This document shows, piece by piece, positions 1-64,000 of a DNA stretch of 64,000 bases (position 1 is the first letter of the stretch; each line of letters starts with the position of its first letter). The notes under the pieces were generated by a model. The model searched no databases. It saw only the letters and a program-made list of their open reading frames with translations, and was not told the DNA's origin. Position numbers and translations under genes: made by a program. Source of the DNA: Symbiodinium natans (Eukaryota; Sar; Dinophyceae; Suessiales; Symbiodiniaceae); the NCBI GenBank assembly GCA_905221605.1, contig CAJNDS010002117.1, positions 124,001-188,000 on the forward strand, written 5' to 3'.

Positions 1-149
1 AATGCGTCGATTCCAAAGGTTCGTGACCTCAACTGCAAAAGCACCATCAAAATTTAGCTACAGTATATGGCTCTCTCACCTGCACCGCAAGTAGGGTATC
101 ACGAAGATACACTTTAAAGTAGCTTTCACTACTCGAACCGGGTGACACC

Positions 150-530
150 CTAGCATCCTAGAGTTGTCTATCTAGATCGGGCGACGCATTTAGCAAAGTA
201 GTTCTGGCTATCCAAATCGGACACATTTCGTAAAGCAGCCTTTGCTATCCAGATGCAGCGACAGATTCAGCAATGGGCATTGGCTGTCTAAAACGGACAC
301 ACATTTAGGAAAGAGTATGTTTTGCTTTCTAGGCCTATCCAACTCGGGCAGCCCATTTACTAGAGTAGGTTTGGCTATCCAAACTATAGTAAGTAGCTCT
401 GGCTATCCAAATCGAAGAAGCTTTGGCTGTCCAAATCGTGCGACATGTCCACTAATTAGCTCTGGCTGTCCAAATTGAGCGATGCGTCCAGTAAATAAAG
501 TAGTTTGACTATGAAAAACGGGCGACAACT
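150..530. repeat. Degenerate ~40-bp tandem repeat (ggctatccaaatcg core)
   Basis: The core ggctatccaaatcg, or ggctgtccaaatcg, recurs about every 35-65 bases, with variable gcgacacatttagtaaagtag linkers. It lies just downstream of the last visible aceE exon on that gene's strand, so it is probably another satellite inside an aceE intron. I see no coding sequence in it. Confidence 0.6.
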
Positions 531-607
531 TTATTGAACCGCTTCATTCGCACATTCTGCATCTTAGAGCTTCCCATTCCTGCGATCTCATTTCTCTTAG
601 CATCAGG

Positions 608-3600
608 CTCATCGGTGACCATCAACGTGACTCGCTGACCGAATTCGCCAGCCTTTCCAACAGTAAGACAGTCCGCAAGGCCGGCATTCAGACCACAGGT
701 ACCCGAGTACAGCACAACAGCTTATGGTTCAGAGGATTCGCACGAGGGCAGCCCCTATGCCAAGTCATTGCAACGAGCTGGCCTGCATCATCTTTCTCAG
801 GACCTGTGCGAAGCACATGGTAGTGCTGATCTCTCTTCCTTTGGATCCTGCCAGGTGCCAAGTCTCCAAGTCGAGAAGAGCCAGAAGGGGCGGGAGCCAT
901 GAAGGCGATATCGACAGGGGCATGGGGTCATTAGGTGTCCGTTGACCCAAAAGCAATGGGATTGGTAAAAGACAACTTCCGTGAGCTCCAAAGAACCAGC
1001 TTTTGCAATGTAGACATGACATGGTCCCATCAGGGATGCAACAGGTCCTGTGTCAAACATGTCGTAAACATCGTGCTTGGGGATATCGACCAGCGCGGAC
1101 ACCTTGGCGTGCTCTTGAATGCAGTATGCGCATGAATCTACACGCAACTCGCTCAGACATGGTCAGACAAAGCACCTTCGCCGGCGATCGCAACGGAAGA
1201 AAGCCCCCGAGAGCCTGTCGCCGCTCCTTCAGGTACTTGACCTGCAAAACGGCCAACGGTTATCGGGAAGTGGCGCGCCCTTGCATCTTTTAGCTAATGT
1301 GATTAAATAGACCCGCCCAGTAGCAAAGCACACGTGGTTCTGTAAACATACGCTTGTCCGGGACATGTCATGTATGGGGCCTCTGGGGAGTCCTCCTTTA
1401 GTGCGAAGAAATTCTCCGCCTGGGGCAGGGGGATGCGTAAAAGCTGTTCATCCTGGAAGGAGCCCTGTGATGAGCGTCAGACATCAGCTTTTACCAGCTG
1501 CTCATCAGTTTTTGGAATGCCCATGGCATCGCCTCAGCTTCCAGCAATCAAGACAGCTAAGCTCTAAGGCGAGCCAGCTGTATCGGATCCAGAGAAGCTG
1601 GGCATCGTGCGATAAGCCTTCCTCAGTCAGTAGCACGAGTCTGCTGTTTCTCAGCCGATCGTGAGCAGGGTATTGGTAGCTTCATACGGACTGAGAAGTG
1701 AGCATGTCGGAGTCCGACATCATCTTCTTCTGGTGAACCGTGTTTCTTCCCAGGAAAGTTTGCAGGCTGTAGCCCTTGCAACAGGTAGGGTGCCCAGGTA
1801 AGCATCAGTTGGCAAAAAAACCTGATGCAGGCAACTCTGCGCAGCACCTTGAGGGTCTTGACGAGAATGACCTCAGAACACAAGCTCCATTGCAGTCGAG
1901 TCACATTGCGGTCAGGGCAGCTGCAATCGTGGAAGCAACAAAATTGGGCTGTCAAATGGCTGAGCTTTGGAGGCCAAGGTACGGTGGGTCGACCTCCCAT
2001 CTCCGAATTCTTCTCTGCCTGGGGCTGGCGGAGAAGAGAAACGAGTCTTGCTTGTGTCTGCGCGTCATGTCATACACAGCGGAGAATCATGGAAGTCCAC
2101 AGCCAGGTCCCATAGCAGAATCCCTGCCTGAGAAAAAGCTGCGTAGATCTTGGAGTGGTCATGCCCGCCAGGGGTCTGGAAAGCCTTGCAAAGACACGTC
2201 CACACAGCGCGGAACACACATGCTTCGGCAGATGCAGTAACGGCAGGCGGAGCTGATGCACGACGCTGGCATTAGAATCTGGCCTCGAGCAGTTCTGCGT
2301 CACTCCAGTGAGCTACGCGGTCCAGCAGCCCGTGCTTCTCAAAGATGTCCTGTGAAAGATGGGTTCTTGTCACAGAATGCTGCATTTGTGGACAGACCGC
2401 GGATGTTGTGGCAGTCCTTTCGGATCAGAGCACCATCCGCCTTGAGCCGTCACATGCACACGCTGCTATGGACAAGGTACTGCCGACATGCACGTACAAC
2501 TGGCAACACGATGCTTCCTTCAACATGGAAACGGTGCCTTGGCATGAAGGCGCTGACAATCGCCATCTACAGTGGCCTCCAGCGCCTGACACAAACAATG
2601 AAGTAGGAACATGCCAATGCGGTATCTGAACGAGATGCAACATACGGGATGGAGCAAGTTGACAGACAGATGCATGCATGATCAACAAACAAGCAAACAG
2701 GCAAACAAGCAAAGAAGCAAGCAAGCGAGCTAGCAAGAAGCAACCAGACAGACATGAAGACAGGCAGGCAGGAAGGCAACCGGACAGGCAAATGTGGAGA
2801 GATGGCGCGAAAGCAATGGCAAGAGAGAGAGCGAGAGACAGAGAGACAGAGAGAGACAGATAGAGAGAGAGACAGAGAGACAGAGAGACAGAGAGACAGA
2901 GAGACAGAGAGACAGAGAGACAGAGAGACAGAGAGACAGAGAGACAGAGAGACAGAGAGAGACAGAGAGACACAGAGAGAGACAGAGAGAGACAGACAGA
3001 GACAGACAGAGACAGACAGCGACAGAGACAGACAGAGATAGACAGAGACAGAGAGCGACAGAGAGAGACACAGAGACAGGGAGACATAAAGAGGAGAGAT
3101 TGAGACAGAGAGACAGAGAGACACAGAGAGAGAGAGAGAGAGAGCGAGCGAGAAAGAGCAACTGGAACAGCTCAGTGCATTGGATGGATGCATTCCAGCA
3201 GGCCTCGATGAGCTTGCCATCGTGGTCCTGTTCGATGAGTTCGTTGAACTTGCCTCCCCAGATAAGCTTGATGACGTCGAAGCCAGCTCCGCGGAAAGTC
3301 CCCTCGTACTCCTGCATGACCTTTGAATTTCCGCGCACCGGACCGTCCAGGCGCTGGTAGTTGCAGTTCACGATGAAGATCATGTTGTTGAGGCGCTCAC
3401 GACCAGCCACTGAGATGGCCGTGATCGACTCGGGCTCATCCATCTCTCCGTCGCCCACAAAGGCCCAGACCCTGCTCTTCGAAGTGTCTGCAAGGCCTCT
3501 CAGATGAAGGTACCGGAAGAAACGTGCCTGGTAAACGGCACCCAGAGGTCCCAGCCCCATGGAAACTGTAGGATTCTCCCAGAAATGCGGCATCAAACGA

Positions 3601-4610
3601 GGGTGCGGATAGCTGGAGACACCATTGCCTGCGACTTCGCGTCGGAAATTCATCACCTGGTCGATCGTGAGACGGCCCTCAACAAAAGCTCTTGAGTAGG
3701 CGCCTGGAGCTGCGTGCCCTTGCATCCACACACTGTCACCTCTGCCATTACCATAGTCTTTGCCTCGGAAGAAATGATTCATACCAACCTCGACCACATC
3801 GCAAATTGATGCGAAAGTGCCGATGTGTCCACCAACCCCGCCACCTCGCCGATTGGCATCGCTGACCATGACGGCTGCATTCCAGCGGATGATGTTTGAA
3901 AGGCGATCCTCCATTGCCCGATCTCCAGGGTACTGGGGCTCAGCAGAGGTGGGAATGGAGTTGATCATGGGCGTGACCACCGGCTGCGAGATATGCACCC
4001 CGAGGCGCGCTGCCTCTTCCATGAGCTCGTGCATGAGGAACCGAGCGCGTGTTGTCCCCAAATTCTGCACAACGGCATCGAGGGACTCCAGCCACTCGTG
4101 TGTCTCGGACTCATCAAACGTGGGCCTTGCAGCCCGTAGCCTCTCCTGGTTTGATGGAAAGTGCCCCGTGTGCTGATGCATAAAGGCCAAGGAGGCTGAG
4201 AATGCGGGCATGTCTCCTTGCAGTCCTTTGGCAAACTCACCGTAGGTGATGATGCCAGACTTGTCTGTGTCGAAGTGCGCAAACAGAGACTCGCTCTCTG
4301 AATCACTTAGCTTCAAGCCGACCGAGGCCATGGTCTCCCTGAACTCCTGCGGGTCCAAACCCTTTGAGACGTTCTGGTCAGCCCTGGCAAACCAGCTGGC
4401 TGACAGAGACGAAAGGGTCGTGATGCCCTCTTTGGCAAAGATGCCGCTGAGCTCGGACAGGAGGTCATGGGGAGAGCGGCTGCCGCTGATGCCCACTCCC
4501 GAAGGCGTACCTCCGTGTCGCCAGTGGAGGGCCATGCCGCGAGTTACCTGCCGCAGCACAACTGGCCTCCGGAAGACATGGCCCCGGCAGAGGCGGGCAG
4601 CCAAAGTCAT
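608..4610 (-). CDS. aceE: EF-hand-fused pyruvate dehydrogenase E1, homodimeric AceE type (13 exons seen, 3' part outside window)
   Basis: This is the thiamine-diphosphate E1 that decarboxylates pyruvate in the PDH complex, in its bacterial homodimeric form. Exons, 5' to 3' on the minus strand: 4610-3204, 2585-2538, 2349-2284, 2184-2128, 2018-1983, 1871-1848, 1774 to about 1691, 1532-1495, 1419-1381, 1241-1176, 1102-1048, 847-783 and 652 to about 608. Reading frame is kept across all joins except the exon 7 donor, which I could not place. Exon 1 has 469 codons from the ATG at 4610: an Arg-rich, presequence-like N-terminus (about 1-35); EF-hand loops at 78-89 (DQNVSKGLDPQE) and 114-125 (DTDKSGIITYGE); then AceE sequence with the GHIGTF and QGHAAPG histidine motifs and the ThDP motif GDGEMDEPES...NCN (386-417). 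Later exons carry GRPT, VILVKTLK, GRNTVHQKK (catalytic-loop His kept), DEQL, YLKERRQALGGFLP and GREISTTM. About 675 residues are visible; roughly 350 C-terminal residues must lie left of base 1. The longer open frame into the GA repeat after 3204 is intron read-through. Mitochondrial location is inferred only. Confidence 0.9.
2586..3203 (-). repeat. aceE intron 1 filled with an 8-bp GA-rich tandem repeat
   Basis: The intron runs from a GC donor (exon end GAG, then GCCTGC) to a CAG acceptor. Most of it (about 2825-3155 on the plus strand) is gagacaga repeats with variants. The repeat leaves several frames open, which creates false Ser/Leu/Cys-rich or Arg/Glu-rich proteins. Confidence 0.85.
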
Positions 4611-5216
4611 GCTGCCGCCAGGGGCTTGCCAAGGCAATCTGTGACAAATCTAGGGCAGAGCTTGGCTGTCAAATGGCCCATAGAACTCATATCATGGCAC
4701 GCGAGACAACTCAAAGTAAGGGAAGCATTTTGCGTACCAACATGCCCAGATTATCAGCACATGAACAACAAACACATCAAGCTTCGGATGTCTAGAGTCT
4801 ACAGTACTCCGGTGGCAACAGCTCTGCCCTTAGGCTTAGGTGCCGGCACTGCTGTGGACGTCCTGCAGATGCTACAGGTCGAGTCTGTCGAATATGCTGT
4901 GTCAGTGGGCTACTCAAGTTCAGGACCTCGTCCATGGAGGTGTCAGGCTTTGCCAGGCTCACGGCTGAAGCACCTGACCAGACATGACACGGGCATGCTC
5001 ATCACGTCTCATCATTGCTTTAAAGAAGCATGGCACATCAAACGGGCAGTGGCTACAAACTTCGCTGGGCTCCGCGGATGTTGGGACATTGGCAGGACAG
5101 CCAGAATGACAAGGACAAAAGCTTACTGTCCATGGCCTCACAATGCCCGCATGTTCTCGTGTCAGGCCAGGTCCGTCCAGTTCCGATCAGTGTGTCCACG
5201 TGGGTCAATGGGCAGA
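4611..5216. other. Intergenic region between the flavoprotein gene and aceE
   Basis: About 600 bases separate the TGA of the flavoprotein gene from the ATG of aceE. I recognise no exon, repeat array or RNA here. It should hold the 3' UTR of one minus-strand gene and the 5' UTR and trans-splice acceptor of the next. Confidence 0.4.
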
Positions 5217-6653
5217 TCAAGCTCCAAGTCCTGTGCCCTGAAGAGCATCGGCGGCTGCAACCCCAGCTGCGTGTCCGCTTGACCAGCAGCCTTGGAAGTT
5301 GAACCCGCCGGTGATGCCATCCACATCCAAGAGCTCACCTGCGAAGTGCAGACCTGGATGTGATCTGAGCTCCATTCTGTCCCAATCCAGCTCTCGCACA
5401 TCCACCCCACCTGCGGTGACAAACTCCTCCTTGTTCAAACGACGGCCTTGCACCTCCACCTCGTGCACCGTCAGGTGGTTCCAAAGTGTCGTTGCAAGCA
5501 ACTTGCTGGCTTCGGGACATCCAAAGACAGCCCAGGGCCACTGTCTGAGCGGCAAGCCGTCTACCTTGTACTGTCGCACGAAGGGTCTGAAGTTGCTGCT
5601 GCCTTCTTCTGCTTCCAGCTTCTGGAGCAGCCGTCCCCAAAGACGGGCAGGCAGTCGCCGTGGCCAAGGGGACACATCTCCAAGCGGCTTCCGTCGCACC
5701 GGGGGTCGGTTCTCACGACCCGATGGGACAGCGAGTATTGCCTCTGCAGCGTCATCTGGGGACCGTAAGAAGGGCACCCAGTTGAGTCGCAGTTTGGCCC
5801 GGTACCCGACCTCTTTGAGAGCAAAGGCCCCCCAAGCTGACAGGCGCAGAATACCGGGTCCAGATAAGCCCTCGTGGGTGATGAGAACTGCTCCACGAAT
5901 CGGAGGAAGAGATGGAAGATGCTCGCCAACAATTTCAATGGCAGCATCTGGCACAGACAGCCCCTGCAAGCCAGCAAGGTCAGGCGACCGGGTGAGCACG
6001 GAGAACAGCGAGGGAGCGACAGGTCGCACTTTGGCACCAGCATCTTGAAGCAGTTTCTGTACCGAGCGCTTTTGGGCCGAGCCCATGCACAAGATGGCCC
6101 GGCGGCAAAGAACGGCACACTGCGCAGACTCCGTCTCTATCTCAAGGGAGAATTGCGTGAATGGGGGCTCCACGGATACTTTCCGCAAGGCGCACACACG
6201 GGCTCCCAAGAGCATCCTGATGCCAAGCGACTCCGCTGTTGACACCAAACAGTCCACAATGGTTTCAGACTTGTCTGACAGAGGAAACACTCTTCCATCC
6301 GATTCTGTTTTCAGCTGAACACCTTTCGATTGAAACCACTGGGTAACATGAGCAGCACTATGTCGCCTGGCAAGATGAGCCATGAGCTCTGAGCCTCGCG
6401 GGTAGCTGCTCTGAATCAAAGCCGGTAAAGCCACGGGATCATGCGTAACATTGCAGCGACCTCCACCTGAGATGCTGACCTTACGAAGCAGTGAGTCGGA
6501 CTTCTCGACGATCAGGATCTCCCCTATTCGTCGCTGTGTCGTGGCAACCCGTTCGGCGCTTGAAATGGCAGCATAGAACCCAGCAGCTCCGCCGCCAACA
6601 ACACAAAGCCCAACAGTGTGTGGAGAATGGGGGAGCGCACGGACAATGGCCAT
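5217..6653 (-). CDS. HI0933-like (YhiN/BaiN family) NAD(P)/FAD-dependent oxidoreductase, single exon
   Basis: A complete 478-residue flavoprotein with no intron, from ATG (6653) to TGA (5217). The N-terminal dinucleotide-binding motif VVGGGAAGFYAA sits at about residues 18-29. The family signature ISGGGRCNVTH follows at about 61-71. The middle part has the LxCMGSAQK and THEGLSGPGILRLS patterns typical of HI0933-like proteins. The C-terminus carries the second FAD-contacting segment, FAGELLDVDGITGGFNFQ, followed by CWSSGHAAG. The length is somewhat above the usual ~400 residues, with insertions in the middle. The family has few characterised members; bacterial BaiN takes part in bile-acid dehydroxylation, but no substrate can be assigned here. 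No clear targeting peptide is visible. It lies between aceE and an MDR gene on the same strand. An intron-less gene in an intron-rich neighbourhood could mean retroposition or transfer; that is inference. Confidence 0.9.
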   Translation of the reverse strand: MAIVRALPHSPHTVGLCVVGGGAAGFYAAISSAERVATTQRRIGEILIVEKSDSLLRKVSISGGGRCNVTHDPVALPALIQSSYPRGSELMAHLARRHSAAHVTQWFQSKGVQLKTESDGRVFPLSDKSETIVDCLVSTAESLGIRMLLGARVCALRKVSVEPPFTQFSLEIETESAQCAVLCRRAILCMGSAQKRSVQKLLQDAGAKVRPVAPSLFSVLTRSPDLAGLQGLSVPDAAIEIVGEHLPSLPPIRGAVLITHEGLSGPGILRLSAWGAFALKEVGYRAKLRLNWVPFLRSPDDAAEAILAVPSGRENRPPVRRKPLGDVSPWPRRLPARLWGRLLQKLEAEEGSSNFRPFVRQYKVDGLPLRQWPWAVFGCPEASKLLATTLWNHLTVHEVEVQGRRLNKEEFVTAGGVDVRELDWDRMELRSHPGLHFAGELLDVDGITGGFNFQGCWSSGHAAGVAAADALQGTGLGA

Positions 6654-6784
6654 TGCGCTCTGATTCTGGTCAGGCAGGCAATCGACTTCAGTTTACTCCC
6701 GATGGGCGCCTTGAGGGGAGCATCCGATTCGTCTAACAAGATTAGCCTCTGGATCCAACCTCCTGAAGATTTCAATGAGGGAAA

Positions 6785-6860
6785 AGGTAAAGAGAAGGAC
6801 AGAAAGAAAGAGAGAGAGAGAGAGCGGGAGAGAGAGAGAGAGAGCGAGGCGGAGAGAGAC
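6785..6860. repeat. Short GA/GAAA purine tract
   Basis: A run of gaaag and gaga units lies between the MDR gene and the flavoprotein gene. The rest of the 6654-7217 interval shows no convincing coding sequence. Confidence 0.7.
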
Positions 6861-7217
6861 AGTCTGACAGTTACCTCGTCCCCTGCGACCAGGCATTCGC
6901 AACAAGTTACGAAGGAAGTGAGATCCGGAGAGGCCATCAAAGAGGTCGCGGTCACCCGACTCTTTGTCAGCTGCAACTTCTCCAGGGCCGACTAGATTGC
7001 TTCATCGATATAAGAGAGAAAGCTAAGCAGTTGACAGTGCAAACACGAAGCCCACCCCTCAACGTGCGCCAAAGATCTTGATGTCGATGCACTTGTACTT
7101 TGGATGCAGGTGATGCAGGCCAGTTCTTCAGCAAGGACTCCACAAAGAAAGCCATCATTCGAGCATACGGAAGATGATGCTCTCGGGGCATTCCGGCCCC
7201 AGATCGTGGAGATGGAC

Positions 7218-8447
7218 TCAATGACCAAAGGTCAGCAGAATCTTGCCCACAGCTCTTCGGCTTTTCTGCCTATCCATTGCCTGCACGATTGCCTCGCTAG
7301 ACTGAAGCACGTCAAATCTGGAGTCGACTGGCACTTCCTTCAATTTACCAGAGTCAAAAAAGCTATTCAGCTTCTGCATTCGCGTCTTTGTTGGTACCAG
7401 CAAGAACCAGTCGTAGCCCTCCCTTTGCAATCGCAGTCCAAACGGGCGAGTTAAGCTGTCCAAAGAGCCGCGCAACTGGTCTAACGGTTGGGGGCAAGGT
7501 CCAATGGCAAGGTAAGTCCCATTGGCTCTCCGCAGTTGCCCCAGCATGGGCTCATAGTCGGGATCTTCTGGGGCGTTGCTTGTGACAGTGTCGTAAATTA
7601 CATCGAAGTATCGACCTTTCGACATCAATCCATCCATCTGGGAAGGCTGCTTGTAGTCCACGACAGCATCGACATTGGCATGCAACTGTTGGACAAAGTC
7701 GGCATTATGACCTCCACAAATCCCAGTGACCTTTGCCCCAATGGCACCTGCCAGCATGACCCCGAACTGGCCACAACCGCCTGATGCACCAACCACGAGG
7801 ACGTTATGATTCGGGCCAAGCCCACCCCGCTCATAGCCCATCAATGTGGTAAGCCCTGCCACTCCAAGACCCGCAGCTTCGTCAAAGCTGAGCTTGCCAG
7901 GTATTGGCACGGTCAAAAAGCACGGCAACACGGCGAACTCGCCAGCCACACCGATTGAGATGCCCCAGACCTTCTCACCAACCTTCACATCACACAGGCT
8001 CGAAGTGCCTACTGAAAGCACCACGCCCGACACATCGTACCCGATGGGCCAGTCTCTGCGCAAGTGTCTCACGAAAGGCCAAGTTGCAGTAATCATTGGA
8101 TGCTTAAAGTTGGATGGGTTCAGCGCCACAGATTTCACTTGAATCAAGACCGAAAAGTCGGAATGATGGGGAACTGGTATATCCGCCATCTTCCAGCCGA
8201 CACCTTCTCCCACTGTGTAGACAGCCGCTCGCATACTAGTGCGGCCAACTACTTCAGATGTGTCGTACGTCAGCTGGCCCAGATGTAAGTTCGAGCCCCG
8301 CAATGCCTCAAAGCCTCCAAGCAATAATGCTGCAACAAGTGCCTGGCAAGAGATGCAGAGCAGTCTCTTCGTGAAGCAAAACGACAACAAGACCACAAAT
8401 GCCAGGATTGCTCCTTCTGCGGCATACAGGGTCCATGCCAGGGACAT
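7218..8447 (-). CDS. Membrane-anchored MDR-superfamily oxidoreductase (quinone-oxidoreductase/RTN4IP1-like), single exon
   Basis: A complete 409-residue protein from ATG (8447) to TGA (7218). Two hydrophobic stretches at about residues 10-27 and 29-46 suggest a membrane anchor or signal anchor. The MDR/GroES-like catalytic domain begins near residue 70 (MRAAVYTVGEG), with VKSVALNPSNFKHP and the GYDVSGVV motif. The Rossmann segment VLVVGASGGCGQFGVMLAG at about 216-234 is the NADPH-binding glycine motif, followed by VDAVVDYK and FDVIYDTV. The structural-zinc cysteine set is absent, which fits zinc-free quinone oxidoreductases or enoyl reductases rather than alcohol dehydrogenases. The C-terminal block near RRAVGKILLTF is typical of the family. 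It is a same-strand neighbour of the flavoprotein gene. The substrate is unknown. Confidence 0.9.
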   Translation of the reverse strand: MSLAWTLYAAEGAILAFVVLLSFCFTKRLLCISCQALVAALLLGGFEALRGSNLHLGQLTYDTSEVVGRTSMRAAVYTVGEGVGWKMADIPVPHHSDFSVLIQVKSVALNPSNFKHPMITATWPFVRHLRRDWPIGYDVSGVVLSVGTSSLCDVKVGEKVWGISIGVAGEFAVLPCFLTVPIPGKLSFDEAAGLGVAGLTTLMGYERGGLGPNHNVLVVGASGGCGQFGVMLAGAIGAKVTGICGGHNADFVQQLHANVDAVVDYKQPSQMDGLMSKGRYFDVIYDTVTSNAPEDPDYEPMLGQLRRANGTYLAIGPCPQPLDQLRGSLDSLTRPFGLRLQREGYDWFLLVPTKTRMQKLNSFFDSGKLKEVPVDSRFDVLQSSEAIVQAMDRQKSRRAVGKILLTFGH

Positions 8448-8459
8448 TGCACTAGCTCA

Positions 8460-9590
8460 CTACAGACTAAGGCCACCAGAGACGGCACTTGTGACCTTTT
8501 TTGTGAGCCCTTCTGGCTTGAGAGCTTCCATAAAGTACCAGCAAAGGCAACTCCTATGCCAAGCTTTCAAAAGATGCTCCTTGTCTTTTGCATGCAGAAC
8601 CTGAAGCATGTCAACATTTCTCCACGTGTCTTTGTCACCAGACTGCGGTGCAGCTCGCGGCTGACAGTGATGACAGCTATGACAGCGACGGATGGTTGCA
8701 ACAAGAAGCAATTTTGTCTGAATCACAACCGCTTCCACAACTAGTGGACACTCAAATCTTCGAAATCTGGTTGGGCTTGACCAAGACCGATGAGTCCTTG
8801 CGTGCTGGACAGTTCAGCGCATGGCTCGCGGTCAAAACACGAGATCTGTTGGCGTTTATTTTCTGTTCATCCCTACATAATCCACCGAGCACTCAGGCCC
8901 AAAGGCGACTGGGGTAAGAAACGACAACTCGCCTCCCTTGTCCCCCTCCTTGGCTGCCCTGTAATGTTGGACTGGCTTTAGTGTGTGGGCCCCCCCCCCC
9001 AACAATTTTGGGGTTTTCGGGGATCCTGAATAGTGCGGGCTGGGGTCTGGGACGGGGCCTGGGGGTAGGGCGGCTGGGGGTCGAGGGTCGAGGGGAAGCC
9101 TTGAAGCTTGAGAGTCTAAGCTTTCCAGGCTTTGTAGCTCCCTGGCCAGGGGGGCTACGGATTAATGCGGACCACCGAAACAATTTGCTAAAGCGAATCA
9201 CGGCAGCTCGTGGGCTACTCCCTTGGAAAATTGTTTGGGGGCCTGTTTCGTAATGAAATTTCAAAAAGGAATTTAAATAAAGCTGGACACCAACAAATTC
9301 CGGAGTTTCTTATTCAAAACTTTTTTTGTTTTTGGCTCCCCGGCCCCCTGCCCTTCATCCCCGGCCCGGCAACATCGCATAATTGAGGACCACCCTAATC
9401 AATGGGGGGTTCTGTATAAGATTTTCGGAACATCGCATAATAGCGGTCCCATCCACTAAAGCGGGTGCAACATTACCCGGTGGCCAAACGGCGCCCTATT
9501 TTTGGTCCGGTGCCTGGTGAACCTCCTATGGACCTGATACGGACCCCCATGCACCCTAGTTCATGCCCCATATAACCTTACCAAACTTGC
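8460..9590. other. Region with no firm gene
   Basis: Two weak candidates overlap here. One is a minus frame ending in a stop at 8460, only 12 bases upstream of the MDR start codon. The other is a plus frame at about 8588-8917 with an acidic Asp/Ser stretch. Neither matches a family I recognise and neither has clear splice signals. The 9000-9590 part holds G-rich and C-rich low-complexity sequence. Confidence 0.3.
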
Positions 9591-9745
9591 GATATCCCAC
9601 CCACGTTCTTGCCTCAACCGGATTCTTGCCTTGGTGGCCACCAACCGTGAGGTATCTCAACCGGTCTCTTGCCGTAGTAGCCACCAAGCTTGAAGTATCC
9701 CAACCGGTTTCTTGCCTTAGTGGCCACCAAACTTAGGCTTCCTAT
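9590..9745. repeat. ~60-bp tandem repeat, about three copies
   Basis: The motif ccaaccgg(t/a)ttcttgcctt followed by agtggccaccaa recurs near 9617, 9657 and 9702. It is degenerate and too short to delimit exactly. Confidence 0.5.
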
Positions 9746-9796
9746 GACCCTGCATGGACACGCTACAGATGCGGACATAGGGACCCCTATGGACCT

Positions 9797-10036
9797 CTAT
9801 GGACCCCGACCTGCTTTGCAGCCCGTATTTGCGTTTATGACCGTTTTCCACCCAAACTTTTGTCCCCCTCTGGACCCCCGAAAGGGAAGCCCAAGTGGAT
9901 CCCCCATGAGCTTTGTTTTGGATGCCTTGGCGGCTTTGTGCTGAGGGTCCAGAGCCAGGGCCTGGGAGCTTTGCGAGCCTTCGGGCGGCATTTTGGGCTC
10001 TGCGCCCTTGGAGGCTTCCGGGCTGCAGGGTTCCAC
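9797..10036 (-). other. Possible further coding segment downstream of the MAPR gene
   Basis: An 80-codon open frame, rich in Pro, Ser, Lys and Ala, follows the last placed MAPR exon on the same strand. It has no family motif. It could be a linker exon of that gene or non-coding. Confidence 0.25.
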
Positions 10037-10093
10037 GTCATCACTCAGTCGCCATGCCTGAAGTTGCGGTGGGCCGCGTACCCTGCTACTAAC

Positions 10094-12737
10094 CTTAGCA
10101 CAGAGGCCTCGTCCACCAGCGCAACCTCGAACTTCCCAGTGGCAGCATCGAGCTTTTTGAGCACACCAATCTTCCCATCTAGCTTGTCATCCAAGCCCTG
10201 CAGCTTCACCTTGCGGCGTGGGAAGGACTACTCTTTGCTGTCCCTGTTTTGACCCACGTAACCGGCCTTGTCGCCAGGTCTCAGCAGGACCGGCTCGTCT
10301 GGACCGGTGGCTGCTGTGGCTCCCTTCTGCTCCTTTCCCAGGCCGAACGGAGTTTCTTTCTCTGCCTCAGGGCCACTCGCGACATCTCACGACCATGTCT
10401 GCCATGAGATGCAAAATCAACATTGGCAACATCTGCTGGAAAAACAGAGGAAATGCTTTGGGAAGGAGGTCCAATGAAGAGGAGGCGGCTTGGGAAGGAG
10501 GCTCGGCCCCAAACGGAAGAGCTTTGGGAAGGAGGTCCTGGGAAGGAGGCCCGGCCCCAAACTTGCTGGACAGAAAAGGACGCCCGTCCCAAACTCTGCG
10601 AAGCAGGTCCAATGAGGAAGCGGGCAAGTGGCACTGCCCCCAAGTTGCTGGAAAGAAATGGGTGGAAGTGCTTCGGGAAGGAGGTCCAATGAGGAGGAGG
10701 AGGAGGAGGCTTGGGAAGGAGGCCCGGCCCCAACTTGCTCAGAGGAAGTGCTGTGGGAAGGAGGTCCAATAAGGAGGAGGATGCTTGGGAAGGAGGCCCG
10801 GCCGCAACTTGCTGGAAAGAAAAGGGTGCAAGTGCTGGCCGGCCCCAAACTTGCGGACAGAAACGTTGGGAAGAATAAGGAAGAGGAGGCTTCGGAAGGA
10901 GGCCCTTGGAAAGAAAAAGTGTGAAGATCTTTGCAGGAGGAGGCTTGGGGAGGAGGCCCCCCCCCCTAACTTGCTGGAAAGAAAAGGGGGAAGTCCTTTG
11001 GGACGGAGGTCAAGAAGAGGACGCTTGGGAAGGAGGCCCGGCACCAAACTTGCTGGAAAGAAAAAGGGGGAAGTGCTTTGGGAAGGATGTCCAAAGAGGA
11101 GGAACGGGCTTGGGAGGAGGCCCGGCCCGGCCTTGGGAAGGAGGCCCTGCCCCAAACTTGCTGGAAAGGGAGGAAGTGCTTTGGGAAAGAGATCCAATGA
11201 GAAGGAGGCGGCTTAGAGGAAATGCTCTGGGAAGGAGGTCCAATGAAGAGGAGGCGGCTTGGGAAGGAGGCCCGGCCCCAAACGGAAGAGCTTTGGGCCG
11301 GCTTTGAGGAAGAGGACGCTTGGGAAGGAGGCCCGGCCCCAAACTTGCTGAAAAGGGGGTTGCTGCAAAGAAAAGGGTGGAAGTGCTTTGGGAAGGAGGT
11401 CCAATGAGGAGGAGGAGGAGGCTTGGGAAGGAGGCCCGGCCCCAGAGAAGGAGGCTTGGGAAGGTGGCCCTGCCCCAAACTTGCTGGAAAGAAAAGAAAG
11501 AGAGGAAGTGCTTTGGGAAGGAGGTCCAATGTGGAGGAGGATGCTTGGGAAGGAGGCCCGGCCGCAACTTGCTGGAAAGAAAAGGGAGCAAGTGCTTTGG
11601 GAAGGAGGTTCAATGAGGAGGACGGGGCTTGGGAAGGGGCCCGGCCCCAACTTGCTGGTAAGAAAAAGGGGAAGTGCTTTGAGAAGGAAGTCCAATGAGA
11701 CCAATGCTATCCGACCAACCTGCTTCTCGATTTCTGAGAAGTCCCAGCCATCCTAAGCCGATCGAAGGACACTCCACCATGTGCCATTCTTGTGCCAGTG
11801 CCAAAATTCTTGTGAGCATGACGAATCTGGCAAGCAACATACTCCCGAAGGCGGCCGACGACGGGATATTTCGAGGTGAAGTGCTTGTACCAGCCCGCAA
11901 GTGCCTTTCGCTGGTCGTCAGTGAACTGCGCCAAGGTGAAGTCAAGAACGTTTGCCTAGAATGAGACCGAAAACCCTCCAATGCAAGCAGGTTCAACAAC
12001 TCCAACTGGAGCAGGCCCTTTTTAGGGCCATTGCTCGTGCAGGCACTCGTTGGACGGGCTACATCTTCCGGCTTCAGGGAGAGCGTGGCCAAGGCAAAGG
12101 TCGCATCCCTGCCCGCCCATAATCTTCCATAGCCTTCGCCAACCTTGCCGAGAAGTCTCAGATGTGAAGAGGACTCTGAAGAATTCTGAAGAATCAAAGA
12201 TCGCCGAGCAGCAGTGATGTTCTCACTGCTGGATACATTCACCTTTGGGTACCAGGGCTTCATGGCTGCCGAGATGGGAGGATGGTCACGACCGCTTCAC
12301 CTGCTTGCTGGCCAAGGATCGACTTTGCCGCAAACGCCCATGAAAATTGGTCCGGTCACGCCGTTGAACCTGCCCAACAACTGTAGGTCGAATAGGCCAT
12401 CCTGGGTACACGGAAGAAAGCCGCAAACATGTTACAAGTGGGGGTGCCATGCATTAAATCATTACTTCATCGGAACTTTATCAACCAGCAGCGTGAAACA
12501 CCTCTTTTCAATGTTTCAAGCCCATTGTCTCTGCGTTTGTTCAAGGCTCTTTCGGAATCTCAGCCGGCTTGGAGCGCTTGCGTCTAAGGAAGTAGAAGAG
12601 CAGAATGACCGCCAGGCCCAAGATTGAGGTGCTCGCCAACAGAGCCGGGCTGCGCACGGCGCCTAGCCAGCAGCTGGATGCGCGCGGACAGTTTGGTAAA
12701 ACAACGGCACGAACAAGAGTCTGTAGGGCTGGAGCTC
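10094..12737 (-). CDS. MAPR-family cytochrome b5-like heme/steroid-binding membrane protein with a C-terminal extension (6 exons seen)
   Basis: Exons on the minus strand: A about 12737-12547, B 12401-12324, C 12242-12063, D 11955-11839, E 11752-11720 and F 10365-10094. Exon A encodes one membrane segment (SILGLAVILLFYFL) followed by RRKR. Exon B gives the cytochrome-b5-like start DLQLLGRFNGVTGPIFMG. Exon C gives VNVSSSEN and GYGRLWAGRDATFALATL. Exon D gives LDFTLAQFTDDQRKALAGW and SKYPVVGRLREY. Exon E is a 33-base micro-exon, DGWDFSEIEKQ. These match PGRMC/neudesin-type heme-binding proteins of endomembranes. Exon F continues in frame into an Ala/Glu-rich linker and a module GLDDKLDGKIGVLKKLD that resembles short KOW-like units; it is interrupted by an in-frame TAG at 10228-10230. 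Donors seen are GT, and the clear acceptors are AG followed by G. The initiator ATG is not in exon A's frame, so an upstream exon is missing. Exon C may hide a small intron, because it has an insertion relative to the family. A gene end downstream of exon F is not established. Confidence 0.72.
10366..11719 (-). repeat. Purine-rich tandem repeat array inside a MAPR-gene intron
   Basis: The intron has a good donor (exon end CAG, then GTTGG) and a good acceptor (CTGAG before GCAGAG). It is filled from about 10440 to 11700 with degenerate units such as gggaaggaggcccggcccca, aacttgctggaaagaaaag and gtgctttgggaaggaggtcc, with a period of roughly 90-100 bases. The array keeps several long frames open on both strands; these are not genes. 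Confidence 0.8.
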
Positions 12738-12849
12738 ATGGGCAAACTCGCAGCACCCTCTTGATCCATCCGCTGGATGCTTGGTACGATCAAAACACTA
12801 CCACCAACATCCGAGTGCTTGTGCAGCTGTGCAGCTGGCGGTGCTTCAG

Positions 12850-13407
12850 CTAGAGGTTCTGTATGGTTCTGCGCAGTACGTCAGTAGTGGCAGTAAAACA
12901 AGACTGGCATGAGACGTAGCATTTACATGCTTCCCCCTACTGTACAGAGCTCTAAGGGCTTTGAGCATCAACCACGAACCATGAGTATGGACCCATCTGA
13001 GGCCAACCTCAAGGAGCGAAAGACCGACACAGATACTGATTTGTCCGTGGTCACAAGCTGCAAGAAACTGTAACCCCTCTGCATGAGCGCTTGTGTGGCT
13101 CATGCCAAAGTTGACCCCGATGTCTGGCGTTGGATTTTACAATTCCACACGTTTGCCTGGAAACCTGGAGTCGCTTCCACTCTGCGCCGAGTCTCCCGGT
13201 TGCTGAGCCTGCCTCCACGTTCTTCCAGCGCTTTTTCCCCCACTTTGCACAACATTGACACGTGCTCACAGCATCTCACAACAACATGTTGCCGGGCTAA
13301 AAGTGGCTTGTGAGGGAGCAGAGGCAGGTACACTAAGTAGCAGCGTTGAGTAGAGTAGCCGTAGTAGCCTTGGCAGCCCGCGGAGAGAAACAGGAGTCTT
13401 CCCGACT
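12850..13407. other. Region without a firm gene
   Basis: Several short open frames exist on both strands, but none has motifs, splice signals or codon use that I can defend. Confidence 0.3.
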
Positions 13408-13605
13408 TCAGCCGCGGACACGCTCAAACGGCGAACATTTTTCGGCTGCCGCGAGCTGACTCTGCAAGGACTGACGCTCCTGCTCCCAGCCTTGCCAAGT
13501 GATGCCAAGTGAGGCGCTCGGAGGCTCGGCATCAACAGCACATCCAAGAAAACTCAGATCCTCGCTCTGGCGTTCCTCGTCGAATGCTTGGAAGCGGTCG
13601 CACGC
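13408..13605 (-). CDS. Unknown Glu/Gln-rich protein, terminal exon candidate
   Basis: After a CAG acceptor at 13606-13608 there are 65 codons and a TGA at 13408. The peptide is acidic and has a heptad-like stretch (WEQERQSLQSQLAAAEK) that could form a coiled coil. A second candidate exon of the same style lies upstream at about 13800-13990 (RDSLDLQASSPGPVRQS). No homologue is recognised. The strand agrees with the neighbouring genes. Confidence 0.4.
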   Translation of the reverse strand, partial: ACDRFQAFDEERQSEDLSFLGCAVDAEPPSASLGITWQGWEQERQSLQSQLAAAEKCSPFERVRG

Positions 13606-14433
13606 CTGAAACGCGTCTAGGTCTAGGCCCGTCTAGGCGAGCCATGGCTAGCCGACACCGCATGAGGCCTGTCTTAGGCGCCTTTCCATGTCGACGAGCC
13701 GAGGCTCCATGTCCTTTGGATGAGGAGCTCTCCTTATGGCACAGCAGGAAGTCAAGATTCCGACTGCTAAGCTTTATGAACACCATGTGCAAGGTCTGAC
13801 TTTGTCTGACTGGGCCAGGAGACGAAGCTTGGAGATCCAGAGAATCTCTCCTTACTGCAACAGGTTGACTTGTGGCTTGCCCGTGAGTTCTCACAGCATG
13901 TCTCGGTCGCTGTAAACTTTGTAAGCTTTGGTGGCGCATGCAATGAGACATGAACCTTCTCATCTCGCACCCGACATTCGACTTTGTGAACAAAAGAATT
14001 GGTACAACTCCAACCCTATCTGTTCATGCAAAATGAGTGGCACTGCTGTCGTACCACCTGTCACATGTTTTCTTCTCAATCTTGTCTTGTACTGGCAGTG
14101 TCACATGAAGACCCCGCATTATGGAACTCAGCTTGTCTTCATGTGTTTCAGGTTGCACCAGGTGCCCGTCTCACCTATGTCTCTCATCACGTAACTTTGC
14201 AAGAGGCGTGTAACAGCTTTAAGGCACCAAGACATCGTGTTAACCAAACATGGTCGGAGATGCTTGGATATACTGCAATACGCTTAACAAGGCATAACAA
14301 GCGACCCGAACTGAAAGAGGAGAGACATCACGAGACATCAATTAAAGGATTGTACCGCCCTCAGGTGGATAAAAGGATTGAAGAGAGGGGAAGCATTGAC
14401 GAGATATGACTCTTCAAAACAAGTCCCCCCTGC

Positions 14434-14658
14434 TCAGGCGAGCAGCAGCAATTGCACATTGATCTGCGCATTCATCAAGTCACACTGAAGCTGCTGCACT
14501 GTCTTCTTGAGCACGACATTCCTTGTTCCAAACGCACATCCAACACTCACCACTTTCCTTCCATCCCTCTCCTGGCATGATCGCGTACAAAGTGTTTGAG
14601 CAAGGAACTCCTCTTCGAGCTCTTTTGCATACGAGGGCCTTTGCTCCTTCAAGAGCAT
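14434..14658 (-). CDS. Unknown protein, C-terminal exon candidate
   Basis: The frame KVVSVGCAFGTRNVVLKK, followed by a Gln/Leu-rich end and a TGA at 14434, has the look of a real C-terminus. A possible upstream part on the same strand lies at about 14690-14870 (RVKRWASDLLLEVRNNGVS). The opposite strand also has an open frame across 14596-14931, so strand assignment is uncertain. Confidence 0.35.
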   Translation of the reverse strand: MLLKEQRPSYAKELEEEFLAQTLCTRSCQERDGRKVVSVGCAFGTRNVVLKKTVQQLQCDLMNAQINVQLLLLA

Positions 14659-14939
14659 ACAGTAATTTGCACAACGCTTCTTCGCAAAAAATTAACTCTG
14701 CTTACAGTAGCAACACAACCAGTGATCCTCGCTGGAGTGCCCGTCCAGATCCTGCTGCCCGGCCTGAACGTCCGGAGTCTGGAGCGTCTGACACTTATCG
14801 AAACCCCATTGTTTCGGACCTCGAGGAGCAGGTCGCTTGCCCAGCGCTTGACCCGCGTTGCAGAAGCCTCTCATCTCATCAGCTGGCAAAAGTTATCTAA
14901 GGAGTTCCTTCGGGGCTTGCTGCTTGAATAAGAATGCGG

Positions 14940-15880
14940 AGATGATATAGGATCGACTGCTTTCGGACAAGCATTTGCAGCTTTTGGGAGGACAACCGGG
15001 AAGGAATTCACTCCAAATCACAGCGCTGTCAACTGCACAGTTTCATGGTCTCCCACCGCTCCATACCGTGGCACCCTGCAACTTCAGAGAAGAAAAACCT
15101 CTGGTGGCGTTTAAGTTTTGCAAATGGGGCACATCACACCATCCAATTGTCTGACTTTGTTGGCCGAACATCGTACCCTGTCAGCCCTCTCCTTGCTGCA
15201 ACAGGCCACTTTGCGAGATTCGCGCAGCTCTCAAGATGGCTACACGGTAACTGATTGAAACCTTCAAGCGTTCAAAGGCTCCAAGCGCTGTAAATTTCAG
15301 TACTATCTCCTGGCGTCCAGCTTCTACAAAGCTGCAAAAGTTGCATAGTACAGCATTAAAACATTTCACTTTGGCAAAAGCGCCAGACTGGTCAGGAGCA
15401 AAAATACTGACCCGACACTGCCAACAGGACAGGGACCAAACCACTAGATGGGTTTAGGGTTAGGCCAGAGTGGGGGGGGGGGTTGGTGACGGGGGGTGGG
15501 GGTGGCGGTAGGCAGAGGGGGTGAGGGGGCGGGGGGGTATCAATACTGGAGGATAGCGGAAGCGGCATCACCACCAGATGTACACTCTGAGCTTGGGGGC
15601 TCTCCGCGACACGGAGCAGAAAAAAGCTGGCCAAACTTGACATGTACGGTTTGAGCTTGGGGGCTTCCGATACTGAGCAAAGGATCAAAAGCGCGGATTG
15701 ACATGATCACACGTTTTTGCCACTGATCTGGCGCATGTTGTCCTTTTCAGACTGAGACCCTTGCGTTTTCTGACTTGACCGCACCTTCTTTTGGACTCAG
15801 CCGTGCCGTTTTAGAGTTTCCAAGGCATGTTTTGAGCAGGTTCGCAAACAAGAAGCATGGCGGACAATTTGCTTGGAAAA
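14940..15880. other. Mostly featureless region with a G-rich tract
   Basis: About 15466-15540 is a very G-rich stretch just after a single gggtttagggttagg telomere-like motif. A short repeat (gagcttgggggct) recurs near 15590 and 15652. I see no gene. Confidence 0.5.
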
Positions 15881-16960
15881 GATTTGCCGAGCCACGACAA
15901 AGTGGGTAAGCAAGGTAAGGTCAGATTTACCAAACCACAACAAGCTGAGTAAGCTGAGATGTACCAAGCCACAACAAGCTGAATAAGCTGAAATTTACCA
16001 TGCCACAACAAGCTGAGTAAGCAAGCTGAGAAAGGGCGGCTTTACCTAGCAACAACAAGCTGAGTAAGCTCAAACATTGCCAAGGTACAAAAAGTTGAAT
16101 ATGCTGAGATTTACTAACAACAAGCTGAACTGACCAAGCCACAACAAGCTGACCAAGCTTGGTAAACTAAGATTTACCAAGCCACAACAAGCTGTAAGCT
16201 GAAATTTACGAACCCACAACAAGCTGAGTAAGCTAAAACTTACCAGGACAAAACAGGCTAAGTACAGCTGTGATTTAACAGCCACAACAAGATGAGCAAG
16301 CTCAGATTTGCGAAGCCACAACAAGCTGAGTATGCTGAGATTTACCAACCCACAACAAGCTGAGTAAGCTGAGGTTTACCAAGCCACAACAAGCTGAGTA
16401 AGCTGAGATTGACCGACCAAGCCACAACAAGCCGAGTAAACTACAACAAGCTTGAGTAGGCCCAGATCTGCCAAGCCACAACAAGCTGAACAAGCTGAGA
16501 TTTACTCAGCCACAACACGCTGAGTAAGCTGAGATGTACCAAGCACAACAAGCTGAAAAAGCTGAAATCTGCCAAGCCACAACAAGCTGAGAAAGCTCAC
16601 GTATGCCAAGCTGAGTTTTACCAAGCCACATCAAGCTGAGTAAGCTGAGATTTACCAAGCCACAACATGCTGAGTAAGCTGAGATTTATCAAGCCACAAC
16701 AGGCTGAGTAAGCATGGATTTACCAAGCCACAACAAGGCGAGTGAGCTGAGCAAGCTGAGATTTACCAAGCCACAACAAGCTGAAGAAGCTGAGACTCCA
16801 CAACAAGCTGACTAAGCTGAGATTTAGCAAGCCACAACAAGCTGAATGAGCTCAGATTTTCCGAGTCGGCTCAAATTCTCTAAGCCACAACAAGCTGAGT
16901 AAGCTGAGATTTACCAAGCCACAACAAGCTGAATAAACTGAGATTTACCAAGCCAACGCG
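15880..16960. repeat. ~36-bp satellite (acaagctgagtaagctgaga...accaagccaca)
   Basis: About 28 copies of a unit built from accaagccacaacaagctg and agtaagctgagattt, with deletions of parts of units. Small open frames on the minus strand reading Leu/Val-rich peptides are products of the repeat. Confidence 0.9.
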
Positions 16961-17189
16961 CTTGACACGGAGATAGACACGCTAGGACGAGTTCTTTACT
17001 GTCTGTTTCGGGTGTCTGGCAGGGCATCGCGCCAGGGATTGTCTCAGCGGCAGACAGGATCATACTAGCGGGCTGCATTCGACACAGCAATTGGACAATT
17101 GCAGCAACACCATATGCCGAGAGCTGCATTCAGCAAATGGCTTGCTGTTGATGGCATTGCCAAATTCTAAACAAGGACAAGCAAAGCCT

Positions 17190-17965
17190 GTTGGTTCAAA
17201 TTGTGTTCTCTCCAAGGAAACCCCTTTTGGTTCATTTTTTGGTTCTCTGCCAAAGTCGTGTCAACACACTTTTGCTTCAATTTTTTTGTGTTGTTCTCGG
17301 CCAAGTGGCACCCTTTTGGTTTAAATTTATGTTCTCTCCCAAGTGGTGTTAAAGAAACCCTTTTGGTTCAAATTTTCAGGAAACCCCCCTGGTCATTTTT
17401 TCGTTTTCTGCCAAAGTGGTGTTAAGACAGCCCTTTGGTTTAAATTTGTGTTCTCTCTCAAGCGGTCAAGAAAACCTTCTAGTTCATTTTTGGTTCTTTG
17501 CTTCAAATTTGTCTTCTCTCCCAAGTGGTCAAGGAAACCTTTGAGTTCATTTTTTTGGTTCTGCCAAAGTGGTGTCAAGAACACCCTCTCCAAATTGGTG
17601 TCAACGAAACCCTTTTTTCTGTTCTCTGCCAAAGTGGTGTTGAGACATTTTGGTTTAAATTTTTGTTCTCTCCCAGTGGTGTTGAAGAAACGCTTCTTGG
17701 TTCAATTTTTGTGTTCTCTCCAAAGTGGTGTTCAGGAAACCCCCCTTTTGGTCATTTTTGTTTATGGTGTTAAGACAGCCTTTTGATTTAAATTTGTGTT
17801 CTCTCCCAAGCTGCCAAGGAAACCCTTCTGGTTCACTTTTTTGATTCTCTGCCAAAGTGGTGTCCTTTTGGTTCAATATTGTTCTTTCAAGGTGTTCTCT
17901 GCCAAAGTGGTGTTAAGACGGTTTAAATATTTGTTCTCTCCCAAGTCTCTCGGTACCGGCCCACT
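17190..17965. repeat. ~55-60-bp degenerate satellite (ttctctgccaaagtggtgt...)
   Basis: Units contain ttctctcccaagtggtgt, aagaaacccttttggttca and aatttttgtgttctc in a fixed order with variable length. At least a dozen copies. All reading frames here are repeat artefacts rich in Phe. Confidence 0.85.
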
Positions 17966-18229
17966 GCTTTCCGGCTTGCCAAAGACACAGGAACAATTTT
18001 TGGTAGCGGCAGATGGTGGTGCCAAAGTCCTCCGAGGCCCTATAGGCCCCAAGGTGGGAGGGTGCGCCCAGAAGAACGTCCGGTTGAGGGCACGCCTCCA
18101 CTTGCAAGAAACTGCTCGATGCCTCGCCGCTTGAGCGTGAAGGTGAACCCGGCAGCAGGAAACCAAGCTGCGGGGATCCAGCCCCAGCCTGGAGCCGAAG
18201 CGACATGGTGAACTGACGCTGAAAGATGA

Positions 18230-20110
18230 GAAACAAGATGAGCACCGGGCCTGCAAGAATGTCACGAGACTCGCTGCGGCACCGGCCATGCGAGCCACTG
18301 CTGCGGGCGTCTTGCCCTGCCTCGGTGCGAGCATGTCCGAAATTAGACGCCGAACGGTGTTGCCCACTTGGTGGAGAGTCATGCTCGCAACATCTCGGCA
18401 ACTGCTTCAAGTTGCAAGCACATGTCATATTCTAGAAGGTTGCAACCACTTCTGAACTCCAAGGCTACAACCGATCTCTCGCATTGATGTCTGCTCCGTT
18501 GCTGCACAGCAGCAGCACTGCTTTGGCCTGGCCGGACTGGATTGCTTGCTTGCTTGCGCAGTTCCTGCCAGCATATGCACCTTCCACGTTCACTTCTTAA
18601 ACTCTGCCAAGATAATTCTGAAATACTGCCTGAAGATAGCCATATGGGCCGTATTGAACATCGCAGGCTTGCTTGCATGTCTTCATGCTGCATGCTGCTA
18701 AATGTCAGACCTCGCGGACATCACACTCTTCCAGCGCGGCTGTGGCTGCGGCGCTGTGCAACGGAGTCACCTGGCGAAGTGCATTGCTGGGCCATCCCTG
18801 CACACCAACACTGCGTCACATCAACCAGCAATACGCAGCAAATGCACCGCAAAAAATTGCAGTACACAATGACATAGCAAGACGAGGCAACAGCGAAGCA
18901 AAACGATGCACAGTAGTACTGTCGCATGCGGAGCATGACGAACAGAACTCACACTTTCTCTGGGTGCTGCACGCCGAAATTGTTCGCGGCGGATGGGTCA
19001 GCTGCAGCCTAGAGTCGTTTCAGGGGGTTAGGCGCAGCAAGCAGAGCTGGCGCTTTGGAGCTTTCGACATGCAATCTGAAGAACCTTTTCATACAACCTA
19101 ACCCGGCAGTGGGAGAGGCCTTTAGCAGGAGGCGGATGGTTGGCAGCTGCTGGTAGCAGCATGCCAGGTGAAGCGGAGTGTCAGCTTCGTCCTCAGACTC
19201 TGCTCAGACTCTCTGCTCATGTCGTGACATACCCACGCTCGGCCAAGAGACCGTCAGAGCTGCTGGGCTTGCCGCTGCATCCAGCCTTGATTCCAGGAAT
19301 TGCTCAGAAGGTCTTCTTCGGATCTGAGTTGGCACTTAAACCATGTCGATTCGAGCGGCAGAAGCTGCACAATCGCAGGGCTGGAAGACGCAGCTATGTG
19401 CAACCTTAGACTCGGCTTGAATGCTGCTCGGCTCCAAAAGTCACTTCCATGCATCTGAGCAAACAGCGCTCGGTAGTTGTACACGCCTGTCAAGTCATCT
19501 GACAAATGAAGATGTAGCACGCGCACTCCATGCCTAGACCGCTCAGAGATGGACATGTTAGCAAGGCAAGCTAAGATAAGCAAAGCTCATGACGGGCGTC
19601 GCCTGCAAGATTTGGATCGGCGTCGAGTTGCAGCAGGAAGTCCACCACATCTGCATGACCGCAAAGCGCCTGAGTGCGCAGGGTCCAAGAACACTCTTGA
19701 AAGCCACCAACCTATCGATTCTGGCCCGCCATGCTCGGATCAAGGCTGCAATGTGCAGGGGGGTCAGCTCACGTTGACGCGAATGCAATTTGGCCACAGT
19801 TGCCTGGGGCAAAGCCAAATGACACTGCTTCAAGGCACTTCAACACACTTTGCAGCTTCGAGGGCCAAGCTTTGCATCTGCTGGTTGATGCTGCCACCTT
19901 CTGCAGCGATCCCTGTGCAAGCAGGGCATGAAATCCTTCAAGTAAGCTCACAGCTAGTCCAGGCCTCCCAACAGGATATGTGGACTGGACTGCAAGAGCC
20001 ATATCTGTGTGTGAGCAGCTGCAAGAGTTGATGAGCGTGTTTCCTGCGACACATCTGCTTTTCATCTTCATCCAACCCTTGCACGCATGCATGAGTGGAG
20101 GCGGCTTACT
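18230..20110 (-). CDS. Ankyrin-repeat protein encoded in several small exons
   Basis: Ankyrin signatures appear on the minus strand in separate segments. About 19775-19690 gives ELTPLHIAALIRAW. About 19685-19590 gives LCGHADVVDFLLQLDADPNL. About 19195-19100 gives TPLHLACCYQQLPTIRLLLK. About 18785-18715 gives VTPLHSAAATAALEE. About 18560-18475 gives SGQAKAVLLLCSNGADINAR. About 18330-18245 gives GKTPAAVARMAGAAASLVTFL. A segment at about 19560-19440 (VRVLHLHLSDDLTGVYNY) may be a further domain. The 5' end could extend to 20110, where an open Leu-rich frame begins. Exact splice sites were not fixed. Ankyrin proteins are scaffolds; no partner can be inferred. Confidence 0.65.
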
Positions 20111-20269
20111 CTGCAACCCAGTCTCATGGTGTTTTGGACCGTGCGGAGCGTCATTGTGTTGGCCAACCTCTTAATTAGCGCCAACGTCCAGTGAGCCCAG
20201 CCCCCGAAATCATGAATGACAATCATGAATGCCCCAATGATCTTAATCTTCCAAATAGGATTCCAGGCG

Positions 20270-21020
20270 CCTGGTCTCCCACTGCTCGGGCAGTGACAGA
20301 TCCTGTTGCGAAGTGTCCTGGGACGCTTTGACGCTGAGCTACGCCGAGATCAAAGGACTCTTCAACTCTAACCAAAAAGCTTCTGCAATCTTCTGCACAC
20401 CTCTTAAGGCCTGTCATGTTTACATGGGTTTCTGGGTTCTGGGGCTTCGCTTTTCAGGGCTTACTAGGGTCTGCCAGGGCTCTCAGCTTCCACTTCTGTT
20501 AGAAGGTTCTCTTTGGGGTTTCGGATCTGGGTTTATCCACTCCTTATCAGAGCCCTTCTTTCGGCTCCGAGTTTCGAGCATCCCGTTTGAGCCATGGTGT
20601 CATTTAAATAATAGAAATCTGGAGCCTTTCCACAGAACCCTTCCGCAGACCTTCCGGAGGATCGACACCCCACATCCACATTCGAACATATGAGCTTCGC
20701 ATTTGGTTGACAAATCAGGTCTGAAAGACTTGCTGCGCGTCTGTCAAATGACCGCGGACATTCCGCGAAGCTTCTGCAGATTTCCGATATCTCCTTGAAG
20801 ATATTTCCAGATCGATGTCCCACCGGACACAGGTACGGATGGGGTTTAAGATTCTGGCTGGAGCTATTGCGACGAGGGCTTCCACAGAGCTCTCGCAGGC
20901 AAAGGGCTTCCACAATCCCTTCCGAAATCTGGCCACCCATGCCGGCCAGATTTTCACATCTTATTCAGACTGCATGAGTGCCTCTAAAAAATTCGCGGCT
21001 CATTCGGGAAATTTCTAAAC
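20270..21020 (+). repeat. Interspersed repeat family R-750, copy 1
   Basis: About 750 bases that recur at 55190-55765 (copy 2) and 62340-62770 (copy 3). Shared landmarks are acgctttgacgctgagctac, cttaaggcctgtcatgttta, ctgggtttatccactcctta, tttcggctccgagtttcgag, gagccatggt, tatttccagatcgatgtccc and caccggacacaggtacggat. No protein or clear terminal repeat is recognised. On the reverse strand all copies can be read as a short MAQxGCSKLGAER-like peptide. Confidence 0.85.
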
Positions 21021-21025
21021 CATAA

Positions 21026-22625
21026 TTACACACTTTGCGTCACCAGTGGCTGTCCTTGGCGCAGGTTTCTGGTGAACGTGGGCCATTGCCTTGGTCCACA
21101 CAAGCTTCTGCTCTCCAAACTGCATGAGAATCTGAGGGAAGCTCTGAGGTGAGCGCAGACACGGCTGCTTCCGCTGGTCTCAGGGAGATCACTCCATGTC
21201 GGCCACGCACCATCGCAAGCTTCGCGAGCTACAGACCCAAGTTCCCACGCCAAGGATCCGGCTGTGCTAACCCTGCTGCTGTGTGCCTTCGGAAATGCCA
21301 GGTAAAAGCTCGGAAAGTCATTTGAGCTGAATGGATCTAGGCAGCACAGTGCCAGTTGAGACCACGGCAGACCAAAAGGAGGAGCCTGACCTGCACGAAA
21401 CAGAAAAGAAGGCAAAAGGAAGAAGCAAAGCAACAAAAAAAACCTCGGAGGACCAAAGCGAATCTCGAGACCCCGACCTGGCCGGAGTAAGGGCGTCGGC
21501 ATCAGGTCTCCTTGCAAACCCACAGATGCACCAATTTTTCTGTAACGGAAGCGCGCGCAAAGTCGACGCAACAACGCAACCGTCCTGGAGTCCTCGAGCT
21601 GAGGGCCCAAAACCTTTTCGTTGAAAGCACGTATGTTACTGTATGTTGACACAAAGAGCAACTCTCCTGGGCACCCCAAGCTGCCTCGCTGGCTGCCCTG
21701 CAGGGTGCCCTGGCTTCACCCCAAGCCAGGCGCCAGCGACTCTCCATTTGCACATTGTCTGGAAAGGGCCGCTGATGTGTTGGGAGCCCTTTCAGTGATG
21801 GTTCACTGGTCTCTGGTCGATGCTGAATGGCTGCCTCTCGCTGTGGCTGCTAAGCTCAGAGATCCTTCTGGCTGTGTGCTTGCGGTTTGTTGCTGCTGTT
21901 GCTCGATCCACAATGCTCCCGCCAGTAGTATCCAAGAGACATGTTTCACAGTGAAACTTTTGCAGCGACTTGCGCTGCGCTGCTCACGACTATTGGAAGC
22001 GGTTGTGAACATGGAGCTGTTTTGCTTCAGCACCTCGTCAACGCGCCTTTCCGAGATCGTGCTGACTCGACGGATGCTGCTGAGCATGTTGCAGAATTAC
22101 CTGCTGGCTGCGAATGCAATCGAATGCATGACACTTCCAGCAGGCAATCTGTCGGCATTGTGTGGACGATATTCCACCGCCTTGTCGATGCCACCCGTGA
22201 TTTTGCCCAGCACGACGAAGCAAGCACAGGCCTGACGGCTCTCGAAATCGCAGTTGTCCCAACAGAAGAGTCCGAAAAAATGAGTGCTCGGCCACGATCA
22301 ACGAAACCAGGGACCACAGCCAGCCCATCATTTGTAGGAGCGCGAACCCCCAAGCCTGGCGAGACGGTGCGAAGCTGTGATCGCAAAATCAGTACTCCGC
22401 TTTTAGAACGAGGCAAGACGAAGTCATATCTCGCCTATTCGAGCCATTTTGAGCCTCCGGATTGCCCAGTCAAGGCAACATACCACTTTGTGGTTTTGCC
22501 TCTGTGCTGGCACAAATGCGTCACCCGCGTCAGCCGCGGGCCCTCGAACGGAAAGGGTCTGGACCAGTTTTGTCCGATGCGATGGTCATCTACAGGTGGG
22601 GTTTCGGAAGTCGGTTTGAGAGACG
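21026..22625. other. Region with unassigned open frames
   Basis: A minus frame (21026-21679) and plus frames (21621-22235 and 21941-22620) are open but lack family motifs. One plus segment near 22160-22265 (LVDATRDF...STGLTALEIAVV) is weakly ankyrin-like. I do not make a firm gene call. Confidence 0.3.
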
Positions 22626-22628
22626 GCA

Positions 22629-22812
<184 letters not shown>

Positions 22813-22829
22813 ATCCGCCGACCCCGCCT

Positions 22830-24600
22830 TTGGGGTCGAGCGCCCGGGAAGCCCCTTACACGGGAGGTAGTCCTGACGACCCCCCCGCCCCCCCCACCCT
22901 TCCCTTCCCCCGACCAGGGACCCCCCCTCCCGGCCGCCAAAAAACACTTTTTTCTCCCTGACCCCTCCCCCGACCTGACGACCCCTCCGCGCCCCGACCA
23001 GGGACCCCCCCCCCTCGTGACCCCAAAAAACTCAAAAACACTTTTTTTGTCGGGTTCAGAACCGACGATTTTTGACCGCCAACCCACAAAAACGCTCCGT
23101 GCGTGCTTGCCCTGCCCCTACCCCCTACTCCTCCCAAGCCGGAAGTCCACCACCCAAACCCCACCCCCCTCCCCTTCCGCCCCGGACCATGGCCCGCCAA
23201 CCCACCAAAACGCTCCGTGCGTGCTTGCCCTGCCCCTACCCCCGACTCCTCCCGAGCCCGAAGTCCACCACCCAAACCCCACCCCCCGGCCCCAAAAAAC
23301 TCAAAAACACTTTTTTTGTCGGGTTCAGAACCGACGATTTTCGACCGCCAACCCACAAAAACGCTCCGTGCGTGCTTGCCCTGCCCCTACCCCCTACTCC
23401 TCCCGAGCCCGAAGTCCACCACCCAAACCCCACCCCCCTCCCCTTCCGCCCTGGACCAGGGACCCCCCACCGGTCGCCCTTACCTTCTGCCCACTGACCC
23501 TTACCCTACCACCCCCCTACCAGGCGACCTGGACCCCCCACCCCCACCCCCTCCCCTTCCGCCCCCCGACCAGGGACCCCCCCTCCCGGCCCCAAAAAAC
23601 TCAAAAACCCTTTTTTTTGACGATTTCTGACCCAACCCCCAAACGCTTCGTGCGTGCTTGCCCTGCCCCTACCCCCTTTTCTCCTCCCGAGCCCGAAGTC
23701 CACCACCCATCGACCCCCGCCCCCACCCCCTCCCCCTGACCAGGGACCCGCCCCTCCCGGCCCCGAAAAACTCAAAAACACTTTTTTTGTCGGGTTCAGA
23801 ACGGACGATTTTTGACCGCCAAGCCCCTACCCCCTACTCCTCCCGAGCCCGAAGTCCACAAGGTGGCCCTTACCTTCTGCCCCCCGACCAGGCGACCCAG
23901 ACCCGCCCGACCTGTCGACCCCCACCCCCCCCTCCCCTTCCGCCCCCCGACCAGGGACCCCCCCCTCCCGGCCCCAAAAAACTCAAAAACACTTTTTGTG
24001 TCAAGTTCAGAACTGACGATTTCTGACCGCCAACCCACAAAAACGCTCCGTGCGTGCTTGCCCTGCCCCTACCCCCTACTGCTCCCCAGCCCGAAGTCCA
24101 CCAGCCAAACCCCACCCCTCCCCTTCCGCCCCGACCAAAGGACCCCCCCGCCACCTAGCCCACAAAAACGCTCCGCGCGTGCTTGCCCTGCCCCTCCTCC
24201 CAAGCCCAAAGTCCAGCACCCAAACCCGTTCCTTGCTGGTGTCCCTTCCCGCACCCCAGACCCCCTGCCCACCTGCCCATTGCCCCCGACCCCACCCCCC
24301 GACCATGCGACCCGGACCCACCCGACCTGTCGACCCCCACCCCCACCCCCTCCCCTTCCGCCCCCCGACCAGGGACCCCCCCCCCTCCCGGCCCCAAAAA
24401 ACTCAAAAACACTGGGTTTTGAACTTGACCGCCAACCCACAAACCCACAAAAACGCTCCGTGCGTGCTTGCCCTGCCCCTACCCCCCCCCCCCCCCCCCC
24501 CCCGAGCCCGAAGTCCACCACCCAAACCCCACCCCCCTCCCTTTCGGTGCTGGACCAGGGGACCCCCCCCCACCGGTGGCCCAGCGCCTGCCCGCATACC
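22830..24600. repeat. C-rich satellite with long units (~235-265 bp)
   Basis: Repeated blocks include ccccaaaaaactcaaaaaca, gtcgggttcagaaccgacga, accgccaacccacaaaaacg, ctccgtgcgtgcttgccctg and gagcccgaagtccaccaccc. Units differ by insertions and deletions, and poly-C runs may be collapsed or expanded by assembly. Pro-rich and Gly-rich open frames here are artefacts. Confidence 0.9.
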
Positions 24601-24615
24601 CGCTTCTAATTCATG

Positions 24616-24795
24616 TCAGCGCAGACTCCGTGACTTCTGCGCGCTCGGCCACTCCCGGCCTGCATCGCGGGCCCTGGCCAGCGTGTTGCGCAGCTGTTGC
24701 ACCGCCTTCCTTTGCGCGGCAGTGCGCGCAACCAAGCGCTGGGCATTCCGGACGGCATTGCTGGACGGGGACATTGCGAGAAGCGCCCTACTAGC
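24616..24795 (-). CDS. Unknown Ala/Arg-rich helical protein, terminal exon candidate
   Basis: After a CAG acceptor there are 59 codons and a TGA (24616). The peptide is helical and basic (AVRNAQRLVARTAAQRKAVQ, then a similar Leu/Arg stretch). It sits immediately beside the C-rich satellite. No family is recognised. Confidence 0.4.
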   Translation of the reverse strand, partial: ASRALLAMSPSSNAVRNAQRLVARTAAQRKAVQQLRNTLARARDAGREWPSAQKSRSLR

Positions 24796-25109
24796 CTGCG
24801 ATGCTTAGAGAAACTCAATGCGTAAAGGGAATGTGCCAAACAGCTATGAGTCAACGAAGGGGCCGACCCCACACGCGCACCGACCCCCCGGTTCCACGGG
24901 GGTCGGCGGCAGCGGCGTTAGCCCTTAAATCGGGCAGCGCGAGGTCCCCAAAGGACCGAGCAAATGCGGACCTTTTAGCCCGGGTCGTCCCGGGAATAGC
25001 CTTGCTGGCCTCTGGCCTTCTGCGAAGCAGAATTAGGCCGGACGCCAGTGCCGCCGACCCCCGCGTGCCGCCGGTTTTTTTTTCGTGGTTTTTTGCGTCG
25101 CCACGGAGG

Positions 25110-25250
25110 CCCCCAGAGGGCGCGCGTCATGAGCATCAGCGGGTCCAGCCCGGGACCCCCAGGCGCGCATCAGGAGCATCAGGCGGCTCCCGGGGCGGGA
25201 CCCCGGGGGCGCATCAGGAGCATGATGCCCCCCAAAGGGCGGGCATAAGC
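25110..25250. repeat. Short GC-rich tandem repeat (gcgcatcaggagcat)
   Basis: The phrase gcgcatcaggagcat and near-copies recur three times, separated by gggaccccgggg-type sequence. Confidence 0.55.
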
Positions 25251-25269
25251 GACGTGTCTAAGCCCGGGA

Positions 25270-25450
25270 CTAGGAAAAAGGGAGTTTAGGGGCCTTATAA
25301 AGTGCTTAGAAACTTTAAGGGAGTCTAGGAGCCTCAAACGAGTTTAGGGGCCTGAAAATGCTTAGAAACTTTAAGGGAGTTGAGGAGCCTCGAACGCTTA
25401 GAGATTTTAAGGGAGTTTAGGGGCCTCAAAATGCTTAGAAACTGCTCGCC
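25270..25450. repeat. ~40-70-bp repeat (gcttagaaactttaagggag)
   Basis: Three to four copies of tgcttagaaactttaaggga followed by gtttaggggcctcaaa. Confidence 0.7.
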
Positions 25451-25493
25451 CCGCGCTTCTGCCTGCGCTGCCCGCCCATGGGCGCAGCCCCTT

Positions 25494-25495
<2 letters not shown>

Positions 25496-25552
<57 letters not shown>
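25496..25552. repeat. (AT)n microsatellite
   Basis: About 55 bases of alternating at. Confidence 0.98.
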
Positions 25553-25556
<4 letters not shown>

Positions 25557-25679
25557 GTGCTATCCCCCTCAAAGATCTACATGCTTCGATGTGAAGCTGG
25601 AGATTTGCACGAGGGATCCCTAAATCCTAAAGAGTTTCTTTTAGCAACCTCACGGGGCTGAAATGTTAATTATTCACTA

Positions 25680-26455
25680 ATCCTAAACGCGCATAGGATG
25701 CAGGAAGGGGACTTGGGGAGCAGAAAAAGGAAACGGACTCAGAGCCCCGAGTCGGAGAATAAGGGTGGTCATTTCTGCCATGAAGAAATTTGCAGAATCA
25801 GTCGGCCCACTTTTGCCCGAATCGGGCCTTAAATCTCATTCGCCAAATCCTAAACGAACAGGATTTAGGAACAGGATCTAGGAAAAAAGCTCAAGGAAAA
25901 TGACGTGCGGAGCAAGATCTTTAAAGAAGATCTAGGGAACAAGATTCTGGGATTCAGGGAATGCTATTTAGGGATCCCGCTCTTTGGGATGCAGCGAAAT
26001 GGATTTAAGTTCGCGGGCTCACTTTTACGGATTGGCTCTATGCTTTAGGAAGGAAGGACCACCCGCCTAATGGCTTCTGCAAGAGGATATGGGGAATATA
26101 GGATAAACGGAATAAGATTTAGGGAACAAGATTTTGGGATCCTACTCTTTAGGGCTAAGTGAAAAATATTTCGGGAATAGGGTCTGCTTTTTAGGGTTTA
26201 TGGGCTGTCCTCTTTAAGACTTAAGGACCCCCTCTTTAAGGCTTAGGGAATAGGACTTAGGGAGGAACTAAATACAGGGTGTACTTAAGTATTGCGGGAA
26301 AAAGATTTGGGATCCCGCTCTTGAGGATTCAGCGACAAGATTTAGGGAATTAGGCTCATTTGTTTGGGATTCCGGGCTTCCTTAGGGGCTCTCCTCAAGG
26401 AAAGAAGATTTAGGGAACAAGATTTCTGGATTTAGTGAACAGGACGTGGGGAATA
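25680..26455. repeat. Degenerate gatttagggaacaagatt-type repeats, no gene
   Basis: Loose variants of gatttagggaacaagattt, gggatcccgctcttt and ggaataggattt recur throughout. They may be strongly diverged telomere-like DNA. No reading frame of note. Confidence 0.5.
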
Positions 26456-26457
26456 GG

Positions 26458-26760
26458 ATCCCTAAACCCTGAACCCTAAACTTTAAACCCTAAACCCTAA
26501 ACCCGAAAACCACCCCCCAACCACACCGACAGGGGCGGGGGGGGGGCAGGGGGGTTCCAGACCACGCGCCGGGGGGGGGGGCGGGTTGGAAGGGCACCCT
26601 TTATGGTTGCGCCCCGGCGGGCCTCCCCCCCCCCCCCCGGGGTGGTGTTGTTGTGGGTTGGTTTTTGCGTTTGGGGTTTTAGGGTCAAGGGCTTTAGGGT
26701 TTATGGGGCTTAGGGTTTAGGGCCAGTTTGGGGTTCAGGGCCAGTTTGGGGTTCAGTGTC
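26458..26760. repeat. Telomere-like tracts: CCCTAAA, GC-rich spacer, TTTAGGG
   Basis: About 26458-26508 is ccctaaa with variants. A spacer of about 170 bases with long G and C runs follows. About 26678-26745 is gggtttaggg-type sequence on the opposite strand sense. The heptamer is the plant/dinoflagellate-type telomere repeat. Confidence 0.8.
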
Positions 26761-26824
26761 TTAGGGGGGGAGACCGTAGACCATTGGGGGGGGCACCCCA
26801 GCAACCACATGTATATATATATAT

Positions 26825-26825
<1 letters not shown>

Positions 26826-26876
<51 letters not shown>
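26826..26876. repeat. (GA)n microsatellite
   Basis: About 50 bases of gaga, preceded by a short tatata run. Confidence 0.97.
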
Positions 26877-26879
<3 letters not shown>

Positions 26880-27107
26880 CCCCCCCATGACCTACCCAGA
26901 TCTGTTTCCCTCACGAAATTCATTATGAACTAGTCCATGACCAAACCATGAGGCTACGTCTGTACTAGCACAAACTCTTAGTTGCTGAGTTCATAGGCCC
27001 CAAAAAAAGTGCACACTTTCAGTTCTATAGAGGATTGTAGTAGACCAAAAAGTGTAAAGTGTACTCACTCAGCTAGTAAGAACAGAAATGGGGGTTTCGA
27101 ACATACA

Positions 27108-27111
27108 TTCG

Positions 27112-27142
<31 letters not shown>

Positions 27143-27170
27143 GTACATATGTGATACACACACACACGTG
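27108..27170. repeat. AT/CA microsatellite
   Basis: Runs of atat, then acacacac. The 26880-27280 stretch has no gene that I can see. Confidence 0.9.
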
Positions 27171-27284
27171 TTTTCTATTGTAGGCTAGCATCTGAAGGGC
27201 CACCATGCCACTCGGAAAGTGCTTGACAAACAAGATAAGATAGCATATAGCACGTGATCCTTTCCCAGGATGGCAGCCTTCTTG

Positions 27285-28304
27285 CTACCTTGATACGTCG
27301 GCAACTTTGGCCGAAAATCGCTGGCTGAACTCGCTTCTGTCCACACAGCGAACCCAAGCTTCCGCTGCAGCAGCGCTGAGCGCCACCTTGTCGGCAGGAG
27401 GCCTGCTGGTGGGAGCAGATGGGACGCGACGAAAGAGCGCACCCGGCGTAGGAGGTCGGTGCCCAGATTTAGGACCGGCCTTGCGCATCCAGGGCTTGAC
27501 AAGCTGCCGCACGCTTTGGTGAACGAGGCCAGGCTCACGAGCCCAACGCAGCAGCCGCGTTTGGGCTGGGCTCTTTGGGCTCTTTGCAGCTCCAGCATCC
27601 CGCCTTTGAAGCTGTTGAAGCGTTCGATGGCACCAAGCGGCATCCAAGTCTCGGGAGGATGGCAAGTTCCTGGTTCGGTCGCTGGAGACAAGCTCCAATG
27701 CATGCCTCAAGCGAAAGTCGAGAAGGTGTGCGAAGGCCACGACTTCTTTACCTGGCGACCTAGATGCCTCCGTCTCACGTAGCTGCTGCAGCGAGGCTCC
27801 GATTTGGGATATGTGCTCCTCTGTGATCAATCCGCATCGTCCCTGTTCGGATACGGCTCCGGGCGGATCGGCTGCGGCCTTCAGGTGCGGCATGGCTGCA
27901 GCCACTTTCAGCAGGGTGGCTTCGAAACTCTTCAGAGCTGATCCAAATGCCTCACCTGCAAGTGATCGGGCATCTGATTCTTGTGTAAGCTCATACAAGT
28001 TGTCGATTGTCGTGAACATGTGATCAGGACTACATGCACCCATCCTCTCAATAGTGTCCTCCTGCCGTTCTTCAATCTCACGGATGTCGCCGGAGCGCTC
28101 TTCGATCATCGCTTGCACGCGCTTCATGTCAGCAGCCAGAGCTCCAAACATGAACTCTGGCCGAAAGCCGCAGGTCTGGTCGACACTCTCCAACTCTTCA
28201 AAGAGCGTACTCGTCCTCGCCCACATCGCACCATCTGATGCTGCCGGTGCAACCATGGCGCGCTCACCCTCGGATGAGGGTGCACCACGGCCCGACCGCT
28301 GCAT
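27285..28304 (-). CDS. Unknown 339-residue protein, single exon
   Basis: Open from the ATG at 28304 to a TAG at 27285. I prefer this ATG because it lies 9 bases after a CAG that could accept the spliced leader, and because no earlier ATG exists in the frame. The protein is rich in Ala, Arg, Glu and Ser. A helical, charged stretch at about residues 65-90 (MKRVQAMIEERSGDIREIEE) may form a coiled coil. The C-terminal third is basic and Pro/Ser-rich. No family, signal peptide or membrane segment is recognised. The stop of the next upstream gene is only about 66 bases away, which fits tandem same-strand genes processed by trans-splicing. Confidence 0.65.
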   Translation of the reverse strand: MQRSGRGAPSSEGERAMVAPAASDGAMWARTSTLFEELESVDQTCGFRPEFMFGALAADMKRVQAMIEERSGDIREIEERQEDTIERMGACSPDHMFTTIDNLYELTQESDARSLAGEAFGSALKSFEATLLKVAAAMPHLKAAADPPGAVSEQGRCGLITEEHISQIGASLQQLRETEASRSPGKEVVAFAHLLDFRLRHALELVSSDRTRNLPSSRDLDAAWCHRTLQQLQRRDAGAAKSPKSPAQTRLLRWAREPGLVHQSVRQLVKPWMRKAGPKSGHRPPTPGALFRRVPSAPTSRPPADKVALSAAAAEAWVRCVDRSEFSQRFSAKVADVSR

Positions 28305-28370
28305 GGCAGGCTGACGCGTGCGATAAGACTTGCGCAATGGAGGAGGGATGCCGCCACACACATGGCCGAA

Positions 28371-28735
28371 TCAGGTGTTAAATGCTGCTTGCTGCTCCTT
28401 GTCCTTGGCCCTGTCAATAGCCAATTTATTCATGAGAAAGCTGCGAGCCTCGCACAAGCAAGGCAGAACGTTAACCTTGCTGGCGAGCACAGGCTCGTCT
28501 TCCGCCTGATGTAGCCTAGCAGACGTCACGCCGGCAAGCCTCCAACGAAATTACCGCCAGCAGGCTCAGGAACAGCCTGCCACTCAAAACACATGTCAGT
28601 AGGTCGCTAGGCCAGATTGTCATCTGCATCTCCAAGCAGCCTCATCTTGACTCCGCCAACCTCCTCCAGCAAGACAGAACTCTCTGAGGCGAAAACCTCA
28701 GAAGGCGTGAATTGAGGGTCGACGAAAACATGGAA
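28371..28735 (-). CDS. Unknown gene, 3' exons
   Basis: The last exon (about 28440-28371) reads FLMNKLAIDRAKDKEQQAAF and ends in TGA. A probable exon upstream (about 28510-28473) reads LHQAEDEPVLASK and ends AAG before GTTAACG. Another, at about 28735-28618, reads FTPSEVFASESSVLLEEVGG. The style is uniform (acidic, helical). Phases between exons were not all resolved. The 5' part would lie in or beyond the repeat array to the right. Confidence 0.4.
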
Positions 28736-29265
28736 ACCAGAACGGTCGAATCTGCAACCAGGACCGCCGAACCAGAAACCAGGACGGCTGAATCGGAAAG
28801 CAAAACGGGAAAATCGGAAACCAGGAAACGGATGATTCGGAAACTGGCTAACGGCTGATCCGGAATCTGCGACACGACTGGAACAGAAACTGGGAAACGG
28901 ATGATTGGAAACCAGCAAACGGATGATTTGGGATTAAGGACTGGTCACGTTCTGATCCGCGGCAAGTTTCTGATTTGCAGGTTCTGATGGGTTTCTAATG
29001 CGCAGTTGCTGAGTCGCAGCTTCTGAATCGCACAGGTTTCTGATGCGCAGTTTTGGATTCGCGCAAGTTCATGATACGAAGTTTCCAATTCGCATGGGTT
29101 TCTGATGCGCAGTTTCTGATTCGTTCAAGTTCATGATGCGCAGTTGCCGATTCTCGTGGGTTTCTGATGCGCAGTTTCTGACGCGCGCCGGTTTCTGATT
29201 CGCAGGTTCTGCATGGGCTAGCTTCTGATTCGCAGTTGTTGATTCGTAGTTTCTGGCTCGCAGGC
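28725..29265. repeat. Two short-unit arrays (gaaaccaggacggctgaatcg; gtttctgatgcgcag)
   Basis: About 28725-28935 repeats gaaaccag/aacggatgattcgg units of 20-25 bases. About 28960-29260 repeats gcagtttctgattcgc and gggtttctgatgcgc units. A related piece recurs at 43148-43210. Confidence 0.8.
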
Positions 29266-29424
29266 CAATTTCTGCCTTTTTGGTTGACTGAGGTAGCTCG
29301 GCCAAATGGGATTTGTGCCATCCCAAACCCCACCCGCTTCTAGGCTGGGGCTCTGTTCCCAAACATCTCAATTTACTTAAGCCAACCTCTTTTAGGGGGC
29401 CTAGTTCTATTACGCCCAGAAACC

Positions 29425-29530
29425 TGTGCTGCTGGTAACGTAATCGTGGCTCCACAACCCGCCCGGGGTTAAAACCCTATGATGCTGCTGGCAACGTAGT
29501 CGTGGCTCCATAACTCACCCGTGGAGCCAC
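29425..29530. repeat. Dispersed motif ctggtaacgtaatcgtggctcc
   Basis: The 30-base motif around gtaacgtaatcgtggctcca occurs twice here and many more times between 32 kb and 43.1 kb, in both orientations (for example 33390, 33580, 34135, 34315, 36330, 39060, 43085). It marks pieces of one repeat family whose full form is probably the foldback element at 36.4, 37.2 and 41.8 kb. Confidence 0.75.
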
Positions 29531-29764
29531 GAATACGTTCCAGGTGCCAGGAGCGCCCACAAAGGATGAACATCTCAACTTACTTCAAATTTACTTCAAC
29601 CACCCCCGTTTAGAGAGCAAATTTATAACCCTCCCACGATCACCCCTCACTGTAAACTTTAACCCCACCCTCGCAATCATTATCCCCTTAAACCCCCCAC
29701 ATGCAATCATTTCCTGCCATGAAGGGATGGCTGCTCATTACCCCCCCTTTGCAAATTCGAGGGG

Positions 29765-31885
29765 ACTGTTTCGATAACGGCTTCGCCCGCTCGCAGTCAT
29801 AGCCAATTCCCGGGAGTGTTTTCGGTAACGGCTTCGACCGGTCGCAGTCATAGCAAATTCCAGGGACGGTTTTCGGGAACGGCTTCGCCCGCTCGCAGTC
29901 ATAGCAAATTCCAGGGACTGTTTTCGGTAACGGCTTCGCCCGCTCGCAATCATAGCCAATTCCACGGACTGTTTTCGGTAACGGCTTAGCCCGCTCGCAG
30001 TCACAACAAATTCCCGGGACTGCTTTCGGTAACGGCTTCGCCCGCTCGCAGTCATAGCAGATTCCAGGGACTGTTTTCGGTAACGGCTTCGCCTGCTCGC
30101 AGCCATAGCAAATTCCACGGACTGCTTTCGGTAACGGCAATGTAACGGCTTCGCCCACTCGCAGTCATAGCAAATTCCAGGGGCTGTTTTCGGTAACGGC
30201 TCCGCCCGCTCGCAATCATAGCCACTTCCAGGGACTGTTTTCGGTAACAGCTTCGCCCGCTCGCTGTCATGGCAAATTCCAAGGACTGCTTTCGGTAACG
30301 GCTTCGCCCGCTCGCAGCCATAGGAAGTTCCAGGGACTGTTTTCGGTAACGGCTTCGCCCGCTCGCAGTCATAGCCAATTCCAAGGACTGCTTTCGGTAA
30401 CGGCTTCGCCCGCTCGCACAATCATAGCCAATTCCACGGACTGTTTTCGGTAACGGCTTCGCCCGCTCGCAGTCACAACTCATTCCCGGGACTGTTTTCG
30501 GTAACGGCTTCGCCCGCTCGCAGTCATAGCAAATTCCAAGGACTGTTCTCGGCAACGGCTTCGCCCGTTTGCAGTCATAGCAAATTCCAGGGACTGTTTT
30601 CGGTAAGGCCTTCGCCCGCTCGCAGTCATAACAAAGTCCCGGGACTGTTTTCGGTAACAGCTTCGCCCGCTCGCAGTCATAGCAAAATCCAGAGCCTGTT
30701 CTCGGTAACGGCTTCGCCCGCTCGCAGTCATAGCAAATTCCAAGGACTGTTCTCGGCAACGGCTTCGCCCGTTTGCAGTCATAGCAAATTCCAGGGACTG
30801 TTTTCGGTAAGGCCTTCGCCCGCTCGCAGTCATAACAAAGTCCCGGGACTGTTTTCGGTAACGGCTTCGCCCGCTCGCAGTCATAGCCAATTCCACGGAC
30901 TGTTTTCGGTAACGGCTTCGCCCGCTCGCAGTCACAACAAATTCCCGGGACTGTTTTCGGTAACGGCTTCGCCCGCTCGCAGTCATAGCAAATTCCCGGG
31001 ACTGCTTTTCGGAAACGGCTTCGCCCGCTAGCAGTCATAGCAAATTCCCGGGACTGTTTTCGGTAACGGCTTCGCCCACTCGCAGTCATAGCAAATTCCA
31101 AGGACTTTTTTCGGCAACGGCTTCGCCCGCTCGCAGTCATACTAGTAGCAAATTCCAGGGACTGTTTTCGGTAACGGCTTCGCCCGCTCGCAGTCATAGC
31201 CAATTCCAGGGACTGTTTTCGGTAACGGCTTAGCCCGTTCGCAGTCATAGCCAATTCCATGGACTGTTTTCGGTAACGGCTTGCCCCGCTCGCAGTCATA
31301 GCAAATTCCAGGGACTGTTGTCAGTAACGGCTTCGCCCGCTCGCAATCATAACAAATTGCCGGGACTGTTTGCGGTCACGGCTTCGCCCCATCGCAATCA
31401 TAGCAAATTCCAGGGACTGTTTTCGGTAACGGCTTCGCCCGCTCGCAGTCATAGCAAATTTCATGGGGACTGTTTTCGGTAACGGCTTCGCCCGCTCGCA
31501 GTCACAGCAAATTCCAGGGACTGTTTTCGGTAACGGCGTCTCCCGCTCGCAGTCATAGCAAAATCCAGGACTGTTTTCGGTAACGGCTTCGCCCGCTCGC
31601 AGCCATAGCAAATTCATGCAAATACCAAGGGTTTTTTCGATAACGGCTTCGCCCGTTCGCAGTCATAGCCAATTCCAGGGACTGTTTTCGGTAACGGCTT
31701 CGCCCACTCGCAGTCATAGCAAATTCCCGGGACTGTTTTCGGTAACGGCTTCGCCCGCTCACAGTCATAGCAAGTTCCAGGGACTGTTTTCGGTAACGGC
31801 TTCGCCCGCTCGCAGTCATAGCAAATTGCTGGGACTGTTTTCGGTAACGGCATTGCCCGCTCGCAGTCATACCAAATTCCAAAGC
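29765..31885. repeat. 51-bp satellite, about 41 copies
   Basis: The unit contains ggtaacggcttcgcccgctc, gcagtcatagcaaattccag and ggactgttttc. Because 51 is 17 codons, a unit without a stop stays open over many copies: the minus strand holds a frame of 415 codons that repeats a 17-residue motif (MTASGRSRYRKQSLEFA). No signal for expression is seen. Confidence 0.95.
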
Positions 31886-32159
31886 GGATATGATTGCAGG
31901 ATTTTTGCAATCATGAATCCCCCCTTACCCCCCTGCAATCTTATTTAAGGTAGCGGTGATCTCCCACGTGTTAGTTAGTCTGTTAGAGGGTCAAGCTTAC
32001 CCTATGACGCCCCAAAACGTAATCGCTTCTCCATAACCCGCCCGGGGGCGAACCCCTATGACGTAAGATAATGGAGATGTGTCCCTTTGTACAGTGTGTG
32101 AGAACCCCTTTTGGGGAGGGAGTTATAAATCCTGGTTTGGATTTTCCCCATATACGGCT

Positions 32160-33365
32160 GGTTGGGCCTGGTCAACGCGGGTGCGAAAGGCTTTTGGGGG
32201 TTCGTCAACATTGGGGCTGGTCAACGCACGCTCGTTGGCCACGACGCGGGTGCGAAAGGCTTTTGGGGGTTCGTCAACATTGGGGCTGGTCAACGCACGC
32301 TTGTTGTCCACAACGTGGGTGAAAGGCTTTTTGAGGGTTCGTCAACATTAGGGCTAGTCAACGCACGCTTGTTGTCCACAACGTGGGTGCGAAAGGCTTT
32401 TGGGGGTTCGTCAACATTGGGGCTGGTCAACGCACGCTTGTTGTCCACAACGTGGGTGCGAAAGGCTTTTGGGGGTTCGTCAACAATGGGGCTGGTCAAC
32501 GCACGCTTGTTGTCCACAACGTGGGTGCAAAAGGCTTCTTGGGGGTTCGTCAACATTGGGGCTGGTCAACGCACGCTTGTTGTCCACAACGTGGGTGCGA
32601 AAGGCTTCTTGGGGGCTCGTCAACATTGGGGCTGGTCAACGCGCTTGTCGTCCACAACGTGGGTGCGAAAGGCTTCTTGGGGGCTCGTCAACATTGGGGC
32701 CGGTAAACGCACGCTTGTTGTCCACAACGTGGGTGCGAAAGGTTGGGGCTCGTCAACATTGGGGCCTGGTCAACGCACGCTTGTTGTCCACAACGTGGGT
32801 GCGAAAGGCTTTTTGGGCTCGTCAACATTGGGGCTGGTCAACGCACGCTTGTTGTCCACAACGTGGGTGCGAAAGGTTGGGGCTCGTCAACATTGAGGCT
32901 GGTCAACGCACGCTTGTTGTCCACAACGCGGGTGCGAAAGGCTTCTTGGGGGCTCGTCAACATTGGGGCTGGTCAACGCACGCTTGTTGTCCACACCGTG
33001 GGTAAGGCTTTTTGGGGGCTCGTCAACATTGGGGCCTGGTCAACGCACGCTTCTTGTTCACAACGTGGGTGCGAAAGGCTTCTTGGGGGCTCGTCAACAT
33101 TGGGGCTGGTCAACGCACGCTTGTTGTCCACAACGTGGGTGCGAAAGGCTTCTTGGGGGCTCGTCAACATTGAGGCTGGTCAACGCGCGCTTGTTGTCCA
33201 CAACGTGGGTGCGAAAGGCTTCTTGGGGGCTCGTCAACATTGAGGCTGGTCAACGCACGCTTGTTGTCCACAACGTGGGTGCGAAAGGCTTCTTGGGGGC
33301 TCGTCAACATTGGGGCTGGTCAACGCACGCTTGTTGTCCACAACGTGGGTGCGAAAGGCGCCCCC
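32160..33365 (+). repeat. 70-bp satellite array, orientation 1
   Basis: About 17 copies of a 69-70-bp unit containing gctcgtcaacattggggctg, gtcaacgcacgcttgttgtc and cacaacgtgggtgcgaaagg. The array at 55.8-57.1 kb is the same family on the opposite strand. Confidence 0.95.
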
Positions 33366-33379
33366 CGGTTACCCAAAAA

Positions 33380-35690
33380 ATTCTGCTGGTAGCGTAATCG
33401 TGGCTCCGTAACTTGCCCGGGGGGCGTTTATGGAGCCACGACCACATTACCAGGTGTCGGCGCTTCCCACCAAGGAAAATATCTCAACTTACTTAAACCA
33501 CCCTCTTGTAGGCACTCTGTGAGGTTGAAAGGTTGTTGGAGAGCCAAAACATGTTAACCTTTGACGCCCAAAATCGGTGCTGGTAACGTAATTGCGGCTC
33601 CATAGCCCGCCCGGGGGTAAGCCCCTATGACGTGAGCAAATGATGATGTTTGTCCCTTTGTACAGAATCTGTGACAATCCCTTTTGCAGGGAGTTGTAAA
33701 TCCTGGCTGTTCAATGATAGGCAGTAAGGCCGTGCTGCACCAGGATGGCTACGCTCCGCTACGTTCCGGCCTGTTTTGGATTTTTCCCACATATACTATA
33801 TTAGGCTGGGTTACGCTCCACCCCCGCTACGTTCCGACATGACTTTGGTTTTCCCCAGACCCTCCAAACATCCACCACCTACCCCCCTACCTCCGACCCC
33901 CCCTCCCCCCAAAAGAGCGGTGTTCCGCCGCCCAGCCCCCGCCCCAACCCACCCCCGCTCCCCCCTACTACTCACCCCCTGCTGCCCCCCTACCCCATGA
34001 CTGGCGGCAGCCATCAAACATTTTTATTACCCAAACGGGGTGTGGGGAAGCTAGCTCGGTCCATAAGGCTTGTGCCATCCCAAACCCCGCCCTCTTTTTG
34101 AGGAGTAAAACTTTATGACGCCAAAACCTTTGCTGGTAACGTAATCCTGGCTCCATAACTCGGGCAGGTTACTGAGCCACGATTACGCTACAAGGTGTCA
34201 GCATCTGAATTTACTTAAACCACCCAATTTAGGGGAATTGAGTTTACCAAGAGAGGTTCTTGGAGAGCCAAAATTTGTTTTAACGTGTCACCCTATGACC
34301 CCAAAAAATCGGTGATGGTAACGTAATCGTGGCTCCATAACCCGTTCGGGGGTGAACTTCACCCCTATGGCGTACGCAAATGATGATGTTTGTCCCTTTT
34401 ACGGAGTTTCGCTACGTTTCTGCTTTTCCCTAAGTAGGCCTGGGTTGCGTTCCGCCGCCCCCGTTCCGCCGCCCCCGTTTGGTGGCTTATTATTGTTATT
34501 ACCACCCCAACGAGGCGCGGGGAAGGTAGCTCGGCCAAATGGGCTTTGGGCCATCCCAAACCCCGCCCTCTTTTAGGGGAGTAGGGGCTCTGTTCCCACA
34601 GGAGAAAACATCTCAAGTGACCTAATTATGCCGGCGAAGACCCCAAACAATAAGATTGTAGAAAAAGGAAAAACGCGTGAAGTAACAATGCGACTTAAAA
34701 ATCGACAGGCGTTTGGGGATACCATAAACTTCAGCGCTGGCCCCTGAACAGGTCGTCATGCAGCACCATGAGTCGGAAGCCAAAGACATAGATGTGATTC
34801 ATGCCTTCTTTTTTGGCCCAAAAAAAGGAACATGCCCAAATGCAGTATTGGCGGCTGGCTGTTTTCCAAAACCACGATAGACCTGACCCCACAGACAGGC
34901 AAGACCGCGTGCATTATTGGGGCCTGGCAAAATGCATTCACACAGCCTGCGGTCGTGCATGTCTATTGGGTTGTCGTATTTCGTTAAAACTAAAACCAAA
35001 TCCAGAAATAGAAATAGATTGATTTTTTGCGACCAGCCACGATCCCACATGCAATTCGGAGCATGCCAAATACATTCTTCGTCGCCCGTCGCGCGAAAAA
35101 TGCATTTGGCAACGGTTTCCCGTTTGTCCTCGTTCACGAACTCGTCGATTCGCTTTCTTTCTCTGCGTAAGAAGGAAGAGCTATAAGGGCGCTAACATGT
35201 CTAGCGAAATTTCAACTTTTTGCAAGAATTCCGAACGAGGCCCAGAATCAAAAGGAACATGCTCAAATGCATTTTTTCCAAGGCCGGCTAAATGCATTCC
35301 GGTAGCTGCTGCTTTGCAAAACCACAATAGACCTGAAGAAGTCAGCCGCGCCGGACACAGGAAACCAAAATGCAAATGCATTCTTCGCCCGTGCGCCGTG
35401 CGCAAATGCAGTCAGCTTTTCTTCCTTATGTCAAAATGCTAAAAGAAAAATATCAATGCAAATGAGGAAAAGCAAGGCCAAAACAAGACCAAATGCATTC
35501 TTCGCCCGTGCCTAAATGCATTCAGTATCAGTGCAAGTGTGGAAAGCAAGACCACTTCTTCAGGCCGCGAAAATTTCATTCGCGCAGCGTCCGGTCGTCC
35601 ATGTCTATGGGGCTGTCTGTGTTTCGGTATAGGTGCATAAGCTTATAGAGCCACGATTACGTCACCGGCACAGGTTTTTGGGCTTCGAGG
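33380..35690. repeat. Mosaic of dispersed repeats, no gene
   Basis: Recurrent pieces include the gtaacgtaatcgtggctcc motif, aaaacatctcaacttactta, atgatgatgtttgtcccttt, gctacgttccg, and (34790-35560) catgcccaaatgca/aaatgcattcttcgcccg phrases. No frame looks coding. Confidence 0.65.
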
Positions 35691-36367
35691 TAAGCAACTA
35701 GCCCCATCTGCGCCCTGATGACCAAATAGCTCGCGCCAGAGCTCCCCCCTCTCCCCCATGCAATGGCAAACTTGCCACGCGAGGCTCCGAGGCACCCTTC
35801 AAGCACGTTATGATTCTAGGACTTTCAGGCCTAACCTCTAGGGGCCCTCACCCTACGAGCACGAAGAGGGGGCATGCGAAAACTTCTGAGGCTCTCACCA
35901 AGCCTTATGAACACGAAGAGGGGACATACGACAAACCTCTAAGGGACATGTTTTTACTTCTACAGTGTTCTGAAAGTGCAAAGGTTACATAGGAAAAACA
36001 CAGGATGTTTCTTGCGCTTGTAGAGAACCTTGTCGCAGAACAAGCAGAGGTGCAAGTCTAAAACGGTCACAAAGGTTATTGGAAACACCACGGGAGCTCT
36101 TCCCACAAAGAGATGAACATTTGCTTAAACCACCCTCCTTTGGGCACAGAGTTTAGCATAACGGTTTTTGCTTCTCTCTAAACCTTTAAAGTCCCCAAAT
36201 GCCCGGAGAATCCGCACACGCTTTCTGGATGTTTTCCATGGTCCGCGCTCGGGTCTTTGATTGCCAGGAAAAACACCTGGGGTCCGCGTAGGTCCACGCC
36301 CGGAGTTCTGACGCCCAAAACCTGTGTGCTGGTAGCGTAATCGTGGCCCCATACCCATCCCCTGAAA

Positions 36368-36578
36368 GCTCTGACCAAAGAGCTTGCACCGGGTTATGGA
36401 GCCACGATTACGTTCCCCCCAGCACCGGTTTTCAGGCGGTTTTTGACACGGTCGTTTCGCATAAAAAGAGACCACCCTCTTTTCGTGCGACAAGACTGTG
36501 TCACAAACCACCCAAAAATACCTGCGCTGGTAAAATAATCGTGGCTCCATAACCCGGCGCGAACTATTTGGTCAGAGC
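36368..36578. mobile_element. Foldback (palindromic) element, copy A
   Basis: A ~210-base imperfect palindrome. The left arm starts gctctgaccaaagagcttgc and continues through gttatggagccacgattacg. The right arm is its complement and ends gaactatttggtcagagc. The tip is aaaaagagaccaccctcttttc. It has no coding capacity and resembles a MITE/foldback element. Confidence 0.8.
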
Positions 36579-37177
36579 GTGTTGACCTGAAAACGTGTTT
36601 CAACGTGTTAAAACACCATAAATGTTTCCCCTGCGACCAAATTGCTCGCGCCATGGCGTGAGCGCTAGTTGCTTACGATGTCACTACGAGCACGAAGGGA
36701 GGGGACATGCGACAAACTTCTAGGGCCCTCACCAAGCCCTACGAGCACGAAGAGAGGGGACTTTCGACAAACATCTAAGGGATATGCTTTTACTCAAACG
36801 TTAAGAAAACATAGGATGTTATGTTGCGCTTGTAGAGAACCTTTTCGCACAGCAAGCAGAGTTGCAACTCTAAAACGGTTACAAAGGTTTTTGGAAGCAC
36901 CACAGGAGCTCTTCCCACAAAGGGATGAACATTTGCTTAAACCACCCTCCTTTAGGGGCACAGAGTTTAGCATAACGGTTTTTGCTTGGCTCTAAACCTT
37001 TAAAGTCCCCAAATGCCCGGAGAATCCGCGGACGCTTTCTCGATGTTTTCCATGGTTCGCACTTGTGTCTTTGCCAGGAAAATCACCCGGGGTCCGCGTA
37101 GGTCCGCGCCCGGAGTTCTGACCCCCCAAAACCTGTGTGCTGGTAACGTAATCGTGGCCCATGCTCATCCCCTGAAT

Positions 37178-37384
37178 GCTCTGACCAAAGAGCTCGCGCC
37201 GGGTTATGGAGCCACGATTACGTTCCCAGCACAAGTTTTCAGGCGGTTTTTGACACGGTCTTTTCGCACAAAAAGAGGCCACCCTCTTTTTGCGCGAAAA
37301 GACCTTCTCAAGAACCGCCCAAAGGACTTGCGCTGGTAACATAATCGTGGCTCCATAACCCTGCGCGAGCTATTTGGTCAGAGC
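37178..37384. mobile_element. Foldback (palindromic) element, copy B
   Basis: Same structure as the copy at 36.4 kb: gctctgaccaaagagctcgc at the left, gcgcgagctatttggtcaga at the right, tip cacaaaaagaggccaccct then ctttttgcg. Both copies are preceded by a further gtaacgtaatcgtggcccat half-motif and followed by the same gcgtgttgccctgaaa sequence. Confidence 0.8.
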
Positions 37385-37679
37385 GTGTTGCCCTGAAACG
37401 TGTTTCAATGTGTTAAAACACCATAAATATTTCCCCTGCGACCAAATAGCTCTCGCCGTGGCGAGCTATTCGGTCATCAGGGCGCAGATGGGGTGATAGT
37501 TGCTCACGATGTCACCCTACGAGCACGACGGGAGGGGACATGCGACAAACCTCTAGGGCCCTCACCAACCGCACGAGCACGAAGGGAGGGGCTACTTGTC
37601 TTGTGTTTCTGAGGAAGGCTTCGTTGCAACTGTTGGTTCCGTTTGCTAAAGATTTAGTGGAAGCCTTCTTCTCGTAAAG

Positions 37680-37860
37680 TTGTGCTAAATTGTGCTAGAT
37701 AGTGCTTAAATAGTGCTTAAATAGTGCGTAAATAGTGCTTAAATAGTGCTAAATAGTGGGAAAATAGTGCAAAATAATGCTAAAAAGTGCTAAAATCGTG
37801 TTAAATAGTGCTAATTGTGCAAATAGCGCAAAACAAAAGTGCTAATAACAAAAAAACACA
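37680..37860. repeat. atagtgcttaaatagtgc short repeat
   Basis: About fifteen variants of aaatagtgct in a row. Confidence 0.85.
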
Positions 37861-38329
37861 AAGAGCCACCATCATTAGCACAAAACGGCCACATGACAAA
37901 CTTTGCAGCCAAAAGGGCCAAGGCAACCAGGAACTACCTGCAAAGAACACTCTCAGACCTTTGCATTGCAGTTGTCATATTGACTACATGTGCTGCAGGA
38001 TTCCTTTTGCGTGTGATGTGAAGTTGGTTTTTGCACGATGGCGTGATTTTGCCCGAGTGAGTTCTTTGCTAGTCGCAGCCCTGGGGCAGACATTTTGTCG
38101 ACCGAGCCGTCTTTGCAATGCATACTATGCAGTTGGCAGCGATGTTTTCCAACTTCCGTTGCACCAGGTCCTGAAGCACACGATGGGGTTGGCCACAAGC
38201 TGTCCTGCAGACTTGGAGTCAGCTTTGCCTTGGATCTCCGAAACGGAGGGTTGCTTTCTTGGAGTGCTTGTCCAATTCTTTGCTAGGTAGTGCCCCATCT
38301 ACCAGTAATTATGGCTTGAAAAGCTTCCA

Positions 38330-38870
38330 TGACATTCAACGTTCCGTTGCAATTGCTACTTGCCATGAGTTTTAGAGGAAGGTTAGTTGCAAATGCTACT
38401 TGTCATGAGTTTTAGAGGAAGCTCGTTGCAATTCCTACGTGTCGGGAGTATCTCAGGAAGCTTCACTGCAATTGCTATTTGTCTTGAATTTATGAGGAAG
38501 GTTTCGTTGCAATTGCTACTTATGTTGATATTTCGAGGAAGGTTTCGTTGCAATTGCTACTTGTCTTGAGTTTCTGAGGAAGGTTTCGTTGCAACTGTTA
38601 CTTGTCTTGAGTTCCTGAGGAAGGTTTCGTTACAATTGCTACTTGTCTGGAGATTTTTGAGCAAATTTTCGTTTCAATTTCTAGCTTACAAGAGTTTCTG
38701 AGGAAGGCTTTCTTGTAATTGCTACTTGTCTTGAGTTTCTGAAGCAGGTTTAGAAATTCTGAGGATGGTTTCGTTGCAATTGCTACTTGTCTTGAGTGTC
38801 TGAGGCAGGTTTCGTTGCAATTGCAACTTGTCTTTGAGTTCCTGAGGAAGGTTTCGATGCAACTGTCGTA
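38330..38870 (-). repeat. 41-bp satellite, reverse orientation
   Basis: Units read ggtttcgttgcaattgctac, then ttgtcttgagtttctgagga. This is the complement of the array at 40.1-41.8 kb. About 12 diverged copies. Confidence 0.9.
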
Positions 38871-40140
38871 TGACGAGTCGCATGTCTCCTCTCTTCGTGC
38901 TCGTAGGGTTTGGTGAGGCCCGAGAAGTTTGTCGCATGTCCCCTCCCTTCGTGCGAAGTGTGAGGGCCCTAGAGGTCTTGAAGAGCCCATGCCTCGGAGC
39001 CTCGCGTGGCAAACTTCTCCTGGCAAGTTGGCCACTAGTTACCTACGATGAAAAAATCTGCGCTGGTAACGTAATCGTGGCTCTGCAAGGGTTGTGAATG
39101 CCCCCAAAAAGGGTGTCTTAAGCAAATGTTTATCTATTTGTGGAAAGAACTCCTCTGGTGTTCCAAGAACCTTGATAGCCGTTTTAGAGTTGCAACTTTG
39201 CTTGCTCCGGGCAACGTCTCTACCTATGTCTTTCCCAACGTTTGCACTTTCAGAGCACTGCAGAGGTAAAAGCATATCATTTGGAGGTTTGTCGTGTGTG
39301 CCCTCTCTTCGTGCTCGTAGGGTTTGGTGAAGGCGTTAGAAGTGTGCCGCATGTCCCCTCGCTTTGTGCTTGAAGGGTCCATGCCTCGGAGTCTCGCGTG
39401 GCAAACTTCTCCTGGCAAGTTGGTCATTGTATGGGGGAGAGGGGGGAGCTCTGGCGCGAGCTATTTGGTCATCAAGGCGCAGATGGGGCTAGTTGCTTAC
39501 TTGTACGATGCAACCGAATAACCTGTGATGGTAACATAATTGTGGCGTATAAGGTTCTTGAATATGCCCCTGAAATCATTAACCCTTTGCCCCTAAAAGA
39601 AGGTGGTTTGGGCAAATGTTTATCTCTTTGTGGGGAGAGCTCCTGTGGTGTTCTGCTTTGCAGAACCGAGCGTACTCAAATAGCACCCAAGTTTTGGAGA
39701 CCGAGCGTTTCAACTAGCATCATCCTGCTTTGCAGGACTGAGCGTACTCAAATAGCACCCAAGTTTTGGAGACCGCGCTTTCAGAACACTGTAGAAGTTA
39801 TTAACATATCCCTTAGAGGTTTGTCAAATGTCCTCCTTCGTGCTCGTAGGGTATGGTGGGGGCCCTCGAAGTTTGTCGCATGTCCCCTCCCTTCGTGCTG
39901 GCAGGGTGAGGGCCCCGAGGTTAGGCGTGAAAGCCCTAGAATCATAACGTGCTTGAAGGACCCGCGTGCGAGGTTTGAAGCTTTCAGAGAGGCCTCTTGG
40001 GGGGTTGGTCCTTGTGCGAGCGAAAAGACTGAATGTGTTCAACTAGCATCCTGCTTTGCAGGACCTACCGTACTCAAATAGCGCCCAAGTTTTGGGGACC
40101 GCACTTTCACAACACTGTAGAAGTAAAACATATCTCGTAC
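38870..40140 (-). repeat. Composite repeat module (inverted)
   Basis: Inverted copies of the cassette at 35.7-37.6 kb (gtcgcatgtcccctcccttc, gtgctcgtagggt). It also holds repeats of cctgctttgcaggactgagc and actcaaatagcacccaagtt near 39650, 39727 and 40050, whose inverted copy lies at 42232-42320. Confidence 0.75.
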
Positions 40141-41765
40141 AGGTTTGCAGCGAATTCTTCTTCAGAAACTCAAGACAAGTAGCAATTGCAACGAAACTTT
40201 CCAGAGAATTTCAAAAAAATAGCAATTGCACCAAGACCTTCCTCAGAAACGAAAATCAAGACAAGCAACAATTGCAACGAAACCTCCTCAAAAACTCAAG
40301 ACAAATAGCAATTGCAACGAAACCTTCCTCGGAAACTCTAGACAGGTAGCAATTGCAACGAAACCATCTTCAGAAATTCTAAACCTTCCTCAGAAACTAA
40401 AGACAAGTAGCAATTGCAACGAAACCTTCCTGAGTTTTCTAGATAGGTAGCAATTGCAACGAAATTCTCCTCAGAAACACGAGACAAGTAGCAATTGCAA
40501 CGAAACCTTCCTCATAAACTCAAGACAAGTAACAATCGCAACGAAACCTTCCTCAGAAACTCAAGACAAGTAGCAATTGCAACGAAACCTTCCTCAACAA
40601 TTCAACATAAGTAGCAATTGCAACGGAACCTTCCTCAGAAATTCAAAACAAGTAGCAATTGCAACGAAACCTTCCTCAAATATTCAAGACAAGAAGCAAT
40701 TGCAACGAAACTTTCCTCAAAATTCAACATATATAAGTAGCAATTGCAACGAAACCTTCCTCAGAAACTAAAGACAAGTAGCAATTGCAACGAAACCTTC
40801 CTGAGTTTTCTAGATAGGTAGCAATTGCAACGAAATTCTCCTCAGAAACACGAGACAAGTAGCAATTGCAACGAAACCTTCCTCATAAACTCAAGACAAG
40901 TAACAATCGCAACGAAACCTTCCTCAGAAACTCAAGACAAGTAGCAATTGCAACGAAACCTTCCTCAACAATTCAACATAAGTAGCAATTGCAACGGAAC
41001 CTTCCTCAGAAATTCAAAACAAGTAGCAATTGCAACGAAACCTTCCTCAAATATTCAAGACAAGAAGCAATTGCAACGAAACTTTCCTCAAAATTCAACA
41101 TATATAAGTAGCAATTGCAACGAAACCTTCCTCAGAAACTAAAGACAAGTAGCAATTGCAACGAAACCTTCCTGAGTTTTCTAGATAGGTAGCAATTGCA
41201 ACGAAATTCTCCTCAGAAACACGAGACAAGTAGCAATTGCAACGAAACCTTCCTCATAAACTCAAGACAAGTAACAATCGCAACGAAACCTTCCTCAGAA
41301 ACTCAAGACAAGTAGCAATTGCAACGAAACCTTCCTCAACAATTCAACATAAGTAGCAATTGCAACGGAACCTTCCTCAGAAATTCAAAACAAGTAGCAA
41401 TTGCAACGAAACCTTCCTCAAATATTCAAGACAAGAAGCAATTGCAACGAAACTTTCCTCAAAATTCAACATATATAAGTAGCAATTGCAACGAAACCTT
41501 CCTCAGAAACTAAAGACAAGTAGCAATTGCAACGAAACCTTCCTGAGTTTTCTAGATAGGTAGCAATTGCAACGAAATTCTCCTCAGAAACACGAGACAA
41601 GTAGCAATTGCAACGAAACCTTCCTCATAAGCTCAAGACAAGTACTAATTGCAACGAATTCGTCCTCAGAAACTCAAGACAAGTAGCAATTGCAACGAAT
41701 TCTTCCTCAAAAAATCAAGACAAGTAATAATTGCAACGAACCTTCCTCAGAAACTCAAGTAATCC
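40140..41765 (+). repeat. 41-bp satellite with a 371-bp higher-order repeat
   Basis: Monomers contain caagtagcaattgcaacgaa and accttcctcagaaactcaag. From about 40400 to 41690 a block of nine monomers (371 bases) is repeated about three times with almost no change, while monomers inside one block differ clearly. Confidence 0.95.
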
Positions 41766-41795
41766 TGGCCCCCATAGAACCCATCCCCCTAAAAT

Positions 41796-42004
41796 CTCCG
41801 ACCAAAGAGCTCGCGCCGGGTTATGGAGCCACGACTACGTTACCAGCACAGGTTTTAAGGCGGTTTTTGACACGGTCGTTTCGCACAAAAAGAAACCACC
41901 CTCTTTTTGTGCGACCAGTCTGTGTCACAAACCGCCCAAAAATACCCGTGCTGGTAACGTAATCGTGGCTCCATGACCCGGCGCGAGCTATTTGGTCAGA
42001 GCGT
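41796..42004. mobile_element. Foldback (palindromic) element, copy C
   Basis: Left arm accaaagagctcgcgccggg, right arm cccggcgcgagctatttggt, with a perfect-looking tip cacaaaaagaaaccaccct then ctttttgtg. It begins right where the 41-bp satellite ends. Confidence 0.8.
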
Positions 42005-42769
42005 GTTGCCCTGAAAACGTGTTTCAACGTGGTAAAACACCATAGATGTTTCCCCTGCGACCAAATACCAAATAGCTCGCGCCATAGCGCTTGCTATGCG
42101 CCCTGACACCGTACCAGCACGAAAGGAAGGGACATGCGACAAACTTCTAGGGCCCTCACCAAACCCTACGAGCGCAAAAGGAGGGCGACAAACCTCTAAG
42201 GGATATGTTTTCTTCTAAAGCGTTCTGAAAGCGACGTCCCCAAAACTTGGCTGCTAATTGAGCACGCTCGGTCCTGCAAAGCAGGATGCTAGTTGAACAC
42301 GCTCGGTCCCCAAAACTTGGGTGCTGTTGAGTACACACAATCTTTTCGCACAAACAAGGACCAACCCGCAAGAGGCCTCTCTGAAACCTTCTAACCTCGC
42401 ACGTTGGACCCTTCAAGCACGTTATGATTCGCGGACTTTCAGGCCGAACCTTGGGGACATGCGACAAACTTCTAGGGCCCTCACCAAGCCCTCCGAGCAC
42501 GAAGAGAGGGGACATTCGACAAACCTCTAAGGGATATGCTATTACTTCTACAGTGTTCTGAAAGTGCCAACGTTAGGAAAAGCATAGGATGTTATGTTGC
42601 GCTTGTATAGAAGCTTTTCGCAGAGCAAGCAGAGTTGCAGCTCTAAAACGGTCATAAAGGCGGCTTTTGGAAACACAACAGGACCTCTTCCCACAAAGGG
42701 ATAAACGTTAAACCACCCTCATGTCGGGGGGGGGCCTATTCATAACCCTTACAGAGCCGCGATTACGTT

Positions 42770-42965
42770 AGCACCGGCTGGGTGGATCTGGACCGTGGGA
42801 GACCACGGACCCAAACCGCGTGACACCCACCCAGCCCCTTATTCCGCTCATGATCGGAGACCATGGGAGACCACGGACCCAAACCGCTTGACACCCACCC
42901 GACCCCAATTGTGCTCATGATCGGAGACCATGGGAGAGCACGGACCCAACCGCGTGACGCCAATC
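42770..42965. repeat. ~78-bp tandem repeat, three copies
   Basis: Units contain gaccatgggagaccacggac, ccaaaccgcgtgacacccac and gctcatgatcgga. Confidence 0.85.
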
Positions 42966-43209
42966 TAGCCAACCCCGTGACACTTCTTTTCCTGTGGAAA
43001 GACCCCAAACGGTTCCTGTTTGGGAAAAAATCCTGTGTGAGGGGGGGGGGGACAATACAAGTTTCTATGACGCCCAGAAACATGTGCTGGTAACGTAATC
43101 GCGGCTCCACAACCCGCCAGGGGTTAAAACCCTAAGACGCCAAAAGCCTCTGATTCGCAACAAGTCTCTGATTCGCAGTTGCTGACTCGTAGCTTTTGAT
43201 TCACAGGTC

Positions 43210-44310
43210 AGTTTCTGAGTTTTTTCTGACCTGACATGAGGGCACTTCGCCCATTTCACATCCTGCCCAAGGTTGTCTCCAAAACGGCTCTCTTCTCCTT
43301 CAACTATCCCAACCCCGAACTGCTCTCATAACACAAGTGTCTAAGGTTGCGACGCCTGTGTCTGGCTTCCCAAAACCAGCATTCGAAGTGCTGGCCCCCT
43401 CACCAGATGGTGCATGAAATCGGTTCAAAAGGTCCTGACGCGTGCCGGAAAATTGTACCCAGACACAGATTGTTCGCCTTGTGTGTATGTGTGGGCGCCC
43501 CCTTGCTCAAAGGCATCGTCAGTTCAGTTGTGGCAGTCCTCTTTCTCTGCGAAAAGATGACAACCTCAGCGGGCATCACTTGCGTTGTCTTCACTTCCTC
43601 CTTTCCCTCCTTTTTCCCTCCTCCCCCTTCGGGTGCTGGCAAAGCTCGGAAGCGCTGGAGGAACTGGAGGTGCTCGGCCTGCTGTTGCCAACAGATCCAG
43701 CTGAGGCTCTCTAATCGGAGACCTGAGGAGACTTCAATGGAGCGTAAGGCCCGGTCGCCACCCGCCGTAGACGAATGTGAACTTCATGGGGGATGTGACC
43801 ACGAGCAAAGACAGCCACCTGCCATGGCCGAGGCTCTGCATTCCATGACCAACCTTTCGGAAAGCAACCCACACATCACATGCATCAATACGATCGCAAA
43901 GACGTGGCCTCATCTGGCAAGTTGGCAGAGACAGGAGCAACGTATGCCTTGCACGCGCGGCGCCTCTAACAATACAGGATCCCTCCTCCGCTAGCCGCCT
44001 AAAGAGACCCGAATGGCAACCAGGAGCCAAGATCCCAGAAATACTTACACTAAGACACCATGATTTCCCATGCACAGAGTATACGGAGGGCCGTCGCCTT
44101 GTGTAGAGAGCGACTTACTAGACACCATGAAGGGACGACTGAGGCATCATGAGGGCATTTTGAGGTTAACAGCAGGGGGCTTTAAAAGGGAGGTTTCACT
44201 CTTGCATTCAGTTTGGCCCTTGCGCTGTCTTGCTGTGGCGACACTCGGAACGGCTTTTGAACATCGACAGCTACTGACAAACAGACAGGAAAACATGTCC
44301 AGCCGAGATT
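43210..44310. other. Low-repeat region without a firm gene
   Basis: Open frames exist on both strands (plus 43347-43994, minus 43734-44075), but none shows a family motif. Base composition returns to that of the genic parts of the window, so exons may be present. Confidence 0.3.
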
Positions 44311-44640
44311 TTACGAGGAACTCACTCGGACTGCCCTTCCAGGGACTTTTGGGAGTTTTAGCTCCTCAGGGGATGGGAGGCCGGTACGGCATGGATTATT
44401 AAGAGATGTTACGAGCGCAGTCAATGTTCTAGCGGCTGGTTGTTCAATGATCACCATGTGCACCGAGGCAAGCGCCATGGTCACATCAACCAGCACCGGA
44501 GGTTTCGACTGAAGCTCCTGTACTGAACAGCTTTGAGAGGTGACTGCAGCGCGCGTCCAGTTCAAGAAATGTGCTTCCTTAGCAGCATCTTGCAAGGCTT
44601 CCCACGCCGCAACGAACCCTGCTGTCCGTGGATGGAGCAC
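44311..44640 (-). CDS. Unknown protein fragment, exon candidate
   Basis: The minus frame encodes a helical, Ala/Val-rich peptide (FVAAWEALQDAAKEAHFLNW; VDVTMALASVHMVIIEQPAA) with composition like other exons here. The final residues may be intron. No homologue is recognised. Confidence 0.35.
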   Translation of the reverse strand: MLHPRTAGFVAAWEALQDAAKEAHFLNWTRAAVTSQSCSVQELQSKPPVLVDVTMALASVHMVIIEQPAARTLTALVTSLNNPCRTGLPSPEELKLPKVPGRAVRVSSS

Positions 44641-46233
44641 CTCACCAAGAATTCGGGGAGCTGATCGAGAGACATTGGCTGTTTACGTTGCGCAGCTCTG
44701 TTAGTGCCGGACCTGGGTGTAAATCTGCAAGCCTTCTTTTTGAGCATAGCTTTGGCTCTTCTCCCTGCCACATCCCGCTGCGTCACCCAGCTACATGGAC
44801 ACGCAGGGTAATCGGGCCCGCGGCACAGATTCGACTTGCTCAGATCAGTACCCTGGCATGACGGCACAGAATTCAAAGCAGTCACTATGCTTCCCGGCAC
44901 CCCAGCAATGCGCACTGCAAGAGTACGCACGGCGCACTGCAAGAGCACGCACGGCAGGCGCGAGGTCCAAGTATGACTTTCATGAAACACCTAGCGACCT
45001 GTGCCGGGTGTCCTGGACCTTATGAAGCCCAGCAAGCGTACCCCGAACATGCGGCCAGAACATGCCAGAACCCCACTCCCCTCCATGTCCTCGGGGAACA
45101 GTAGCAAGGCCAACTTTCCGCGACCACCTGACCAGCAACAGCACGCTGGCACTCCGACGCCGAAAGGATCGATTGTCGCATATGACAGAACACAAAAACG
45201 ATAAAGCGGCAGTTGGTTGAAGAGCTCAAGCACTGAGAATTGCTCAAGAGAAGTGTCGTGTCACTATCATGTCGTTGAATCGTTGTCTTTGAAGCACCGA
45301 AGCCCAACTACTAAATGGCCGCACCCAGAGGGAGGGAGGGGCGGGAGGGAGGGAGGGGGCGGGAGGGCGGGAGGGACGGAGGGAGGCGCGCCTCCCCATC
45401 CTATGAATCGATAGCTCGCACTTGTTCAAACCTTGTCTGGCCCTTCAGGCCCTACCTGCTTCAGCACAAAACCAAACTCAAGCCTAGCTCCGCTAGCTTT
45501 CGTGATTGCACCGCAATCATGCTGGATCTGCTCTGCGTGACACGTTGAAATGCATCAGGTATTACCTATTGGCACCTGAGGTAAATATACTGGCACCGCG
45601 AACATTGTTCTCAGCAGCGCACCACTCTGGGCACAAACGCTTCGCAGAACGTTTAGATCCGCTTCCCGGTCCCGCCGGCACCTGGCCCATGATGCGAAAC
45701 ACCACAAGGCACGTGCCGGACAGAAGCGCGACACAAAACATGCAGGCAGATCATGAACGGGTATGCGAAGCATTGCCTCAGCAGAAAGTACACGGATGAA
45801 ATGGCGTTTACTGCTGCCAGCCATGCCACAAGAAGTGCGTCGATTCAGCTTTGGCGTGTGCAGAAAGAGTAGCTAGAGGGCTTACATTTCGAAGCTTGCT
45901 GGAGGCGAGACATCGACGACGCTACGGAAAGTTTGAACCTCTTGATACGAAGACGTGGAGGCAAGCAGCTCCTAGGTCCTAGCAGCTAACCGTGAGAACG
46001 ATGTCAATAGAAGTCGCTTCAGAATGGCCCACTTTGTGCCACAAGCAAACCGGCAGCATGGCAGCGCGACTGCGTGTCATGCCATGTCAATGGGCGACAT
46101 GTCTGCAAGTCAGGACCAGGCACGGCCCATCCAAAGCCTGCTGATGACAACAGGCTGTGTCATGCACAGGGTTCTTGTATGCTCTTGTGAACAGCATCTC
46201 CGACTACCGTCCTGGTGCTGCTCTCAGGTTGTC
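44641..46233. other. No firm gene; G-rich gggagg tract at 45330-45395
   Basis: Short overlapping frames on both strands, none with motifs. The ggagggag tract is a microsatellite-like purine run. Confidence 0.35.
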
Positions 46234-46428
46234 CTACGTGGCAGTGATTCGTGGCACGCACGTGCTGAGAATATCCTCTGACGAGTGAGTGGGCAGAACC
46301 CGGTCCTTGAGCACGATCTTAAGGCCAGATAGACGTCCCAGAGCCGAAGCCAGGGCCCACAGAAACATCCAATCCAACCTGCCATCTTGAACGTGGCATA
46401 ACATGGGAAAAGCAAAGGACAAGCACAC
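46234..46428 (-). CDS. Possible GT11 (alpha-1,2-fucosyltransferase-like) N-terminal exon
   Basis: The minus frame reads DGRLDWMFLWALASALGRLS then GLKIVLKD. The GRLxxxMF pattern followed by a small-residue helix and a beta strand resembles the start of the GT11 GDP-fucose transferase domain (usual GRLGNQMF). The usual GNQ is replaced, and the later HVRRGD motif was not found in the window. It could be a diverged gene, a remnant or a coincidence. Confidence 0.25.
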   Translation of the reverse strand: MCLSFAFPMLCHVQDGRLDWMFLWALASALGRLSGLKIVLKDRVLPTHSSEDILSTCVPRITAT

Positions 46429-47800
46429 TCAACTCGAAGGCATGGCCGACCGTGTAGGGTGGTTGGAGATCAAGAGCAGGTCGCCCTAATCACAGCGACG
46501 CATGCAGAATTCACCAAAGTCCACCGAGTCTCCTGGCAGCCCCACTACACCAAGTCCGCCTGCGCAGCCCAGGTGTCGAGCTCCCCATCGCCTGAAGCAG
46601 TCATCGCAACGAAAACAACAAGTCTCACTGTTGGATCTCTCATGTTAAAGCCGTTGGGGCCGGACACGCATGGATGAGGATGCGTGTTCGTAAGACACAC
46701 CGAAGGCAGAACACTGCCAGGCCGAACCACGCGGCCTGCATGTGACTCTTTCCCACGACACTTAGCCCTTAGCTGCCTGGGCTCGCGCATGTGACGCACG
46801 CACGCTGTTTCACGGAGTGCCACATTTTGCCGCCAAGGACTGAATGCCTGGCACCAGGATGCGATGACGCAAAAAAGTCCCCGGGCAGTCGGACTTGGCA
46901 GAAGCAGCAAAGGCAACGCCTCGGCGATTTGAAAAAAAGAAGTTCACACATGATGTCACGACGTGAAAACTGAGAGCCTTGCGGGCAGTAAGACAATGCA
47001 GCATGTAAGAATTGACCTTGCTCTCAGCGAAACCGTGTCTCAGGCTGTGGTTATGGCAGTTATGCAGGATGAGCGTGACCACCGCAAAACTGAACCAAGG
47101 CACGTCTGAAACCACAGCAACAGTACCTGTCATTGCCGACACTGCAAGCACAAACACAAACACGCAGCGCAAGCTTCTACAAGCCTGTATCGAAACATCA
47201 CATCTTTGCTTAAACAACATGCAAGGCCACACACCAAGCTGCCACACATTGATGCAAAGGCGCCGCAGTTGTCATGTCTTGCACATGTCGCGTCTAGATT
47301 TGACCAATCACTAAGCAACAGCCATGTTGACCCTTTGCCCACGTGCGCTCAACAGTTCTAAGGTCAAACAGCTGCCGGGCGCAACCACAACTGTCAGGCT
47401 TCATTTCGCGATGGATGGGTTTAGGGGTCAGGGTTAGAGGTTGTAGGGTTCAGGGCTCAGGCTGCTCTGCCACTTGCCTTTTTTGCTGTTTGGTGCATCA
47501 GCTCGTCTGCCCGGCTCATATCTTGGCCTGAGTGCAACGACTTGCTGTTAACAGAGATATGACGCGCATACCCTGTCACATCGAAGGTGTACCACACACA
47601 CACAACCTGACACCAGACCAGAAACCTGTTCCTTTCCATGCATGCCCAGATTCTCGTGACCGACTCTCGTAACATTGGGCACAGACTAGCACCCAGCACA
47701 GTCCTTTCTGTGAGTCTTGTAATGGTTATAGACTATAGATGTTCTGCTTTAGGGGTAGGGTTAGCTGTGGTTAGCTGACAAAAGCACAACATTTAGTTCC
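46429..47800. other. No firm gene
   Basis: A few short frames; one minus segment near 46550-46640 (TVRLVVFVAMTASGDGE) could be an exon. A single telomere-like stretch (gggtttaggggtcagggtta) lies at about 47417. Confidence 0.3.
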
Positions 47801-47809
47801 AGAAACCTT

Positions 47810-49050
47810 CCAAATGCGATGGCTTCACATTTGCCCGGAGTCGCCTGTTCAGCTGCAGAAAAGCTCTTGCAACTTTGCATCCGCCGACGCTATGGCCTTG
47901 GACAGACACGATGTGAGCTATGCAACGCTACACCACTTCTGTTTCTGTCGTGAGGAAGAGAACGGCCAGGTCAGCAGCTTTCATTGCTTCGCGCGTGGCC
48001 TGTTCGGCTGCTTTCCTTAGCCAGGCACGGCACACCAGAGGGGCCCCGCTTGTACATCCGCACGCTCACCCAGCAGCCCTTGGCTAGGCCAAACCTCGAA
48101 GCTTATTCGAGCGTCTTGGCTTCAGCAAGGGACTTCTTCTTGTCTGCCTCGCCATCCCGAGTTTAAGAAGTTACCTACCTGTGGAGGATATGCAGCCGTC
48201 AAAACTCGACCGAAGCATGGGAGGTTCTCTGAACTATGGTCCAGGTTCTGTTTTACTGCGGAGCCTTATCTGTAGGGTACCCAAAACGGACCTCATAAGC
48301 TAGAGAATCTCCCAACAAAGGAAGATGCAAATTACGCAAGCCCGCCGACCTTTGCATCCTCTGCGGCCTGTTTTGCTTCGTATGCCTCCTTGGCCTTCCT
48401 GGCAGCCTGACGACACCGTGCATTTGAGCTTGCCTTGAGTCATGTTAGGAGGGAGTCGGCCTAAAAAGTCTCTATTCTTGCAATTTCGCAGTCTTGCCTT
48501 CTTTTCGGCTGCCGCACGAGCTTCTTCCGCTGTCCTTACGCACTCTTCCCTTGGCAGGTTGGACGCTTGGGGTGCATGAACCGTTCGGCTCCTTAGCATG
48601 AGGACACGTCCCAACCACGACTGTCTCCAGCTTGCCGCACACGAATCTCACGACAACGGAATTTCAATCCACATGCCCTGAAGCTCGTCAGCTGGTCCCT
48701 TGCAGGCTGGCTTCGACTTTTGCTGGATCAACTTCTTCTCTTTGTGGCTGTTCTGAACACAGGTGAGGTATGTCACCACACTCGATGCCAACGAGTCTCA
48801 AAGACCATCATCACAGCTACATGCAAAGCTGCTCGTGACATCGAAGGCCTCAAGGGCAGCGGTCAGCTCCTCAACTTCTTGGCTCAAGGATGCTCAGGGA
48901 CACGCCAGCACAACCTTCAACATGCAAGGGAAGCGAATTCCAAACCTACTAGCAATGGCTGAGGGCTGCTGCTCTTCAAGCTCGCTTCGAGAACTTGGAG
49001 TTCTTGCAACAGCTGCTCGTTCTGGCTCGTGGAGACCTGCTTTGCAGGTC
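47810..49050 (-). CDS. Coiled-coil protein in many small exons
   Basis: Helical, Ala/Glu/Lys-rich segments follow one another on the minus strand. About 49030-48950 gives EQLLQELQVLEASLKS. About 48900-48830 gives QEVEELTAALEAFDVTSS. About 48540-48480 gives TAEEARAAAEKKARL. Exon 48398-48350 gives KAKEAYEAKQAAEDAK, with a CAG acceptor and an AAG/GT donor. About 48155-48105 gives DGEADKKKSLAEAKTLE. About 48030-47940 gives WLRKAAEQATREAMKAADL. About 47915-47860 gives SLSKAIASADAKLQELF. The shared composition and order support one gene. No start, stop or family is fixed. Confidence 0.5.
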
Positions 49051-49189
49051 TGAAGAAACATGCAATTGCCACTTCGAGCCTCCCCACCCTGTCCCTAAAA
49101 CCCAATTGCGAGGAATTACATTCCGGCCCGTCCCTGGCTTGCCTATTCAGGCAACGTTTCGGCACAGTTGGCTGCCTTATCATGGGCGG

Positions 49190-49310
49190 GGCCCCCGCCA
49201 GGCGGGGCCCGCCAACGAAAAAAACACGAAAAAAACGCCGCAGGCAGGGACCGCTGGCGCGGACCGCTGGCGGGGACCACTGGCGGGGCCCGCTGCCCAA
49301 CTGGAATTGT
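49190..49310. repeat. GC-rich short repeat (gcggggcccgc)
   Basis: Variants of ggcggggcccgc and gaccgctggcg recur between about 49196 and 49300. Confidence 0.5.
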
Positions 49311-49774
49311 AAGAGGGTAATTTGATTTCAAAAGACTGCCTTTTTGGCCAAAGGCTCCAATATCCCTTGATCTGGGGTTTCTTCTAAAATTGCATTAGGG
49401 GCCCAAGAAAAATCTACGGAACACGGCATGAACAGATGATACGTCCATTAAGCCAGTTCTTAGACCCTGGATTCCTCGAAAGACTTCTTGTGACAGGTGC
49501 GCTCTTCACGACTCAACAGATTAACTCCTAGAGACAGAGGTTATAAGGACTCAAGATATGAAGGTACCAACCAGCCCGGACAGTAGATCTTGGAGTCATG
49601 AGTGTTGTTACTGTCACACCTTGAGACCCTAACAAAAGACCCTGGATTCCTGGCTCTTGGTCTTATTGCTGGTTCACTGGTTTCGAGGGGTTCAGAGAGC
49701 GGTTAACCTTTACTTTTCCTTTCGTACACCATCAATCTCATGACACCTTAAAACCTTAACCACTTGTGGGTGGC

Positions 49775-50035
49775 CGCTGTAACGGAAACTAAAAAAGGTT
49801 GTAACGGAAACAAACGGCAAAATGTAGCGGAAAGCAAAAAAAATGTAACGGAAACAACGGCCCGGCGAGTCGAAACAATGCGCGGCTGTAACGGAAACCA
49901 AGCAAAACTGCAACGGAAACCAAAAAGAGATGTAACTGAAATCACGGAAAACTTAAACCGAAACCTACAAAAACCGGCTACGGAAAGGCGCACCAGAAGG
50001 GCACGGCTCTGTTTTTGGGCGTAACAGAAACTACC
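49775..50035 (+). repeat. tgtaacggaaac array, forward
   Basis: About ten copies of gtaacggaaac with short variable spacers. Confidence 0.9.
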
Positions 50036-50569
50036 TGCCTAAGCGAGAAAGTACAGCCACAGGCAGGTAGGGCTGATGCATCCAAGCGACCTTGACCAGC
50101 AACACTTGCAACTGCTCAGAAGGCTCAGCAGCAGTAGGACGTCGGCCGGCGCCCACACCATCCCGCGTCACGCAGCAACACTGCTGCTGTAAACCCCGCT
50201 GAACTCAAACTGCCGTCGAAGTTTCACCCGACTCCAGAAGCTGTTAAGCATTCAAGGTGGAGGCTTCGGCGCGATTAGAGAAGCCCAGCAAACTCTGAAC
50301 ATCTGAATCCCTCCCCCCCCCCACCCCCCATGGAAATTCAGGCTTCTAGGCTTTATTTGGTTTAGGCTTCAGTGTTTAGAATGGAACTTCAGGCTTTTAG
50401 GTTTTATTCGCTTCAGGCTTGAGTGTTTTTGGAATTCTCGGCAACAAGCGAAGGGGTCCGGGTACATGGGTTTGGCTTGGAGCTGGCTAGCTTCCGGCAG
50501 CGTAGAATACCGTGGCCCCAGAGCTAGTCCGTGGCACCCTGATCCTTCCTGTGGCTGTAGTTTCTCGCT

Positions 50570-50710
50570 TAGGCAGGTAGTTTCTGTTACGCCCCGACGC
50601 CGTTTCTGTAACGCCCCGAAGCCAGTTTCCGTTACGCCCTTTCGTAGTTTCTGTGTCGTTTTCAGGGGGGCAGTTTCCGTTACAACCCGCCAATTTCCGT
50701 AACACACTTT
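50570..50710 (-). repeat. tgtaacggaaac array, inverted
   Basis: About six copies of gtttccgttac, the complement of the array at 49.8 kb, 540 bases away. Both arrays adjoin ctacctgcctaagcgagaaa or its complement, so the two blocks form one large inverted repeat. Confidence 0.85.
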
Positions 50711-50719
50711 CCTCACCAC

Positions 50720-52690
50720 TTGTACGTCCTCTATTCACCTCTATCTCCCAAAGAATCCCCTCTTTGACCCTTTATGATTGGTTTTATAAGGAGTGAAAGG
50801 ACGCATGAAAACCAATCATGAAGGGCGCAAAGGGGGGCTTGTAGGACGGTAACAACAATATGATTAAGGGCTCCAAGTTCGTGATTCGTTCATTCAATCT
50901 GGTCTAGTTTCCTGGCTCATGATGTCACGGCCCTTTGGTTGGTTGGCTTTGTATCTAGCGGTTAGACCAAGAGTGAAAAGAGGACATCCTTTAATACCGT
51001 GTGTCCGCAGCTCAGAAGTTAGGTTCATTGGTCCAGAGACGGCGGTTATAATGTAATGAATGAGCCCTCATGGTTGACCTTGAGAATTTAGTATTATGGT
51101 TCAGGGAGTGAATGGTTAACCTGTGATAGAGAACATGAACTAGACCCTGAGATTGAATGGCTTGGAAACAGAGGTTGGGTCTCAAGGTGTGATGGGTGTG
51201 ACATGAAGGAGATAAAGGGGAAAGAGGTTACGTTCATACCAGTGCACCCACCATTCACTTGTGGGAACGGTCTCAATGATGTGGGCGGTTAAGGGCTTAC
51301 TGAGAGGTGCGGTCATAAGGTACGTCCCAAAGGTCTGTCCGGAGTGTATGGTTAGAGCTAGAGAGTTAATGGTTAACCTTTAGAAAGAGGGCTCATGGGG
51401 GTCCGTGAATCAAGAGTGAGGAAGTGACCGCCCGGATGAATGAGTCTTGGAGATCATGATATTAACTCTGTGGGGAATGAGTCTAGAGAACATGTGGATG
51501 ATACGGTTGTTGTGGGGGCTCTTTCTCCAGGTGTGTCCATAAGCCTCAATATTAGTACTAGCGGTGAGACTCAGCCCCAGATCAACCATTAACAGGAGCT
51601 AGAGATAGAGGGCGGGGTTCTTTGGGGCGGCTTCTAAAGGCGTGACAGAGAGCACTTCATGAGCCAGGAATTCTCTTGTCAAGGGTTATTCACTGAATGA
51701 TTGGTCCAACAAGAGCCCAGATTGCGAGGTGGAAAGCGTGAATATGATTAAGGGCTCCAAGTTCCAGGATGATACGGTTGTTGCGGTTGGAGAACGCACA
51801 ATTAAGGGTTAACCTGTGAATGATTGAGGGCTCAATGGTCTAGTTTCCTGGCTCATGATGTCTGGTGGTTACCTTCACACCTTGTCAATCATTCACACGG
51901 GATAACATGCTATTATTATTGACTCGCGAGTGAATGAAACCAGACAAATGATTCACTACTTGTTGGACCTGTCACTCAATGGTCTAGTTTCCTTCACACG
52001 GGGGCATGATTCACGCCCTCATGATGTTAAGGGGTTTTGGAGAGGTTAGTGGTTAAGGTCTAAAGGTGTAACAGAGGTTAGTGCGGGCTCCAAGATGAAG
52101 AGGGCTCCAACTAGACGGGCGATTACAAAGGTGAATCATCTGTCTTGTTATGCGTCCGTTCTCTCGGGACCAATGAACTCCAAGACACATGATTCCAGGA
52201 TCTCAAGGTGTGATGGGTGCTGCGGTTGGACTGGTCTCTAAGCCGGTTAGTAACTCAAGACATTAAGACTCAGCCCCAGATCAACCATTAACAGGATATT
52301 GGATGGTACGGGCTAGCTCTTGGGCAGTTAAGGTGTCATGAGATTGATGGTGCGGTGTGAGTGAATTAGTACCAAGATCCGGAAATGGCCAAGAGAGTGA
52401 GATGGTACGGCTGGTGTGGATTATACAGGCAGTCAAGGTGGTCACAGCCTTAATATTGGATGGAAAGGTCTCAAGGTGTGATGGGTGCTGCGGTTGGACT
52501 GGTCTCTAAGCCGTGTATTACCAAGAGACGAAGGTTTAATGGGTGATGTGGGTGACAGGTGAGTAATGTGCTCTCTTGGTAATTCACGGACCAATGCACG
52601 AATCATCCAAAAGGCCGTGGAGAAGATGTACAGGCAAAGATCTCGGGCTTTATATATACCAATCATATAATGGGGGAAGAAGGCTAGCGG
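50720..52690. repeat. Patchwork of shuffled short motifs, non-coding
   Basis: Phrases of 15-45 bases recur in changing order: gattaagggctccaagttc (50861, 51736), gactcagccccagatcaacc (51566, 52268), ctcaaggtgtgatgggtgct then gcggttggactggtctctaa (52203, 52471), tctagtttcctggctcatga, atgatacggttgtt, agaggttaacc. No long frame is open. Confidence 0.7.
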
Positions 52691-52765
52691 CTAGCAGTGC
52701 TATCCTGGAGTTCTTCGCCTTTGACGCACCTTGGGATGGTTTTTTATCGGGTCGGGCTCGAGACT

Positions 52766-53565
52766 CAACCCCTAAACCCTAAACCCTAAACCCTAAACCC
52801 TAAACCCTAAACCCTAAACCCTAAACCGTAAACCTGAACCCCTAAACGCTCAACCCTCAACCCTCAGCCCTAAACCCTAAAACCTGAACCCCTAAACCCT
52901 CAACCCTAAACCAACAGCCACAAAACCCTGAACAACAGTGCTCGGCTTTCGGCTCAGGAAAGGCCTCGGCCAACAAAAGACAACCCCTCAACCAACCTTT
53001 GACCCAACACCCTAAAACCTTAAACCCTGAAACGCTAAACCCTAAAATTCCTAAAGCCTCAAAGCCCTAAACCCTAAAGCGCAAAACCCTTAAACCCTCA
53101 AACCCTGAAACCTTAAGACCCTAAAACCCTAAAACCCTAAAAGCCCCTAAAGCCTCACAGCCTAAAACCTAAAGCACCTTAGATTCAGATGCCTTCGGAG
53201 GCTTTGGGGCACGAGCGCAGAACAGCTCCAAAGTGCAGAGGTTGCAGGTTTAAGGGTTTCGGGATTTTTGGGCTTCTAGGGGTTTTAGGGTTTAGGGTTT
53301 GGGGGTTAGGGTTTGGGCTTGCGGGTTTCTAGGGTTAAGGGCTCAGGGCAGGTCTCTTGCTACAAGGTGTCTGTTTGTGAAAGTCTGTAACCCTAAACCC
53401 TAAACGCTAAACCCTAAACCCTTCAGAGCCTGAAGACATCGCGGAGGAGCCGCGTCGGAGATGTAGACCTGGCAGGTGGAGTAGGATTTAGGGTTTAGCG
53501 TTTAGGGTTCAGGGTTTAATGTTTAGGGTTCAGGGCTTAAGGTTTAGGTTTAGGGTTTCGGGATA
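52766..53565. repeat. Telomere-like tracts in two CCCTAAA...TTTAGGG pairs
   Basis: ccctaaa at 52766-53150 (best at the start, diverged later); gggtttaggg-type at about 53270-53345; ccctaaa at 53390-53420; tttagggtt-type at 53487-53560. Confidence 0.9.
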
Positions 53566-53569
53566 CGAT

Positions 53570-54715
53570 TGCCTTAAAGCCTGCCAGCCCGCTCCCTTGA
53601 TTTTTGGGTGAGCGTAGGCGGCCTTGTCAAGGTCGCCGTTTGGTCTCGAAGCAACAGGGATACTGCAGGCTGAGTACAGCGTTGGGACTTCAGGGTTGTG
53701 CGAGGTTTGCTTTTGGTATCCTACGAAGGCACCCTGGCTCAGAAAATGCACGCGCGCATTCTCTGCGGTAGCACGGCACCAAGGCGAATCAAGGATGCCG
53801 CATGGAACGATTCCCACAAACTCCTGTCTGTAACCTTCAAAAACACGGACAACATGCCCGGAAAGCATTCGCCGCAGCTGCGCGGCGCGAGAAACTTCGA
53901 CCAGCCATGCGCTGGAGGGCAAGCGTGTTTCCTTGAACATGCACGGCGTGCTTGCGTCTGGTCATGAAGTTCTATGTAGTCGTGGCGGCTATGGGCCCCT
54001 CAAAACCGGAACTGTCGTTGATGCTAGGGCGGTTCTGAAAGCAGTGGTGCTTCAAAACGGCTTCTGCCACGAAGCTTGGATCTGCAGCGAACTCAAGCCC
54101 GACTTTCCAGAAACAGTGGCAGTCTTGGTAGTGAACTGTCCGAACCCTACAAGCCATTGTCCCCGACCCCCATAGGTTTCCAAGCTTCAAGGTAACAAGC
54201 ACGCATGATGGCATAATCACACACACCTTCGCTTACGGACTGATTGCGTCAAGCTGAATCTCGAAAATGCCAACGGAGCCTAAATGTAATCAAACCCATT
54301 CCGATCATAACTTTTCTAGCCCGAGCTCGGTTCAGTGCTACGGAAAACTATGCAACCCCCTGCCCACACAACACATTGACCCCCAAACGCAATCTTTTGG
54401 CGCAGTCGACGGCGCGAGCGTGTGGAAAATTCGCCTCATCCAGATCGCTGGCCTGGCTAGAGCATGTTGGGATGTTTATAAGGTTGAGGCTGGGGTTGGG
54501 CCAAAAGTGCCCAAGCCCCCCTACCTGACCCTAAAGCCTAACTCCTTCAGCGAAGATGTGTCGAGCCCTACACCTCCAAAGGAAAAGTGGCAGGGTCCAG
54601 GGTCTAGGGCGTTTAGGACATCCTAACTAACTCCAAACCAAACTATCAGCCTTATCAGCCTGAATTTACTTCGGACCCCGATAGCAGTGGCCAGCCCAAG
54701 CCCTCCCTTCCTTTT
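53570..54715. other. Region with unassigned open frames
   Basis: A minus frame (53530-53940) and plus frames (53698-53967, 53933-54175, 54244-54626) are open. I recognise no family and cannot choose between strands. Confidence 0.3.
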
Positions 54716-54719
54716 GGCC

Positions 54720-54975
54720 GCCTTAAAACTAGGGTCTTAATGGTGAAAAGGTTAAAGGTACGAAATAGTAAATTAATGAACGAAGTGAATACAACTAATG
54801 ACTTCCTTTTTCTCCTTTAATATTGTATCCTATTTCGAACTACTAAAGGAAGTCAATTAGTAATAAAATAATAGTGTGAATGCAATGAACACGCCCATTA
54901 AAAATTAATAAAACGTAGTACACGCAGTTCTTACTACGTGATGAGAATTCCTAATGAATGCATGTGCTCTAAAGA
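54720..54975. other. AT-rich island with small perfect palindromes
   Basis: About 250 bases are clearly AT-richer than all genic DNA here. They hold gacttccttt ... aaaggaagtc (10-base arms, about 45-base loop) and cgtagta ... tactacg. It may be an inserted organelle fragment; no organelle gene is recognised. Confidence 0.55.
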
Positions 54976-55189
54976 TAGGTGGTTAAGGGTGTAATACAAG
55001 AGCAACGGGCCAAGCTCTTCGACTGCATGCACTTAGCTGATGCTGCTTGGGACGCCGCCAAGTTCTTGCAACAACTGGAGCAGTGCATGTGCTACCTGCA
55101 CGAGTCTCCCCGTTCTCTCCGGTGTGGATGACAGCATTCAAGCTCACCACGTCGGCTTGGGATGAGAAGACGTAGGCGGATCTTCCCAA

Positions 55190-55765
55190 ACCACAAACCG
55201 TGCCAAACATCACTGAGCTCAAAACGCGGGCGCAAAGAGCTTATGGATAGCTGCCCCATGTTTACAAGGGTGTTCTGGGTTTGGTGGCTTCGCTGTCCAG
55301 GGCTTACTGGAGCCGTGGCAGAACTCTCCACTTCTGTTAAACTTCAAGGTTCAATGTCTAGGGTCTCTTTGGATCTGGGTTCATCCACTGCTTACCAAAG
55401 CCTTTCTTTCGACTCCGAGTTTCGAGCATCCCATTTGAGCCATGGTTTTATTTGACGAATAGAATTCTGAAGCCCTTCCACGGAACCCTTCCGCGACATT
55501 TACATTCAGACATATGAGATTTGGAAGGCTTTAGGTCAAGAAATCAGGTCTTCAAGACATGCTGCTGCGCAAGTCTACTGCCTTGAAGATATTTCCAGAT
55601 CGGTGCCCCACCGGACACAGGTACGGATGTTTGGGGTCTAAGATTCCGGCTGGAGCTATTGCGGCAGGGGATCTTTGGAGCTCTCCGTGGGCCTTTTATT
55701 TCAGACTCCGTGAGCGCCCAAAAAAAATGCGCGGCTCCTTTGGGAAATTCATGAACTACAGACAG
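55190..55765 (+). repeat. Interspersed repeat family R-750, copy 2
   Basis: Matches the copy at 20.3-21.0 kb over most of its length. It lacks the first ~130 bases and has a different insert near 55655. The 71-bp satellite starts directly at its 3' end. Confidence 0.85.
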
Positions 55766-55767
55766 TG

Positions 55768-57150
55768 AAAGCCTTTCGCACCGACGTTGTGGACAACAAG
55801 CGTGCGTTGACCAGTCCCAATGTTGACCAGCCCCACCCAAAGCCTTTCGCACCAACGTTGTGGACGACAAGCGTGCGTTGACCAGTCCCAATGTTGACCA
55901 GCCCCACCCACAGCCTTTCGCACCGACGTTGTGGCCAACAAGCGTGCGTTGACCAGTCCCAATGTTGATCAGCCCCACCCAAAGCCTTTCGCACCGACGT
56001 TGTGGACAACAAGCGTGCGTTGACCAGTCCCAATGTTGACCAGCCCCCCAATTCCTTTCGCACCGACGTTGTGGACAACAAGAGTGCGTTGACCAGTCCC
56101 AATGTTGACCAGCCCCCCAATGCCTTTCGCACCGACGTTGAGGACTACAAGCGTGCGTTGACCAGTCCCAATGTTGACCAGCCCCCCAATTCCTTTCGCA
56201 CCGACGTTGTGGACAACAAGCGTGCGTTGACCAGTCCCAATGTTGACCAGCCCCGCAATGCCTTTCGCACCGACGTTGTGGACAGCAACCGTGCGTTGAC
56301 CAGTCCCAATGTTGACCAGCCCCCCAATGCCTTTCGCACCGACGTTGTGGACAGCAACCGTGCGTTGACCAGTCGCTTGACCGTTGTGGACAACAAGCGT
56401 GCGTTGACCAGTCCCAATGTTGACCAGCCCCACCCAAAGCCTTTCGCACCGACGTTGTGGACAACAAGCGTGCGTTGACCAGTCCCAATGTTGACCAGCC
56501 CCCCCCAAAGCCTTTCGCACCGACGTTGTGGACAACAAGCGTGCGTTGACCAGTCCCAATGTTGACCAGCCCCACCCAAAGCCTTTCGCACCGACGTTGT
56601 GGACAACAAGCGTGCGTTGACCAGTCCCAACGTTGACCAGCCCCACCCAAAGCCTTTCGCACCGACGTTGTGGACAACAAGCGTGCGTTGACCAGTCCCA
56701 ATGTTGACCAGCCCCACCCAAAGCCTTTCGCACCGACGTTGTGGACAACAAGCGTGCGTTGCCCAGTCCCAATGTTGACCAGCCCCACCCAAAGCCTTTC
56801 GCACCGACGTTGTGGACAACAAGCGTGCGTTGACCAGTCCCAATGTTGACCAGCCCCACCCAAAGCCTTTCGCACCGACGTTGTGGACAACAAGCGTGCG
56901 TTGACTGGTCCCAATGTTGACCAGCCCCACCCGAAGCCTTTCGCACCGACGTTGTGGACAACAAGCGTGCGTTGACCAGTCCCAATGTTGACCAGCCCCA
57001 CCCAAAGCCTTTCGCACCGACGTTGTGGACAACAAGCGTGCGTTGACCAGTCCCAATGTTGACCAGCCCCACCCAAAGCCTTTCGCACCGACGTTGTGGA
57101 CAACAAGCGTGCGTTGACCACCCCCAATGTTGACCATCCCCCCACAGCCT
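55768..57150 (-). repeat. 71-bp satellite array, orientation 2
   Basis: About 19 copies of a unit with gcctttcgcaccgacgttgt, ggacaacaagcgtgcgttga and ccagtcccaatgttgaccag. Read on the minus strand it is the family of the 70-bp array at 32.2-33.4 kb. Since 71 is not a multiple of 3, the 533-codon minus frame passes through all three frames of the unit every 213 bases. Confidence 0.95.
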
Positions 57151-57606
57151 TTCAAAATGCTCAAAATATGAAAATGATGAGTTTGAAGGTTTCCAAGGGC
57201 ACCAAACAAGCGAAAATCCCTTTCAGGAATCTCTTATATATAGGGTATATTCCTAAATCAAAGGTGTTTGGGCTCTTTGAGCAGCTTCAGATTTTGGGCA
57301 ACGTGATTCCATGATCTTGAGTCGCGCTCGGCGGGTTCATCCCCCCCCCCCATTTTTGTCAACCTGGGCTCACTGCTGCGCCCTTTCGAGACCCGCTCCC
57401 GGGGTTTAGGGTTTAAGGTTTAGGAACGTCTCAAACCTTAAGCCCTGCATTCTATCCTCTCTCAGAAGGAAAATCCCACTTAATGTGGGTGGCTCTGCAT
57501 CGGTAAAGACTTAGAGCTGAAGGCTTGGCCCTTTCTGCGTCTTCGGGCGTTTGTCCCGCTGGTATGGCCTGGATAGGAGGCGGCCCCGGCACGCCTGTGC
57601 AGCATA

Positions 57607-57795
57607 GATATAGACATAGACATAGACATAGGCATAGACATAGACATAGACATAGACATAGACATAGACATAGACATAGACATAGACATAGACATAGACA
57701 TAGACATAGACATTAGATATAGATATAGAAATAGATATAGATATAGATATAGATATAGATATAAAGATAGATATATATATATATGTATATACATA
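57607..57795. repeat. (CATAGA)n then (GATATA)n microsatellite
   Basis: About 18 copies of the hexamer catagacatagac-type, then gatatagatata and atatat. The following 57800-58425 has AT-rich sequence and short gggccttaaag phrases but no gene. Confidence 0.95.
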
Positions 57796-58424
57796 TATAT
57801 ATCGTTATGTTTTACTATAATTATACAAAATCGTCTGTCTCTTCACTCTCTCACACACACATATACATATGTGAATGTCTATATATATATATATGTTTAT
57901 ACATAGTGTTTACGTTATATGATATTCCCCTATAAGGGTCCATTCACCTATCTTTGGTGTATATTTGGGCCTTACAGGTAGTTGCTTTAGGGCCCAAGAA
58001 CATATCATACAGGTACATGGACCGCTGGGTTAACTTTGGGATTATATAGGGATTATAATACCCCCAAAATGGCTACTAAAGGTCACCTACTCTACTACTA
58101 AGTCTATCTTGTACTACAACACATTGCCCTAAAGGCCCATGTACAATATTATTCCATACTTGGGCCTCAAAAGTCCCTATACAGGAGGTACTTTAAGGTC
58201 CAAGTATTGCCTATTTAGGTACCTGGACCCTCTTGGTAACCCAGTGGTAATATTATGGTAAGGGGTGCCCTTTTCTGGCTTGGCTTCTTTTATGAGGGAA
58301 CCTTGACCCAAAAAAGAGCAGAAGGGTACCACTGGCCTACCAAGCCCTCAAGGTTAAACCGAGGCCATGAATTCCTCGGCGTAGCTGCTGTATGTCACAA
58401 GCAAAGTCAAACACCACGGCCAGG

Positions 58425-58600
58425 CCCTAAACCCTAAACCCTAAACCCTAAACCCCAGACCCCAAACCCTAAACCCTAAACCCACAGCCTCGTGGCTCCA
58501 AACCAGGTGGGGCCCCGATGCCAAACCTCGGGCTTGCAGGCCAAGGGAGTTTCGGAAAGGGGATAGGGGTTAGGGGTTAGGGTTTAGGGTTTAGGGTCCT
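58425..58600. repeat. Telomere-like CCCTAAA, 75-base spacer, TTTAGGG
   Basis: ccctaaa repeated at 58425-58480, then about 75 bases of unique sequence, then gggttagggtttaggg at 58565-58598. Confidence 0.9.
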
Positions 58601-58947
58601 TGCGGGTTTAGTTGTGGGTGTGGCTTTGTGTCGTAATTTACAGGGTTTCTTGGTTGCCCGTTTGGAAATATTTATTGGAAGCGTTCGGTGTGCAGTTTGA
58701 TTTGAGGCTGACGGCTCAGGTGGTTGAAAGTTGATGGAGACCAACACGACAACCGTGTAGGTTGTTAAAGATGGTAGACATTGTCTGGGATATCATTGGC
58801 GAGCGTACAGTTTAGCACAACATGGTATACATTGGTTCCATATCATTGGCAATACTTTTGGGTTCGCAGCGGGTGAGCCGCTGCAGCACTACGCGGAAAC
58901 TTCTCACTTTCTTGTTGCAGCGAGAGGCACTGACAGGCTAACATGCC

Positions 58948-59580
58948 ATGAATAGTGTCAAGCCCCGAGGAGTCATAGGGGCGGACGGAACCGCCCTGCG
59001 ACTTTACAAGAGACGCGGCCACAATCACTTCGTGGCATTGTGGGGCCTGGTGGAACGACCGAGATCTGCAGCCGCACCCCGAATGCTCGTCTATCTCGTT
59101 CCCGTCAAGAAAGTGTCTCCGAACAGCGTTGTCCAGTGCAGAGAAGACGTCCTAGGAGCAGAAGGCTTGAAGAGCATCCTGCCCTGTCAGCGTGGAGGAC
59201 GTCGAGTTGAGAGCCTTCCCATAAGCGACGGAGCAAAAACTCTACGCAGGATTAGCAGAGGAACATGCCTTGAAACATGAGTTCGTGGTGCACAGTCGAG
59301 GAGCATGGTCCCGCGATCACAACTCGCGCTCCCACGGCAAGCTTAAGATCAACACAGGTCTCATCGACCAGCGTCGGTCAAACATCAAAGCCTACTTGCC
59401 GAAGAGTCTCACAGCAAGACCTGTGGGTGTATGTGTACTCCTACTGGTTGCGGGCACATTTTCCAGATGTTCATACACGCACGGCAATGATCGTGAATGA
59501 TTTGAAAAGGGTCTGGCCTAAGCACGGTCAGAAAGCGGGGCATTGGCAGAATAGCCGACAGCGCTGCAGGGGCGCCTGAG
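58948..59580 (+). pseudogene. ISXO2/IS1595-like DDE transposase relic (Merlin-related), frameshifted
   Basis: Frame 1 (58948-59240) reads GVIGADGTALRLYKRRG, HFVALWGLVERP and SDGAKT, which carry the first and second catalytic Asp regions of the ISXO2-like domain. After about 59240 the match shifts frame: YAGLAEEHALKHEFVVHSRG and then INTGLIDQRRSNIKAYLPKS. After about 59418 it shifts again: DLWVYVYSYWLRAHFPDVHT and MIVNDLKRVW. Two frameshifts, and no N-terminal region ahead of the DDE domain, mark it as inactive. Terminal inverted repeats were not found. Confidence 0.6.
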
Positions 59581-59913
59581 GCAAGAAGCGGAATGCGTGT
59601 TCTGCGGACAGCGTTGTTGAGCAGCATTTGCTTGTCAAGCCCCCTCTTGCGGCGTACGCAGGTCGAGGGAAGGAAAGAAGACGAGCCCGTGTCGCCGACT
59701 GCATCGGAACTCAAGTGCTACATGGCACATGCTTTGGAAGAAACCAGGCTTCAGCTTGGCAGTTTGACATGAGGGAGTAATTGAAGAGGGTCAGGCGTCC
59801 GTTTTGCCGAAGTAGCGTAAGGAAGTCGCAGGGGGTATAGCACTGGAACACAGAACAGATGTTTTTTTTCTAGAAAAAATTGTTTTGCACATATATGTCC
59901 AATGTGTTAGGAA

Positions 59914-60594
59914 ATGCCGTCGCCCTTGGATGCAGCAGACAGTCCATGGACCAAGCGCTACAAGCAATGGTACAGGATACAGGGCGAGAAGGTTGAGACA
60001 ACTGCTAGGTGGCGAATTTTGATGGAGCAGTCAGCCAGACTGCAATGGAAGAGAAAGAATGCTTTTCAGAAGAGGATCATGCGGGACGTGGCCCGGTGGC
60101 CGCAGAAGCAGAAGACAAGAACCTGTTGCAGGCAGCTGCAGCAGGTCTTGCGACAGAAGGTAGCATGCCGCACGAGATCCACGTGGATGTGGACAGGAAG
60201 CAGAAGAGTTGCGGAACCAGGCTGTCCCATATTATATTATCATGAAAAACAGAAGAGGTTCAAATGGGGCGGCTGCAAACACCATCCGAAGAGAAGCTTG
60301 CAGCCACACGTGAGAGCTCCAGGAACCCAGCGAGGCAAGAGTGTTTTCAGATGCTCGCAGTTCTGGGCTCGTGGTTCCAAGCCAGAAGCAAAATGCTTCT
60401 TCAATGCACCATTCCCCAAAGCTTTGCTGTGCCATCTACTCTTCGTTGCAGATGTCCCTGGCGCGCAGGTTGTGCTAGCCGCTAGTGGAAGAAACGCATG
60501 TGTGGGGTGCTCAACCCCAGTACACCCCTGCGCAAGGATGACACGCATAGTCGCGACGAACATCGTAGCTCAAGCACCTATGACGACATTATGA
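59914..60594 (+). pseudogene. Uncertain coding remnant downstream of the transposase relic
   Basis: An ATG-started frame (59914 on) looks coding for about 30 codons (WTKRYKQWYRIQGEK). Better-looking sequence then continues in another frame (60009-60245, acidic and Ala-rich) and perhaps a third (60270-60485). This could be a frameshifted gene or exons with unseen junctions. Confidence 0.25.
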
Positions 60595-61170
60595 CGACGA
60601 GAGATGTTGGGGATGGGATTTGGGCGTAGATAGCTTTTGGGTTTTTGAGCCTTGGGCCCCTAGGAGTCCTCGAGATGTAGAATCCTCTAGATGATGTACC
60701 CCACAGTGAACGAGAAAGGCTCTCCCCAGCACCCACTAACTTTTCACTGGGCCTCGTAACCCTCATGACTCATAACCTCCAAGATAGGCACATTTAGAGA
60801 GACTTCAGAACCTCAGACAGCGAAGGCCAGCAAAACGTGAAAAACGCCAAAACGGGACATGTGTGAAGCGAGCCGAACAAAACAGAGGACGATGTCGAAT
60901 TCACCACGCAGGCCAGCATTTTCAAGCTGCAGACACAGTCCAACCCGAAAAGCCATTACGGAAACGCGCGCGTTTTTCAGTATTCGACTCAGTAAGAAAA
61001 ACGCAGCTACACAACAACGATGCGCGGCAAGGAACACAAACGAGACGCGTCGGAAAAATTGCGAAAACATCGCGCAGGATAGTGTTTTCAAGAAGGAAGC
61101 TAGTCCGCGAAGCAGAACAGCAAGAGAAAGAAGCAATAACATGCGAAAACACCACCCCCGCAAGTGAACC
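60595..61170. other. No firm gene
   Basis: Open frames on both strands across 60813-61190 are mirror images of each other, without motifs. Nothing else is recognised. Confidence 0.35.
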
Positions 61171-61177
61171 CGCTAGG

Positions 61178-61275
61178 CTTAGGGTTTAGGGTTTAGGGTT
61201 TCGGGTTTCGGGTTTAGGGTTTAGGATTAGGGTTTAGGATTTCGGGTTTAGGGTTTAGGGTTTAGGGCTTGAACG
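61178..61275. repeat. Telomere-like TTTAGGG tract
   Basis: About a dozen gggttta heptamers, some changed to gggtttc. Confidence 0.9.
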
Positions 61276-61659
61276 GCGGCCGCAGGTGCTGAATATTCTT
61301 CTGGTGCCAATGCCAAGTGGCTTTGGGGGTGGCTTCGGGATCACAGCCTCCAGCAATACAAGCGGCGAAGCTGAACTAAGTGCAAGAAAGTCTCGCCTAC
61401 CCATGGACACACAACATTTGAAAGAGCCTCGGTAGGATGCTTTGCCTGTGGCGGAGCTGCCATCGACTTCTTTGGTGGGGGGGCCGGAGTGGCATTCTCC
61501 TGAGCCGGCAGGCTTCACCGTGTGCACAGTGGTGCAGTAAGTCTACAAATGTCTACAAGATTGAGGGCGTACCTTATCGTGCTGCACCACACATCCTTCT
61601 TGGCCACTCAACTTGGCCAATCGGTCGTCCCACTTCAGCGAGGAATGGGCCTGATGCGA

Positions 61660-62407
61660 GCGCAACACCAGCGGCCAGCGGGCAGTCTTGCAAAGTGTGC
61701 GAGCTATCGACATCTCGTGACATCTTTTGTGACACTTGGCGCCTCTACGGCTTCTGCGAGCTGCTCGGTGTCGCAGGCCCTCACCCGTTTGCCCGGCTGC
61801 GTCAGTTCTCGGAGCATGCCTTGGGAGTGCTCTCGCATCAAGGATCCCGGATCCCTGTCATCCCTGTCAAACCGTCAAGTCGCGTTGAGAGCCGAGTGGC
61901 TTGTTGGGAGCCACGCTTTGATGTTCAATGGTGGAAATTCGACCTACAGGTCAGGACGCAGAACACTGCAATCCATGTGCAAAGAGACCGGCACGCCGCT
62001 TAGCCGCTTAGGCGCCTTCTCTACCCCACGCAACCTCCCTTGCAGCCCAGTGCAGCGTTCGCCTGGGCTGCGCCGTCCACTTGTTCGAGGTCTTGGAGCA
62101 CGATGCCCTCGCAACCGCAGGCATCCGCCAAGCGGTCGTCCCACTTCAGAGCCTGGGGTTCTGCTCAGCTCAGCTTGCGCCTGAAGGATCCCACTTAAGG
62201 CGGCTCTATGACGGCCTGTACAAGGCGGCCGAGGGGCGCTATGTGCTTCCACTGCCGGCTTCAGCTCCTCCAGCTTTGCAACCATCACAGTCCTCATGGG
62301 CCTCAAGAATCGAAGAGTTGCGCCATTGCGAGTTCCACCCCAGACAGAGACAAGAGACTGCTCGGGCAGCGACACATCCTGCTGCGAAGTGTCCTGTGAC
62401 GCTTTGA
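61660..62407 (+). CDS. Unknown protein, two exons; C-terminus within the interspersed repeat
   Basis: One exon (about 61660-61949) reads RDIFCDTWRLYGFCELLGVA and WEPRFDVQWWKFDLQ and ends CAG before GTCAGG, a good donor. A second exon (about 62046-62407) reads VHLFEVLEHDALATAGIRQA, LRRLYDGLYKAAEGRYVLPL and RIEELRHCEF. Phases of the two do not match directly, so another small exon probably lies between them. The last ~17 codons and the TGA (62405-62407) fall inside the third copy of the R-750 repeat. No family is recognised. Confidence 0.45.
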
Positions 62408-62770
62408 CGCTGAGCTACGCCGAGCTCAAAGGACTCTTCAACTCTAACCGACAAGCTTCTGCACTCTTCTGCACACCTCTTAAGGCCTGTCTTGTTTACG
62501 TGGGTTTCTGGGTTTGGGGGTTTCGCTGTTCAGGGCTCAGTGGGGTCTGCCACGGCTCTCGGCTTGGAATTCTCCACTTCTGTTAGATTTTAAGGCTCAA
62601 TGTCTAGGGTCTCTTTGGGGTTCTAATCTGGGTTTATCCACTCCTTACCAAAGCCTTTCTTTCGGCTCCGAGCTTCGAGCATCCCATTTGGGCCATGGTT
62701 TTATTTCCATATAGAAAATCTGGAGCCCTTCCACGGAACCCTTCCACGACATTTGAGTGTATCGGCAATG
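62340..62770 (+). repeat. Interspersed repeat family R-750, copy 3 (3'-truncated)
   Basis: Shares acgctttgacgctgagctac through gaacccttccacgacatttg with the other two copies but stops near 62770, before the gatatttccagatcg part. Confidence 0.85.
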
Positions 62771-64000
62771 GCCTGTTGTAATTCGCAATTCCTTCTTGCC
62801 CTCCCTGGTCGTCTTGACAAGCTGGGAAATTTGAGCCCCTCTTGCCCTTCTTGGCCTTGATTTCTCTTCTTCTCCTTCTTGAAGTTATGTTTCGGACGGA
62901 CCAGGCTGGTAACTCTGCAGCGGGCAAGATCCGGGAATAGGCAGGAAGGCGGGGGAGACGTGTAAGTCGGGAGGCAAGACGTGGCAACGGGCAACACGAC
63001 GGGACAAGACGGCGCAAGACGGGGCAAGGCAGCCAGGCGGGTATAGAAGGATAAGACGTAATAGTCAGGGCTACTGCTGTTGACTCAGCTGGCATTTGTA
63101 TGTGCATGATAACCAGCCAGGTCTGGGCACCACCGGAGTTTGACACGTGCTTGGGGTTGATAAGGCTTATGGTTCGGGATGTAAGGGATTTTCCCGTTAG
63201 GCCTGGCCGCCTTGAGAGTCATTGGCAACGCTAAACTTTAAACCCTCTAGGGTTCAGATTGTCTGGGGTCCAGAACCAGGGCTTTTTTGTCCCGGCGGGG
63301 CGGGCGACGGGGCGCAGGAAACTCTGGGCAGGCGAAGCACTCTGCGGTCATTCACTTTAGCTGCCGACAGTACCTGGACCCTTGGCCTTGGCGTTCTTCG
63401 TCGCTAGCGAGTTTGAGTGTTAGTCTGTGCTATGCAGAAAGAAACAAGCATCCATTGCCGTACGAAAGTACACTTGAGTGCATAGCTGATCCACCATAAT
63501 GGGCTCACATGTCGTTCCCAACCGGAAACTTTGGAGTCCAAACCTTCTGGCACGATATCGCGCATGCAAAAACAGTGGGTTTAGGGTCTAGCTTTACAGG
63601 GCTACATGTGATTCCGTAATAATTGCCATGCAGAGCTAAGGGCTATGTCGAGCCTTGACGACCCTACCTCCAAGCAAGACTAAACTCAAGCCTAGCTCCG
63701 CCAGCTCTCGTGAAAAGACACTTGCGTCGCCTGCCAAAGGTTGCCCCCGTTGAACCAGACCAGATCCGCCATTGCTAGTAGTGACGAAAAAGGTGGGCTT
63801 CCCCGACTTGCTTCTAAACACGGGAAAATTGCGTGCGCGAATCGTGGTTATGTAAAGGTTACACTTCGGGCGGGTCAATTGTCGTTATAGCACCTCCTCT
63901 CCTGGATCCTGCGTGAGAGCGCATTCGTCTGTCTTGAGCAAGATGGACGGCACGTGGAGATGCTTGCAAAGAACATTGCAAGAGCCCCCTCGTCATCCAC
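62771..64000. other. No firm gene to the window end
   Basis: About 62985-63055 has short gacgggacaagacgg-type repeats. Frames at 63222-63499 (+) and 63636-63878 (-) are short and without motifs. The phrase caagactaaactcaagccta then gctccgc at 63677 also occurs at 45470, so it is another dispersed repeat. Confidence 0.4.

Follow-up and report, generated by a model that had tools for sequence, protein, structure and literature searches.

A gene on the minus strand of a 64,000-nucleotide stretch of Symbiodinium natans DNA (contig CAJNDS010002117.1, positions 124,001 to 188,000, hereafter the window) encodes a single protein in which two EF-hands precede an AceE enzyme. The protein is probably a homodimeric AceE of archaeal type that replaces the E1 alpha/beta enzyme as the E1 (decarboxylating) subunit of the mitochondrial pyruvate dehydrogenase complex and has a Ca2+ sensor built in. 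The fusion, noticed in a preliminary description made from the DNA letters alone, is genuine. The frame of exon 1 is uninterrupted, and complete open reading frames from the MMETSP and EukProt transcript assemblies hold the amino-terminus, the EF-hands and AceE in one protein; since these full-length transcript-derived proteins share this order, the parts belong to one mRNA. The same domain order is present in many transcript and metagenome/metatranscriptome proteins, and a second paralogue in the genome has its EF-hand and AceE exons ordered alike. Given the unbroken frame, the many proteins and the paralogue, an artefact of assembly or annotation is extremely improbable, and nothing was found that speaks for one. 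Two separate genes on one strand are ruled out by the complete transcript proteins and the continuous exon 1 frame.

Gene layout and domain structure

The start codon of the gene lies at window position 4610 and exon 1 ends at 3204 (Table 1). The splice model contains 34 exons, running past the left edge of the window to contig position 117763 (C1805), and its product has 1051 amino acids and no stops, which rules out a pseudogene for the window copy. Because the fit was guided by the relative P0001 and favoured GT, GC or GA as donors and AG as acceptor, the pattern of splice sites is to some extent a product of the method. The interval first proposed, 608 to 4610, was right at the ATG end and incomplete at the other, where 608 is only the end of exon 15, because the left edge of the window falls within exon 16 and exons 17–34 lie beyond it; the length of 469 codons given for exon 1 agrees with the splice model. 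No relic of a trans-spliced leader was found in the window at up to three mismatches to the leader motif. The second EF-hand/AceE paralogue is nearly 300 kb long and located on C1668; it has kept loop 1, while its loop 2 is altered, as judged from exon-level matches only, in a sequence with 7,500 N in 160,000 bases. The peridinin-chlorophyll protein family, not known outside dinoflagellates, has 125 matches in the genome.

Table 1. Features of the EF-hand/AceE gene in window coordinates.
Feature	Position	Strand	Evidence
Exon 1 (469 codons): presequence, EF-hand pair, linker, about 310 first AceE positions	3204..4610	-	splice model, length check, Pfam, NCBIfam
Presequence-like amino-terminus, residues 1-30	4521..4610	-	7 R/K, 0 D/E in first 40 residues
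EF-hand loop 1 DQNVSKGLDPQE, residues 78-89	4344..4379	-	
EF-hand loop 2 DTDKSGIITYGE, residues 114-125, canonical	4236..4271	-	
Conserved linker, residues 126-162, predicted helix, from EF-hands to AceE amino-terminus	4125..4235	-	
AceE amino-terminal part: segment homologous to E2-binding amino-terminus of E. coli E1, and ThDP-site residues	3204..4124	-	
Exon 2	2538..2585	-	splice model
Exon 3	2417..2440	-	splice model
Exon 4	2284..2349	-	splice model
Exon 5	2128..2184	-	splice model
Exon 6	1983..2018	-	splice model
Exon 7	1848..1871	-	splice model
Exon 8; contains His equivalent to E. coli H407	1704..1774	-	splice model, alignment
Exon 9, 11 nt	1611..1621	-	splice model alone
Exon 10	1483..1532	-	splice model
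Exon 11	1381..1419	-	splice model
Exon 12	1176..1241	-	splice model
Exon 13	1048..1102	-	splice model
Exon 14	783..847	-	splice model
Exon 15; its end is about the left limit (608) first proposed	609..652	-	splice model
Exon 16 start, crossing window edge; remainder and exons 17-34 further left	1..27	-	splice model

The amino-terminus is presequence-like, as previously described, with seven R/K and no D/E among its first 40 residues. A Pfam search of exon 1 found the EF-hand pair above the curated cut-offs, with EF-hand_7 at E 4.2e-8 (33.9 bits, cut-off 30) and EF-hand_8 at E 5.9e-8. In loop 1 (DQNVSKGLDPQE) the ligand positions are present, and position 6 is K where G is usual. Loop 2 (DTDKSGIITYGE) is indeed canonical, having 12 residues with D1, ligands at positions 3 and 5, G6, a hydrophobic residue at 8 and E12. 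The AlphaFold2 model calculated from 65 rows, which supersedes an earlier one from 12 rows (mean pLDDT 66), predicts an EF-hand helix-loop-helix pair with short strands.

The match to the aceE model TIGR00759 spans residues 163–470 of the scanned exon 1 stretch (E 6.9e-139), a stretch that falls below the whole-protein cut-off because one exon alone was scanned. The spliced product scores 1148.6 bits and passes the curated cut-off of 859.9, as do P0001, P0042 and P0074. The families PF00456 (Transketolase_N), PF17831 (PDH_E1 middle domain) and PF22613 (transketolase C-terminal domain) are present in one chain in P0001, P0042, P0069 and P0074; in this gene, PF00456 is located in exon 1 and PF17831 in a downstream exon. 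The matches to TIGR00759 and PF00456, together with the ThDP-site residues, confirm the AceE ThDP core seen earlier in exon 1. Ten catalytic and ThDP-site residues of the E. coli enzyme (H106, H142, Y177, D230, N258, N260, H407, E571, E636 and H640) are identical in P0001 when aligned, and the motifs holding them were found in the product of this gene. Compared with the homodimeric AceE of the E. coli type, the catalytic body, these ten residues and the E2-binding amino-terminal segment are alike, while this gene adds about 160 residues (presequence, EF-hand pair and linker) ahead of AceE. Structure searches returned AceE, transketolase and phosphoketolase chains among the 50 matches listed.

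The E1 alpha chain family PF00676 has no match in exon 1 or in P0001. That dinoflagellates do without the usual mitochondrial E1 alpha/beta enzyme, as stated in the preliminary description, agrees with passages of PMC4779609 and PMC4102578, in which the conventional mitochondrial pyruvate dehydrogenase is reported missing. A search for the E2 family gave no matches in this genome and was positive in 10 of 14 control genomes; it is not readable as absence, possibly because short exons hide E2. Nor is absence to be read from the search for the Ca2+ uniporter family MCU, which gave no matches here and none in the control genomes.

Relatives and origin of the fusion

The relatives split into a dinoflagellate and a diplonemid clade, which jointly form one eukaryotic branch, and the EF-hand fusion is present in diplonemids too, so it is restricted neither to this gene nor to dinoflagellates. 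In one tree the eukaryotic clade has support of 100/100 and its grouping with Poseidoniales-type archaea 99/96; in a second tree, of 79 rows, the values are 100 and 93. The enzyme had been called bacterial-type, a label that needs correcting, as in both trees it lies closer to the AceE of archaea (Poseidoniales) than to that of bacteria. A bacterial donor is thus unsupported, archaea being the nearest prokaryotes in both trees. The Diplonema enzyme is likewise called archaeal-type in a passage of PMC12699882, citing Zahonova et al. 2023 for diplonemids, and the bacterial-type E1 of Amphidinium and Alexandrium is mentioned in a passage of PMC4779609, citing Butterfield 2013 and Wisecaver 2013. 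Our sequences belong to the same family as these published enzymes and probably represent the same genes, P0074 being the protein of Diplonema papillatum.

Outside the EF-hands, the linker is homologous between the two clades (E 3.3e-12, probability 97.6, compared with at most 2.1 in ten column-shuffled controls), which rules out two independent fusions. With both EF-hands and linker homologous in dinoflagellates and diplonemids, the fusion apparently arose once and is common to these distant eukaryotes. A pattern scan with a positive control found no EF-like loop ahead of AceE at any of 80 prokaryotic loci. The related AceE P0082, which lacks EF-hands, is placed with the diplonemids at 84/89 in one tree and has no fixed placement in the 79-row tree; we are unsure of its history, loss of the module seeming likelier than primitive absence. 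A fuller scenario has about an even chance of being right: a Ca2+-gated E1 would have been built once from an EF-hand pair and an archaeal AceE and passed between dinoflagellates and diplonemids, replacing the ancestral mitochondrial E1, after which it would have duplicated in dinoflagellates, giving paralogues with different Ca2+-sensing loops.

Conservation of the loops and possible roles of the EF-hand module

Proteins of at least 850 amino acids were aligned (77 rows) and five rows were left out of the counts, namely two truncated ones (P0035 and P0073) and three that lack EF-hands (P0082, P0086 and P0088). Loops of odd length were scored as not complete. At least one complete Ca2+ loop is present in 70 of the 72 readable amino-termini, and exactly one in 37. 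The two rows with neither loop complete, P0030 and the Diplonema papillatum protein P0074, count against a Ca2+ sensor, as does P0082 with no EF-hands at all. Gly6 is missing from loop 1 in all 69 rows counted, so that the affinity of loop 1 may be low. Which loop is constrained differs between clades, as measured by the number of the 495 four-position sets whose conservation matches or exceeds that of the ligands (uncorrected). For loops 1 and 2 these numbers are 46 and 22 in clade A, which is moderate only, 3 and 387 in clade B, and 475 and 35 in diplonemids. The two loops are associated when the tree is ignored (Fisher p 0.04); a tree-aware pair test, with few informative pairs, shows no significant association (median p 0.5). 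Conservation of the linker equals or exceeds that of the EF-hands. Taken with the genuine fusion and the single transcripts, the conserved ligand positions allow a calcium-sensing E1 to be soundly inferred.

Somewhat better than even, in our estimate, is the prospect that Ca2+ controls E1 directly, probably through E1–E2 docking. The protein would be imported into mitochondria, where matrix Ca2+ would bind mainly loop 2 in the window copy and loop 1 in the second paralogue. Once loaded with Ca2+, the EF-hand pair may then shift relative to the conserved helix of the neighbouring linker and alter the engagement of E2 by the next segment, which is homologous to the amino-terminal helices with which E. 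coli AceE docks on the peripheral-subunit-binding domain of E2. Ca2+ would in this way set the docking or coupling of E1 in the complex directly, without a separate phosphatase. The pLDDT of the linker helix, only about 56 in the 65-row model, counts against such a docking switch.

A lesser but appreciable chance is given to a structural or constitutive metal module that would hold Ca2+ or Mg2+ permanently and stabilise the amino-terminus or the dimer without responding to Ca2+ signals. The frequent degeneracy of one loop, the constant lack of Gly6 in loop 1 and the tolerated loss of both loops in P0030 and P0074 would fit such a module; however, a purely structural pair need not retain acidic ligands, and the ligand positions of one loop per clade, like the linker, are kept over deep divergence. 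The module might also be a docking domain for assembly, through which an archaeal-type AceE uses the E2 of another complex (branched-chain or 2-oxoglutarate); Ca2+ would then be incidental. It directly precedes the segment homologous to the E2-binding amino-terminus of E. coli, its linker is conserved at least as well as the EF-hands, and according to a passage of PMC12699882 Diplonema has no conventional pyruvate dehydrogenase and probably borrows E2 and E3. We nevertheless consider this unlikely, as it leaves the preserved Ca2+ ligands unexplained and P0082, also an AceE, does without the module.

Still less likely is that the enzyme uses a 2-oxoacid other than pyruvate or is located outside mitochondria. 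AceE-like alpha-ketoglutarate dehydrogenases do exist, and the product matches their model TIGR03186 with 1014.6 bits, but this is below the cut-off of 1408.3, whereas the aceE score is above its own. As to the compartment, basic residues abound and acidic ones are scarce in the amino-termini of 57 proteins (medians within the first 40 residues: 7 R/K, 1 D/E), although 20 of the 57 contain at least two acidic residues there, which counts against a mitochondrial Ca2+ sensor; AceE is included in the predicted mitochondrial proteome of Diplonema in a passage of PMC12699882.

Calcium and pyruvate oxidation

With the AceE of dinoflagellates and diplonemids already in print, novelty is limited to the EF-hand module at most. 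The literature searched, partly passages only, contained no mention of EF-hands joined to AceE, and earlier notice is possible: PMC12699882 mentions three EF-hand proteins in a mitochondrial set, of which the passage names one.

Pyruvate dehydrogenase is the gate from glycolysis to respiration. In animals, Ca2+ opens this gate by stimulating a separate phosphatase, PDP1, which dephosphorylates E1 alpha. Here Ca2+ would likewise adjust pyruvate oxidation, but the sensor lies within an unrelated E1 that has no E1 alpha chain. Mitochondrial glycerol-3-phosphate dehydrogenase and the aspartate-glutamate carriers are also mitochondrial metabolic proteins with an EF-hand sensor of their own, though unrelated to AceE; their EF-hands face the intermembrane space, whereas the E1 of this gene would sit in the matrix.

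Two major marine protist groups thus appear to wire a Ca2+ sensor into E1 through one fusion event, and in dinoflagellates and the unrelated diplonemids pyruvate oxidation may, on the sequence evidence, be under direct calcium control. If true, this would be a second, independent logic of respiratory Ca2+ control. It would bear on how the dinoflagellate TCA cycle runs without a conventional pyruvate dehydrogenase, and it would mean that a regulated central enzyme has moved between distant eukaryotes.

Gene structure and product of copy A

When the contig is aligned with splicing to P0001, a close relative, the fusion gene (copy A) resolves into 34 exons, running from contig position 128610 to 117763 and encoding 1051 amino acids in 3153 nucleotides. 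The reading frame contains no stop, and a TGA follows immediately after the final codon. A colinear row of matches along the gene is also given by plain tblastn. Exons 2–34 (n = 33) are short, with a median of 52 nucleotides and a maximum of 105. The introns of the splice model start with GC, GT or GA and end with AG, a pattern that is partly built in, as the aligner prefers such sites. Directly after exon 1, intron 1 contains a GA-rich simple repeat, which permits a spurious open frame to continue. Nearby, two further open frames with the same orientation, for an HI0933-like FAD protein and a relative of zinc-type alcohol dehydrogenases, make up a one-directional gene row. The window corresponds to C1805:124001–188000 in a genome of 759 Mb, where the peridinin-chlorophyll protein family, not known outside dinoflagellates, is matched 125 times.

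In exon 1, Pfam recognises two domains, a transketolase-type ThDP domain and a pair of EF-hands that exceeds the family cut-offs, and NCBIfam recognises aceE from residue 163 onward (E 6.9e-139). The best solved relatives of the N-terminal part are EF-hand proteins, while those of residues 165–470 are E. coli PDH E1 chains. With 1148.6 bits, the spliced 1051-residue product exceeds the aceE cut-off of 859.9, but it does not reach the one set for the alpha-ketoglutarate exception model.

Features of the fusion gene, its surroundings and one other locus
Feature	Position	Strand	Remark
Exon 1	window 4610 to 3204	minus	469 codons, 1407 nt
Exons 1–15 and part of 16	inside window	minus	splice model
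GA-rich simple repeat	window 2820–3170	minus	within intron 1
HI0933-like FAD protein	window 5217–6692	minus	open frame
Zinc-type alcohol dehydrogenase relative	window 7218–8456	minus	open frame
L100, branched-chain type E1 alpha joined to E1 beta start	G000:C1768:973202–974101	minus	PF00676 match

Relatives and origin of the fusion

Relatives were taken as the best 120 of 8000 scored rows from a search of 5.8 billion proteins. An EF-hand Pfam domain is present in 67 of these best 120, all ranking no lower than the related protein P0083; the length is 1003–1074 residues in 59 of the 67. Among them are transcript proteins from MMETSP and EukProt; EF-hands and AceE sit on one transcript. A profile search returned mostly the same top set. 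P0024, from Karlodinium veneficum, has no EF-hand Pfam entry and its loops are readable; P0074, from Diplonema papillatum, lies on a 262-kb contig. The clade names "dinoflagellate" and "diplonemid" are based on these two species, the present genome and the tree. P0122 (MMETSP, 867 residues) combines an AceE-like region with a cold-shock domain, has no EF-hand match, and could represent either another fusion or a chimeric transcript.

In a 79-row tree of the AceE columns, 28 eukaryotic proteins form a single branch (SH-aLRT 100), containing a dinoflagellate clade (98), a diplonemid clade (99) and the unplaced P0082, and five archaeal proteins of the type of Poseidoniales, or marine group II, attach to it at 93. 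A slower 29-row tree supports the eukaryotes at 100/100, their union with the Poseidoniales-type archaea at 99/96, and the separation of dinoflagellates from a group of diplonemids and P0082 at 84/89. P0082 (JGI, short contigs), which groups weakly with the diplonemids, is an AceE of the eukaryotic type that begins with a presequence-like stretch and has no EF-hands.

An EF-like loop in an open frame ahead of AceE was found at none of 80 prokaryotic aceE loci; the same pattern detects 67 of 69 full-length fusions. When the N-terminal profiles of the dinoflagellate and diplonemid clades are compared, EF-hands plus linker match with E 8.8e-35 and the linker alone with E 3.3e-12 (probability 97.6%), against at most 2.1% in ten column-shuffled controls. 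Because the N-terminal parts match between the clades, linker included, we infer that the fusion was made once. As dinoflagellates are alveolates and diplonemids are Euglenozoa (PMC12699882, in the text available), the simplest account of its distribution is gene transfer between eukaryotes, in either direction; a less simple one may be an ancient presence followed by very many losses.

Calcium loops and a second paralogue

Loops were counted in 77 aligned rows, 72 of them readable: both loops are complete in 33/72, only loop 2 in 20/72, only loop 1 in 17/72 and neither in 2/72. Three clades make up the dinoflagellate proteins: clade A (relatives of the present gene), clade B and one with two members. 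In clade A and the diplonemids, conservation within loop 2 is stronger at the ligand positions than elsewhere; in clade B this holds for loop 1, and loop 2 is relaxed. This reciprocal pattern is what one would expect if at least one working site were needed. However, a tree-aware test of loop dependence was not significant, Gly6 is missing from loop 1 in 69 of 69 counted rows, and neither loop is complete in Diplonema papillatum. The last sets P0074 apart from all 11 other diplonemid-clade rows, and D. papillatum may have lost Ca2+ sensing.

The same genome contains a B-type AceE paralogue (copy B) on contig C1668. The first exon-like match lies at 330.1 kb, near the beginning of the sequence examined on that contig; the series extends to about 623.5 kb and is followed by a weaker final match at 627.2 kb. 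The paralogue thus appears to span roughly 293–297 kb in tiny pieces, an extreme gene length. In exon-level matches, loop 1 appears complete and split across two exons (DKDRSKSIG and AEE), and loop 2 begins DPKKTGEISY in the ten positions read, with lysine at ligand position 3. The 5' part, a single 469-codon exon in copy A, is in many separate pieces in copy B, so intron loss in the 5' part of copy A is probable.

Pyruvate dehydrogenases of dinoflagellates and diplonemids

The AceE enzyme of dinoflagellates and diplonemids is already known, and Zahonova et al. 2023 are said to have documented it in dinoflagellates too. PF00676, the family of E1 alpha chains, has a single match in the genome, in an open frame whose branched-chain type E1 alpha runs on into the beginning of E1 beta; the search is blind to genes in short exons, where a PDH E1 alpha may lie. 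The best solved matches of this locus (L100) are BCKDH alpha and then beta, in one open frame; the BCKDH E1 of the present dinoflagellate may consist of a single chain. In the available text of PMC4779609, dinoflagellates seemed to lack a typical PDH; a bacterial-type E1 was reported from Amphidinium carterae and Alexandrium tamarense, and none had been seen in Symbiodinium minutum. For Diplonema, the portion available of PMC12699882 describes an archaeal-type AceE, citing Zahonova et al. 2023, that probably works with the E2 of another complex, as well as MCU and three EF-hand proteins, of which the one named there is MICU1-like. A review table places dinoflagellate aceE under Actinobacteria (PMC11351557, as excerpted), an origin supported by neither of our AceE trees. 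In the accessible text of the open-access literature, no description of EF-hands on AceE was found. What looks new is the calcium module fused to the enzyme, together with its single origin and the loop difference between the paralogues.
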